Positions 1 through 64,000 of a stretch of DNA of 64,000 nucleotides are shown here, one piece after another; within the stretch, counting starts at the first letter, position 1; each line of letters starts with the position of its first letter. The stretch is taken from positions 102,395,992-102,459,991 of the forward strand of contig JARYHS010009186.1 in the NCBI GenBank assembly GCA_031002005.1, written 5' to 3'. Below the pieces are notes generated by a model. That model did not search any database. It was given only the letters and a program-made list of their open reading frames with translations, and was not told the DNA's origin. The position numbers and the translations under genes are program-made. This DNA comes from Vandiemenella viatica. Lineage: Eukaryota > Arthropoda > Insecta > Orthoptera > Morabidae.

Positions 1-689
1 TAACAATATTCCCTCACTAGCTACACGACGTAGAGACACTTAGCGTGAAGCATTGTGATGTTGCCAGATCATAGATGGTGATTGACGTTATGGATTACAG
101 ACAAGACTTCATAGTCGGCGTTTCTGTCTTGGTCAGAATAAAATCATTCCCAATATTCAGTAATCAGACTCTGTAAAGTACATTTGGGATTAGACATCCA
201 ACGACACAATTATTTACCTTCCTCATTTATTTTTAAAAAACTATTTTTCGTTCATTGCAAAGAAGTAGTCAAAATGAGAGAAGGGTTTACGATAGTTTTG
301 ATACTAATATTGTTTTATCTATCTTTCAGATGGATATGAGGGAACAATGCAGTCAGTACATTGCTAAGTCGTTACCGCAATCCTACGAAAATCGTAACAT
401 GGTCGGTTTGTGACTCGAAACATCGCAGGTGGCAATTGATAGCGGTGACGCTTGAGCTGATTGCTTTGCAGGGATATACGGTACAAGCCAGTTTAAATCC
501 AGTAACTTGAATAACGTGCGTTTTCCGGTTTTACCGTTTAAAATACTCGAGAGTCTAGGAAATCCTCGAAAATACGAAAAAATACGAACATCACAAAGAC
601 AATAATGAAACTTGTACAGCTTCTGATCATATGGTGGCACTCATCTTCTGCAATGATCTCCAGTCTAGAAAGACATTATTTTTTTAATA
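1..689. other. No recognisable gene
   Basis: I see nothing I can assign here. The open frame on the minus strand around 383-640 has no recognisable motif and ordinary composition, so I do not call it. Confidence 0.4.
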
Positions 690-880
690 TTGTTAAATGA
701 CCTTTTTACGGTTCATATAACCCTCTCCTGCGTCTATCTCATTTTCTTCTAATCCTCTTTTGTGAATGTCTCGATTTATTTCATCGATTTTTCTTGGTCA
801 TCCCCTCTTCCGCCTTTCCATTGGCTACCATTCCAATAATTTTCTGGGCCACCTCTCCTGTGAAATAGTCTGACATGTCA
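690..880 (-). mobile_element. LINE ORF2 C-terminal relic (RTE/CR1-like)
   Basis: The minus strand reads W-P-R-K-L-L-E-W, then R-R-K-R-G, P-R-K-I-D-E-I and H-K-R-G-L-E-E with stops between. This is the pattern seen after the reverse transcriptase domain of many insect LINEs (K-R-R-G-R-P-x-K-x-W then a short helix). Only the last 60 or so codons remain. The family is inferred from motif order only. Confidence 0.5.

Positions 881-930
<50 letters not shown>
881..930. repeat. (ATT)n microsatellite
   Basis: About 16 uninterrupted TAT/ATT units. It abuts the LINE relic on its left and may descend from a simple-repeat retroelement tail. It produces an artificial run of asparagines on the minus strand. 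Confidence 0.95.
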
Positions 931-931
<1 letters not shown>

Positions 932-1040
932 TCCGCGATTCACTAAAAGTGTGTGGCGGAGGGTGCATTGCGCCTATCCGAAAGGGTAATAGTTTGGAAG
1001 GGATATACGGGATACGGCAGGAAGCGCCCATGGGCTAAAA

Positions 1041-2980
1041 GCTATGTCCACACTTGTGCCTCTTCCCTTTCAACTTGCCTTTTCCTCTTGCCCGTTCCTC
1101 TTGCAATATGTTCATCTTGAGGTATGCCCTAGAGGCACGCATCAGAAGGCATGCCCTTTAGTGTCCACATTCACGACTCTTGAGGCATGCCCTCAGTGTT
1201 CCGGTTTAGCCGCAGCGAGATTGATGATTCAATTTGTCTGGCGGGCATTATAGCTGCCATTCTTATATTAGCGAAATCCCGGGGGAAAAAATCGCGGAGG
1301 AAACTGTGGGTAAAGAATTATTTGAAAACTCGAAATGTGCAAATTCTCCAAGAACTGCAGTTCAATGACAATGCGCTGTTTAAAAACTTAACGCGAATAT
1401 CGAAGCAAAATTTTTATACTCTTCTAACAATGGTGAAACCCGCCATTCAAACGAGACACCAAATTCAGAGACGCAATACCTGCCGAAGACGTACCGTTGA
1501 AAATGCCTTCGGCCTACTTGCTTCCGTGTTCCGAATTTTCCTAAGGCCAATTAAGTTCAAAGTTAAAAGTACGATTGTGGACATAGTCTTATGTTGCGTA
1601 TATCTGCACAATTTCCTTCGTATAAAGCCAGATTGTACAAGGTTTTACTGTCCAATGGGATCTTTGGACATTGAAGATGCCAGCAAAGGAACTACTATTC
1701 CCGGAACTTGGCGCGGAACTACCGCAAAAGACACTGGCTTCGCCCCACTTCGGAGAATTCCTCTAAGACTCTCTGAAAGCTTCCGAATTGCGGCATGAAT
1801 TCGTAGAATATTTTATGTCACCGATAGGCAGCATACCATGGCAAGATAACTACTTGTAAGGAAGTTTCATCTTCAATTCTAATAATATAACAAACATTTT
1901 CAACTGGAGATGTATCTGGAAAGTGTAGCTGAGTAAAATACTTTCAATAAATTTAGTTTCTGTAAGAAAGAAACCTGCACATTACCTACCCGCCTTTTAT
2001 CTAATATATTAGAACGAATTGCTCTTGATCCGAGAAAAATAGCATAGCAATACGTAAGTTAAGATTAAAAGGTGTTGATTAAATTAAATAGTTGTCCATT
2101 GTGTAAGCCTCTTGATGTTACAGCGCTATGCCGAACTCTGCATTTGACATCATAAAAAAGTTGCGGTTTTTGCCGTAGTTATGATGTAAATAACTTCGCG
2201 TGCGTAAATCTCGCGAAGTTATTTACAACATATAAGCTGACTGACATCGACTAACATAGAAAGCATTCCCTTCCAAAGAATAATCTGAAACTTTTAACTA
2301 GAAGACATTATGCAACTGTAAAAATGATTTTTGTTTATTCACAACATTCGTTGATACTTTCACAAATTCACGTAAATGCATCTGACTGCTTATTACAACA
2401 AATGTTTTTTACTGAATAATACGACATTTAATGCTCTTTAAATCTGCCTATTGATATACTAAGTACATGATGAAGCCTGAGCCTTCCCACGATTTGTTAA
2501 ACGAGATTAAATATTTCCTACGTGAAAGTACTGTATACTGCACTCTGAATTTTACGCATCCTGCACCGAATTTTTGTACAATAATTTCGCAAAAAAAACA
2601 ATCCTACATTGTCAAAATCTTCATAAAAATCAACCAGTGCAAAATGTTAATTAAAATGAGCATGAATTAATTATAAATGATGTAGAAAACTACTAAATTT
2701 TTATTATAAGTACTGTCACTTAAATGAATATAATCTTTATTTTTGACGTCCCATAACAATGAAAATGAAAGCGTTTCGTAGTTGGAGAGCGACAAATTGC
2801 AAGCGGAGACGCACGAGAATCCACTTCAGCTGGAAACGCTTGCAATACGCCGTGCCTCCTGGTTTGTTGAACGAACTGAGGATCTCGGGCATGCCCCTGA
2901 CGCATGCCTTCCGAGCCTCTCCCCCGTTCAACATGACGCATGCCTCTGACGACCGAAAGTTGAACAGGTGTGGACACAGC
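1041..2980 (+). mobile_element. PIF/Harbinger-type transposon, internally deleted
   Basis: The left end GCTATGTCCACAC and the inverted right end GCTGTGTCCACAC match at 11 or more of the first 13 positions. Just inside both ends lie several GCATGCC motifs (1126-1200 on the left, 2889-2946 on the right), a subterminal repeat pattern usual for DNA transposons. The 3-bp TAA flank is seen on the right (2981) and as AAA on the left, so the expected TWA target duplication is only approximate. The element carries a transposase relic at 1187-1859; the rest (1860-2720) is AT-rich with no second gene visible. Confidence 0.75.
1187..1859 (+). pseudogene. Harbinger (HARBI1-like) transposase with DDE core deleted
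   Basis: The frame begins with the N-terminal region of DDE_Tnp_4 transposases: R-R-K-L-W-V-K-N-Y-L, then L-Q-E-L-x-F-N-D, F-K-N-L-T-R-I-S-K-Q-N-F and L-L-x-M-V. It jumps directly to the C-terminal block R-R-x-V-E-N-A-F-G-L-L-A-S-x-F-R-I-F followed by C-C-V-Y-L-H-N-F-L. The roughly 150-200 residues between these blocks, which hold most of the catalytic acidic residues, are missing. The first frame stops at 1798, but a +1 shift from about 1791 restores the usual ending E-Y-F-M-S-P-x-G-S-I-P-W-Q-D-N-Y-L up to a stop at 1857-1859. It therefore has one large deletion and one small frameshift. It cannot encode an active transposase but could be mobilised in trans. Confidence 0.8.
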
Positions 2981-2983
2981 TAA

Positions 2984-3048
2984 AGAGAGGAACCACCCCA
3001 GCATTCGCCTGGAGTGATCCGGGAAGACCATGGAAAACCCAGATCATA
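2984..3048 (-). mobile_element. SINE-A fragment (tRNA-derived family)
   Basis: Reverse complement of the central part of the family best seen at 7616-7862 (CCATGGTTTCCCCAAATCAC, then GGCGAATGCCGGGATG). It lies directly against the Harbinger right end. Confidence 0.75.
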
Positions 3049-3387
3049 CAAGCCGACGGTTCTTTGCAATCTCAAGTATTATTCGATTTACAGTCATTCG
3101 TCATTTCCTTATTTGGTCCATGTCCTAGTGTAAATATCCTCTCACTTCGTATTATCGCAGCTTTCAGTCCTTTCCCAGGTTTCATATCAGTACAGTAGAA
3201 TACTCTTAACTATCGTGTAAAATATTCTTCCTCCGAGTTACATTAGAGGATGATAATAACCTTTTTATTTTCTGTTTTGGCTGTCTTGTTTGTGCAGTTC
3301 TTGATTTTATTTTATTTTTTTCCGTTCCCTTCTCTAATTGTTATAGTATCCAAATAATTATGTACAGTACATACATATCTGATATTC

Positions 3388-3465
3388 ACCTACTGATAGA
3401 TCATCATTTGGATCCCCTACTGCAATGTATTTTGTCTTTCCAAAATTCACTGTGAGTCCGTGTTT
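3388..3465 (-). mobile_element. LINE reverse-transcriptase fragment
   Basis: The minus strand reads, without stops, H-G-L-T-V-N-F-G-K-T-K-Y followed by I-A-V-G-D. This is the conserved stretch following the catalytic YADD box in RTE/BovB-like reverse transcriptases (G-L-x-I-N-x-x-K-T-K-x-M). About 26 codons survive. Confidence 0.55.
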
Positions 3466-3837
3466 CTAGTGTGTACAGTAAACAAAAAATTAAAAACGAT
3501 AAAAAAAGGTAGTGATTCATATGGGTTTGGACATTACTGTAAAAATGACAGTAACGTAGGATGTCTTATTCTTGCTTTGAATGCAGTTCTTAATAACTTT
3601 TTCGGTTCCGGTAAAGTATTTTCTAAATCAAACTGCTTGCCATACCCGGCATATGGCCGTAGGTATATTATCTGTGAAGTGTGTTACCCGTCCATAAGAA
3701 CGTCTAGGAGAGAAGAACTGGGCCTGATTCGCAAGTCTGAATGGATTCGTAAGTGATACTGTAACTATGGATCACTGATAGTATGTGAGTTCAGAGTAGG
3801 CCGTTGTTGATGCCAGAGGAAAGAAGTTCAAACCGAG
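3466..3837. other. Unassigned stretch
   Basis: A 98-codon frame (3460-3756, +) exists but shows no motif, splice context or repeat in the window. I see nothing else here. Confidence 0.3.
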
Positions 3838-4085
3838 GCCGGCTCTTCGTAAAGAAACAAAGAGCGTCGCAGAGTTATACGGCCCTTCTGACGGACGAAT
3901 CCCAATCAACAGAATCGAGTACAGCGGAGAGGTTTGAGATTTAACCTTAAACTTTGGTGCACAATCTGGTCATTAAAAACGGTGCACCTCCTATCCTGCC
4001 GGCCTGATGCCGTAAATTTCTTTCACTACGAGGACTCAAACCAGCTAACCCTGTGTCCGGCTATTACGGTACGGCTAGCTTCTGA
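3838..4085 (-). mobile_element. Candidate second tRNA-derived SINE (SINE-B)
   Basis: Read on the minus strand, a head with A-box-like AATAGCCGGACAC is followed about 15 bp later by a B-box-like GGTTTGAGTCC, then about 200 bp of unrelated body. A similar head (CAATAGCCGG, then GGTTTGAAT) appears on the minus strand at about 11640-11705. Two heads with the same spacing support a family, but the boundaries are uncertain. Confidence 0.4.
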
Positions 4086-5029
4086 GATTTTTATCAAGTT
4101 TAATACATAACTGATTATATAATCACTAGCTGATACCCACGACTTTGTACGCGTGGATTAAGAATTTCTTTGCCAGAATTGAATATAGAAAGTTGTTAGT
4201 AGCAAAGGATTGGTCCCAAACAACACCGAGTCAGCATAATATGACCGGAAAGCCACTACTATATAATTCTACCATCGAACCTGTCTCTTGAAGAGAATCA
4301 ATTTCCAATATATTTAAAAACAGAAAAACAAACGAAGGTGAGGGGATGTGTGGGGGGGAGTGGGGGATCTTGACTAAGTACAGCTTTATTTCAGCTTGGT
4401 CTTTTCTTCTTTCTTCAGCATGAGCATCCGATTCTTGGGTTCTAATAACTTTAGCTGCTCGTGGACTGCTAGAGCTACAACTTAGGCCAGTTTACGCCCG
4501 CAAGGCATGTCAAAAAAGAAGGCAAAATAAACTGGGGCCAGAAATATTTAAGCAGACACAAGGTAATAGGACAGAGAAAATCGACATCTATACTAAATAA
4601 TACGTTTTTTCTCTAAAAGAAATTTAGTAACAAATTATACACTAACATAATGCGCGAGAAGTATAGCTTGAGCAAGCGACGTAACATCACAGACTAACAC
4701 GCACATCCGTCTCTCTGTCACCATTCGATAAGTTCTTAATATTTCGTGACTACAACTGTTAATCATACCGAAAAAAAAAAAATATCCTGTGACGTCCCTA
4801 CAGATTTTCTTGTCAAATTCCGTCAATATCGGTATAGACATTTAGTTGTCGAAACGTAACAAAAGACAGAGACTTACTTCTGCATTTATACTATTATTAC
4901 TGCAGATCACACACACACTGACTGCGAATCACCCCTGAGGGATCAATATAACGTAAGAAAGTGTACATCTACAGCATTGTAAGACTACCTACGATTTGCC
5001 TCGGATAGCACCCCTAACTTTGTGATATC

Positions 5030-5530
5030 TACAGTTGAACATTGAATCCGAATAACCGACGGCCAAGGCGTGACTCTTACGATCAAAAACAATTTTTAAA
5101 AATCCTAGCCTCCATGGAGATTTGAACCGGAGACCACGACCCAAGCATTAGTAAACAAGCGCTTTAAACCACTTTTGTTTTTTTAATATATATTTTTTAT
5201 TGTTTCACTTTCATAAAATGTTACAGTAAAATAATACATCTTCTAGTCATTACAAAATGTAGCGTAAAAAAAAAGAAAGTATTTGAATTTCAATATATAA
5301 TAGTTGGATTACAATCATTTCCTTGAAAAGGTATTATGTTATTCAGATAGTTGGCATAGTTTTCTTTGTAGTATCGATACGACATAGCTCGTTTGTTTTC
5401 TGTTACTAAGTAATACCAGTATTCTTGTAGACTGGCTCTTTCTTTGTTGTGTATTATGTAATGGACATAATTTGCTAAGAGCCAGCATGTTGCGTTGAAC
5501 CACTCAGCTACATGACCGCTTCACGGAAAA
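5030..5530 (-). mobile_element. tRNA-derived SINE split by a LINE tail
   Basis: Joining 5504-5530 to 5030-5172 on the minus strand gives a tRNA-like head. A-box GTAGCTGAGTGGTT matches the consensus well, and B-box GGTTCAAATCTCC lies about 45 bp later, followed by a body. The anticodon-arm region cannot be folded confidently by eye. The head was interrupted at the A-box side by the insertion at 5173-5491. Confidence 0.5.
5173..5491 (-). mobile_element. 5'-truncated LINE 3' end with target duplication
   Basis: The minus strand encodes L-A-N-Y-V-H-Y-I-I-H-N-K-E-R followed by N-Y-A-N-Y-L-N-N-I-I, then a stop, a short 3'UTR and an A-rich tail. The same protein end occurs at 44452-44772, showing a LINE family. 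It is flanked by CTTTAAACCAC (left) and CGTTGAACCAC (right), a target-site duplication of about 11 bp with small differences. This is a typical target-primed insertion into the SINE head. Confidence 0.7.
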
Positions 5531-5968
5531 ACAGTACGGAGACCTCCATATCTAATGCGTCTGTCTATCGCCATTCAGTAATATTTCGAAATTATAAGAC
5601 AACATGTATTATTTATACAGATTATTTTTCAACCAAATGTAGACAGTATTTTTCTCCTTGTTTCAAAGGATAAGTGTGCAAAAGGTTCATCGAGATTGGA
5701 TGAAAAACTGTGGATCTGTACGAAGAAAAAACAAAAACTAACAAACAAACATACATACATTCATCTTTATATATATAGATATCACATGTTCGATTTTTAT
5801 AGAAAACGATGTGGAAACAGGAGCAACTGAGAATTTCTGATGGCCCTAGTTATCAGATTTAAAACCGGAGAAGGAGTTAAACTGGTAACATCTGAGACAG
5901 GAAATACTATGTCTTATTGCAGGTCAAGACATTAGTCAGCGGCAGTTTAGGTGAGCGTGCTATGGCAT

Positions 5969-6068
5969 GAGCATCATTTTTTTTACTTTTTTTGCAGAGG
6001 CTTGACGGTTCATCGAGCTGGAAGAGTACTGGGGGCACGAAGTGGGAAGGAATTCAACCATGACCTAA
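5969..6068 (-). mobile_element. SINE-A 3' half, degenerate
   Basis: A poly(T) run followed by a decayed reverse complement of the SINE-A 3' half (GGGGGCACGAAGTGGGAAGG). Confidence 0.5.
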
Positions 6069-6140
6069 TTGTATGAATCATATCTGAGATTAAACCCATG
6101 TCTGTCCTATAACTAGGACCGAGCTCACCCAACAGGCTCT

Positions 6141-6330
6141 TCTTTTTTTTTTTGGCCTCGTTGACGTCGAAGTAATTAGAGGCGGTAAAAGATTGGGGGC
6201 AAGGAACGGGAAGTAATTTGACCATGGCCTTTTTGAAGGAAGTATCCCGGCATTCGCCTAAAGTGATTTTGGGAATCTATGGATTATTAGAACCGGCGTC
6301 CTCCCGAATGCGAGACCACCCACCACTCTC
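6141..6330 (-). mobile_element. SINE-A copy, minus strand
   Basis: Poly(T) at 6142-6153, then GGCCTCGTTGACGTCGA, GGGGGCAAGGAACGGGAAG, CCATGGCC and CCCGGCATTCGCC, ending in ATGCGAGACCA near the 5' side. It covers most of the element apart from part of the tRNA-like head. Confidence 0.75.
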
Positions 6331-6454
6331 TAGATTCCGTTTTGTGTTACTTCCAATCGTTCCATGCACGTAAAAACGAAGAATTACATCCGTCAATTCG
6401 AATCTGTTGCATCAGCGATAAGGGAGCGGCAATAAACTACGTTGGTCCGTCTAG

Positions 6455-6653
6455 GGGGTGGGAGGGGTTGACTGGAAAGTTACGCTGGGCTACGTGGGAG
6501 GGAGGGGGGGGGGGGTTCCAAGCTAAGCCAAGTAGCTTATTATTCATATATTTGTCACAATTAAAATAAGGTACAGAACACACAACAGCATGTGACTGGG
6601 AAAAGCCACGTCGGGCAACGTGGGAGGGATGGAGGGGGGGGGGGGGGGGGGGG
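6455..6653 (+). repeat. Duplicated G-rich block with long poly-G runs
   Basis: Two related blocks, GACTGGAAAG...CTACGTGGGAGGGA and GACTGGGAAAAG...CAACGTGGGAGGGA, each end in a G run: 12 G at 6504-6515 and 20 G at 6634-6653. The period is about 134 bp. The runs could form G-quadruplexes or mark a degenerate element end. Confidence 0.7.
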
Positions 6654-7606
6654 CTCTAGAGGTGGCCAAATGGAGTATGTGGTTTATGGGCGCTTGTTTG
6701 GAGAACAGAATGATTCGTTCAGATCATAGCAGAATTTCCTCAGGTCTTAAAAACCGTCTTTAACCTTTGGATAAGATAAATATATCTACTATAGGTCTTT
6801 TCGCAAAGTGCGTCAACTTTTAAATAAGTTCAAACCCGCGATCCATTATGAAAGCAGTTTACAATATACCCATGAACTGCATGACCAAGTATATATTTTA
6901 TATCCGCTTTCATTCCAGCCAAATCCAGCACAACAAGCTGGACAACCTACTATTTGAGAAATTCGTAAGAATGAGAGAATTGGCTCTGTCGAGAGGTGGG
7001 ATTATCACATGCTGCAGGCATAGTGAGTGGATAAAATGACACATTAATAGATATCGAAGCGGTTGGAGCGAAAGAGAAACCGTGGAAAACTGGGAGGATA
7101 GATGTGAAAAATATTAAAACCTCCGGACTAGACTAGAGAAAGAAAAAACTGTATACAGTCACATAGATTGAGGTATTTTCTTGATTCGTAAGTACATAAC
7201 TTTTTTTAAGTCACGTCGTTCATTTTAATTTTGGTTCAGCTAGTAACGACCCTACATCAGTTCGTATGTATGCTTTTCTTATTTCTCAGCTCCACATTGT
7301 CTTCAAAATTTTACGTTACATCTATGCTTCCAGTAATAATACTTTGGGGACACGGCTGTACATTTAGTACATTTTGATAGTTATTGTGAAAAGTTCTAGT
7401 CAACTACCTAACCATGCTCATTTAATTGCACTTATTTTATGCTGTAACCTACCAATTTATGCCATGTCCATCACTGCTAACCTTTTCACTTCCGATATAG
7501 CTCAGTCATTACTTCTGCCCGAATGCTTTTCAAATCTTTTTTCTTCATGTTTCACGTTGAACAACCATAGATACTGGCTGGTTTAAGTTCCAAAAGAAAA
7601 ATCATT
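6654..7606. other. Unassigned stretch
   Basis: No motif, repeat or splice-supported exon recognised. Open frames (for example 6848-7039 and 7374-7586) look like chance. Confidence 0.3.
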
Positions 7607-7615
7607 TGCTCTTTA

Positions 7616-7862
7616 ACCGAGCGAAGTGGGTGAGCGGTTTACGTTCTGGCTTCTCATTCGGGATGACGCTGGTTCGAATCCCCGTCCACGCATCCAGATT
7701 TCGGTTTTCCATGGTTTCCCCAAATCACTCCAGGCGAATGCCGGGATGCTTCCTTCAAAAGGCCATGGCTGATTTCCTTCCCGTTCCTTGCCCCAGTCCC
7801 ATCCCGCTTCTAATAACCTCGCCATCGACAAGGCGTAAAACCATAGGTAAAAAAAAAAAAAA
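7616..7862 (+). mobile_element. SINE-A, near full length (reference copy)
   Basis: Begins ACCGAGCGAAGTGGGTGAGCG, which resembles a pol III A-box, followed by a perfect B-box GGTTCGAATCC. The body contains CCATGGTTTCCCC, GGCGAATGCCGGG and CATCGACAAGGCG, and ends in an A13 tract. It is flanked by TGCTCTTTA (7607-7615) and TGCGCTTTA (7863-7871), a 9-bp target duplication with one mismatch. At least eleven more copies or fragments lie in the window. Open frames over this element are shadows. Confidence 0.9.
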
Positions 7863-7871
7863 TGCGCTTTA

Positions 7872-8680
7872 GCTAAATTAGAGGATGAAAAAGTAAACTA
7901 ATATTACAGCTACCACCAGCTGGAGAAAATTGTGGCCAGGACTTGGCAATATCAAGCTAACACATTAGTTAATTGCAGAAAAATTTAGTTAGTACAGGCA
8001 GAAGCTTCAACTACATACAAAAGTTCAATAAGCTACAGACAAAGTTTAATAAACTACAGACAAATTAATAAAAGATAATAATAATAAAACAAGGAAGGTA
8101 TAATCGTGCAGAAATTCTTGGATGACCCGTGGAAACGACACCTTGACCTGAGTGGCCAATCTTTCCAGACACATAAGTACCGCTGAGAGCTTTTTGAACA
8201 TTGCATTAATGACGAGTTAGTTGTGATATAGCATTGTGTTCCGGCTGGTACGCCCACGCTTAGTCCGCGTGGTTGCCGCTGTCTCGTTGCCGGCTGGCTT
8301 GCCGTATCCTCTGACCCGTCCTATACCTGACAATAATAGATTTTAGGTAACAAGATACAGATAGAATACTCCAGATTTACCTGTAGAACACCGTCTGCAA
8401 ATGTCTCTGAAATCAGATATTTTTAAAATAAACTAGTCTTCTGAGTCTAAACTCAAGGTTTAATACATCGATTGATGAAAGAACAGGCACAATACACACG
8501 GTCGGCTTTACCAATTATCAGGAACGCATCACTTCTCTGACTTAGTAGGGCTATCTTCTTTGATACATATACTAATGGTTATGTCACTCAGAATCGCCGT
8601 TCTTCAGGGCATTTCGACGATTTTAGGGTTCCATCTACATCATGTACCAATTGTTGGACAGCTGATATACTTTCACTGGA
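7872..8680. other. Unassigned stretch
   Basis: Short AT-rich direct repeats of the type CTACAGACAAA occur at 7980-8070, and a CGCGTGG motif resembling RTE-type heads occurs near 8262. Nothing else is recognised. Confidence 0.3.
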
Positions 8681-8876
8681 TTTTTTTTTTTTTTTTTGAT
8701 GTTATACACCTCGTTGACGTCAACATCATTAGAGATAGAAGAGAACTGGGGATAAGGAGTGGGAAGGGGTTTGGGTAAGGAATCATCCAAACATTCGCCT
8801 GCAAAGATTTGAGGAAACATTGTAAAACTGAAATCTGGATGATCCTATAGTTCTAATCCGCATCCTCCCAAATAGC
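8681..8876 (-). mobile_element. SINE-A copy, minus strand
   Basis: Poly(T) of 17 at 8681-8697, then CCTCGTTGACGTCAAC, ACATTCGCCTG, GAAATCTGGATGAT and a decayed head. Near full length but diverged. Confidence 0.75.
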
Positions 8877-8894
8877 CGGCCGGCCTTTTTCATC

Positions 8895-9180
8895 ATCATC
8901 ATTATTCTCCAGTCTCCCGGGAGCTGGTTACGAGCACCCTCCACTTCTTCCTATCGACGAGTAGTCCTCCAATCCAGTCATATTTCTTACAGATCTTTCT
9001 TAATTTGGTCCATCAATTTCTTTTTGCGCCTTCCCTCACGCCTTTTCCCTTTGATGTTCGTATTAAAGTAGATCTTTGACCCATACCACCTCAAGCGACG
9101 GGCGCTTTCAATGGGGCTGAAACAGCGGAACGTTGTACAGCACCCATGATTTTTTTGGCAAAGCGCTTCTAAGTGTTTAG
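8895..9180 (-). mobile_element. LINE ORF2 C-terminal fragment
   Basis: The minus strand reads A-R-R-L-R-W-Y-G, then K-G-K-R-R-E-G-R-R-K-K-K-L-M-D-Q-I-K and, after a stop, L-D-W-R-T-T-R-R. This is the common ending of RTE-like LINE polyproteins (R-R-L-R-W-x-G-H-V, G-R-x-K-K-x-W-M-D). The frame upstream of R-R-L (to 9325) is open but not recognised. Confidence 0.6.
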
Positions 9181-9357
9181 CAGTAAGATATGGGTTTTCC
9201 GAGAAGAAGAAATGGCATTGAAATATTTCCAAGAAGACGTCATGTGTTAAGGAATGGCAGCACCAACAGACTTCCTTTAAAAAAGAAAAATGTAATTGGC
9301 AATTGTAATTGGCATTTTCGGCCATACTGACATCTATAGTAAGGTATTATTTATTTT

Positions 9358-9440
9358 ACCGAGCGTGATGGGTGTGTGGTAACACTTTGGCTTCACATTT
9401 TGGACGACACTGGTTCGAATCCTTGTTTCACCGTTGAACC
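9358..9440 (+). mobile_element. SINE-A head fragment
   Basis: ACCGAGCGTGATGGGTGTG and a B-box GGTTCGAATCC match the tRNA-like head of the family. The sequence diverges after the B-box. Confidence 0.65.
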
Positions 9441-9698
9441 TTCGTCATATGGTAAGGATAAGTTTTTCTTTAGTGAAATCTGGAGAGCATGTGACCACTC
9501 CTGTTTACCCAATCGACGTCAGACAACATAAAATAACTTTTAGAAATATAGTTTTTTCAGTATTAAGTGTAATCATCATCATCAGCCAATGCAATCATGG
9601 ATTGGTTTGACCTCTAGAGTATTTTAGCAGACTGCCCAGGTATAAACGGTCTTGGACAATTTTCGGTCAACTAACTCCAACATTTTTGCAAATGTCTA

Positions 9699-10054
9699 AA
9701 GCCGCGTTCCCACGCTCTCTTGTAACGGAGGCGGGACGGGACGAATACTCAACAACACGCCATGGGAACAGGGCCGCCTCTGCTAGCGGAGATGGGACGC
9801 AGCTACCCACTCTGTGTCGGTAAACATCACAGGCGTGTGTAGAGGTGCGCTGCTGTCATCGATTTGCAGCAGCGGTGCGCACCCCTTCTGTTGCTGTAAA
9901 GTGCTCTGTGCAAAACGACACTAGGCAACGTTGTGAAGAGGTGGCGGCAAGGTAAGCTAGGACTAACCTGCGGCGCGCGCTCGTCCCAACACTTCGGCTA
10001 ATGAGGTCCCGTCCCGTGTCGTCTCCGTTACAAGAGATCGTGGGAACGCGGCTT
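9699..10054. mobile_element. TIR MITE, 356 bp, TA target duplication
   Basis: The left end AAGCCGCGTTCCCACGCTCT and the inverted right end AAGCCGCGTTCCCACGATCT match over about 32 bp with one mismatch, and the similarity continues into CGGGACGGGAC. TA flanks both sides (9697-9698, 10055-10056). The inside is GC-rich with no coding frame. A decayed relative lies at 45160-45365. TA duplication suggests Tc1/mariner-type mobilisation, by inference. Confidence 0.88.
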
Positions 10055-10056
10055 TA

Positions 10057-12062
10057 ACATCACTCCTACATCATTTTTATCCATCTCAAAGATGAACTCG
10101 GTAATAAGCGAAGCGTTGAAAAGAAAATGAACGCTTAATACTTAAGTTACCAATTCATTAATCAAATTCGGTGGCTTCGCTTTTCTATTCTGCTGGGCTT
10201 GAAGGCATAAACTTTCGGAAAGAACCCATAGATGGTGTTAGTAAAAACTTAACTTAGTCCACAACCCGAAGGTTGGTTGGATCTTCCCGAAGGAGACATA
10301 CTAAGCCATTGTGTCAGAGGTAGGACGGCCAGTTCCTTTCCTCTGGGTCCTACAGTTTAATGTGGAATCCGAACCACGGAATGGTGTTAGTATAGCTTCA
10401 CATTTCTTTGTTACTCTTTTGATCAGATATTAATTTAGAGTAAAGTGAGGATATAAATCTCAAATTTTTGGCCAGTTAAACAGTGATAGCCGCTTAAACG
10501 TTTGTAATGATTAGGTTACTAGTTTTTGCCTGCAGCTTCGTCCGCGTAAACGTAGGTACGTGGAAGAATGGAAGATGTTTTTCTAGCAGTTATAATAGTG
10601 GAGGCTGTGTTTGTGTTGAAAAGTGACCTGGATCAGAATTCTTTTCTCACATTTCGCAGAATGAAATGGGGGGGGGGGGGGATATAATATCTATCAGTCC
10701 GCGAACTGTGTAAACAATTAGCTAAGCTATTTTGTATTGTTCTCTTCGTCAAATGTGTATTTTGAAGCGAAAATGTTTGTCTATCACAGCCGGATTTAGA
10801 TGTTTTACCAGTAGGCCTATTTTGCTGTAAGAATATAAAATTATAACAAGCTTCGAACACACAATTTTACCCTTTCGTCGAATAGAACCTTTTCTTATTT
10901 ATTGGCCTCCGGTGGCCGAGGTCATACAGCCATCATATGTGCAATCTCCTGGATATACTGATTTTTCAGAATGCACAATTATAAAAAAAAATATTTTTGC
11001 CCATAAGTACAATATTCTGGATGTACAAAAGTTTCAGTATACATACTTCATAAAATAAAATTTATCATTAGTAAATTCTTACGAATATACAGTCGTTTCT
11101 CCAAATAATACGATAACGAACGCAGGATAAACTTTTCGACTGTAAGAATTATCTTACCCTTAAATTGATATTAGTTTGGAGACACTTTTATCCTAATTTC
11201 TCAGCTTTTTTACGTGACATAGAAATAAAACACATCGTTATCTTCTCCTGGGATCGAAACCACATCAAAATTCTCGCTCTAGATTTGCCTTAATCGCATT
11301 AAACGAAAAATGGATATTAAGTTCCTTGCACTTTTACGATAATTTATTAGCTTTTAGAAATCACATCAAATTGAAACATACCCTGTTTTATTCTTGGTAT
11401 CATGGGCTGTACAATATACAAAACACGATTAAATTCCGATCAGCAGTTGTTGCATGTATCCCATGCAAATAAACAGATAAAAAAAAATTAAAACAGTTGA
11501 TTCCATTGCTGTAAGTCATTAACGGTACACAAAACTTAAAATTTTTCAGCTTTCTTTGACTACTGGAAATTTTAATACTGTGTGTTTCGTGTTTATATGT
11601 TCGTGACATCGCACTTTTTGAGTCAAGATAAGCAGACCGTGCCGCAATAGCCGGAAAGACGTAATCAGACGGCTGATACACCAGATCTGAGGTTTGAATA
11701 TAGACACATTTTGCCTCTCCATTTGTAGTATGGCAGCACAAAAGTCACTCGACCAAACTGCCAGTTTTCCATAGCTTGTCGCGTCCCAAATTTAGGAGTT
11801 GTTGGATTATCTCTGTTGATTACGACTGACTGTATTACTTTCGCACAGTAAAAAGAAAATGAATAAGCGACAGAACGACAGGTGGTTTGTGCGACGGCTG
11901 AAAGGTGCCTGGAATGAAAAGTACTCTAACTAGCTCGAGACCAATCCACGAATAATGGCAATCGATACTGCTGTTAAATTACACTGCACTGCACTTATTC
12001 CTGTCAGACTGAACCTAACACAACTGTAATAACAACAGAAGAGAAACTATCCAATTTCTAAC
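10057..12062. other. Mostly unassigned, with SINE-like relics
   Basis: There is an RTE-type head motif (GCAGCTTCGTCCGCGT) near 10532, a 13-base G run at 10669-10681, a tRNA-like start GGTGGCCGAGGTCAT at about 10911, and a SINE-B-like head on the minus strand at about 11640-11705. The minus frame 11400-11741 overlaps that SINE-like head and is not called as a gene. Confidence 0.35.
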
Positions 12063-12064
12063 TA

Positions 12065-12523
12065 TACAGGGTCATCGAAAAAGTTCGATGTTGTGTCAAA
12101 GTCAAATAATAAATCATCCAATATAAATTATGGTCTGTATTTATTTCACTAAAAGTTACGGAAAAATTATATATTTTTAATTACTTCCTTTTCTTAGGTT
12201 TCGATAGAGCATGCCTCGTCGCTTGTGTTACATCTAGGCGATATTTTATCCATCAGCATCGAGGTACGTTCGAGAAATCTAATTGGGTTATGTTGAGGGT
12301 CACGAAATAGGACCACCCCTTCCACTACAACGACCAGGGTATCAGTTCTTAAGAGTCTCCGGTAATGTTGTGGATCACTTAACATTTAAGCTCACCGTAA
12401 CCACTAATAAAAAAACTCCCACAGGTAATACACATTCTGGCGTCAAAAATAAATCAGACTGGTCAAATGTAGGTCACGGTGTGTTTAACTTAAGTCACGG
12501 ACACCGTTCTTGATGACCCTGTA
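12065..12523 (-). mobile_element. Deleted mariner-type element, 459 bp
   Basis: Ends are TACAGGGTCATC on both strands, with TA flanks at 12063-12064 and 12524-12525. The element keeps only a transposase C-terminus on the minus strand (12194-12385), its 3'UTR and both TIRs; full mariners are about 1.3 kb. Confidence 0.82.
12194..12385 (-). pseudogene. Transposase C-terminal remnant
   Basis: 63 codons. The last part, F-L-E-R-T-S-M-L-M-D-K, then R-C-N-T-S and A-C-S-I-E-T, lines up with the usual ending of insect mariner-like transposases (M-L-x-R-T-W-x-E-L-D-Y-R, then C-R-V-T-x-G-A-H-I-E). The catalytic domain is absent. Assignment rests on spacing similarity, not on identity. Confidence 0.5.
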
Positions 12524-12525
12524 TA

Positions 12526-13123
12526 TTACAAACTTTCAACATATACGCTAAACCAAACGCAGTTTTTTTCAGAATGGTACTTCCAGAACCGTTCCAAAAT
12601 AAAGTCGGTGGTGAATAGATTCACATTAATCGAGCCAGAAAATAAAAATAAAATATCGTCTAAAACACCGAAATAAGAAACGTTAGGTCAGGGATGTACA
12701 AACTTACAGGTAAAGAATATCCTCTCTGTGATACTTTGTTGTGATTTTTCTGGAGCCGTTTGAGAAGAAATGTATTAATGAAGGAAATTGAGTACATGAT
12801 CTGTCCGTAAACCGTGAATCGTTTGTGCTATTCCACTTCGAAATAAATATTTTTGTGGCAGAATTTGAGTATTATACTATAAAACACCAAGATGATTCTA
12901 TAATAATGACCGAAAACCGCAGTCAGTTATTGCCGACATATACGAGAAGAAGGAATTACCAGCTAGTACCTTGAAGCATTCAATGCAAAACTGGGGTTTT
13001 GTTGATTTTTTTTCTCCTGGTGCTGTTGACCTTAGTTAATATGACGTAAACTGGGAAAATAATTAAACATTAATTGCAAATACTGCGTTAGCTGCTTGCA
13101 TCACCTTTTCTTATTTCATCATA
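12526..13123. other. Unassigned stretch
   Basis: AT-rich; nothing recognised. Confidence 0.3.
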
Positions 13124-13198
13124 ACAAGGCAGTAGATTTCTGAATTTATTCCAATCTTCTACAAGGCAGTAGTTTTCTGAATTTATACCTTTCTTCTA
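13124..13198 (+). repeat. Two-copy 37-bp tandem repeat
   Basis: ACAAGGCAGTAG, TTTCTGAATTTAT and CTTCT occur twice in direct succession with few differences. Confidence 0.85.
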
Positions 13199-14533
13199 AG
13201 ACTCTCATCCCAAAAATGTCTGCTGTGCTTTCAAATTCTGTGTAACAATCCACGAACGCAAATTATTATACGCGACTATTAAGCTATCTGCAGAAATTAT
13301 ATAACATCCTTCTTGATATATGTATTGTTGCTTCGCCGTAATGAGAGTGGCGACATAAGTTATTACTAATTATTTGAAAAAAGTTTTCTTTCTCTCAAAG
13401 AAAAGGAGAGGAAGGAAGTCATAGATGCCGCTCGGCTATCCTTTTAGTGAATGAAGCACGTATAAACACGTTTTGGAAATCAAAATCTGCTTCATTCTGA
13501 TTCCGCTGCAGATTTTGTGATAATTTTCGTACTGAATGTCTACTCAGTCGTTCTGCATCGTTACTGCTATCCCCAGCTGTGGTCGCAGTGACTTTTGACG
13601 CCGGTGCGTTGGCAGCACTGCTCGTGAGTGACCGTGCAGGTTTATTGGAGAACGTCTCGCCGGCGGTTCATTATGTGTTTAGTCAGCCGTATTAACTGCG
13701 TGCGTTCTTTTGCATTGCATTCTCCAGCCAACTAGATTTCACTAAAGAAACAAAACTTTTTCCGGTCCATCACAACAACCCATCAGTTCTTTTTTTCGAT
13801 TTCAAATGCATTCCACATGGGTAATTGTTAACGTCTTCCCCCTCACAGCTTTAACATAGTATACTGGAATTTTTCTCTATTCTTTTTTAAAATTTACGTG
13901 TATTCGCTCAGATAGAGACACACAACCCAATATACGTTTTCACACTTGTGTCTGGAGTCCTGAAGGTAATTCACGTTTGCGAATTGTTTGAGCATGATGA
14001 CAACATTTTTCACATTGAGGAGCACAAAACTGAAATTCGTTTTTAAAACTAAAGGATGCTGTAGATGAAATCCAAAAAATTCATCGGGAGCTAAGATAAA
14101 TATTTAATAATCTATAAAACTTGTGAAGAATATTGCTAAACGGAAATTTTATGTATATAAGATGATTAATATGCGATCGTTATTCAGAAATTCTACGATT
14201 AGCAACTGTTAAATAACAGTAACAAAATACTGCTTGAAACTTCTCACTGCAATTCACTTTTTTAAGTATACGATATTGTAATTTTGTTCGTTATAAACTG
14301 AGCTCTAGTGGAATCTGCCACAGACATAGTTTCACAAAGATCTCTCGGAAGCAACAGGAACAGTTCCAGATGATCTTAAAATTTAAATACTGATCGGAAT
14401 TCTGGAATCGTTTGTCATTCAGACACTTTTTCGCTACTAAAGTATAACTGAAAAAGTAAAAACCCTATAACAGTGTTGGAAGTCTGAACCGATGCAATGT
14501 TAGCGAAGATAATTTTGTTGCTGAACATATAAC
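13199..14533. other. Unassigned stretch
   Basis: It contains a short GC-rich patch at about 13590-13660; no gene or repeat is supported. Confidence 0.3.
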
Positions 14534-14535
14534 TA

Positions 14536-14993
14536 TAGTCCGCTCCACGAACGATGGCGGGTCACGCAGAGAGAGAGAGAAACAGGACTGACGTAGAATA
14601 TCCGATGCTGCCGCGTTTAACTATTAGCAGTACAGTTCTAAGGCTAGTGTCATACGCTTTAGCAGTTCTCTCTTGAGCTTTGGCAACGTCGCAGATCGGC
14701 CCTCTCGCGTCTGCTTCGCGCTTAAAATGCTTATATACTTTAAAAACTTGGTTTATGCTTTGACTATGCAGAACCTTACGCTTATGCTGCTCATCTTCCA
14801 TTATTTAGAATAGGAATTATTGCAATGCTCACTGATTTACAACCGTCTACTTCACAAAAACATCACATTCGACACTCGTGTTACCACGACAGGCTCTGGA
14901 TTGTTACTGAATGTGATTGGCTACTGGTAGAGTGATGACGTACATGCGCAGAGCCTCGCTAAACTGGGCCGCCATCGTTCGTGGAGCGCACTA
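14536..14993 (-). mobile_element. MITE, 458 bp, carrying a transposase N-terminus
   Basis: Inverted ends TAGTCCGCTCCACGAACGAT and TAGTGCGCTCCACGAACGAT match with one mismatch and continue as GGCGG. TA flanks lie at 14534-14535 and 14994-14995. Inside, the minus strand keeps an intact N-terminal frame running from near the right end into the left TIR, so the middle and C-terminal coding parts were lost by deletion. Confidence 0.85.
14562..14801 (-). CDS. Truncated Tc1-like transposase N-terminus (HTH), 79 aa
   Basis: Starts at ATG 14799-14801 and stays open into the left TIR. The protein has a basic start (H-K-R-K-V-L-H-S-Q), then V-F-K-V-Y-K-H-F-K-R-E-A, then D-V-A-K-A-Q-E-R-T-A-K-A-Y and S-L-R-T-V. 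This resembles the helix-turn-helix start of insect Tc1/IS630-like transposases (x-V-Y-x-F-F-x-x-E, then R-T-A-x-A-x-G-V-S-x-x-T-V). The last 15 or so residues are TIR-encoded. If made, it would be a DNA-binding fragment without catalytic activity. Whether it is transcribed is unknown. Confidence 0.5.
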   Translation of the reverse strand: MEDEQHKRKVLHSQSINQVFKVYKHFKREADARGPICDVAKAQERTAKAYDTSLRTVLLIVKRGSIGYSTSVLFLSLSA

Positions 14994-14995
14994 TA

Positions 14996-15479
14996 GTATG
15001 CAGATACGTTAGAGTTATGAAATAAAAATTGATGGAAATTTTTAGCTGCCAGATAATTTATAGTATTACGTCAGTAACAGCATCACTATATTATTCAGGA
15101 CAATGGAAGAAATAAAGAATACAAATTATGATCTCTAAACCTAGCAGGTTAAATTTAAGCACCAATGACACCAAATTGCGCTTAGTGAGACTTTCATATC
15201 ATAGATGATTCAATCAATCAACATGATTTATTTGTAACTTTTAAATGCATGTAATATTTAGTTGATTTTATTCCATTCTTCACGATTCCCTTATTAGTTG
15301 AATATTACTATAGGTGTTGTTTTCGTTCATTAACTACCTATAAAATACGTATCTGTTGTTGTTATTAAAATAATCTATCAAATTCAAGAATATTTACATT
15401 CAAAAACCTTTTAATTGGCAGTATTATATATTACTTACGGTTTTAACAGTGAAGATGAAGGGAAATGCTGGTAATATCA
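14996..15479. other. Unassigned AT-rich stretch
   Basis: Nothing recognised before the LINE that begins near 15480. Confidence 0.3.
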
Positions 15480-15968
15480 CAAAGCCAACTGTAGCAGTAT
15501 AATGAACAAAGTAATAGAGACTGGTAAATTAATAGAGATTCATAAGCTGCAAGTAGTTATAGTGGTGAAGTCTTGGTTAAAGGAAGGAGTACTAGTTTGC
15601 CCAGATGGTTATAAAAGTGTACCACAGATATAGAGGAGCAGTTGGTGGAGGGGAGTCGCATTGGTTAGCAAAGACTACTGTAGTTCACTGGTAGTCATAG
15701 ATCATAGCCATAAGTTACTAAGGATACATCCCCGGTGTGATTTTTTATTTAAAAAAAAAAGAATCAGTCAGGGTGTTGGATGCTTACGATAGTGGAAGAG
15801 TGTATTATGAAGATGAGGCTCTCGATGGCAAACTAAAAACATATTCAGAGGTGAGCGTAGAATGGTAATTATTGATGGGGAATCAAATTTACCAGGTGTC
15901 TACTAGGGTGGAAATAAGATTAATAACACAGGGGAACAGAAATTTCGTGGGACAAGAAATACGACGAT

Positions 15969-16116
15969 GACCTTTTGAAGGAAGCATCCCGGAATTCGGC
16001 TAGAGACACTTGGGGAAACCATGGAAAACCCTAATCTGGATGCTCGGACGGGGATTCCAACCGGCGTCCTACCGAATGCGAGGCCAGAACGTTAGCCGTT
16101 CACGCACCATGCTCGA
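15969..16116 (-). mobile_element. SINE-A inserted in CR1-like LINE
   Basis: Reverse complement of the family from CCTTTTGAAGGAAGCATCCC through CGGGGATTCCAACC (decayed B-box) to the head. The 3' third and poly(A) are missing. Confidence 0.8.
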
Positions 16117-17593
16117 AAATATGTTGGGTATCACCTTAATAATGTCTTGTCATAACCTTACGGGGTCTCTAGTAACTGAAGGAAAAAGTACTCAGAAAGC
16201 ATTTGTAATGGATATTAGAGGATTCAGTAAACCAGTGGCCAAAATTGAACGTGGTATCAGGTGAGGCTGAAAATCTATAGCAGGGGAAAATTCAGTATAA
16301 TGAAGGAAAGCACAAGTACAGACGAAGTGGGAACAGTTCATGGAGATCATAAGAATGGGGGAGGAAGTATTAAATTCCATAACAGAAAATAAAAAAAAAA
16401 CACTGGATCTGCATACTGTATTATAATATGGATATGAGGAGGCTAAAGAGGCTGTTAAGAAAAGAACGCAACAAAGTTAAGAGACAGCAAGGCAGTAAAG
16501 AACAATGGAATCAACTAAACAAGGAATTAATACAGCAAAGAGGGAACTCAAACACGGAAGAATAGTATGGATGTAGGGGGACAATTCAATGATGCGTCTA
16601 GATTTTCTCTTGCTATCTTAGAAAACTGTGGGTAAGGGGGGGCAATCAAACAATTTTAGATAAGGATTGAAAAGAAGTTACTTAGGATTTGAAGAAGAGA
16701 TATTAAGTAACTTATTTGATGAGACTATGATTCAGGAATGGGAGGATCCACACAAGTATAAACGACCAGACTAAAAAATTTGAAATCATTTTGAGGATAT
16801 TTTAAAGGAACTAAGATCCTAAGAAAGCGTTAAGGGGCCGGTCTAGATAATATTATTTCAGATATATTAAAGAAACCAGAATACGTTGTACCTAAGCAAA
16901 TGTTAATTTGATTGTGTCTGGACACTTGCAAAGGAAAATTTCTTTAGTAGTACGGCTCATCAAAGCAGGAGCGACAAATAGGATTCAAAATTACAAGCCG
17001 GTTAGTTTGATATGAGTGGTGGATAAATTAGTGGAGAGGTTGATATTGATCACATCATAAATGTCTGTTGGTAAAAAAAAAAACTGGTTCGCGAAATGAT
17101 AGCATGACTTAAGGCAAGGATCTTCAGACTCTCAGTGGTCTATGTGCAAGATATTTCGGATAAAATGGACAAGGCAGGCCAAATAACAATGTAGTACTGC
17201 ATCTTTATGATGTACTCGTCAGAGTGAGCAATGAAACTGTGTTAATTAGGATTAAGTGGATGAAAAAATAATTTGTTGAGTCAGGAATTATGAAGAGGTA
17301 GAAAGCAAAGAGTTAGGGTAGGAAATACAGTATCAAAAGAATTATAAATGAACATAGGAGTACCTCGGGGAGGTGTATTATTATTATTTTATTGAAAGAT
17401 TATGTTAATGGTTTAGTCAGAAGTTATTTTCTTTGCAAATGACATAATGTTATACAATAGGATGGACTGCAAACAGCTGTATATAATTTAAAGTTATCTG
17501 AGCAGGACAACATGGAATCAAGATAAGTGCCAAGAAGAGTTATCTTGCCAGGTACACAAATAATAAACTAAATGTTGTTTTTAGTTGTAGGAT

Positions 17594-17681
17594 GGAGTAG
17601 GAGTTGCTTTCTGGCCTCACATTTGGGAGGACGCGAGTTCGAATTCTCGCCCAGACATCCAGATTTCGGTTTTCCATGGCT
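17594..17681 (+). mobile_element. SINE-A inserted in CR1-like LINE
   Basis: CTGGCCTCACATTTGGGAGG, B-box AGTTCGAATTC and ATTTCGGTTTTCCATGG are present. LINE coding resumes directly afterwards. Confidence 0.75.
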
Positions 17682-17972
17682 AGGCTTGGAAAGATAGTTG
17701 TGAAAGAATTAAGAGTAGTGCATGGAAGTGAAAAAAATCTATGGTCACAAGTTGACTCTGGATTTGAAACTTAAGGGAATCATGGGCTGGAATAAATTAC
17801 CAAGGGAAGTAAGTTATTTATCAAAAGCGCTGAGAAGATTTGGAATTAAAATTCGCACTGGACAAAAGTAAGCGGGTATAAATAAAAAGAGGGGAAAATA
17901 AGTGTATGCTGTACAAGGAAATTGCCACCGGAGCGTGAGTTGCTTCACAATTAAATTAAATTAAATTAAATT

Positions 17973-20900
17973 AATAGAAAAATAGTACATTAACTTGCAA
18001 GGCTGTTATTTTATTGTTGAAATGTATTATCAATAATAAATTTTGAAATGTATCTTTCTCCGTTTTTTTCTAAAATCCTCGTTTTGTTTGATACTTCTAA
18101 TATATGCAAGTGTTTTAATAACGCAAAAATTGAAGTTGATGGATCATTCGTGTATTGTGCTCACAACAAGTCTTATACTGTAGTTTTCATTAGCTTTATT
18201 GATGTATATCACATATTGAGTATTTCATTATTTATGTGAGTATATCATATGCAATATTATTTATTTATCTGTGTAAATATTAATGTTAAAAATATCCTGA
18301 TGGCAAGTCGTGGCCTTAATTTGACAACCAAATTTGTTGCAAGCGTGTTATCACACCTTTAATCGTTTCAGGTAAATGAAGAATCTGAAAAAACCTTAAG
18401 ATGGTGTAGAAAACTTTCTTCGGCTGAAATGTCGCTAAAACGTTTGTTTTGGAAGGAGAAGCCATCTGTCGAGTAAAGCTGAAACTATCTGGATGCGACT
18501 CTAAAGAGCGAAGCTGGATCGATGTAACACATAATCGGTATAAGCAAATATCGATATATCACTTCTTGTCACAAGTAACTGTCGTATCATACTGAATGAA
18601 CAAATCACAAATACATTTGAAATTGATATTAACTCTTTTTAGAGTTTCAATACATCTCAACAGTATTATTAAGGAATTTTCACATAATATAAAACAAATA
18701 AATTTCGCTTCTATCATACATGGAGTAGACACATATAATATTGTTTATTAAATACTATTAATTCAAGATCAGTGAGATTACATTGGTAGACACTCTTTCA
18801 TAAACATTAAAAATCTTAGCAATTGCTTTTTTGAAGAAGACGAAGATTTACTGAGGATTTTAATAATAATTACAGTTTATAAAAGAGTAATACCTCATGT
18901 GTTTAAAACTATTTGCTGCACGTTCGCATAAAAATTAATTACTCAATAAGGGTCAGTTGTTTTTGGCAGTTAGTTATTTCAGATATAACAAGCCATTTTT
19001 ACTGTTACAGATAGCATTTTAAAAGCAACGAGTAAAAAGTAGCAGTTACAGATGCTATCCTCAAGGATCAATTCTTTGCCAATTTCTATTCATAATATTC
19101 GTAAATCATATACTCTGAAATCGTGTGGTACTTTTTGCTGATAACATTTATTTGAAAAAAAATCATGTGACATACTAGAGGAAAACTATAAATTCAATTA
19201 TTTGCATCAATATGCTGAAAATATTCACAAGTAGCTGCTTAAACTGCAACTAATAAATTCATCCTCTTAAAACTGGTTATTATGCAAGTTTTTTACTATT
19301 TGAAACAACTGATATGGAGTCAGAAAAGTAGCTGTAGCGCGAAAATTTTCATTCTGTAGCCTGTTATACTGTCACCTGGGAAAATTATTCACAATCGCAG
19401 AAGTTATTCAACCCATAAAAAAATTGCTATAAGAATTTTTTACTGAGCGTTTAGGAAGTCTGTTTCAATACGTCTGCACCACATTAGACATGTAACCGCC
19501 CGCCCTTCCACCCCTGCCCCACCCCCGCACATTAAGCAGTAAATCAGGATGACTTCTATCTTCATGCTGACTTACATAATATTACTCCCAGTCATAACAA
19601 AAATCTGTACAACTCCTACAAATAATTGTCAGAGAGGTGTAAACTTTTCTGCAACTTCTATGATCAGTGCCCTCCCACAAAGTCTAATATTCTTACAAAA
19701 ACCAAAAGGCATTAAGTCCAAGAAAAAGACGTTAATAATACAATAGGGACAGAAAGAAGAAAACTGAAATGTAGCATTATTTTATATGATTTTGATTATT
19801 ATTTACAAGTTTCAAAGTAAAATAAGAGAGGAAGACATTTTGATATATGTTCATTGTGATTTTTTTTTTGGTCTAGTAGGAATATGCATGGTGGAGAAAG
19901 TCTTTACCTTACCACTGAGAAAATAATTTGTATTTTACTGTAGAATAGATAAGGTATTTTTACTTACTTAACCTCATATATATGATGTTTGAATTTATGA
20001 AACTGTGTATCAGTCTAACAATTAACATTTATATCATATGCAGAAATTATTTTTAGAATGTAACAGTTATTACCAGAAATCTTGCATGTGTCACTGAAAC
20101 GTGTTAGTTGTAATCATTCGATGCATTTGAGAATGATTTCGCGTTACTTCCATACCGGACGTAATGTATGAAATCGCTGAAACCTTAAAGCTTCGCAGAA
20201 CCGTAGCATTCAGTACCTCATCCTACAGTTAAGAATACTGAAGAAACAGCTGTAGACATAGTGTCCGGATCACTCATCAGTAGCAGGAAATGCGCTAGTA
20301 GTAGTATAGGTGGTTCCCTCGTACGTAATTAAAGTATAGTTAGTATTGGTTCTTCCGGTTGAACAAGTTTTAATTATTTTTTATTGGCTTTTTAATAAGA
20401 CACGCATGACAGTCGATCATTGGGATGCATAAAATATGAATGAATGTTGCGTTTAAATGAATCTCAAGTAACTACGTATTAACTGGGCATGAACAATACA
20501 TATGCATTGAAATTACTTCAGTTAATCATATAACTGTTGTATTTAATTCAACCATCAAACAATTTGGAAAATCAAAGCATTTGAGCAGATACATAGATCA
20601 GGATCTTTGAAAAGGATATGTTACGGATCCATAATTAATTATTGTGGGCACTTGGCATGATTTGATATTACCCCAAAAGTGAATCAGCGGCTGCGTGTAT
20701 CAGTTGCATTCTCTCGGCCTAAACAAGTTTCTTGTGAATCAGACTGCAGCTCTTCACCCATTTTTATACGTAGAAGACGTGTCAACGGCCATTGCAGCCT
20801 TCTATTGTCTCCAGGCTTCTGCGTCCACCCTACTTGCTCTCACAGTCAATACAGAAATGAAGTTCTCCCGTCGTCTCCATAGCAGCTCAAGTCGGTTCCA

Positions 20901-21429
20901 CCCTGCGAAATATCGCGTTCCCGTTTCTTATATCATAGTGCGTTGGGAAGTCTCTGCTGTCTCCAGATTGGTATCCATAGAACAATATTGGGTAAACCTT
21001 CGGTAAGTTAACAGTCGAAGACTGAGATTGACCAAGAAATCGATGCCACTGTTCTGATGCCTACCTCGTTCTGAGAAAATACCAACTCTGGCCGGGATGT
21101 GACTTTTCAGCGTTTTTAATGATATTCCAGCAGTTTCGAACTGTGTGCAAACGAAATGCCGACATTATAGCTGGCCACATCCTGCTCGGGACAGCACAGT
21201 GTCCAACCCGCCTCCAAATAGTTCGTTTTGCCTGATGTGTTCGACTACGACCGCGTAGTAAATTTTGTCGATCACCGTGAGTTCTGCACACTGCGCAACA
21301 ATACGCTAGTTCTTGTATAGGTGACCTGTAAAACGTAACGGTAACAAACAGGGTTGCTGTGCAGAAACATCGGGCAACAACATAGTCGACGTAGCTGACA
21401 TATCTATGAATAGCTGCAGTGAATGGAGG
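17973..21429. other. AT-rich stretch without a supported gene
   Basis: Up to 20.6 kb it is uniformly AT-rich. A 34-codon frame at 18372-18476 follows a plausible splice acceptor but is not recognised. From about 20680 composition changes and 20680-21429 may be the 5' part of the Jockey LINE whose ORF1 follows; this is inference. Confidence 0.3.
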
Positions 21430-22420
21430 TAGAGAAAACAAATATGACGGCTTTACTAGTGAAGATGACAGAGCTCTAATGCGAAAAGCATATTAAAACT
21501 GTTAAGGTGACGAAGCAAGAAAATTCAACAGTGTTCACAACAAACGGAACAAACTACTCCAATAACACACCCGTAATAGAAAATAATTACGAAAGGAGAC
21601 TGAGATTCCATCAAAAAACCGATACGAAGCTCTTGCCAAATAGACGACTGAAATGGAACCATCGTTGAACCCACAGGAAACAGCTGAACAAATCCTATCT
21701 CTGGCTATGTTCCAAACGGAAAACTTCATTGAGATGAACCCAGTGACCAATCGTTTACTGCAAGCCTACTCAAAGTGGTTCTGAAGAGATAATTTAAAAT
21801 ATTTTATGGACTCCCGGGACAATTACTTCACATTAAGAAGATTTTTTTTCAAGAAATCACATTCATTATTGCAGTTATCGAATTCCCATAGAAAAACCTC
21901 TATATACGGTGATAAAGGTACTCCCTCCTACTGTCGAAACGGAGGACACCGGAGAAGTCCTAAAACAGAAAGGTTACGACGTCATAGCCGTCATTCAATT
22001 AAAAAAACTTGATGAATTAACAAGATAACTGAAACTCCTGACAACGTTGTCGGTAACAGTAAATCATGGACGTCAAGCAGCTCATGTATCTTATATATTA
22101 AGTTCGAAATAGTAAGTTATCTGAACCAGTTGGTTTCTCCCCAACATAATGAAAGTTAACGTCTTAGTCACTTGGAAAATTATTTTCAGCTTCCATTAGG
22201 GAGTATCAAGTATACATGTCTACATCACACCAAGGACTGCACAATAGCAAGCACCACAAGACCTAAATGTGTGAATCGTGAAGGCAAACACGCAGCTTCA
22301 TGAAGGGAATGCCCTGTTTATCAGACTGTATTAAACGGAAAAAAAGAACTAGGACAACCTAGATACAGCAAGACCAAACTTCCCACCACTTCCAAATACA
22401 AACTATTGTGATCAGACACT
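21430..22420 (+). mobile_element. Jockey-type LINE ORF1 (gag-like) relic
   Basis: At about 21888-22010 it reads E-K-P-L-Y-T-V-I-K, L-P-P-T-V-E-T-E-D, G-Y-D-V-I-A-V-I-Q-L-K. This is the PRE_C2HC-type domain of Jockey/I-clade gag proteins. Further on come zinc-knuckle remnants H-T-K-D-C-T-I-A, P-K-C-V-N-R-E-G-K-H-A-A-S and E-C-P-V-Y-Q, where one expected Cys is Arg, and T-K-L-P-T-T-S. Several stops interrupt the frame. No ORF2 follows; a CR1-like LINE begins about 150 bp downstream. The family may be the one at 52015-57225, but the two do not overlap enough to tell. Confidence 0.7.
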
Positions 22421-22564
22421 ATGTTACATCGCCATTAAGTGACATTTGATTCTTCTACCAATTAATAAAGGAGAGTGGCAAGGGGCTTAGCGGTCAAGGT
22501 ATCTAACCAGAGATCCTAAGGTCTTCAATTTATGTCCTGGTTTCGGTTATAGGAATCAAACGAG

Positions 22565-23466
22565 ATATTGCTGGATTACTATCAGAAGTTAGGTTGTTTG
22601 CAGATGACATAATGCTGTATAACAGGATCAAAACGGCAGAAGGCTGTGAACAGCTGCAGGGTGATCTGGACAGGATACCTAGGTGGGTAGATCAAAATGG
22701 AGAAGAAAGTCATCTTAATAGTTACACAAATAAAAAACTAAATATTAAATATATTTACAAGATGACCAAAAATTGATTGTTAAGAACTTGAAATGAAAAT
22801 AGCTTGGCATAACATCTGAAAACAAACTCAACTGGGCAGCACACGTTGGTCAGGTAGTAGGAAATGGTTTCAAAATCATTCACTTGTTGGAGAAGGTGAT
22901 GAGGGGATGTACCAAAGAAGTAACGGATTTGGGTTACAACACGTTGGTCAGACCATTGCTTGAATATGGTAGTGTAGTATGGGACCTATATTTTTGGTAT
23001 CAAATACAGGATTTCGAGAGGGTGCAAAGAAGGGCTGCTAGATTTGTCTCTGGAAATCTCCGCAGAATACAATCAGTAAGTGACACGATAAAGGAGTTGT
23101 AACGGGATTCATTGGAAGACAGGAGGAGGGTGAAGAGAGTCATGGGAGTATACAAGGCGTATATTGGTGATGAGGGGTTGAAAGTTATTTGTGGAAGAAT
23201 TAAGAGAAGTGCGTGGAAGGAAAAAGATGACCATGACCAAAAATTGGCACTAGATTTCAGGCATAAGGGTGTGGAAAGATTTTCTTTTGTAGTTGAGAAG
23301 GTCAAGAATTGGATCAAATTACCAAGAGAAATTATAAATAATTTACCAAAAACGCTAAAAGAATTTAATGGAATTTAGGGGGAAAGGTAGATGGGAAAAG
23401 AAAGGGGGATAATGGTGGTATAGGGAAATTGCCACCAGAGTAAGCGCTCCATCGCAATTAAATTAA
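22565..23466 (+). mobile_element. CR1-like LINE copy B, 3' half
   Basis: It begins inside the RT just upstream of the catalytic box, L-F-A-D-D-I-M-L-Y (FADD at 22597-22608, both Asp intact). It continues with I-K-T-A-E-G-C-E-Q-L-Q-G-D-L-D, Y-N-T-L-V-R-P-L-L-E-Y-G-S-V-V-W-D, E-R-V-Q-R-R-A-A-R-F-V-S-G-N, E-K-V-K-N-W-I-K-L-P-R-E-I-I. The 3' end GCAATTAAATTAAA is the family tail. It is truncated at 5' and frameshifted several times. Confidence 0.85.
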
Positions 23467-23689
23467 ACTATTATTATTATGTGCAGTGCGTTAGAACGCT
23501 TCCGTTGTTCGGATTACACGTTAAACTATGGATCTCATATACGCAGTAGGATTACGGGGTTAGGTTAATCAGCTACAATAGTGGCGGACTGCGGAGCCGG
23601 TCGAAAGCTCTGTCACGATGTCATGAAGACCACATGACATTATTATTTAAGGATAGTGTCCTTTACATCGATTAATAAGCATTCTGCTC

Positions 23690-24262
23690 ACAGCTGGTTT
23701 AAGTGAACTAGAAGTAGTTGATGATTTTGTCTATCTTGGATCCATCAACTGCGACACAAGAAATCTGAGAAAGAGAAAAGAATATGAATCACCTTAGGGG
23801 AAGTTGTCATCAACAAGCTTACCAGCTCTGGCAGAATAGGCAATAGCAAATGCAGCAAAGATCCGGCCTGCTGTAACAATTGTGTTTTCTGCTTTCTTCT
23901 ATTGCTATGAGACAGGGACTCTCTAGAATGATGAATCCTGGAACATATAAGAGAATTAACATAGCCATAACATAGAGGAATTTAAACATCTCAAATATAT
24001 TATATCTCCAAGAGTCTTTCTTCCTGAGTCATGCAGAGGATCGTCCAGTTCTTCAGACGTATAGCGAGAAGAGACTGTGAAAATTTGGACATTGATCGCG
24101 AAGGGAAGGTTAAGGGAAGAAAACCACGAGGAAAGACAGCATGCAAGTGGCTCAGGCAAAGAGGATCACTGGTTTACTTTTTCAGGAAAGGGCAGCAATA
24201 CACTGTGAGAAATTCAATAGGTCCATGACGCTTAGGAAGGAGCTAGGTGAATAAGGATGACG
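23690..24262 (+). mobile_element. RTE/L1-like LINE C-terminal fragment
   Basis: Reads V-V-D-D-F-V-Y-L-G-S-I, later P-A-V-T-I-V-F-S-A-F-F-Y-C-Y-E-T-G-T-L, and G-R-L-R-E-E-N-H-E-E. It follows the usual order V-x-x-F-x-Y-L-G-S, L-V-x-P-V-x-L-Y-G-x-E-x-W-T-L and K-G-K-R-x-R-G in such LINEs, with stops. It is a different family from the CR1-like one. Confidence 0.65.
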
Positions 24263-25150
24263 AAGATTTATATCTTGAAAGATGTTAATGAATTATTAAA
24301 TTTTTAGAACTCGTTGCATGGAAAACGTAACAGGCGTTGGAATAAGACAGGATGTTGAAATAATATAGTAAAAGTTTGAAAAAAATAACTTGCTTTGCAC
24401 ACTCTTTTATTCCAACAGCTCTCGTGGAAAAATATGCAGCCGAATGTTCCGTAATAGGTAACAGACGACAGTTATCATAATAATTCAGTTATATGAGTGC
24501 ATTATTTGGTTGAAAAAAAAAAAACAAGAAAAAAAACAACAACGTAGCTACTTCCTAAATTAAATACATGCTCTATTACTGATTGCATTAGAAATACGTC
24601 ATGCCTGAAGGCGCATCCACACCAAATTGTTGCTGTCTGTTTCCAAAAACAAATTGCAATTTTTCAGAAACGTTTCGTCTACACCAGAAAAACTAATTTA
24701 GGAACACTTTACAGTTGCGATCCGTCTACACCAAGAGTAACAATCTTTACTTTTGCCTATAAAAGAATTTTGTCACAATTACAATTTATTTATTTTGCGA
24801 TGAGGTGGTGCGATAACAATGTATTGTTAGCAGTTTCTGAAATTTGTGATTTTTTAATAAAAAGAAATATAAACGTGGATGGTGGAAGGGACCAAGTCTT
24901 TTGGAGAGAAACCAACACGGAGTCAAAGGCCTCCTGGATTTTATTTTATATTTAGTTTTTAATAAGACTATCTATTATTAAGACATGTTAAAAACGGATA
25001 CATCAAAAACTTTATTCGAATGAGTAGCACTAATTTAAAATGGTTAATTCCGAAAACTGAACAGTTTATTCAAAAGCAAAATTGAAACTACAGTGCCACA
25101 GTATCTCGAATGGAACGTTTACTGCTGACTTTACACTTCTTCGATTCTGA
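24263..25150. other. Unassigned; possible transposon end
   Basis: At 24610-24745 the motif (T/C)C(T/C)ACACCA recurs three times (GCATCCACACCAAATTG, CGTCTACACCAGAAAAAC, CGTCTACACCAAGAGTAAC). This looks like subterminal repeats of a DNA transposon, but I find no matching inverted end. Confidence 0.3.
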
Positions 25151-25379
25151 TCCTGTTGGGTGAGCGGTAATACTCTGGCTTGTCCTTCGGAAGGACGCGG
25201 GTTCGAATCCCCATCCGATCATCCAGATTTCTGTTTTCCATGGTTTTCCCCAAATCACAGCAGGCCGAGATGGTTCCTTCAACAAGGTCATGTCCGAATT
25301 CCTTCCCATTCCGTGCTACCAGATCTTTCCCGTCTGTAATGACCACGCCATCGACGGGGCGTAAAGCAAAAAAAAAAAA
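25151..25379 (+). mobile_element. SINE-A, near full length
   Basis: TTGGGTGAGCGGTAATAC, B-box GGTTCGAATCC, ATTTCTGTTTTCCATGG, CATCGACGGGGCGTAAAG and an A12 tail. The 5' few bases are missing or changed. Open frames on both strands are shadows. Confidence 0.85.
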
Positions 25380-25650
25380 CCTACCAATTCTAACTTTACA
25401 GTTAAGATAATTCAATAATGTATTTACGTGAGTAAAACGAATGTAAACTTGTTAACAGTTATAATCACTTATTTTTTATCAATATTCCTTCTAAGATTTA
25501 AATAGTATAGTTATTAATCACGTAATTCTTTTTGTACATTGAGATCAACATTTCTTCTTGTTTCTCTAATCATTTTCAAATTTTAACTATAACTCTGTCC
25601 ACTCCATGTTACAAAACGCTGTGATAAACTCATTCCTCCATGATGATAAC
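25380..25650. other. Unassigned stretch between SINE and hAT-like element
   Basis: AT-rich; nothing recognised. Confidence 0.3.
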
Positions 25651-26472
25651 TAGGGTTCGGATCTTAATGACCAAAAAATAAGAGAAACGAGTAAATACGA
25701 CCTAAAAATTACAAAATATCACCAACATTCAAATTTACTCTACATCAAAACAGGCTCAGTTATACATCATTTATTTTATCTAGTAGTGTCGCTTTCATTT
25801 AGATACCGTAATTTACTTCCGTGCATTCACTGCTCCATTGGAAAATTAAATTTTAAATCGCGTCGTTGAAGTGACTTTAATTTCACATAGTTTACAGAAA
25901 ATAACTGTTTCCTCTGTACTATACTACTCCCCTCCGTAACATAACACTATCAGAAAAAAAAAAATTCAGCATGCCCGGTACACACCGATTCACTACAGAT
26001 TTAACACTGACTGAGGAATTATTTCAAAAGTATTGATGACAATCCTTTATTGACGCGGATCGACACAGGCATGCTGCTGCTACGTGGAGATTAAAAGGCA
26101 GGCGTAAAATTAACATCTAGAGAATGAAAATAACGTATAAGTTTAATTCTTGACTGGTGAATTCTGATCGATTCAGTGACAATTAGTTTTGTCTTTTCGT
26201 CAAAGGCATAAAAGGAATACAGTTCTGTGAATAATTATCTTCTCATCTATAACTCCTAGCGAATTCCTGTTATTGTTAAAAATTACCAGGCTTTTCCTCA
26301 AAATATGACCATAAATATTATTGTAATATGACCAAAACTAGGAAAATGGTCTGACTATGCGTTTATACGCTATATAAAATACATTAAAATAAAACCAGGC
26401 ACGTTTAATTCAGCATTACAGCTCAAAACTAAGGCAGGATAAAAATGACTTATCCTAATGATCAGAACCCTA
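25651..26472. mobile_element. hAT-like non-autonomous element, 822 bp
   Basis: Left end TAGGGTTCGGATCTTAATGA and inverted right end TAGGGTTCTGATCATTAGGA match at most positions. They are flanked by ATGATAAC (25643-25650) and GTGATAAC (26473-26480), an 8-bp duplication with one mismatch. No transposase is encoded. It sits at the 3' edge of the minus-strand Jockey LINE. Confidence 0.65.
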
Positions 26473-27179
26473 GTGATAACTTTTATATATATGCATATTA
26501 ACCGATCAGAAAATTTAGCTCTACAGGATAAAGTTGTCTTTTACAAAACATAGCTTTCTTATTACCATGGTTGAGGTCAGCCCATGTAGAGTCCCTTAGT
26601 AACTGCATAACAATGATACAGTAAATATTTTGCGACAATAGTGAAAACAGTAATAAGAACAGTTATTAGTATCAAATCAGCAATATAAATATATGTATAA
26701 TTATTTATCAGTGTGAAAATAGTATTAACAAAGAGTCATAATTAAATTGATTTAAAATAATTACACTTTTGTTCATGGAATACATACAGTTTTTTAGTTT
26801 TGAGCACTGAGGATAATCTTGTTTCACAACATGTGGTTTGCTGATTCATTTCTTCTTCAGAGTCAATATTCGATAGATAAATGTCTTGAGGAAGGCGTTT
26901 GTTTAGTCTAGTCTGTCCCGTTCTTTTTCCTAGCTCATAAAATTGCTCACGAGGTACTGCATTCATTCGTTTTATAAAATATTTAGGTTGTTGCCTTATG
27001 AATTCATAATGTAAGAAATATTTAATTCTTGGTGTAGCTGACTGTTGCGTACGTACCACAGTGCGTTCACATCTAATCGCAGAACTTTATTTTGGAATAT
27101 TTGCAGTCTGTGTGGAATATTTGCACTAGCTCATCCCCATATTGGACATGCATATGTTATGAGTGGTCGTAATCTTGTG

Positions 27180-27770
27180 TATATATATATATATATATAA
27201 AAATAGACGTGTGTTTTCCTATATTTCACTTTTCAGCCACCTCTACCTAGCACAGATCACAGGTCTTTGTGTGTGGAAGTAGCATGGAGTTTCCTGTCGT
27301 GCACAACGTTGGTCGAATGTCGATAGCTGTGGGGATGTGGGAGATATTATGGTTAGAAATGGTCGATGCAGGGCATTTTCAACCAAAGACATGTGTCTCC
27401 GCATATGTCATTTTTCTGCCACAACTACATAGCATAGACCAGGGGTCTCCAAACTACGGCCCGCGGACAGATTTTGTCCGGCCCGCGGAGAGCTAAACTT
27501 TTGGAGACCTTTTTTTTTTTTTTTTTTTTTTTTTTAAGGTCCCACCCTAGCGCGAATTGTAGACCTTTTTTTTTTTTTTAGCTCTAGCAAATTAAGTTTA
27601 GTTTACTGAAGTTTTCTAATTTTATGTTGGTTTTTTGGCCCTCGGAACTTACTGGAGTAATCAGTATGGCCCTAAGGCTGAAAAGTTTGGAGACCCCTGG
27701 CATAGACCATTGGTGTGGTAGTAGAATCCTATCCTCTGTCGTGCACTATGGTTGTTAGATGTCGCTAGCT
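27180..27770. repeat. (TA)n plus two diverged tandem units inside Jockey LINE
   Basis: After (TA)10 at 27180-27199, a unit with GCCAC, CTACCTAGCA, TGTCGTGCAC and GATAGCTGT occurs twice (about 27236-27330 and 27418-27770, the second split by the hAT MITE). The LINE coding sequence stops on one side and resumes on the other, so the block is an insertion. Confidence 0.6.
27440..27699. mobile_element. hAT MITE, 260 bp, perfect 8-bp duplication
   Basis: Left CAGGGGTCTCCAAACTACGG and inverted right CAGGGGTCTCCAAACTTTTC are classic hAT-type ends. GCATAGAC flanks both sides exactly (27432-27439, 27700-27707). The inside holds CGGCCCGCGG and long T runs, with no coding frame. Confidence 0.95.
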
Positions 27771-28763
27771 GTCAATCCAAATTCTTTACAAACACGAACG
27801 ATGTCGTGGGTACCATCTAGTATCATTTAATAGGCAGCATTCTGTTTTTAATGATGATTTTCTATCTAATACTGGGTATAGTTTGTGAAATCTGGTATAG
27901 ACTTGGTTTATTTTATTATTAATATGTTTGTTCCACGTTAACCGCCTGTCAAGTCGACACCAACGTACTTAATTGATTGGTCAGGTGGGTTCCATGCAAT
28001 GTTATTTCCCATGATGTTTATCTCTGGCGGGTTTAGTGGGCGTCTCAGTATGAAAATTTTGGCTTTATATTTTCGGGGTTCAGAAATATTCGCCAGTGAT
28101 TTAATCATTCTGTAAGTTGTGCAATTGCATTCCGTAGGTAATTGGGTGCGTTGTGGATGTCATTATGTGACGTTTATACTACTGTGTCATCAGCATACAT
28201 AGCAGTCGAGGTATTTGTGACGTGTATATGTTGAATAGGGTGGGCTCTAAAACAGTCTCCTTTGAGACTTCTGCTGTTACTGGTCGTGCTGTGGATAATT
28301 TTGTGCCCACTCGTACACTGAAGATTCAGTTCTGTAGGAAGCTTTATAAGATTTCGTACTAATATAGAGGCATTCCTGTATTTTTTAGTTTATATAATAG
28401 TCCACTATACCATACTTTGTCAAATGCCTGGGCAACATAGAGAAAAGCAGCCAGGGTATGATGTCTAAAGATCAAAGCCCCTTGTGACGTCTTCAACTAG
28501 GCGTAATATTTGGTGTGAGGTTGAGTGCATTGAGCTAAATCCAAATTGATGTGGTGGTATGGATCCCGTAGCATCAAGGAAGGAAGTTAGCGGCTTCCAT
28601 ATTATCTTTTCTAGTAATTTTGATAAGTTTAGGAGTAAGCTTATAGGGGGTAGGGAAGTTGGTTTATTAGGTTTATTGAAAACTATGATATTAGCATGTT
28701 TCCACTATCTTGGAAAATATCCGGTACAGAAAATGCTGTTGAAAAGTGATGCGAGATAACTTA

Positions 28764-29151
28764 GGGGGCATCCATAAATTACGTGAGGTGTTTTTCCGGA
28801 TTTCTGGACCCCCTCCCCCCTGGTGAGATTTGGTGAGATCTGGCCGGACCCCCCCCCCCCTCTGGTGAGATCTGGTCCGTGAGAACCCCCCCCTAGAAAT
28901 CGCCCTGGAAACTTTTTTTTTAGGTCACACCCTAACTTTTTTGACGAAATATCCTCCTAAAATCGACTTTGCCGCAAATTTGAGACCTTTCTTTTTTCTT
29001 TTTTTTTTGGCTCTACTGTCCCCAAATTTTTCGCAAAATCTCACGTGAGATTTCCGTAGACCCCCCCCCCCTCCCCCTTGGTGAGATCTGGTGAGATTTC
29101 GCCAGACCCCCCCCTCCCCTATTTCACCTCACGTAATTTATGGATGCCCCC
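28764..29151. mobile_element. Harbinger-type MITE, 388 bp, TTA duplication
   Basis: Inverted ends GGGGGCATCCATAAATTACG match on both sides and continue as TGAGGTG. TTA flanks both ends (28761-28763, 29152-29154). The related Jockey copy at 53660-53690 shows the empty site with a single TTA, confirming the 3-bp duplication. The inside is C-rich with repeated GGTGAGATCTGG motifs and no coding frame. Confidence 0.92.
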
Positions 29152-29165
29152 TTACTGCCTTAGGG

Positions 29166-29390
29166 CTGGCACTCGATTTCAGGCACAAGGGTGTGGGAAG
29201 ATTCTGTTTTTTAGGTAAGGGTGTCAAGGATTGGAATGTGTTACCAAGAGAAATGATTAATAATTTACCAAAATTTGAAATAATTTAAAGATAAAATTTG
29301 TAGAGGCAAATGTAGGTGGGTGCAGGATAGGGGGAAGATGGGTGTGTAGGGAAATTGCCACCGGAGCCTGTGCTCCATTGCAATTGCTGT
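29166..29390 (+). mobile_element. CR1-like LINE copy C, 3' terminus
   Basis: Encodes L-D-F-R-H-K-G-V-G-R-F and K-G-V-K-D-W-N-V-L-P-R-E-M-I, followed by the 3'UTR GGAAATTGCCACCGGAGC and CTCCATTGCAATT. It joins directly to the truncated Jockey LINE. Confidence 0.85.
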
Positions 29391-29780
29391 GATGATCGAT
29401 CAGCATGAAGATATTTTCAACAGCTGCATTTTCATAATATTGGCGTAATGCTATCGTTCCACCAATATCTGCCATAGTGTTCCGATACATATGTCTCTGA
29501 AACACTGCGTAGGGAATTCCTAATTTGAACTGTAATAATTTAAATCTAAATCCCTTGAGATAACTCGAACGAAAGCTCTAATATCGATCAGGAAAAGTTT
29601 GAAATATATATAAAAGAAATTATCCTATTATATAAAAAGCTAACGTGGCGTCTGCGTGCGTCGTCTATAGCTGCTTCTCCTATTGGCTAACGAACGGCCA
29701 ATCATCAACCACCATATTACGTTCGCACCACCATCTTGCTTTTCGTTTATTTACAGCTAGACGCTGAAATTCATATAAGG
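29391..29780. other. Unassigned; possible Helitron-like end at 29629
   Basis: TCCTATTATATAAAAAGCTA at 29629 and TCTACTATATAATTTCCTAA at 50289 resemble each other and the 5' ends of some insect Helitrons. No 3' hairpin-CTRR end was found, so the class stays open. Confidence 0.25.
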
Positions 29781-31920
29781 AGAAGGAGATTCAATATTTG
29801 CGCTATTTTATCCGTATCAGTTAGACACAGAAATTGAGAAGGGGATTCAATATTTACGCTACTTTATCTGCATCAGTTATGAGCATAACCTAAGAATTTT
29901 TTTGGCAGAAAGTAAGAAGCAAGGAAGTTTATTAAAAACTAGGAGAAATGTACATAATGCGAAATGTATTTGTCACATAAATAACAGTTATCCATTTACG
30001 AAATTATAGTCTCCGTAATCTAAAGTGAAATGCATTTTTTTATTTTGAAATCCTGACAAAATACTCTGATAATCTAACGAGAATAACGTTTTCGTATAAC
30101 TAAAGATATCATTAAGGATGACTTATTCGTTTCTCCTTATAAGCTTTTCCATAATAAATTCTTACTACCATTATATATGATACCCTTAGTTTTTGATACA
30201 TGTGTTAGCTATTAAATGAGATTTAAGATAACTTTGTTATCAGATTTAAATCATCAAGGATATGACACTCGCAATTCAACAACGATATTATTGCCGCAAA
30301 ATAGCAGTGAGCAGTGATATAATAAATACTGAGAGTAGGGAAAAAAAATTAATACCAGGCAATTATATGTCACAAAGTTACAATTATTACGTTCGATTAA
30401 ATTTACATATTGCTTTTTATTTATCTACGACAACCAGATGCAGAAATTAATGTAAGGAGAAGGGTTTTCATTATTTACGCTATTTTACCTGCCTCAGTTG
30501 TAAGCACCAGTTTAAACCGTGAACTAAGAATTTTTTGGCACACGATAAGAAACAATGAGGTTTATTAAAAACTCAGAGAATCGTACATACGTAATCGCGA
30601 CATGTATTAGTCAAATAAATAACAGTTATTTGTTTTCGAAATTGTAATTTCCGTCATCTAACGTAAAATGCATTTATTATGTGAGATCCTAACCAAGTGC
30701 TCTGATAATCTAACCAGAGTTATATATGATACCCTTAGTTTTTGATACATGTGTTAGCTATTAAATGAGATTTAAGATAACTTTTTATCAGATTTAAATC
30801 ATCAAGGATATGACACTCGCAATTCAACAACGATATTATTGCCGCAAAATAGCAGTGAGCAGTGATATAATAAATACTGAGAGTAGGGAAAAAAAAAATT
30901 AATACCAGGCAATTATATGTCACAAAGTTACAATTATTACGTTCGATTAAATTTACATATTGCTTTTTATTTATCTACGACAACCAGATGCAGAAATTAA
31001 TGTAAGGAGAAGGGTTTTCATTATTTACGCTATTTTACCTGCCTCAGTTGTAAGCACCAGTTTAAACCGTGAACTAAGAATTTTTTGGCACACGATAAGA
31101 AACAATGAGGTTTATTAAAAACTCAGAGAATCGTACATAATGCGACATGTATTAGTCAAATAAATAACAGTTATTTGTTTTCGAAATTGTAATTTCCGTC
31201 ATCTAACGTAAAATGCATTTATTTATGTGAGATCCTAACCAAGTGCTCTGATAATCTAACCAGAGTTATATATATGATACCCTTAGTTTTTGATACATGT
31301 GTTAGCTATTAAATGAGATTTAAGATAACTTTTTATCAGATTTAAATCATCAAGGATATGACACTCGCAATTCAACAACGATATTATTGCCGCAAAATAG
31401 CAGTGAGCAGTGATATAATAAATACTGAGAGTAGGGGAAAAAAATTAATACCAGGCAATTATATGTCACAAAGTTACAATTATTACGTTCGATTAAATTT
31501 ACATATTGCTTTTTATTTATCTACGACAACCAGATGCAGAAATTAATGTAAGGAGAAGGGTTTTCATTATTTACGCTATTTTACCTGCCTCAGTTGTAAG
31601 CACCAGTTTAAACCGTAAACTAAGAATTTTTTGGCACACGGTAAGAAACAATGAGGTTTATTAAAAACTCAGAGAATCGTACATACGTAATCGCGACATG
31701 TATTAGTCAAATAAATAACAGTTATTTGTTTTCGAAATTGTAATCTCCGTCATCTAACGTAAAATGCATTTATTTATGTGAGATCCTAACCAAGTGCTCT
31801 GATAATCTAACCAGAGTAACGTATTCATATAACTAAAGATATAATTAAAAAAGATTATTTTTCTTACAAGGTTTTTCAGAATGAATTCCTACTACCACCA
31901 TAGGTGATACCCATCATTAT
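29781..31920 (+). repeat. Tandem array: three near-identical 548-bp units plus diverged flanks
   Basis: The unit starting TTATATATGATACCCTTAG begins at 30171, 30720 and 31266 and ends each time at about ...ATAATCTAACCAGAG. The three copies differ at only a few sites. Diverged sequence of the same kind lies before (29781-30170) and after (31816-31920). The outer parts contain a segment of about 90 bp (TAACGT..CTACTACCA) absent from the inner junctions, so the amplified unit is a deleted version of the ancestral one. The 62-codon frames at 30262 and 31358 are part of the repeat, not genes. Confidence 0.93.
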
Positions 31921-32562
31921 TCATTTGAGGGTAATAGAGGCTATGATTTTCGAACGCAATATTACTGGAGGTTGTGGTTAAGTTTACCAGAATCGCAACT
32001 GACACATTTTGTTACAGCATAATTCACTCTGAAACGAGTTTTACAAACCAATTAAACTGTTTTCATAAGCGCCATGCTACTAAATGTATTAATTAATGCG
32101 GGTGGAAGTAGTTTCATATTTAACGTGCTGAATTGTGCCTGGACCAGGAATAAAACTGATATTACATGGATAGCAAAAGTTTTTGGAATTCCTAATCTGA
32201 TTTTATTTAATTGGTTCTTTACTTCCGGCGTCATTAATTCAGTAGAAGTTACTACTGTATGGCTATGTGAACGGCAAATGAAATATGTAGAACTTTGCAA
32301 AATCAAGGTCATTAGTATTATGTAATATCAGTTCTGTTTAATTAACCAACTGAAAAAAAAAAATGAGCTGCCAGAATATTGCGTTCAAACCGTCATTTTT
32401 GACGGGCTCGAAGCTAGTTTTATATATTACGAGCTCAATGAAAACCGACTCTGCTCTGCTGTGTCGGCGCTGCCAACATTAGTCTATGGTTTCAAAGATA
32501 TGACCTCTACTCAAAATGAAATCTGTGACACAAGAAATATTCAGAATCAAATTTATATATAA
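31921..32562. other. Unassigned; overlapping unrecognised frames
   Basis: Frames of 83 and 86 codons overlap on opposite strands at 32052-32325. Neither shows a recognised motif. A small hairpin CCGTCA-TTTT-TGACGG is at 32389. Confidence 0.3.
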
Positions 32563-32570
32563 GATGTTTC

Positions 32571-32833
32571 CAGGGGCGGATCCAGGATTTTGGTTTGGGG
32601 GGGGGGGGGGTTGGCTTGAGTGAATTTTGGTTCAGAGGGCTTGCCTTCAGCGGATTTTGGTTTGGGGGGGGGGGCCTGAGTCGGCCATGGGGTAGTCTTT
32701 ATAGCCTCCTCGGGCGTCGAATCCTTAGAGCTAAAAAAAAGTCTAAAAAATTACAATGTCGGGGGTGGACCTAGATACTTTTTGGGGGAGGGGCTTGAGC
32801 CCCCTATCCTCTCCCTCCCTGGATCCCCCCCTG
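32571..32833. mobile_element. hAT MITE, 263 bp, perfect 8-bp duplication
   Basis: Ends CAGGGGCGGATCC and, inverted, CAGGGGGGGATCC. GATGTTTC flanks both sides exactly (32563-32570, 32834-32841). The body has GGATTTTGGTTTGGGGG twice with long G runs. Confidence 0.93.
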
Positions 32834-33625
32834 GATGTTTCTTTATACAATTTCGAGTCTCGAAACAGTCAATAACCAATTTTCAATCATCTACTAGAAC
32901 ATTTTTGTAGCAATAATATTTAATACATAAACAGCTGAGATAACAGCAACAAGGAACTAGCTATCTACACCAAACTAGCAACAGTTTCAAATCCTTCCTC
33001 CATGTTTCAAACACGACCATGTTTACCAATGTTCATAAACTTCTTTACATCTTTACAGCTACTTCTGGAAACAGTCAACTTCAAGGAACTTTTGTTTCTG
33101 TTGACATAAACATTGAAAACATTGAGTAACATGACGGAACAAGATTTTTTTTAAAAAAAATTATTATTATTAATTTCAATTGAAATGGAGCGAACACTCC
33201 GGTGGCAAGTCCCCAATCATCCTTTTATCCCTTTGTATATACTTAATTTTTTTAATTTTCTGTTATAATTGGAATTCCTCCCCATTTACCATTCTGATTT
33301 ACAAAATTTAATTTTAAATTCCTTAAGCTTTTTTGGAAAATTATTCATCACTACTCTTGGTAATTTGTTCCAATCCCTGACACCTTTACCTGCCAAAGAA
33401 AAATTTTCCACTCCCTTATGGATAAAATCGAGTGCCAGCTTGTGGTCATAGTCGCCTTTCCCCTTCCATGCACCATTCCTAATTCATTGACCAATATCCC
33501 TCCAAGGTCCATCACCAACATATGCCGTGTACATTCCGAGCACTCTCTTCACCCTGCTCTTTCCTCCAGTGAGTCCCAATCCAGCTCCTTTATCATATCA
33601 TTTACTGACTGGGTCAAGCGATAAA

Positions 33626-34899
33626 CAAATCAGTGGCAGGAAAATTAATGGAAAGATTGATATGATACCACATCATAAATATATGTGAGAAACGTAAGTA
33701 GTTTTTAAGTAGGCAGCATGGGTTCAGGCAAGGATATTCATGTGAATCACAGTTGGTGGGATATATGCAAGATATTTCAGATGAAATGGACAAGGGAGGC
33801 CAAATTGATAGTGTAGCACTAGATCTGTCAAAGGCGTTTGACAGAGTGAGCCATAAAATAGTAGTAAATAAGGTAAAAACTATTGGAGTGGAAGTGATTT
33901 GCTGGGTAGAAGAATATTTAAAAGGTAGAAAACAAAAGGTAGGGCAGGAAATGCAGTATCAAAGGAAGTGGAAGTAAAAATGGGAGTGCAACAGGGTAGC
34001 GTATTGGGACCATTGCTATTAATTATTCTAATGAATAATTGTGTTGATTGTTTACTATCTGAAAATAGATTGTTAGCAGAGGACATAATGCTATATAAAA
34101 GGATCAAAACGATAGAGGACTGTAAACAGTTGCAAGGTGATCTGGACAGGATATCTAGTTGGGTTGGTAAACATGGATTGAAGATAAATGCAAAGAAGAG
34201 TCAGCTTATTAGATACACAAATAAAAAACAAAATGTTAATTATGAATATAAGGTGGGGAAAGAATTTCTTGCTGAAGACTTGAAATGTAATATCTTGGCA
34301 TTACATTTGATAACAAGCTTAACTGGACAGGACACATTGGACAGGTGGTAAGAAAAGGTTTCAAAATTCTGCACTTGTTGGAGAGAGTGATGAGTGGATG
34401 TACGAGAGAAGTAAAGGAATTGGGTTACAAAACTTTTGTCAGACCATTGCTCGAATATAGTAGTGTAGTATGGGACCCACATTTTGGGCATGAAATACAG
34501 GAGTTGGAGAGGGTGCAAAAAAGGGCTGCTAGATTTGTTTCTGGAATGAAATCAGTGACAGATATGATAAAGGAGTTGGAATGGGATTCATTGTAAGACA
34601 GGAGGAGGATGAGGCGGGTCATGAGAGTGTACAGGGCTAATACTGGCGACAAGGCATGGAAAGATATTGGAATAGGTACGAAAAGTCGTGCTGGCATTGG
34701 ATTTAAGGCACAAGGGTGTGGGAAGATTCTCTTTTTTAGGTATGGGTGTCAGGGATTGGAATGAGTTGCCAAGAGAAATAATGAATAACTTGCCGAAAAC
34801 GTTGAAAGAATTTAATGTTAAAATTTGTAGAGGGCGGGGAAGATGGGTGTGTAGGGAAATTACCACCGGAGCGTGTGATCCATTGCAATTAAATTAAAT
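33626..34899 (+). mobile_element. CR1-like LINE copy E, younger insertion into the older copy
   Basis: 5'-truncated, starting at A-G-K-L-M-E-R-L-I. It then reads V-A-L-D-L-S-K-A-F-D-R-V-S-H-K (RT motif A), G-S-V-L-G-P-L-L, L-L-A-E-D-I-M-L-Y (catalytic FADD changed to AED, GAG codon at 34079-34081), R-P-L-L-E-Y-S-S-V-V-W-D, Q-K-R-A-A-R-F-V-S-G, W-N-E-L-P-R-E-I-M-N-N and the tail GCAATTAAATTAAATTAAAT. Frameshifts separate the pieces. The flanks ACAAAT and TAAATCTAG rebuild the uninterrupted family sequence seen at about 62800. Confidence 0.88.
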
Positions 34900-36336
34900 T
34901 AAATCTAGCTGTTCTTCCTTGCACACCTTCAAACTCCTGGATTTGATAATCAAAATGTGGGTTTCAAACTACACCACCATATTCAATCAATGGTCTGACC
35001 AAAATTTTTTTTAACCCAACTCCCTAACTTCTCTGGTACATCCTCTCATTATCCTCTCCAGTAAATTAAGGATTTTGTAACCAATATCTACAACCTGCCC
35101 AATGTGCTGTTTCCAATTGAGTTTGTTATCAAACGTTATGCCAAGATATTTACACGACAAGCTTTCAACAAGCAATTCTGACCCCACCACATAATCGTAA
35201 TTAACCTTTTGCTTTTTATCTGTGTAATTAATAAGCTGATTTTTCTTGGCATTTATCTTTATTCAATGCTGACCTACCCATTTAGATTTTCTGTCCAGGT
35301 CACCCTGCAGCTGTTCACAGTCTTCACCTGTTTTGATCCTATTGTATAAAATTATATCATATGCAAAATACCTAGACTCTGACCGTAACCCATCAACGGA
35401 GTCATTCATTAGAATTATGAACAGCATCGGTCCCAATACTCTACCCTGTGGCAATCCTATATTTACTTCCATATCTTTTGATAATGCATTTCCTACTCTA
35501 ACACTTTGCTTTCTTGCGTTTAAGAATTAACTTTATCATCCAATCCAATAGATTTCAGTTTATTTAAAACCATTTTGTGGCTTACTCTGTCAAACGCTTT
35601 AGAAAGATCTAGTGTCACACTATCAACTTGGCCTCTCTTGTCCAATTTATTTGAAATATCTTGCATATAGCCCATCATCTGAGATTCACATGAATATCCC
35701 TGCCTAAAGCCATGTTGTCGATCTGATTACCAATTTCTTTCCTCACAGACATTTCTGACACAATTGCATATCAATCTCTCCATCATTTTGCCTATCACTG
35801 ATGTCAAACTAATTGGCCTGTAATTTTCAACCCTATTTGTAATCTCTACTTTATGAACCAGTACTACTACCGCTCTTTTCCAATCTTCTGGTAAGCAGCA
35901 AGATTCCAAACTCTTTTTAAATAAAATTTCAAGTTAAGGTATAATATCGTATCCCACAATCTTTAATAAGTATGTAGTAATATTATCTACACCAGTCACT
36001 GTACGTTTTTTTAGCTTTCTGAGTTCCTTCATAATTTCCTGAGAATTTGTTTCATATTTTATGGTTTCCTCATTTATACTTTTAGGGAGACTCTCCTCTG
36101 ATTCATTCCCTCCCATCACAGTATGATTGTCCCTAGTTGTATCACTTTTCTAGATGCAAACTTCAGTGGTCCTCCTACACCAATAATATTCTTCATAAAC
36201 CCGTCCTTTGCTTCTCTCTTTGCTCTTATTAATGTAGTTGTTCTAAATATTCCCTACTGCCATCATGCCGCTTAATTCTGTTGTTCCCGTCTCACTAGCC
36301 TCTTCTCTTTAACCTTCTCACCTCCCTATTGTAGTA

Positions 36337-37185
36337 TGTAGGGTCGGTCTGTACTTATATTTATTTCCTGCTTTGGCCGGGCCGGTCGATTATTGCTACT
36401 TAGTTCCTCTTTCGTAGGAGGATTTGAATCATAAACACGCTCTTTTAGGTAACCCCACAAAAAGAAATCACAAGGTGTCTTGTCTGGAGAACGTGGAGGC
36501 CATAATCCACGACCTATAATTTGATTTTCATTGTAAACACGCTTTAAAGCACGCATGGAATTTTCGGCTGTATGGGGAGTTGCACTGTCTTGTTGAAAAT
36601 GACCATAATTTCTTTCATCTTCTGTCAGCTGTTCAAAAAAGGTTTTTAAAATATTGTCCACATAGCGAGAAGATGTAATTGTTTCAGTAAAAAACACTGG
36701 TCCAATAATTCGCCTCGCACTAATTGCACACCAAACTCCAACTTTCACATCGTGTCGCGGCTGTTCGTGGATAAGATGTGGTTTTACTGTACTTCAGTAT
36801 GGACTGTTTTGACTGTTTGCGCGTCCACTTAAATAAAAATTGTATTTGCTGTGTTGCGATGGGCCCGATATCGTCTGAGGGGTGACCCAGAGCACGGAAA
36901 TATTGTCGGAAGTGGAACTTAGGGAAAACATAAGAAGTAAAATTAATAATATTTTTTCATAAACACTGCAGAGAGTTAGCCAAAACATCCTTAGAAGATG
37001 TCAAGCGTGTATTGAAGCCGATGGCTAACATTTCCAGCATGTGCTATAAGGTAAGACATCGACGCAGGTAAGAGGCGTTTCTGAGCACGGGCGCTGCGCG
37101 GTATGAGTTGGCGGCAAGCGAGCAGCCGCTACGCCGGGCGATTATTGCCGCGCACGCGGACGCGTCATAAATGAAACGCCCTGTA
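36337..37185 (-). mobile_element. mariner-type transposon relic within the CR1-like LINE
   Basis: The right end, read inverted, starts TACAGGGCGTTTCAT; the left end reads TGTAGGGTCGGTC. Both resemble mariner TIRs. Between them a transposase fragment lies on the minus strand. The 5' third is not recognisable as transposase, so an internal rearrangement is likely. Confidence 0.6.
36405..36850 (-). pseudogene. mariner-like transposase, DDE part, broken
   Basis: It reads F-Y-L-S-G-R-A-N-S-Q-N, then (after one stop where Trp is expected) K-V-G-V-W-C-A-I-S, G-P-V-F-F-T-E-T, H-F-Q-Q-D-S-A-T-P-H-T-A (second catalytic Asp present) and W-P-P-R-S-P-D-K-T-P-C-D-F-F-L-W-G (third acidic position present). 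The first catalytic Asp, normally in S-D-E-A before F-x-L-S-G, is not seen. The C-terminus is lost after T-K-E-E-L. It has an intact 140-codon frame at 36326-36748 whose last 23 residues are not transposase. Confidence 0.85.
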
Positions 37186-37385
37186 CTTCTACAGTTCACC
37201 AATAACACCCTTATTTTTGGCTTTGTGTTATTTTCAGCATTAACTTTTGTCTTTAAAGTTGTACCCAATTCCGTTATTATCTCAATAGCTTAATCTGTTT
37301 GTTTAGCATTTGTATTTTATCCCATAGTGCATCTACAATCAGTATCCCTTTTTTTCACTTATTTTTATTTCCTCACCAGCAGCCC

Positions 37386-38515
37386 CTAAGCTACGACCCC
37401 ATCATAGCTGGAAGTGGGCTCCGTTACAGCTTTAGCTAACAACTCAGAAAGTACTCCCCTCCCCCTTCTATTTAAATGTAGGCCATGCCTAGTAAAACCC
37501 CACCTACCAATGGTGTTTACAGACACAACACCCAAAACAGAACTAATGCCTGTTCCAGTTCCAAGCAACATCTCTGTTTCCATGTTTACCCACTTCATAG
37601 CGACTTAGAACCTGCATCAGTTCCACTCTGCTATGCTGTGCCTCCTGCACCACCTTCCTCAGGTCACTCTCTATACCGTAACTCGCGTTTCTATCAATAC
37701 TATTTCCCGTACCTCCCACTATTACTACTCTATCGTACTTACTGAAATTCCTACATAGTGAACCTATATCATCTATTACCTGACCTAATGTTGCACTAGG
37801 TTTCTAAAAGCCCTTGACCTGGTAGCCTGTGCCTAATTGATCCTGCAGAAGAGGATCCCATGGCTACTACCTAGCAGCAGAACCTTTTTCTTCTTATTTT
37901 TTCCTTCTACACCTATATTCCTTAGGCCTGCTGCACGTTACTCCTACTTCTACATCTACACGAGGCTCTTCCGCATCTGACTCTGATAACAGGTCAAACT
38001 TATTTCTCTCCACAAGTTCTGGAGTCTCTAACTTCTTCATCCTGTTAACCATATTTTTTTCTACGACCTGTTACCAGTTCCCATCCATCTTTCTCACCCT
38101 CCTCTCTAAACCCAACATTTCTACTTTCAGCGTCCAAAGGCATACCTTCCACAGACATAGCCTCCACGGGCACAACCTCCACAGACACAGCCTCCACAGG
38201 CTGAGCTTCTACAGGCTGAGCCCTCAATAGGCTGAGCCATCACAGGCCGAGCCTCAAGGATCTTGACCCTTTTAGGCAATTCTCTGATCGTTTTTCCCAT
38301 CCCCCTGATTGTTTCGTTCTGCTCTGAAATTTTCCTATACTGCTCTGAAAGTTTCCTATTCTTAAAACAGAGCTGACAATACCACCGAAAAGCTTCATTT
38401 AATTACTTCTTTCCCATTGCCCTACATTCCCAGTGAAACCACTCTTTACACCCATTGCAATCCAAACCATTCACGTCTGCGGGCGCCACACTTTCCAGGC
38501 ATGATTTTTTCCCCT
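37386..38515 (-). pseudogene. CR1-like LINE ORF1: PHD-like finger, coiled coil, SGNH esterase
   Basis: Reading 5' to 3' on the minus strand, near 38500-38410 is a PHD-like finger, with C-L-E-S and then D-C-N-G-C-K-E-W-F-H-W-E-C. Next is a charged heptad-like stretch (S-E-Q-Y-R-K-I-S-E-Q-N-E-T-I-R) at about 38330. A degenerate proline/valine repeat of the type P-V-E-A lies at 38140-38227. The C-terminal block F-T-R-H-G-L-H-L-N-R-R-G-R-G lies near 37480, typical of the SGNH-hydrolase (esterase) ORF1 of CR1 LINEs. Frameshifts and stops break it. Confidence 0.75.
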
Positions 38516-38520
38516 AAACA

Positions 38521-39948
38521 ATGCCTACTGGTACCTTTCAAACGAACTTTAAGGATAAAATTACGAAATGCATCTTAATTTTAATTAATAGTACAATAAA
38601 AGAAAAAAATATTCTTTGCTTAACTGATTTTTTAAGGTTTTTACTTTTCAATCGCTTTGGTGTAAATAATAACTAGGTAAAAACTACTTAGAAGCCAACA
38701 AAATAAAACTTACAGTTGTAAACTTCAAAATTGATCTGAAGATTAAATTTCACACGTCGAAACTATTTTATACTAATGTGAGAATAATAACTAATCAGTT
38801 GTTTACCAGAAAATATTTTTAAATATTAGGTAGTTGTTGTTTTAATTTATATAAAATAATTAAATAACAATAACGGACCAATGAATTTAATTTAAGCTTG
38901 TAGATTTCTAAACTCAACTAACAGTTGAATTTTTTTTATGTATATATAATTAGATTGCAGCTTTATAAGTAATAACTAGGTATCAAAAGTACTTAAGAAC
39001 CAATGAATAAAACTTACGCTAATGGATTTCAAAATAAAGATGGAAGGTCGATAGTATTTAGTGATAGTGAGGATAAGAACTAATTAGTTATTTACGAAAG
39101 ATTAAAAAAAAAAAAAAAAAACCAGAAAGGTTTTTACTTTAATGTATTAGAAAGCATTAAACACAATTATGTTTCAGGCATAACAGATTAATTAGTTTAA
39201 CGTAAGTTTATGTTTTTGTAAACTTGATTGCGATATCGATAGTGGAGCTTAGAATAACGATATTGTATAAACCTACTGTGAATAACTGGATGCTATATAT
39301 AAATACTTATGTTTATTATTTATTATTGCCAGTTGTTATATTACTGTTCCAGAACTAATTAAATAACAAAACTGTTTTATTTTAAACAGAGCCTTAATAT
39401 GAGACAATACAATAACCTTAACAATCGAAGTTCGAACTACTGATTTACAGTACACAAGAAATTTAAAACTCTAAAAATAACTTATACCACAATGTTTACC
39501 TATGTATTATAATTAAACTAACTACCAAGCTTATGCTATATATATAATTCAATTAAGCTTGAAATAACTAGAAAAGGGACTCTAATAATAATGACGCGAA
39601 CTTAAAACTGTTATTTATGGATGAAATTTTAAAAAATTTCTCGCTAGAAATAATCATAAGAATTTAGATGATAATTTAAAGATTTTAAAGTAATTTAGTC
39701 TACAAAACTTAGCTGATGATGCAAAATCGCAGTTTTGTGAGCAGCTCTCAACACACACAGCCAACGATCGTACAGGTCTGGAACCATTTCGCCAGCATTT
39801 AAATTTATGGTATATTTATTCTTGTAACAAATTAAAGAAAAGGCATCAGGCAACATCAGCAAGCTTTTCCTCTGCGTTTGTTTTGGTGTGTAAGTGCCTT
39901 AACAATAGTGGCTAGCCGTTTCCAGGGAGACGCGGGCAGCCGCGGGCG
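38521..39948. other. AT-rich stretch upstream of the MARCH gene
   Basis: A diverged direct repeat with TAATAACTAGGT, ACTTAGAA and AAAACTTAC occurs at about 38664-38830 and 38965-39105 (period about 302 bp). It may be 5'UTR repeat of the LINE or local satellite. The last 200 bases before 39949 become GC-richer and probably hold the MARCH 5'UTR and promoter, but I see no clear TATA box. Confidence 0.4.
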
Positions 39949-40110
39949 ATGGGCTCGCAGGCCTTCCATCAGCAGCAACTGCAGTTTCAGCAACAACGGC
40001 TGCAACAGCTGCTGCCCCAGTACTACTGCATCGCTTCAACTTCCTCCCAACAGGAGCCCACTACACCGCCGCTCTTTAAACTGCCAAACCTCAGGACCAC
40101 CGAAAACTCG
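39949..40110 (+). CDS. MARCH-like gene, coding exon 1
   Basis: ATG at 39949-39951 opens a 54-codon exon rich in glutamine (F-H-Q-Q-Q-L-Q-F-Q-Q-Q-R), ending ...T-T-E-N-S before the donor GTGAGC at 40111. It ends in phase 0, matching the next exon. The region is distinctly GC-richer than its surroundings. The ATG is chosen as the first one giving the frame that splices correctly; an in-frame upstream start is not visible. Confidence 0.65.
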
Positions 40111-43100
40111 GTGAGCAAACCAACATAGTCTTCTTGTTCGTAAATACTTGAACCTGTAATGTTGTCCTTTGTTAATCGTGTCGACACCCAACCATTTCTC
40201 TTAAATTGACTGTGTTACACCCTTCGATCGTATCTTATGAGATATATGTCTTAAATACGAGAAATGTTATGTGTTAATTGTTTAATGATCATAAATCGAT
40301 TAGATCATTTCTCAGCGTCGAGACCCGTTGAATTCCTCACAGTTGTCTTGACTATGTGTTGATGCCCTTGCCATTTTCACCTTCTCATGGAGTTTGCTGA
40401 AGAGGTAAACCAGTTATCTTTTTCTTTTGATCCATCCGCTGGTTTTTTATCCTTCCTCGCGGTCTTCTGCCCTCGGGAGAAGTTTACAGGGAGTTCATGA
40501 CATCATGAATGCAGCTTATATTACTGATAATAATTAAATTTCTCGTGTATTACGTTGTAACAAGAAGTTTAAATTGTCGTTATGGTCCAGGTTGCATTTC
40601 AACATAGCTTAACCACGATCTCTCAAAATCAAAGCTTCAATCACATGCGCATTTATACAATACCTAGTGCTAGTGACGTCATGTATCGCGACATAAACTT
40701 GACTCCTATCCGCAACCTCCTATTCCTGATCGATTTCTCCAAATTTTTAGCTGACTTCAAAAAAAAGGAGGAGGTTCTCAATTCGTCTGTATTTTTTTTT
40801 TTTTTTGTATGTATGTTCAAGGATATCTTCGCCAATTTTGAAATTTAAATGAAATTTTTTTAGTGGATAGGGTATACCTCCAAAGAGGTCCCATATCAAT
40901 TTCATTGAGAAACCACCCCTTCTACCCCCTTCCACCCTTAATTTTTATACAAATCCACATTTTTTTATTCGATCTCGGTGAAACTTTGGACATATATAGC
41001 CAAAAATAAAGAGAAAAAAATTGTCAACTTTTGGTTTAAAAAAAACTGAACCCCTCTCCCCCTATCCACCCCCTTAATTTTAGCCAATTTTCTTTATTCA
41101 AAGCTACAGTCGACACCGTTTAACTGATCTCCATTAAAGTTGGTAATTACATGTAGTTTTTCATGAGAAATGTGTCTGACCAAAAAAATAAAAAACCACT
41201 CCTCTCCTCTTTACACCCTCCTTTACACCCCTTAACTTTATAGAAACCTCCATTTCTTATCTGATTTTTATTGAACTTTGCTCATGTATACTTTACAACA
41301 AAGAGAAAAATCCTGTCATCATTTGGTCTGCCAAAGCTCAACCCCCTCCCTCCTCCACCCCTTTAATTATTGTCAATGTTCTTCATAAAAAGCTACACTC
41401 GACATCGTTTGACCGATTATCATCAAAGTAGGCATATACATGTAATTTTTCATGGAGAATCTGACCAAAAAATAAATTAAAACCACCCCTCTCTCTTTAC
41501 ACCCCTTAATTTTATAAAAACCCACATTTTTTATGCCGATGTCGATAAAACTTTGGACGTGCATAGTAAAAAATAAAGAGAAAAATACTGTCAACTTTTG
41601 GTTTGAAAATACTGAAGCCCTCTCTCCTATCCCCCCTAAATTTTTTACCAATAGTTCTTTATAAAAAGCTACAGTCGCGATCGTTTTAACCGATTACCAT
41701 GAAAGTTGGTTCTTATATGTATTTTTTCACGAAGAAGATGTCTGACCAAAAGATATAAAAACTATCCCCTCTCCCATTAAACCGCTTAATTTTCATACAC
41801 AACCACAGCTTTTATCCGGTTTAGACAGAACTCAGCAAATTTTACTATAAAACAAAGAGAAAAATAATGCCAACACTTGATTTGCAAAAACTGAACCTCT
41901 CTCCCCGTTTCCATCCCTCTGATGTTTGTCAATTTCTTTTTAGAAAGCTACAGTCGACACTATTTGACCGATTTTTATGAAAGTTGGCACATATATATGT
42001 ATTTTTTTTATGGAGAAGATTTCTGACCAAAAAATAAAAAAAAACTATCCTAGCTCCCCTTCCATTAATATTTGTACAAAACCCACATTTTAATCCAATT
42101 CAGTGGAACTTCGCATGCGTATACTTTAACCCAAATAGAAAAAGAAAAATACTGTCCACATAACTTTCACAAAAACGCAAACCCTATCCCCCTTTTCTAC
42201 TCCTTTAATTACTGTCAATATTCTTTATACAAAGCTACCGTTTCTTTCTGATTTTGAAGGAAGTATGCACATGTATACTGCAAAACAAACAGAAAAATAC
42301 TGTCTGCATTTGGTTTCGAGAGTCCAAACTCCGCTCCTTCCTTTCCATCCTTTAGTCTACAGTTTCTATCCGATTCTGAAGGAAATTTGCACACGTATAC
42401 TTTAAAACATACAGAACAATTGTGTTTAAATTAGGTTGCAGAATCCCAACCCCTCTTCCCTTCTACCCCCACCCCTCCTAATTTCCAATATTCTTTATAG
42501 ATTATTATTATTATTAGCGTTTCAGCTATATTGATCCTTTTTTCAGGATGTAGCCTCATTAAGTCTAATGAGCTATATATTAGAATTTGATTCTACATAG
42601 TTTTGTTGTAGTTCTTTCAGGGCTGATTGATCTTGAGCCACCCTCTTCCAGTTCACACCTGTAACTTGACGTATATCCTTATCCCAGCGATCCGGGGGTC
42701 TTCCTCTTGCTCTTTTCAGGTTTCTCGCTATCCAATCCAGCACTACCGTAGTCCATCATTAATCTATTTTGCGAGCAATATGACCAACCCATTGCCATTT
42801 TTGGGTCATGACTCTTTTTAAGATGTCTGTTACTTTAGTTATTGGACGAATGTGCACGGCCCTTTTCCTGTCTCTTCTTGTAAATCCTAGTATTGCTCTT
42901 TCCATACTTTGCTGGTCAGTTCTCAGTTTTTTGCTTCGTGTGACTATTTAGGGTCCAAGTCTGGCAGGCATATGTGAGGACCGGTAATACATATTGTTCA
43001 AATACCTGGTTTTTAAGATGTACTGGCATGTTAGATTTAAAAACCAAGGAATTTCTTCCGTATGCTCTCCAGTCCAGCTTTATCCGTTTGTAGATCTCAG

Positions 43101-46100
43101 GCTTTGAGTCGCCATTCATATTGATCAGTTGGCCAAGATAGATGTGCTGATCTACGTACTCAATACCAGAATCTTTTGTGTCTGCCTTGTCTTTATCTTT
43201 TTCTGTCCATTCTTTATAGATACCCACAGTTTTATCAGACTTCCATGGAGCACTGCACATGTATACTTAAAAACAAAGAGAAACATAGTGTCTACATTCT
43301 GTTTACAAAACCCTACCATTCACTCCCTTACCCCATTTAATTTTTGAAAATGTTCTTTACACAAAGCTTCTGGTTTCAATGGAAATTTGCACATGTATAC
43401 TTTAAAACAAAGACTAAAATAGTGCCCTCACTAGTTTTACAAAAACCAAACTACTCTTTGTCTCCACACCCCTTAATTGTTTTTTATACATACCTACGGT
43501 TTTATCTGATATCAATAGAAATATATACACGTATACTTTAAATCAATCAGAAAAGGCAGTCTACATTTGGTATACAAAAGCCCAATCCCTCTTCCCCTTT
43601 ACTCCCACCCCTTTTAATTTCCAAAGTTCTTTACAAAATCCATAGTTTAAAATCCAGTCAAAATCAATTAAGCTATTTTTAAGTCATGGTATAACATTTA
43701 TAAAATAAATGTGTCGTAATGTCTCAACATGTACTTCAGATTTCAACTTGGATCCCAAACTTTCACGTTGTGAAAACCAATTAAAACTGTGTGATGCCGG
43801 AGCATACAGATATATTCCAGAGACAGATTTCTGTATGTGGTATATATTAATGCCCAGATGTTACATGTTTCGGTTACCGACCAGCAGCTTTAACAGATGT
43901 TATGATACGATCGAAACATAAGCTGAACCAAAATATAAACTGACATTTCTTAACACAACACCCAATTCACCACGTTCTGGAAATTGTTGTGGTGTATAAA
44001 GACAGAATTCTTCTTTGAAAGCAAGCGCATTAATCCCTGAGCTACCAGAAAGTTCACAAAATGGGAACTCCCGCGGCATATTTAAAATACAAAACAAACT
44101 ATAATACCACCTAGCTCATATGATCAAACACTACTCAAAAATTCCTGCGCCTACTGGAAGTTACAAAACTTTTATTTACAGATACAACAATTAAACACAT
44201 AACATATTGCAATCAGTATTAACATTTGAAATGACATAATCTGAAGTATTAAGATTCTTAGTTGAGTCATTCTTGCCAATATATTGAAACTACATTCTCA
44301 TCTGTGTCTCGTAGAATACTCCACAACGGGAAATAGATGGTTACTGACTGCAAACTTCGGATACGAAGTCCGGCACTTTATCCAATTTTTCCTCTTCTTT
44401 ATGCTATCCTTACATTATTTTATTTAAAATGGCATTATCGCATTTACTTAGTTAGCAAAGTTCTTTTTGTAATTTTGTAATTTTCTGTTATTAGGTAATA
44501 CCAAAATTATTGTAGATTCGCTGTTCTTATGTATTATGCAATGGACATAATTGGCTAAAAGCATTGTTCTACTGTTTTGGGTAAGAACTAAATTCAGATA
44601 GTGATATGTCTTTAATTGTAAATGCAGTGTGCGCCGTTCTGTTAAGCATTCCTAGTTTCCATCTCGTCCATTTTCATATAGGGGGTACCATGCAGCCAGT
44701 TAGTCTGTGTTCTATCGTATCTTGTAGGTTACACTTGACACAGTTGGCTGAGGGAGCGCTGTGAATCGTATGTAGATGACTGTTTGTTGTTTACAACGAT
44801 TAATTACCCTTACCGTGTAGATCTTACATGTAATCGTAGGTCCACTGAGATACCAGAGCGCTGAGTACCAGATAACTAAAGTTTACTCCTGTTGTTTGCT
44901 GCTGAACTTACATAACCTCAATGATTGTCTTCTTTCGGTCCACAGCAACTACACGAAACAAAAGTAAATAGCGACGTACCAGTAGGTAAGAAAGTGATTA
45001 AGTATATTAAACAGTGGCGATTGTTAAAGATGGGCCCTCGTCAAGCTGTTTCGTAGCCTAGTCCTAAGAGGATCCCTTAACAAGCCTGTAAGGTCGGTAG
45101 GTTGGTTCTCATCAGTTTTGGTTAACCAATATGCTTTTCGGAAGTTATCCTTCCAAATTTTGCCTTCCAAGGCCCGCGCCAGTCCAGCTATCAACAGCGG
45201 GCCGAAGATAGGGAGCCGCCTCTGCTGGCAGGAATGGCGCGTCTCTATCCGTCGCCCAGTTGATAAACATCAAACGCCCGGGTAGCTCAAACGACACTAG
45301 GCAATGTGGTAGGGAGGTGGGTACGAGGTGGCGAGGTCTAGCCTGTGGCCCGTGCTGAACCGTAAAATTCGGCAGCATGGCGTGGCCTACAAAACCACGG
45401 TCGGTGGGAAACCACCTTAAAACCCATCACTACTTTATAGCTATGAAATATCCCGTTCCCTTCTCTGTTGTGGATCGGTACAAAATATTAGCCTTCGAAA
45501 ATTTGAAAAGTAATGTAAAGTGTTGATTGATATATGTTGTCCAGGAGCCTGTGTGCCGTATCTGCCGCGATCCAGCAGGCACGGAGCCACTGTCCGAGCC
45601 TTGTGACTGCCGAGGCACCTCCGCCCATGTTCACCTGTCCTGCCTGGCCCTCTGGCTAGGCGAGTCCAGAAACGACGCCTGCGAGATCTGTGGCACCGTA
45701 TACAGGGTGCAACGAATCCGGAGGTACTGTCCACAACCAACAAGACGCATGACCAAAACTGTCATTTACAAACCGTTAACCTGTGTAGTTTTAGTGTAGG
45801 CTTGCAAATTTATTTGATAGCAACACACTTGCAATCACAGAAGTTGAATGAGACTTCTTCAATGGTCGCATCCGCCTTACTTTATTTCAAAACAGTAATA
45901 ACAGTAGCAATGTTTGGTTTCTGAGCTTTTCATCTGTGAGAAATTCTTTTGACTCGGAGATATTGTTCTGATCACCCACAACTCTGTTCACCGAACTCGT
46001 CCATTCCTGTGTTCCATTTCTCAAATTCTTAGAGACTCAGGATTCTGGTAAAACTGACAGACACTATAACTGATTTTTAATCTTTCAGGAGTCTGCAAGT

Positions 46101-49100
46101 GAGTATTCAACGATGGCTACAGCGGCCCCGTCAGAAGAACATGATCAAAGAAATTATTATGTTGACCGCATTGACTCCACTCTACATCTGGGCTGTAGAG
46201 TGTGCTGGCAGTTCGGCTGAGACGGTTCTTGAGTACATTCCGGTGGGTATAAAAACTGTCTGTGATAACAGTAAAATAGAAAACTACTGTTTTAAATAGA
46301 CAGATTAATACTGAAGGTCGAGTACAATTGTCTATAAACGGCTCTGACAGAGACTTCCCAGTGTCCCAGACTGATAATCACTTTGGCCAGCTTGGTATAA
46401 GATCTCTTACACATTATAAATATTACAGTGCACAAATGTCCCAGGTCTGTAACATTTTTGCAGAGTGCAGTACCTTTTTAGGCACTATTAATGGAAATGC
46501 TCTACAATATCTTCTCTAATAGTGGGTAGACATCAAGTACAAAGTTTAGTGGATAAGAAAAAAGAAAACTCCCCATTTATCTATTTTTACAAACAAACTT
46601 GTTGCTGCCTTAGATAGAAACTATGGAAGTATACACAGATTATGCTTTTCTATACATAACTAAATTGAAAGCTCAGAAGATAAACCACCATAAACTCGTG
46701 AAGCTATAGTGACTAAGGCTTCAAACCTATTGATTACAGTTTTTTAAGTAGTTTTTCCGAGATAATCTTTCTAACTTTGTATAAATTCGTAGACATGATA
46801 ATACACTATCATACAGGTTAACAGACAAGGCTGGGGGCTAGAAACGGAATTCTGCCATGGCCTTCTGAAGAAACCATCCCGACATTCACCTGGAATGATT
46901 TAGGGAAATCAAGGAAAACCAAAATCTGGGAGGCTGCAAAGGAATATGAAACCGCATCTTCGTGAATGCGAGTCCAGAGAGCTACTGTTCACCCAGCACG
47001 CTCGGTGAGCTAATTAAAATTGACTTTTACTTATTAAATTCTGTACCATATAACCTGTCGCCAACGGGTTAATAAGCAACTGGTTTAACAAATATGAGTT
47101 CTGGTCCATTACCATTCACAAATGAAAATTAGTTGCAAGCTCTTTTACGAATTTTTCCTCGCCATTCTTTTAGCGACACACTCTTTGAAAAATAATGACA
47201 CATTGCCGGCCTCGATAGGAAGCAAATTATTGGTTCTAAATCACTATTCACTGTCACAAAATATTATATCATTAAGTGCTGTTGACTCCCTAATCGTATT
47301 ATTATCCATAAATAAATCTTTTAAGTATCCAAAATCGAACTTACCTTAGATCTGTTTTATTTCTGTTTGCAAATTCACTTCCGTTCAAACAGATTTTTTC
47401 CCGCAGACTCCCTTCTAATTTCGCCAAGAATGATGATATCCATGAGTTCATCCAAACATGGACAAGATGACGAATATCACGTTCGTAGTTATAGCTAATG
47501 TCATTGGTTGTATCATAGGATACTTTCCAATCAGATTAGTAACATAATTCGCAATGATATATGGGAAAACCCCGTAAATTTAGAATATTTTGAATATTGG
47601 CATCCAAGTATTTACCAAAAACTAAAGAGTAGAGGAATGATAAAGACGAGGTTAATGAAAAATATATGTGCAAGAGGACCACTGAGTGATGCATCTAGAA
47701 ATTTCTATGGGTTTTTTAGAAATATGAGGGTATTCAGACAATTTTGGACCGAGCGTGGTGGTTGGGCGGTAGCGCTATGGCCTCGCATTCGGGAGGACGT
47801 GGCTTCAAATTCTCGTCCGGGATTCCAATTCTGGACGTCATTAAACTGCCAGAATCGACAAAAATGTTGCCCTCAGACAGTCGAAAAACAATTGATCAAC
47901 AGTCAAAGATTAGTGGGTTATCTTGGAGTTAGGTTCAACAAATTTTAACTGAAGATTTTGGAATGTAAAGGGTTGCTAACAAGTTTGTTCCTCGGACTCT
48001 TATTGACAATCAAAAAGAACGTCGAGTTGAAACATGACGTGCTTTGAAACAACAGCTTGAAATTGATCCATTTGTAGCTATGGAATCCACGGATTGCAGT
48101 AAGTTATGGGGGCTGAACATTATACCTAAAACAGTGATACTGTTTAAAGTAAAAATGTCCGCGCGTATGAAAACTGCCAGTGCAGCATGAGCTTCACTGC
48201 AATAATAAATTCATTTAAGATTCGAAATATTTGGCCTATAAAACTCATATGAGAACAATACATGAAATCAGTTATCACATTCAAAATATTTAAAATTCTC
48301 GAAAACTCGTGTGTTTCCTCAATACTTGCTAAAGCACATGTACTACTATGTCTGATTTTATAAAACTGAATGAATAAGTATTGCTCAAATAAGAATCAAT
48401 TTACGCAAAAAATTATTAACTAATACTAACTTTGGATCATTCTGCTCTAACACTAATAAAAAATTTCCCATTTTAGGATCCGGACAAGTGGACTGGACTC
48501 TGATTCATGTGCACTGTAAGTCAGTGACAAATAAAACTGTTAACTACAGCAGATAGAACTTCATTTCCTACGAAAGAGTTGTACACATCTTCCCTGTACT
48601 TTCGGTACTGTGTTAATCCTAAAACATGTAAAGCAATATTAATGGCTAAATCAACAAATCGTTACTACTTTATCTTTAAACCTGATTTAGACTTAGCATG
48701 TTTCGTGTGACCTTTTCCCTTAGGTATACAATTTTTTCATAATTAATTAATTTATTAATGTTTCTTTCTCATGTAAATAATTCGCATAATGTACTGCTTT
48801 ATCATCTTTGGTCGTACATACTATTTACAGATGAATTGCAAGTCATCTGTCTTCTCCCCCCCCTTTTTCCTTCTTATTTTTTTTATTATTATACTTATTG
48901 TTGCAACTTTATCTTTCATCCAAGATAAATATTGAATGTTGTTCACTTGCAGTATCTCAATCGTACAATCGGAAAGCCGATTTTTAAAAATTACTTCACG
49001 GGATCAACTCTCTTTCCTGTATAAAAGAAAACCTTAACCACTGAACAGATAATCTGATTACTGGTTAAATAAGTTTTCTTGAAACAAAAAAGGGGTAGTA

Positions 49101-49576
49101 ACACAGTAAAAGACAATTCAACAGAGAGTGGCTTCACTGATTTATGATTGTTTTTTAGCAACTTGTTCACTATGGTGGCCGTGCAGGATGCCAATAACTT
49201 CTCGGTACTTACCCTCTCCTTCCATAGAAGAAAACCCTAACAGTAGAACAGGTATTCTGATTTTGACTAAATAAGTTTTCTTAAACAAAAAAGATGTCGT
49301 AACACTGCTGAAGACCATTCAACAGAGAGTAGCTATACTGATTTATGTTTGTTTCTAAGCAATTTGTTTGTTGTGGTGGCATTGCAGAAAGGTTCCGCGA
49401 GCCCGATTCGCCTGTGGGGCCTTCTGCTGATGGTGTTTTGTGAGGCGGCCGAAGAAGCCTATCTCGTCTGCCTGCTCAGGTTCGTCAGAAGGCAGGGGCT
49501 GAGCCCGTGGCGCTGGTACACTTGGTGGCGCGCCGACACGATCCTCGTTAATGAACACGCCAGAAGTGAAGGCTAG
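39949..49576 (+). CDS. MARCH-type RING-CH membrane E3 ubiquitin ligase (four exons, 227 aa)
   Basis: Joining 39949-40110, 45545-45723, 46089-46242 and 49388-49576 gives a 684-nt frame with consistent phases. RING-CH proteins bind E2 enzymes and transfer ubiquitin to membrane proteins in endosomes, ER or plasma membrane. Residues 1-54 are Gln-rich. Residues 58-103 form a complete C4HC3 RING-CH: C58-x2-C61-x12-C74-x-C76-x7-H84-x2-C87-x12-C100-x2-C103. Two hydrophobic segments follow (about 135-150 and 172-194), then a basic tail with W-R-W-Y-T-W-W-R. This layout matches MARCHF2/3-like members, though the sequence is divergent. Upstream exons or another start cannot be excluded. All introns are GT-AG. 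Repeats fill introns 1 and 3. Confidence 0.85.
40840..43650 (+). repeat. Intronic tandem array, about 280-bp units decaying to about 140 bp
   Basis: The landmark ACAGTCGACACCGTTTAAC-like sequence recurs at about 41106, 41397, 41671 and 41950, with steps of 291, 274 and 279 bp. The alternate landmark (CCGAT..TGAAACTTTGGACAT..., CAAAGAGAAAAATACTGTC) recurs between them. From about 42240 onward only the second half-unit repeats, at about 140-bp steps. All copies are diverged by tens of percent. It lies wholly in intron 1 and is interrupted by a LINE at 42502-43208. Confidence 0.85.
42502..43208 (-). mobile_element. RTE/BovB-like LINE 3' end inserted in the array
   Basis: The minus strand encodes V-D-Q-H-I-Y-L-G-Q-L-I, P-E-I-Y-K-R-I-K-L-D-W-R-A-Y-G, Q-Y-V-L-P-V-L-T-Y-A-C-Q-T-W-T-L, then, after a frame break, Q-K-W-Q-W-V-G-H-I-A and R-G-R-P-P-D-R-W-D-K-D-I. 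This is a textbook RTE-like C-terminus. Its tail is (TAA)n at the left edge. ATTCTTTATAGA flanks it exactly on both sides (42490-42501, 43209-43220), a 12-bp target duplication from the satellite sequence. Confidence 0.92.
43706..43921 (+). pseudogene. Possible chitin-binding (CBM14-like) fragment
   Basis: The frame has evenly spaced cysteines: C-x5-C-x12-C-x6-C, then C-x8-C and a final C, with F-N-L-D-P-K-L-S-R-C and Y-R-Y-I-P-E-T-D-F-C. This resembles the C-terminal half of one peritrophin-A domain followed by the first half of another. An in-frame stop lies directly before the first Met and no splice acceptor lies between, so it is not an exon as it stands. Confidence is low; the cysteine spacing could be coincidence. 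Confidence 0.25.
44452..44772 (-). mobile_element. LINE ORF2 C-terminus (same family as 5173-5491)
   Basis: The minus strand reads C-V-K-C-N-L-Q-D-T-I-E-H-R-L-T-G-C (zinc-knuckle-like C-x2-C-x7-H-x4-C), W-K-L-G-M-L-N-R, then L-L-A-N-Y-V-H-C-I-I-H-K and K-L-Q-N-Y-K-K-N-F-A-N. The second half matches 5173-5491. One stop interrupts it. It lies in MARCH intron 1. Confidence 0.7.
45160..45365. mobile_element. Decayed relative of the 9699-10054 MITE
   Basis: Shared blocks are GAGCCGCCTCTGCT, GATAAACATCA, AAACGACACTAGGCAA and AGGTGG...CTAGCCTGTGG, in the same order and spacing as in the intact MITE. The terminal repeats are no longer clear. It lies 180 bp upstream of MARCH exon 2. Confidence 0.7.
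45545..45723 (+). CDS. MARCH-like gene, exon 2 (RING-CH domain)
   Basis: Acceptor TGTTGTCCAG at 45535-45544, then E-P-V-C-R-I-C-R-D-P. All eight zinc ligands of the RING-CH are in this exon, together with the Trp before the last cysteine pair (L-A-L-W-L-G-E-S). Of the possible donors, GTACTG at 45724 (phase 2) is the one that keeps the next exon in the right frame; GTGCAA at 45707 would shift it. Confidence 0.88.
46089..46242 (+). CDS. MARCH-like gene, exon 3 (linker and first membrane segment)
   Basis: Acceptor TTAATCTTTCAG ends at 46088. The first base completes an Arg codon with exon 2. It encodes S-L-Q-V-S-I-Q-R-W-L, then basic R-P-R-Q-K and the hydrophobic stretch I-I-M-L-T-A-L-T-P-L-Y-I-W-A-V. 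It ends ...E-Y-I-P before donor GTGGGT at 46243, phase 0. Confidence 0.8.
46821..47006 (-). mobile_element. SINE-A, minus strand, in MARCH intron 3
   Basis: GGCTGGGGGCTAG, GCCATGGCC, CATTCACCTGGAATGATTT and GAATGCGAGTCCAGAG, ending in the head motif GCTCGG. Near full length without the poly(T) end. Confidence 0.8.
47560..47747 (+). mobile_element. Possible CR1-like LINE fragment
   Basis: G-P-L-S-D-A-S-R-N-F and F-R-Q-F align by nucleotides with G-Q-F-N-D-A-S-R and I-K-Q-F in LINE copy A near 16590-16660. SINE-A begins right after. Weak evidence. Confidence 0.3.
47748..47836 (+). mobile_element. SINE-A head fragment
   Basis: ACCGAGCGTGGTGGTTGGGC, CTCGCATTCGGGAGGACG and a decayed B-box GCTTCAAATTC. 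The rest is absent. Confidence 0.75.
47840..48085 (+). pseudogene. mariner-like transposase N-terminal (HTH) relic
   Basis: Pieces in order: R-K-T-I-D-Q-Q-S-K-I-S-G-L-S-W-S, V-Q-Q-I-L-T-E-D-F-G-M, R-V-A-N-K-F-V-P-R-T-L-I, Q-K-E-R-R-V-E-T, L-K-Q-Q-L-E-I-D-P-F. This is the second helix-turn-helix and linker of mariner transposases (I-L-x-E-D-L-G-M-R-R-V-x-A-K-F-V-P-R-x-L). The catalytic domain does not follow. Three stops are present. Confidence 0.75.
49005..49387 (+). repeat. Tandem duplication covering the last intron's 3' splice site
   Basis: Units 49005-49186 and about 49208-49387 share AGAAAACC, TAAATAAGTTTTCTT, AACAAAAAAG, TTCAACAGAGAGT, ACTGATTTATG and a final GTGG...GCAG. The period is about 201 bp. 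The second unit ends at the true acceptor of exon 4; the first ends at a duplicated GTGCAG at 49186. Confidence 0.88.
49388..49576 (+). CDS. MARCH-like gene, terminal exon 4
   Basis: Acceptor GTGGTGGCATTGCAG ends at 49387. It encodes a second hydrophobic segment (I-R-L-W-G-L-L-L-M-V-F, Y-L-V-C-L-L) and a Trp/Arg-rich tail ending N-E-H-A-R-S-E-G and stop TAG 49574-49576. An AATAAA lies about 90 bp downstream. The upstream 200 bp is a tandem copy of the preceding 200 bp. Confidence 0.8.
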   Translation, partial: KGSASPIRLWGLLLMVFCEAAEEAYLVCLLRFVRRQGLSPWRWYTWWRADTILVNEHARSEG

Positions 49577-49667
49577 GGCATTGCTGAAACTCTCAGATTT
49601 TTTGTCCTAAACAACAAGCTTTCATGTGTAACGAGGCAATAACGCAATTCTGCAAGTCTTCCTGGTC

Positions 49668-49673
49668 AATAAA
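49668..49673 (+). promoter_or_regulatory. Poly(A) signal of the MARCH-like gene
   Basis: AATAAA, 92 bp after the stop codon, the only perfect signal close downstream. Confidence 0.65.
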
Positions 49674-49711
49674 CTACCAATAGCAGCCTATTTTATTCTT
49701 TTAAATTCACC

Positions 49712-49895
49712 TATATTTTGGGTCCACAGTCCAGATGGGCGACCTTTTTTTTTCTTTTTTTAACTCCACCAAGTCTTGTGAGGTTTGCTGGCCGGGTCTC
49801 CCGTGAGCTATGGGGTCCCCCTAAGCTGAGCGTGGGGCCCCTGAGTTTGGGACCTCGGTGCAAGGCACCGCCTAGCCCTTCGATAGCTACGCTCC
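49712..49895. mobile_element. hAT MITE relative of 63210-63561, decayed
   Basis: Shares TATTTTGGG, CCAGATGGGCGACC and a T-rich run with the inverted copy at 63210-63561, and ends GATAGCTACGCTCCTG, close to that element's TIR. The left TIR is not clear. It follows the MARCH poly(A) signal by about 40 bp. Confidence 0.65.
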
Positions 49896-49910
49896 TGTTC
49901 CATATCAATC

Positions 49911-49963
49911 TTCTTTTTTTTTCTTATGGCTTTACGCCTCGTTGACATCGAGAACGTTAGAGG
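49911..49963 (-). mobile_element. SINE-A 3' end fragment
   Basis: Poly(T), then GGCTTTACGCCTCGTTGACATCG, the reverse complement of the SINE-A 3' terminus. Confidence 0.65.
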
Positions 49964-49969
49964 CGTGTG

Positions 49970-51344
49970 TAATAGACCCTGTACTGTCCACTACATTATT
50001 AGTTGGCCTGAAATATATTTTTTTTGGGGGGGGGGGAGGGATTTTGTATGCTTTACAGCGGATCTTAGCGTCGGTTTTACTAACCTTCAGGATCTTTGCT
50101 AAGCTCCTACAATCTCTGGCGATCTCTTCTTTCTTGAAGGTGGCTTCTGTTCTTGAGGCGTCTTGATCTTGCCTCTTGCGAATCTAAACAATATCTTGTG
50201 GTCTACTAATTATGTTGAAAGATAATCAGTGCTGACACTATCCAGCTACACGATTGGAAACGATAGGCTTATTGATGCCTAGCTGAGAATCTACTATATA
50301 ATTTCCTAAGCTCATTCACTCACTCACCTCGATAGCTATTGGTTGGAAAACGGTTACGGCTTGCGCCAGCCGTCGCTTGCCATTTAGCAGCGACCAGAGA
50401 TATCATTAGAAGAAATTCGAGTTTATGTCCACAATAAGCAACTGCTACAAAATCAGTTGCCATAATACATTCATTAAGTTTGTTTTCATAGTTGAAAAAA
50501 ATATCTATAAACTTTAGTGCTAAAAAAATGTGGAACTGCTTTTCACTAAAGAAAGCAATATATTTTTTTTAAAAAAACTTAAATTACTCGTGGTCTTGTT
50601 ATAAGTACGGATGCCAACTGTCATTCCGGCCTAGGCTAAATTTCAATTTAGTTGTAACTTTCGCTAATATTGACGCTTGAACAAGGTTTATACATTATGA
50701 TTTACTTGCTTTTTGCGTATTTTACTGACCACTTTCGTTAATGGTCTTTATTCATGTTCACTGTACGTGAGTTATTAGGTTATTTAAAGTGGACATCAGA
50801 CCAAATATGATACCGAATCGAGTATTCTGGCAATTCATTTCTTCGGAGTTACTCAACTATTTAATAATTTTGAATCTGTGTTAAGTTCTTTGGCCGTTAC
50901 AGACATTATAACCAAATATTACATTATAATAAGATACAGCTCAAGTTTGTATTTGAACAAGTTTGATTCTACCAACCACGATCTTGAAACTATACGATCG
51001 TATTAAACGATAGCGCGATAGTCTCTGTCCGTGTTTTTATACGTCTGTGAATACTTCTGAATTCTTCAAGCTCAAAAGATTTTATTCCCTCTAAGGGTGA
51101 TGTTTGGGTTGATCACGTCAACCAGTCATAATCTTTGATCTTAAAAAAATGGAGCTATTCTAGACCCATGACGACACGCAAAAAAAAAAGGTCACGGGCT
51201 TACGCTAGTCTACTTAATAAATGATAAAAGGCGACTATCAGCTTAATATTCACATTTATCATCACTGAGGACTTCAATACAGTTGATAGCGTGATAGCCC
51301 TTAAAAATGATAATTACTGAATGCTTAAACTTCCTTACTTACTT
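49970..51344. other. Mostly unassigned
   Basis: It contains a G11 run near 50024-50035, an open minus-strand frame at about 50045-50190 with no recognised motif, and a Helitron-like start TCTACTATATAA at 50289. Otherwise nothing is supported. Confidence 0.3.
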
Positions 51345-51600
51345 CCTCTTCATGGATAGGTAAAAAGCCTGTACCGACCTCAGTTTTCCAACCATCGCTT
51401 CATGGGTCTAGCAACATACCTTCTTCCAGTAGGAAGGTACTGCAAGGCAAGTTTCGGAAATCTGTCATTACTCATCCTTAGAACGTGGTTCCTCCAATTT
51501 TACCTTCTTTTGGAAATCCTATCATTCAGAGAGGAACTAGTTATTTGTTCTCTCATTTCTCCATTCCTTCTTCTATCGTTCAGGGGATGATTAATAAAGA
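51345..51600 (-). mobile_element. LINE ORF2 C-terminal fragment
   Basis: The minus strand reads I-S-K-R-R, W-R-N-H-V-L-R-M-S-N-D-R-F-P-K, P-T-G-R-R-Y-V-A-R-P-M-K-R-W-L-E-N. This matches the pattern W-x-G-H-V-x-R-M-x-x-x-R-x-P-K ... G-R-P-x-x-R-W of insect LINEs. Stops are present. Confidence 0.65.
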
Positions 51601-54600
51601 TATGCAAATATTTTAATATGTTATTCTACAAGTAAAACTAAAGAAAAACGTTTATATAAACATAGGTCCGCAAATGTTTAGTTACGGAGTTACGGCTAAT
51701 AAAATATTTGCCTCAAATTTAGCAACCTCGCTAATATGAAGCCATCGCAAAACTGTAAGAGGTTACAGTAATGCATGATTTCCATTTATTTAGTTGTTAT
51801 TGATCTGGAGATTGTAATACAACAAGTCCCAGACGTGTATCTGCAGTAGTTTTCCAGAAATTCCAGAGATTATACAAATAAATTTGTTTACTTTCCATTA
51901 AGAATGTAGCCTGTTGAAAACTTTGTGCAATTGTCTGGAATTTAAAAAAAAAAAATGAGTCAAATAGTTAATAGATTACAAATTTTCCCAAATTTTTTTT
52001 TTTTTTTTGCTTCTCTGGCATAACGCAAAACAAAGATAAAACAAATTCACAGCATATTCAGCAAAATAACTTTCGTCCCTCTTACAGCAGCATACTACAA
52101 GGAAACCGCAACGCATCACCTTACGACACAAACATACCACACAACGAACACAATACCGAGCAAGGTACCGCATGGACCACATTAATTCATGAACTAATCT
52201 CTGCATTAATCTCTGCTTTTTTCTCCATGATAAAGGAGATTATTATGTCGTCAGTAGCCAGCTTCCTCCAAAATTGCAAATAATACTGCCAATGTCTCTA
52301 AATTAACAGTCCTAAACTGTGGAATGCAAATGGTGTACGTAATAAAAAATCTTCACTTTCAGAATTTATGAGCCGCCACAATGTTGATATTGCTTGTATA
52401 ACCGAGACACATCTTACCTCTAACGATACTTTCAAAATCATTGGATATAAAATATACAGAACAGACCCTGATGCGCCTATAGCCTCCGGCGGTGTAACTA
52501 TACTGATTAAAAACCACATCATCAGTCATTACTCGATTTATATGCCCACCAATGATCTCGAAACTGCTGGAATTCGAATACAAAATAAAACTAACTCTGA
52601 AATAACTATCATTGCTGCTTATAAACAACCAAATCGGAGGCTTACAACTCGTACCAATATTTGATCATAACCAGTCTATCATATTAATGGGGGACCTCAA
52701 CAGTAAGCACTTAGCTTGGGGATGTCGAACAACACCAAACAGAAGGAAACCGCTAGACGCTGCAGGTAACATTGGTCTGCATATGGTCGCACCACATGGG
52801 GCCGACTTACTTTTCTAATAATAGAAATGGTGTGCCTGACATACTTGATATTGCCCCAGCAAAAAACACAACATTATCAATATATATGGAAGCAATTCCT
52901 GAGCTAGATTCAGATCACCTCCCGGTTTTAGCAAAATTTGGTACAAGTCCCGAAACAATAGAACAAACACCAAAGATACTACCTGGGCAGGTAAATTGGA
53001 ATTTATTTGAACTTAATCTGAATCAGATACTATTACCATTCTCTAGGCAAGACACTAAAGGCAGCATTGATGAAGGTGTACAACATCTAACAGCTGTAAT
53101 TCACCAGGCGATAGAACTATCAACCAAGATGCCTCAAACAAGAACGTTTAAGTCATTCGATGAAAGAATACCGCAATGAATCATTGACTACAAAAATCAA
53201 ACCCGCAGACAGTGGCAAAGGAGCGACTCCCGCACCAAAGCAGAATCCTAAACCAATTAATTAGACAGGTCAAACTAGAACTCGGCTCATTACGTTACGA
53301 AACATATCAAAATTATCTATCGGAATTAGAACCTGGTGACGGAAAACTACGAAACGAATTCTCAGGGAACCCACTATCTTACCGCCCATAAAATGGAGCG
53401 ACAAATACATATCTTGTGATTCAGAGAAGTGCGAAATTTTATCAGATCATTTTGAAAATGTCTTTAAACTGAATCCTATAGATCAAGACTTCAACAAAAC
53501 AGTCAAAGATTCCAATCGGCATATGACCATTGGAGCGGAGAAATATGTCAAATTCACTACCCCAAGAGAACTGCGACAAATAATTAAAAGTTTGCCCGTA
53601 AGAAAATCGCCAAGTCATGATAATATACCCAACATAGCGCTGAAGTCATTACCCCCTAAGGCAGTAAGTTATCTCGCAGCACTTTTTAATAGCATTCTCT
53701 GTACCGGATACTTTCCAATAGAGTGGAAACATGCTAATATCATAGTTTTCAATAAACCTAATAAACCAGTTAGCCTACCCTCTAGCTATAGACCTATAAG
53801 CTGACTCCCAATCTTATCAAAATTACTGGAAAAGTTAATAAGAACGGGGCTAACTTCCTTCCTTGATGCTTCAGGAACCATACCACCACATCAGTTTGGA
53901 TTTCGCCCGATGCACTCAACCTCACACCAAATACTACGCCTGGTTGAAGACATCACACGGGGCTTTGAACTTAAAAATCACACCCTGGCTGCTTTTCTCG
54001 ATGTTGCCCAGGCATTTGACAAAGTATGGCACACTTGACTCTTATATAAACTCAAAAATACGTGTATGCCTCTATATTTGTAAAAAAAATCTTAGAAAGC
54101 TTCCTACAGAACCGAAACTTCAGTGTATGAGTGGGCACAAAAATATCGAAAGCATGACCAGTAACAAAAGGAGTCCCACAAGGATAATTTTTAGGGCCCA
54201 CCCTATTAAACATATACACGTCGGACATTCCAACTTTCAGAAATACCTCGAATGCAATATATGCTGATGATACAGTATTATACACTTCACACAACGACAT
54301 CAACAACGCACGCAATTACCTACAGGATGCAATTGCGCAACTAACCGAATTGTTAAATCATTGGCGAATATCTCTAAACCTCGGAAAATGTCAAGTCAAA
54401 ATTTTTACACTGAGACGCCCAGTAAACCCGCCGGAGATAAACATCATGGGAAATAACATTGCATGGAATCCACTTGACCAATCAAGCACGTACCTCGGTG
54501 TCGATCTTGACAGGCGGTTAACGTGGAACACACACATTAATAATAAAATAAACCAAGCCTATGCCATATTGTACAAACTATACCCAGTATTAAATAGAAA

Positions 54601-55127
54601 ATCATTATTAAAAACAGAATGCTGCCTATTAATTTATAAAATGATATTACGACCGCTCATAACATACGCATGTCCAATATGGGGATGTGCTAGTCGTAGC
54701 AAGATACAACGAGTGCAAATATTCCAAAATAAAGTTCTTCGATTAGCTGTGAACGCACCATGGTAGGTATGCAACAGTCAGCTACACCGAGAATTAAATA
54801 TTTCTTACGTTAATGAATTCATAAGGCAACAAACTAAAAATTTTATAAAACGAATGAATTCAGTACCTGGTGCGCGGTTTTATGAGCTAGGAAAAAGAAC
54901 GGGTCAAACTAGACTAAAAAAAACGCCTTCCTCAAGACATTTATCTATCGAACAGTGACTGAAGACGAAATGAACCAGTAAACCATGTGTTGTGAAACAA
55001 GATTATCCTCAGCGCTGAAAACTAAAAAACTATCTATATTTCGTGAACAAAAATGTAGTTATCTTAAATCAATTTCATTACGACTGTTTTTACTACTATT
55101 TTCACACTGATAACTGTTCTTGTCACA

Positions 55128-55231
55128 ATCGCAAAACTTTCTTAGAAATACTTTCCGAATTAATTCTGACATCATGCTTGAAAATAGTGGTCTAGGCGGT
55201 AAAGTTGCAGTTTACTCACCAGACACTGTTA
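55128..55231 (+). repeat. Solo copy of a roughly 100-bp repeat in the Jockey 3'UTR
   Basis: CAATCGCAAAACTTTCTTAG through GTCTAGGCGGTAAAG to CTCACCAGACACT is almost identical to 60160-60262, which is one arm of the inverted-repeat element at 60160-62010. It is absent from Jockey copy 2, so it was inserted here. Confidence 0.8.
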
Positions 55232-55528
55232 TATATATTTAATACTAATAACTGTTCTTATTACTATTTTAATACTGTTGACACTGTTTGCACTATTGTC
55301 ACAAAATATTTACTGTATCACTGTTATGTAGTTATTGAGGGGCCCTAATCATGGAGGAAGGAATTATATGGAGGAGAAGTGACGTTAAATCGGTGAAGCA
55401 AGCACTAAACTCTCCCGCATGGTGGCAGCACCGGCAGCGACCATATGGCGCTTCCCAACAATTAAGGTGTTCACATTGTGGTAGATGCAGTGATTATTTC
55501 ATTTAGTATTGTGTATAAGTGTTTAAAA

Positions 55529-55599
55529 ATGCCAGCTTGTGTTGCGTCCGGTTGCACAAATAGGCCAGACAGGAAAGAACCTGGAATATCATTTCATAA
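55529..55599 (+). CDS. THAP-like first exon of P-like transposon, copy 1
   Basis: ATG, then M-P-A-C-V-A-S-G-C-T-N-R-P-D-R-K and G-I-S-F-H, ending at donor GTAAGT (55600). THAP domains start M-P-x-x-C-x-x-x-x-C with S-F-H-x-F-P about 15 residues later. The second half of the domain (C-x2-H, A-V-P-T-I-F) should be in a following exon, which I do not find, so the protein is truncated or the exon was deleted. Confidence 0.7.
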
Positions 55600-56524
55600 G
55601 TAAGTTGAATTGTAATTATCGTTGTTGAAGTGAGCGGTAGACACCGCAAACTTTGCAGCACGTCTATAAATATTTAGTCATAGCTCTCAATGGGATGACT
55701 TTGTTCTCAAATTTTTCTTGGTGTAGTGTAGAAAATCAGCAAACTTGCTATTTTGCACATAATAGACTAGCATTATTTTTTAACGAGTGTTTAAAATGAG
55801 ATTTAAAGGGACGTGTTTTACTTCGCGATTCAGTGAATTTACTATTAAGATTTCTTTCGTCACGTTGCTGATTATACTGACAATGGATGATGAAATTAAC
55901 TGTTATGTGAGAAGCTGTGAGTTTTATTAATTTTTTAAATAGCTATTTCAGGCCATTGACTTAGGTTATTTTTAAAGCTTCATATAAGACTTGTTTCTGT
56001 TTGTAAATACGTCTATACCTATTTTTACCGATTTTGAAATCTTTCTCATCTATTTATGTCGAAACAGGTTCATGCAGAAATAAAAATGGGCTTCATAAAT
56101 AAAGAAGTTATTGGCCTTTGAACAAAATCAATTTGGGGAATGTGTTTCTAATTTAGTCTCTTTTTTTTGTACAACATTCTCCCCCCCCCCCCCCCCCGTA
56201 TCTAAATCTAACTGAGAGATAATTTTTTTACAATTGTCCTAATAAGTAGGGCTGTGAAATTAGACAACACATCTTGATCAAGAGAATGTTCATTAAGGTG
56301 ACTGAATAAACATTTTATTTCGGGTACCAGCCTACAAAATGTCTAGGTTGCTCATCCCTAGAGTGGGTCCTCTTACTTTTTTTCTGGTCTAGGACACATT
56401 TCAGACTAACCACAAGTGGTAGTAATAAAACTGAAATATCCATTCTGCATGTCAACCATGTAATCATTGTGGCTTTGACAGAATTAATTTTTGGTCCAGC
56501 CTGCATCCAAACCTAAACCCCTCA

Positions 56525-56935
56525 ATTTGGATGTTGTATATCCCCCAAACTGAGCAAGATATCGAAAACATTTATTCCTTATTATCGAGTTTTTTCGTCG
56601 TGTTACATAAGAATCCATCATTAAATTTGACTTTTGCGAAATTTTTCTTCTGCATTTCAACTCAAGACACCTAACTTTTGAGACAGTATATCTCGAGAAC
56701 TAGGTGAAATATCGAAAAATTTTACTCTTTATTTTTTATTTGTCTCGTCTTTTTAAATAAAAATTCATCATAAAATTTGACTTTGAATAATTTTTTCTTC
56801 TGAATTTCAACCAAAACCACTTCACATTTGAGACAGAATATCTCGAAAACTAAGCAGGATATAAAAAAATTTTATTCTTCATTTTTTATTTGTCTCATCG
56901 AGTTACATAATAATCCATCACCAGATTGCGGCGTC
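56525..56935 (+). repeat. About 150-bp tandem repeats, nearly three units, inside the P-like element
   Basis: Landmarks TATATC(C/T)C..AACT and ATATCGAAAA recur at about 56536, 56686 and 56837 (periods 150 and 151). Each unit contains TTATTTGTCTC or a variant, CATCA..AAATTTGACTTT and TTCTTCTG.ATTTCAAC. The same array is present inverted in copy 2 (about 57500-57915). Confidence 0.8.
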
Positions 56936-57231
56936 ACGTTTATCCTAGAGTCCCCTTGAGGTGTTTGCACATATTCCCCGTGTTTGTTGGGAAGCGGTCA
57001 AGCCCCCACCACTCCGGCCATGCCCCCCCACTCCTCCGCCGGCCTGCTTCACTCCCATGCGTGGTAAAGGTCTCTTGCGTCGTCTCCATATTATTCCTTC
57101 CTCCATGGCCCTAATGTGCTGACCTCAACCATGCCTATAAGAATGCTGTGATTTGTAAAAGACAACTTTATCCTGGTAAGCTAAATTTGCTGATCGGATG
57201 ATATACATATAACAAAAAAGAATGAGATGAA

Positions 57232-57330
57232 TATCGTTGATTATTATTATTATTATTTTAATTGCTATGGAGCACAGGCTCCGGTGGCAATTTCCCTACA
57301 CACCCATCTTCCCCCTAACCTGCACCCACC
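57232..57330 (-). mobile_element. CR1-like LINE 3' terminus, target of P-like copy 2
   Basis: (ATT)n, then TTTAATTGCTATGGAGCACA, CTCCGGTGGCAATTTCCC and CCTAACCTGCACCCACC. A few more bases continue after the transposon at 59094 (CACCCACCTA). It is a very short 3' end insertion immediately after the Jockey LINE. Confidence 0.8.
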
Positions 57331-59093
57331 CATGGAGGAAGGAATAATATGGAGACGACGCAAGAGACCTTTACCACGCATGGGAGTGAAGCAGGCCGGC
57401 GGAGGAGTGGGGGGGCATGGCCGGAGTGGTGGGGGCTTGACCGCTTCCCAACAAACACGGGGAATATGTACAAACACCTCAAGGGGACTCTAGGATAAAC
57501 GTGACGCCGCAATCTGGTGATGGATTATTATGTAACTCGATGAGACAAATAAAAAATGAAGAATAAATTTTTTTGATATCCTGCTTAGTTTTCGAGATAT
57601 TCTGTCTCAAATGTGAAATGGTTTTGGTTGAAATTCAGAAGAAAAAAATTATTCAAAGTCAAATTTTATGATGAATTTTTATTTAAAAAGACGAGACAAA
57701 TAAAAAATAAAGAGTAAAATTTTTCGATATTTCACCTAGTTCTCGAGATATACTGTCTCAAAAGTGAGGTGTCTTGAGTTGAAATGCAGAAGAAAAATTT
57801 CGTAAAAGTCAAATTTAATGATGGATTCTTATGTAACACGACGAAAAAACTCGATAATAAGGAATAAATGTTTTCGATATCTTGCTTAGTTTGGGGGATA
57901 TACAACATCCAAATTGAGGGGTTTAGGTTTGGATGCAGGCTGGACCAAAAATTAATTCTGTCAAAGCCACAATGATTACATCGTTGACATGCAGAATGGA
58001 TATTTCAGTTTTATTACTACCACTTGTGGTTAGTCTGAAATGTGTCCTAGACCAGAAAAAAAGTAAGAGGACCCGCTCTAGGGATGAGCAACCCAGACAT
58101 TTTGTAGGCTGGTACCAGAAATAAAATGTTTATTCAGTCACCTTAATGAACATTCTCTTGATCAAGATGTGTTGTCTAATTTCACAGCCCTACTTATTAG
58201 GACAATTGTAAAAAAATTATCTCTCAGATTTAGATACCGGGGGGGGGGGGGGGGAGGGAGAATGTTGTACAAAAAAAAGAGACTAAATTAGAAACACATT
58301 CCCCAAATTGATTTTGTTCAAAGGCCAATAACTTCTTTATTTATGAAGCCCATTTTTATTTCTGCATGAACCTGTTTCGACATAAATAGATGAGAAAGAT
58401 TTCAAAATCGGTAAAAATAGGTATAGACGTATTTACAAACAGAAACAAGTCTTATATGAAGCTTCAAAAATAACCTAAGTCAATGGCCTGAAATAGCTAT
58501 TTAAAATATTAATAAAACTCACAGCTTCTCTCTCACATAACAGTTAATTTCATCATCCATTGTCAGTATAATCAGCAACGTGACGAAAGAAATCGTAATA
58601 GTAAATTCACTGAATCGCGAAGTAAAACACGCCCCTTTAAATCTCATTTTAAACACTCGTTAAAAAATAATGCTAGTCTATTATGTGCAAAATAGCAAGT
58701 TTGCTGATTTTCTACACTACACCAAGAAAAATTTGAGAACAAAGTCATCCCATTGAGAGCTATGACTAAATATTTATAGACGTGCTGCAAAGTTTGCGGT
58801 GTCTACCGCTCACTTCAACAACGATAATTACAATTCAACTTACTTATGAAATGATATTCCAGGTTCTTTCCTGTCTGGTCTATTTGTGCAACCGTACGCA
58901 ACACAAGCTGGCATTTTTAAACACTTATACACAATACTAAATGAAATAATCACTGCATCTACCACAATGTGAACACCTTAATTGTTGGGAAGCGCCATAT
59001 GGTCGCTGCCGGTGCTGCCACCATGTGGGAGAGTTTAGTGCTTGCTTCACCGATTTAACGTCACTTCTCCTCCATTTAATTCCTTCCTCCATG
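57331..59093 (-). mobile_element. P-element-like transposon, copy 2 (1763 bp), inverted
   Basis: Near-identical reverse complement of 55350-57107: same TIRs, subterminal inverted repeats, tandem repeats, poly-G run (58241-58256) and THAP exon. It has its own exact 8-bp duplication CACCCACC (57323-57330, 59094-59101), so it was inserted independently rather than arising by local inversion. Confidence 0.85.
58844..58914 (-). CDS. THAP-like first exon of P-like transposon, copy 2
   Basis: Same 71-nt exon as in copy 1, with M-P-A-C-V-A-Y-G-C-T-N-R (Ser to Tyr change) and the same GTAAGT donor at 58838-58843 read on the minus strand. Confidence 0.68.
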
Positions 59094-59331
59094 CACCCAC
59101 CTAGCAAAGATTGTAGCAAAGAGATTATATTAGTAGCATTTTGTCTCTGATTAGTTGGATGATATGACGACATAGGAAGGTATTGTCTCTGTAGTCTGTA
59201 CTCTGTAGGAACTTTCTGCTTGTCTGCTGCTTGCTGGTAAAGCGAAAGCTGAATTTTTTTGCTGTATGTGGCTATCTTCGTTGAGGAAGATTGTGTTTGA
59301 TGCTGTGTGTTATAAGTGATCTACGTGCAGT

Positions 59332-59483
59332 ATGAACTTTAACGGGGAGACTGGAAAATTTTTGTAAGTCATTTATGTTCAAGCTGTCTGAGATGTTAAC
59401 TCATATGTACCACATTACAAATTTGCAGGAGCATTGTCACCGAAATATTGCTCTCGAGACATTCGGGAAGCAGTTGTTTGATG
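59332..59483 (+). CDS. Candidate 5' exons of an unrecognised spliced gene
   Basis: ATG at 59332 gives M-N-F-N-G-E-T-G-K-F followed by donor GTAAGT at 59364. A second exon 59429-59483 follows acceptor ATTTGCAG and ends at donor GTAAGG (59484). Together they form 29 codons without a stop, phase 0 at the end: ...F-L-S-I-V-T-E-I-L-L-S-R-H. The splice signals are good, but no third exon is recognised and the peptide matches no family I know. It could be chance or the start of a gene beyond the window. Confidence 0.25.
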
Positions 59484-59489
59484 GTAAGG

Positions 59490-60159
59490 AAGATACTTAC
59501 TTTTGATGTAATAATTTACCCTATATACTTTTTCGGAATTGACGTAACATGGGCTTGAAGATAGTTATGAAATTTGGCATTAAGTGTGCTGAATGAGATT
59601 TACCTGTGTGAAATAAATCTTTGTAGTTGGTGTTACTACTTTTGCAAAGTTCATTAATGTCAAAAAAATTTGCTCTCCGTACCGAAATTTTTGAGAAAAT
59701 AGTGGGCATATATATAATAGGAATCGTGTAGAAGCAGTTAATCCAAATCTCAAAAGTTTAGTACCAATTTCTGACCGGTGGAGAAGGAGGCAGCACTGCC
59801 TCCCATAGAATAGTACAATATATGCATAATTTTTATTTTAATGTCAGTAGGAACCTTAACTGATACTGGAAAAGCTGATATTGGAGAGGTGTAAGGAACA
59901 GTGTATATTGTGTAAAGTAGAGCCCGTTTTTATTTGAGACAGCGGTGACAGTAAATGTGACAAAATAGTGCATACTTCTTTTTGTGAACTTTGAGGTTAA
60001 AATTGGGGATATAAAAGTGCAAATCATCCTTAATGATTTATGGGCACACATGCAATGAGAACAACCACAGAATGAGTTTTCCTGGGATTACCGGATATTG
60101 CAATTCTGCTATAACAGCTTTATTCTGACCAGGAATTGACTCCATAATACTGTAGTAGT
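59490..60159. other. Unassigned stretch
   Basis: AT-rich; nothing recognised. Confidence 0.3.
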
Positions 60160-62010
60160 CAATCGCAAAACTTTCTTAGAAATACTTTCCGAAGTAATTC
60201 TGACATCATGCTTGAAAATAGTGGTCTAGGCGGTAAAGTTTCTGTTTACTCACCAGACACTTAGGTATCACGACTGAGTGTACTCCAGCGATGTGCCTTG
60301 TAAGCAACCAGAGACATTTTGAAATAGCGAAAACTTATATGGATTAATGGTAATTAGTATCGTAGTTAATTTATTTTAACAAAAAAGTGATCAATTAAAT
60401 AAATTTGTTTTTATTATATTCTAAACAAAGGAGATATGTTATTTATAACGGTTATTTAGTCGTTTGCAAATGTAGAACGTTATAATTTAGGTACTTATTG
60501 TATAATCACATACCTCATTAAGAGCAAAATTATTTACCTAACTACCCGGTAAATATGGCAGGGATCAGGCAGTATAGACTTCAGTTTTATCAAATTTATA
60601 TGGAGTTGAGAAGGAACAAAATGGCCGAGATATATAAGAGAAATCATTTGGCGCAGTCAGCTTAAATATAGAGATGACTTCCAATCACAATTTTTTTGGA
60701 AATGGCTGTACAAAAGATTTGTTCCTTGAGTTCATTCACTTGTGCCATCCTGATGTCCTGAATAGTGATAAACTGAAACAGCTTGATGGCATTTGGAAAT
60801 GGCTAGAATGGTGCGTTGATGAAAGAAGAATGGACATATTGAGAAAATGTACCTATTTTGATATTGTCAAATAGAGAGTAAGAAATTTGTGTCCCAATGA
60901 GTGAAATATATAGGTACGCAAACAACTCATTTTGGAGCTAAAACGCTAAATTTAGCGGCAAAAGGCTCTTTTAAGAGCCAAAAATTATACATATGATTTC
61001 ATCAATAACCATTTTGCGTTCAGATTGTAATACAGCCTGGACCACAGTAATGGAGATAGATATGATTTGAATTTTGGGAATCCACAATATTGTGTGCTGT
61101 GGTTAAGTTTCACTTTGGTCCAGGCTGCAATGATTAGAGTATCCAAGGTACTCTTTATCCACTATTGCGATGACTAAGAACTCATTAATGTTTCAAAAAA
61201 ATTAATAAATACTTCATGCACCAGTTTATAAACTTTTCTTTCTAAATTTAACATTATGTGTTTAATTATATTTGTTCAAAACTTCCCGGAAACTGATTGC
61301 ATGCAGTGAAATTCATATGCACCGCTCTAAAATGCCCATACTGCTAACTTCAGAAACTATTATCGTTCGTAACAAAAGTAATAGTTTGATCAAATACATT
61401 CATAACCCTAATGAAAATTACTGGGTCTACTGGAGATCGCGATTCCGCTACAACAACATTCAGTATTATTGCAGGAATACTGCTGTTGTCAGTCGCAAGA
61501 CGTATTATTTTCAAGCACTAATTCTGTTGTAATACAGCCTGGACCATTATTTTCAAGCAGTAATTTGGTTTCATACCGCCTGGAGCAGCCTGCAATGTTA
61601 TGACAACCCTTGGTGGAATCGCGATCTCCAGTAATCCCAAATTACTAATTATTTCCTCCGCAGTTCTGGATATTCTTGTTTTAAAATTTAATGTTCTCTT
61701 CTTAATTAGATCTGTACAAAAATAGCCGCAAAATTTTTCACCAGATACATTCATAACCCTACTAATTATTTCCTCCGCCATTGTATATATTCTTGTATTT
61801 TAATTTAAAGTTCTCTTTTTAATTATTTGGTCTGATTACATTGAAATACTCTGCTTAGAAATGCTATCTCGTGGTACTGAAAATAACTATTACTGTTTAG
61901 GATATTATAAAAACAAATGTCTCTGGTTGCTTACAAAGCACATCGCTGGAGTATACTCAGTCGCAATAAAAGTGTCTGGTGAGTAAACTGCATCTTTACC
62001 AGTCTAGGCT
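60160..62010. mobile_element. Long inverted-repeat element
   Basis: 60228-60325 and 61910-62010 are inverted copies of about 90 bp (GTCTGGTGAGTAAAC, CGCTGGAGTA.ACTCAGTCG, AAATGTCTCTGGTTGCTTAC). The left arm extends further left, where it matches the solo copy at 55128-55231. Between the arms the motif CAGCCTGGACCA or its complement occurs several times (61037, 61118, 61527). Frames of 66 codons (60674-60874) and 36 codons (60556-60666) on the plus strand are open but unrecognised. The class is unknown; it may be a foldback or MITE-like element. Confidence 0.55.
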
Positions 62011-62370
62011 GTATTACAATCTAAAACCAGTTTGAGTGAAAGGGATTACTGGAGAATGCGATGCCACTAGGCCTACTTTCCGCCGCGCTAAACTATGACA
62101 TTATAAATTGGTGCCTATGATGTAAACACCAGCACACGCAGCTACAAATGTAATTAACGGGACCGCATGGGAAGTAGGGGGTTGTCTGGGAGGGGAACAA
62201 AAACAGTAACTACTCAAAACACATTTTTCCAGTAACAGAAAAATACTGGTATCATCGTCTCCAATAAACCCCATCTATCCAACTGTAAAACACAATACCA
62301 TCAAATCGAAAACAAGAATCGCTAGTCAAAACGCATTTTAAAACTGACACCATGATAACATAATCTCCAA

Positions 62371-64000
62371 TTAATTTATTTTAATTGCAATGGAGCACAG
62401 GCTCCAGTGTCAATTTCCCTACACACCCATCTTCCACCTATCCTGCACCCACCTACATTTGCCCTCTACAAATTTTATCTTCAAATTTTTTCAAAGTTTT
62501 CGGTAAATTATTCATAATTTCTCTTGATAACTCATTCCAATCCCTGACACCCTTACCTAAAAAAGCTAAAGTCGTCCCACACCCTTGTGCCTGAAATCAA
62601 GTGACAGCTTATGGTCATCTTTTCCCTTCCATGCACTACTTTTCATACCTATTTCAATATCTTTCCATACCTCATCGCCAGTATATGCCCTGTACACTCC
62701 CGTGACCCTCCTCATCCTCCTCTTGTCTTGCAGTGAATCCCATTCCAGCTCCTTTATCATATCCGTCACTGATTGCATTCTGCGATAATTTCCAGAAACA
62801 AATCTAGCAGCCCTTTTTTGCACCCTCTCCAACTCCTGTATTTGATACGTAAAATGAGTGTCCCATACTTCACTACCATATTCGAGCAAATGGTCTGACC
62901 AAAGTTTTGTAATCCAATTCATTTACTTCTCTCGTACATCCCCTCATCACTCTCTCCAATGAGAGAACCTTTTCCTACCACCTGTACAATGTGTTCTGCC
63001 CAGTTAAGCTTGTTATCAAATGTAATGCCAAGATATTTACATTTCAAGTCTTCAGCAAGCAATTCTTTCCCACCTTATATTCATAATTAACCTTTTGTTT
63101 TTTATTTGTGTATCTAATAAGCTGAGTCTTCTTTGCATTTATCTTCATTCCATGTTTATCAACCCAACTAGATATCCTGTCCAGATCACCCTGCAACTGT
63201 TTACAATCACAAGGGCGTAGCTACTATGGGGCTAGGTGGTGCATTGCACCGGGGCCCCCAAGCGCAGTTCAGTGGGCCCACGGGCCTTCACGGCAACTGG
63301 CGACCTTTTTTTTTCTAGCTCTACCGTCGTCTAAGGGGTCCCCTAAGACACAGGGAGCCCCCTCAGTAAGAGGCCCTCACTGCCCATTAGAGCCCCCAAG
63401 CACAGCTAAGGGGGACCACAAGCACAACTCGGGGGGGGCCCCCAGCTTCAGCTCAGTGGGCCTCTACCAGAACACAAAGCAAAAAAAAGGTCACCCATCT
63501 GGCCTGAGTACCCAAAATAAATTTTGCACCGGGGGCCCTTGTTGACCTAGCTACGCCACTGTACAATCCTCTATCGTTTTGATTCTTTTGTACAGCATTA
63601 TGTCATCTGCAAACAATCTAATTTCAGATAGTAAACATCAACACAATAAAACAATTATTCATTAGAATAATGAATAGCAATGGTCCCAATACCCTACCCT
63701 GTGGCACACCCATTTTTACTTCCACTTCTTTTGATACTACATTTCCTACCCTAACTTTCAGTTTTCTACCTTTTAAAAATTCTTCTACCCAGCAAATCAT
63801 CTCATCCACTCCAATGGTTTTTACCTTATTTACTACCATTTTATGGCTCTGTCAAACGCCTTTGACAGATCTAGTGCTACACTATCAATTTGGCCTCCCT
63901 TGTCCATTTCATCTGAAATATCTTGCATATATCCCACCAACTGAGATTTGCATGAATATCCTTGCCTGAAACCATGTTGCCTGCTCGAAAACTACTTACG
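62371..64000 (-). mobile_element. CR1-like LINE copy G, runs off the window end
   Basis: Minus strand from the 3' end: TTTAATTGCAATGGAGCACA (3'UTR); W-N-E-L-S-R-E-I-M-N-N; S-S-A-W-K-G-K-D-D-H-K-L; E-R-V-Q-K-R-A-A-R-F-V-S-G-N; then across the hAT MITE to the catalytic region (L-F-A-D-D-I-M-L-Y near 63600), G-V-P-Q-G-R-V-L-G-P-L-L-F, W-V-E-E-F-L-K-G-R-K. Few breaks are seen, so it is among the better preserved copies. It continues beyond 64000. Confidence 0.9.
63210..63561. mobile_element. hAT MITE, 352 bp, in CR1-like LINE
   Basis: Left CAAGGGCGTAGCTA and inverted right CAGTGGCGTAGCTA. The 8-bp duplication is TACAATCA (63202-63209) / TACAATCC (63562-63569). The body is rich in GGGGCCCCC motifs, with no coding frame. 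LINE coding continues exactly across it. Confidence 0.9.

Follow-up and report, generated by a model that had tools for sequence, protein, structure and literature searches.

Two oppositely oriented short P-superfamily elements in the grasshopper Vandiemenella viatica and a 7.7-kb THAP-containing parent element

We analysed a stretch of 64,000 nucleotides (the window) from Vandiemenella viatica and found two copies, A and B, of a short transposon. They are almost certainly non-autonomous members of a young P-superfamily family, which arose from a THAP-P element by internal deletion and is probably mobilized in trans. Both copies are without a transposase of their own and share their ends with a coding element of this genome. 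Copy B is an insertion independent of copy A and lies in the opposite orientation; the TSDs of the two are each exact over 8 bp and unlike each other in sequence. The following features were assigned to the two copies.

55350..57107, + strand: copy A, non-autonomous P element of 1758 bp with TIRs, exact 8-bp TSD and subterminal repeats
55342..55349, no strand: left TSD of copy A, GCCCTAAT
57108..57115, no strand: right TSD of copy A, GCCCTAAT
55350..55373, + strand: left TIR of copy A, 24 bp, same ends in the 7.7-kb parent
57084..57107, - strand: right TIR of copy A, 24 bp, same ends in the 7.7-kb parent
55450..55461, + strand: subterminal inverted repeat of copy A, GCTTCCCAACAA, 100 bp in from the left end, as in the parent
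56984..56995, - strand: subterminal inverted repeat of copy A, 112 bp in from the right end, as in the parent
57331..59093, - strand: copy B, same family as copy A, 1763 bp, with its own exact 8-bp TSD
57323..57330, no strand: left TSD of copy B, CACCCACC
59094..59101, no strand: right TSD of copy B, CACCCACC
57331..57354, + strand: TIR of copy B at its 3' end (low coordinate)
59070..59093, - strand: TIR of copy B at its 5' end (high coordinate)
57443..57454, + strand: subterminal inverted repeat of copy B
58982..58993, - strand: subterminal inverted repeat of copy B

An alignment of A and B over 1767 columns contains 19 substitutions and 13 gap columns. The 24-bp TIRs are imperfect, with 23 of 24 bases agreeing in A and 22 of 24 in B. 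The word CATGGAGGAAGGAA matches the window exactly at four positions, all of which are ends of the two elements, and with up to two mismatches it is found eight times, against 0.36 expected on average. Similarly, the 12-bp word GCTTCCCAACAA occurs exactly four times (mean expectation 0.36 at up to one mismatch), and these subterminal inverted repeats lie 100 and 112 bp from the ends in both copies. Thus the coordinates, the TIRs, the differing exact 8-bp duplications and the subterminal repeats at 100 and 112 bp, all described previously in a sequence-only reading, were confirmed in the window. No stop-to-stop frame listed for copy A exceeds 79 aa, and a coding parent is present in the same genome, in agreement with the non-autonomous character proposed in that reading. 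A 22-letter TIR pattern gave no matches in viral_contigs and genome_contigs.

In the host genome (3.72 Gb) 1109 first-look places were obtained for the short element, 40 of which were scored. Copies elsewhere in the genome are 97-99% identical. We aligned 28 of them, leaving out the window copy itself (L001) and three copies with damaged ends (L007, L013 and L027); these 28 differ from their own consensus by 0.28-1.37%, and 23 of them are flanked by an exact 8-bp TSD. This low divergence supports a young age of the family, as had been supposed from the two copies in the window.

The parent element C3691 (L065 and L069) has a length of 7713 bp, the same TIRs, subterminal repeats at 100 and 112 bp and an exact 8-bp TSD of its own, GTTCGTGC. 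It contains an open frame of 944 aa with P-transposase domains, and upstream of it a THAP domain that is split over two exons. Searching Pfam with this frame yielded PF21788 (2.3e-48), PF21787 (1.1e-43) and PF12017 (9.8e-23) as well as the further P-type domains PF21789 (5.5e-18) and PF22824 (1.1e-7), a set that comprises HTH, both RNase H halves, the GTP-binding insertion and the THAP9-type C-terminus. No hAT model appears in the Pfam list at E <= 0.01, which holds these five P-type domains and three sub-threshold matches to coiled-coil or unknown models. Moreover, the frame resembles the solved Drosophila P transposase (PDB 6p5a, 5e-30). The alignment brings the D, D and E positions into register and retains the D of DEM, a second D (FDGLSAN/SDLGTGN) and NQDxVExFF; we take these D, D and E residues to be the catalytic ones. 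A relative with the same ends and an 8-bp TSD therefore encodes a P transposase, as the assignment to the P superfamily had implied, and its P-type domains stand in place of the non-P transposase that would have contradicted this assignment. The host, a grasshopper, is an orthopteran and hence the non-dipteran insect that had been expected; among the listed hits with an organism name, those nearest to a COX1-like stretch of the host genome are from Orthoptera.

C3691 is the sole parent that was read end to end, and the copy may be defective, since its exon 2 is out of frame. Exon 2 is open in 7 of the 14 places where it is at least 91% identical, and L032, an interior read, has an open exon 2 as well as an open 944-aa frame. 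With 40 of 520 first-look places scored, 46 rows match the parent frame, and 20 of these rows have 98-100% identity. Several of the rows that carry transposase sequence come from small unplaced contigs, so that one place may be represented more than once. Four places from other P families (L061-L064, 7.9 kb each) showed no such ends within the stretch read, and a general end search gave no convincing ends.

Three blocks of the short element align collinearly with the parent, and what is missing are two internal blocks of about 3.96 and 1.99 kb. The deletion junctions are joined at 3-bp matches, ATC and AAA. In copy A the blocks are placed as follows.

55350..56050, + strand: block from the parent 5' end (element 1-701), from the alignment of copy A with the parent
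56032..56310, + strand: block from the parent 3' half (element 683-961), from the parent alignment, with deletion junction 1 near its left edge
56308..57107, + strand: block from the parent 3' end (element 959-1758), from the parent alignment, with junction 2 at its left edge

Positions 1-701 of the family consensus correspond to parent 1-702 (693/702 identical), positions 683-960 to parent 4649-4920 (264/278) and positions 958-1757 to parent 6915-7713 (791/800). Because its interior is collinear with the parent in this way, we regard the short element as an internal deletion derivative; C3691 need not be its direct ancestor, since the middle block matches less well. Three diverged 150-bp tandem units lie inside the last block of copy A (56308..57107).

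The first block retains one exon of the transposase gene.

55529..55599, + strand: transposase exon 1 remnant of copy A, 71 nt with the first part of the THAP domain, ending AA/GTAAGT, same exon in the parent

Its product is MPACVASGCTNRPDRKEPGISFHK, followed by the donor AA/GTAAGT after 71 coding nt. Exon 1 alone gave nothing in Pfam at E <= 1, and its best PDB match was human THAP1 (E = 0.018). Exons 1 and 2 together, as read in L067, match the THAP domain PF05485 with 1.1e-20. The identity of the spliced THAP-like first exon, noted from the letters alone, is thus settled, since exon 2 of full-length relatives completes the domain. With a chimeric THAP query, only one of 13 candidate proteins matched, a sirtuin of fish that carries a THAP domain. 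KP, an internally deleted P derivative of Drosophila, is a repressor; unlike KP, the short grasshopper element keeps too little of the THAP domain for a KP-like repressor. The retained exon 1 is probably a leftover that makes nothing useful.

Duplications of 8 bp are not exclusive to P, and together with the missing Pfam match for exon 1 alone this could speak for a hAT, Merlin or other transposon with 8-bp TSDs that captured a host THAP exon. Such an origin is extremely improbable and is refuted by C3691, a full-length element that shares these ends and codes for the P-type domains; in full-length relatives the THAP domain is also completed in place by exon 2. Alternatively, the THAP exon and the internal DNA might have been captured from a host THAP gene and not from a transposase, as in a pack-type element. 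The intron would be in keeping with this, as its position after exon 1 is that of intron 1 of human THAP1, judged from our codon count and the published variant name c.71+9C>A (PMC4049367). Hence the intron site is not transposase-specific. Against a capture, collinearity with the parent extends over 701 bp (693/702) and takes in exon 1, the flanking sequence and the first part of the intron, which leaves this origin with hardly any probability.

As the alignment shows, the founder of the short family arose from a 7.7-kb THAP-P element through two internal deletions. Most of the transposase gene was lost, whereas both termini with their subterminal repeats, the 5' sequence and exon 1 of the transposase were spared. 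The transposase of coding copies in the same genome would bind the shared ends and cut out the short copies, which would then be reinserted with 8-bp TSDs. We infer this mobilization in trans from the shared ends, the P-type domains and the low divergence.

Similar systems have been described in other animals. The P-MITEs of Anopheles gambiae are likewise non-autonomous, with P ends, 8-bp TSDs and coding P elements alongside; they are reported to measure 205-2450 bp with 5 to 310 copies per family, and their central region is given as unrelated to any P, whereas the interior of the grasshopper element is collinear with its parent (PMC1562414). Shared with the P element of Drosophila melanogaster, as characterized in PMC7776569, are the 8-bp TSD, a TIR starting with CATG, subterminal inverted repeats (11 bp there), internally deleted copies and a THAP-containing, GTP-using RNase H transposase, here predicted from sequence. 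In contrast, the Drosophila TIR is perfect over 31 bp (24 bp and imperfect here), the Drosophila element measures 2.9 kb (7.7 kb here), and the THAP domain of the grasshopper is split after 71 coding nt. Zebrafish Pdre2/THAP9 is reported with a TIR starting with CAT, 12-bp subterminal inverted repeats, an 8-bp TSD and internally deleted copies as well, but its TIR has 13 bp, the repeat sequences are others and the host is a vertebrate (PMC10983969, PMC7776569).

For the Vandiemenella viatica group, DNA/P has been listed among the superfamilies with very recent copies (K2P 0-1%) (PMC7754599). Recent DNA/P amplification is thus already published at the superfamily level, which limits the surprise of our finding; a single P family, its ends, a parent and scars are not described in the part of that account drawn on here. 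Our data connect a young short element, present in many copies, with a named enzyme class and with a full-length parent outside Diptera that is almost identical to it. A P-element invasion and its internal-deletion phase thus become accessible to study in an insect with a giant genome.

Excision by a cut with a long stagger within the TIR and subsequent end joining may have left TIR-remnant scars, and a few candidates point to such a step. For the P superfamily, excision joints were taken to keep at most about 17 nt of TIR, flanked by the TSDs. Two single-ended candidates were found in the window.

32985..33012, - strand: probable excision scar with a 12-13 nt TIR end, flanks forming a 7-of-8 direct repeat, TTTCAAA / TCCTTCCTCCATG / TTTCAAAC
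25621..25650, - strand: possible older excision scar, 12/13 nt TIR end with imperfect repeats, GTGATAAAC / TCATTCCTCCATG / ATGATAAC

The latter is weak alone, as a flank score of this height is reached at about 6.6% of random positions. Four two-ended joints were detected in 361,429 bases scanned. A lenient footprint scan had been too permissive, since 40 of 300 permuted words also yielded a site, and stricter tests took its place. The scars might instead be tiny palindromic insertions or chance matches, and three of the four two-ended cases are without exact abutting 8-mer repeats: in L028 the flanking 8-mers agree at 6 of 8 positions, and the left 8-mers of L007 and L015 are repeated only at a distance of 3 and 5 nt. 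We consider this unlikely, given that 300 permuted words gave no joint in the same bases, that L021 has an abutting exact repeat (8/8) and that joints of like form are among those published for Drosophila P (PMC2895639), which the few scars appear to resemble. Tentatively, one deletion derivative may have spread through the grasshopper genome, driven by few near-identical transposase copies, with the scars as an archive of cut position and break repair. If this is true, both could be read for a non-dipteran P transposase without experiment, and should the scars hold up across the genome, sequence alone would suffice to measure the stagger length for a P transposase distant from Drosophila.

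Single TSDs of the family show no excess of palindromic pairs over background (24 of 92, against 23.7). TSDs that begin with GT or end with AC are enriched (17 of 46, against 2.5).

We searched the host genome with the profile of the P-type RNase H domain (PF21787) and obtained 671 first-look places; all 150 that were scored and listed pass the cut-off, with open frames of up to 944 aa, and the flanks of one transposase-bearing group match the short element. The sequence-only reading had proposed a search for a full-length relative with the same TIRs and a P-type transposase, and such an element was found on host contig C3691 (loci L065 and L069). This parent measures 7713 bp from TIR to TIR, is flanked by an exact TSD, GTTCGTGC, and has the subterminal repeats 100 and 112 bp in from its ends. 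Its 944-aa frame matches PF21788, PF21787, PF12017, PF21789 and PF22824, all above their cut-offs, and its alignment with the Drosophila P transposase (6p5a, 5e-30) keeps the D, D and E positions, which we take to be the catalytic residues.

The short-element consensus consists of three blocks of the parent joined end to end, namely positions 1-702 (693/702 identical), 4649-4920 (264/278) and 6915-7713 (791/800). Both junctions show 3-bp matches common to the two sides, ATC and AAA. By this comparison, the short element has lost two internal stretches of the parent, about 3.96 and 1.99 kb long, at sites of 3-bp microhomology. Internal deletions with such microhomology are expected when gap repair following P excision is interrupted, and the two deletions may have arisen in this way.

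The two short copies in the window are the following:

55350-57107, + strand: copy A, with its own exact 8-bp flanking repeat GCCCTAAT
57331-59093, - strand: copy B, with its own exact 8-bp flanking repeat CACCCACC

Two near-identical inverted units with separate, differing 8-bp TSDs and a 12-bp inverted repeat had been described here from the sequence alone, and position, duplications and repeat were all borne out. The copies differ by 19 substitutions (10 of them transitions) and 13 gap columns in an alignment of 1767 columns. Comparing the two TIRs of each copy gives 23/24 identical bases for A and 22/24 for B. Each carries the 12-mer GCTTCCCAACAA 100 bp in from one end and its inverted counterpart 112 bp in from the other; with the mismatches allowed, chance matches to the TIR motif or the 12-mer averaged 0.36 each per shuffle.

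The 1758-bp unit gave 1109 first-look places in the host genome (3,720,483,797 bases), with at least 46 matches from the 40 places scored. From 30 loci, leaving aside the window itself and three with damaged ends, 26 were aligned together with the two window copies. These 28 copies differ from their consensus by 0.28-1.37%, and the median distance between pairs is 1.25%. The TSD is exact in 23 of them (L030 included) and inexact in five (7/8 in L004 and L008, 6/8 in L025, 5/8 in L010 and 3/8 in L005). Among the 23 exact TSDs, 17 of the 46 ends read GT (left) or AC (right), where 2.5 were expected and the largest count in 2000 draws was 9; the palindromy of single TSDs showed no excess (24/92 pairs vs a background of 23.7). 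Short copies sit against and within one another: two abut in L022 with the 8-mer GAAGCACC between them, the central copy of L015 abuts the end of another copy on both sides with GGAGGAAC at each joint, and L004 and L030 are insertions into the TIR of another copy. In L005, reverse-complementing the outer flank of a copy gives the flank of the inverted copy next to it (1493-1500 and 3281-3288), a pattern such as an inversion or a hybrid-element event leaves.

The THAP-like exon of the short element reads MPACVASGCTNRPDRKEPGISFHK, followed by AA|GTAAGT. Searched alone, it gave no Pfam match at E <= 1, and its top PDB match was THAP1 (E = 0.018); by itself, exon 1 would be weak evidence of THAP identity. 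Exons 1 and 2 together, as read in locus L067, match THAP at 1.1e-20. Human THAP1 is also split at c.71, as the variant name c.71+9C>A for intron 1 indicates in the cited report (PMC4049367). By codon count, the interruption in the short element falls at the same position. Exon 1 is complete in 25 of the 28 aligned copies; L023 has a stop, L019 yielded none, and that of L030 is incomplete, probably through a slicing artefact. One residue is Y in the consensus vs S in copy A.

An exon 2 with at least 91% identity occurs in 17 records, corresponding to 14 places. It is open in seven (L067 = L037, L032, L033, L034, L036, L045 and L046). In L041 it runs open until its last codon, which is a stop, and in six places it is broken (C3691, read as L065 = L035; L066 = L040; L038, L039, L042 and L050). 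L032 combines an open exon 2 with the 944-aa frame in one locus. L067 and L065 are 99.68% identical over 5869 columns starting at the left TIR, and their left flanks differ. The parent frame has at least 46 matching rows (40 scored of 520 first-look places), 26 at 73-93% and 20 at 98-100%, although the true number of near-identical copies may be lower than 20 because several of these rows are on small unplaced contigs.

In L065, the 3' part of the transposase gene (4719-5736) is present a second time downstream of the gene, in inverted orientation and with 71% similarity (6243-7273); L066 and L067 show similar matches. If transcription read through, the RNA could form a long imperfect hairpin. 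Within the frame, L065 2981-3396 consists of tandem units of about 100 bp (33-aa repeats around HSDVLPEPSVSTANNDPNTTGDMPLCIDMSTED), a region that varies between copies.

One account of P transposase places the cut on one strand 17 bp inside the TIR (PMC7776569), and excision joints described in another retain as many as 17 nt from each end between the 8-bp repeats (PMC2895639). In 361,429 bases (70 loci and the window, partly overlapping) we found four two-ended joints, in L007, L015, L021 and L028; in the same bases, 300 permuted words gave none. The L021 joint reads GCCGAAAC, a 25-bp TIR joint and GCCGAAAC again; the flanks agree at 6/8 in L028, and L007 and L015 have an exact second occurrence of the left 8-mer, displaced rightward by 3 and 5 nt, respectively. 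Outside the elements, the window has only two places with at most one mismatch to the 13-nt TIR end, both with partial flanking repeats:

32985-33012: TIR-end remnant, 12-13 nt between a 7-of-8 direct repeat
25621-25650: TIR-end remnant, 12 of 13 nt between imperfect repeats

Flank scores were 7 (at 33004) and 6 (at 25642); 6.6% of random positions score at least 6 and about 1% at least 7, and for 250 permuted words 2 of 19 sites were flanked by partial repeats. The site at 32985-33012 is probably a P-type excision scar, and that at 25621-25650 is possibly an older one. A more lenient footprint scan, in which 40 of 300 permuted words also had sites, was uninformative.

Of 7372 candidates, 294 proteins matched residues 150-944 of the parent frame at E <= 1e-5; the 120 listed include aphid, psyllid, firefly, beetle, moth, butterfly, spider and tick proteins, some of which bear the name DNA transposase THAP9. 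Since such relatives occur in non-dipteran arthropods, P-type transposases outside Diptera are not new. A literature search by title and abstract opening, with most subscription journals outside its coverage, returned no description of this short P family. For the Vandiemenella viatica group, a passage of one study names DNA/P among the superfamilies with very recent copies (PMC7754599). Other P-transposase families of the same genome were seen in L061, L062, L063 and L064 (frames of 796, 848 and 860 aa and another of 415 aa), and THAP exon 1 is split after the same 71 nt in L061 and at the same motif in L064.

Elsewhere in the window, a frame at 1184-1798 with DDE_Tnp_4 and Plant_tran matches just over the cut-offs reads as a Harbinger-like transposase remnant. 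The run of frames at 52302-54766, the last of which matches RVT_1 at 6.2e-6, under its cut-off, is probably a decayed non-LTR retrotransposon. A COX1-like stretch of the host (C6728), possibly itself a nuclear copy, shows 92% identity to its best matches, grasshoppers such as Sinopodisma and Calliptamus; among the 120 matches listed of 7999 scored, those with a placeable name belong to orthopterans. The host genome also gave 114 COX1 rows, several of which belong to a single place; many lie on contigs of chromosome size and some are almost full length, which indicates many nuclear copies of mitochondrial DNA.
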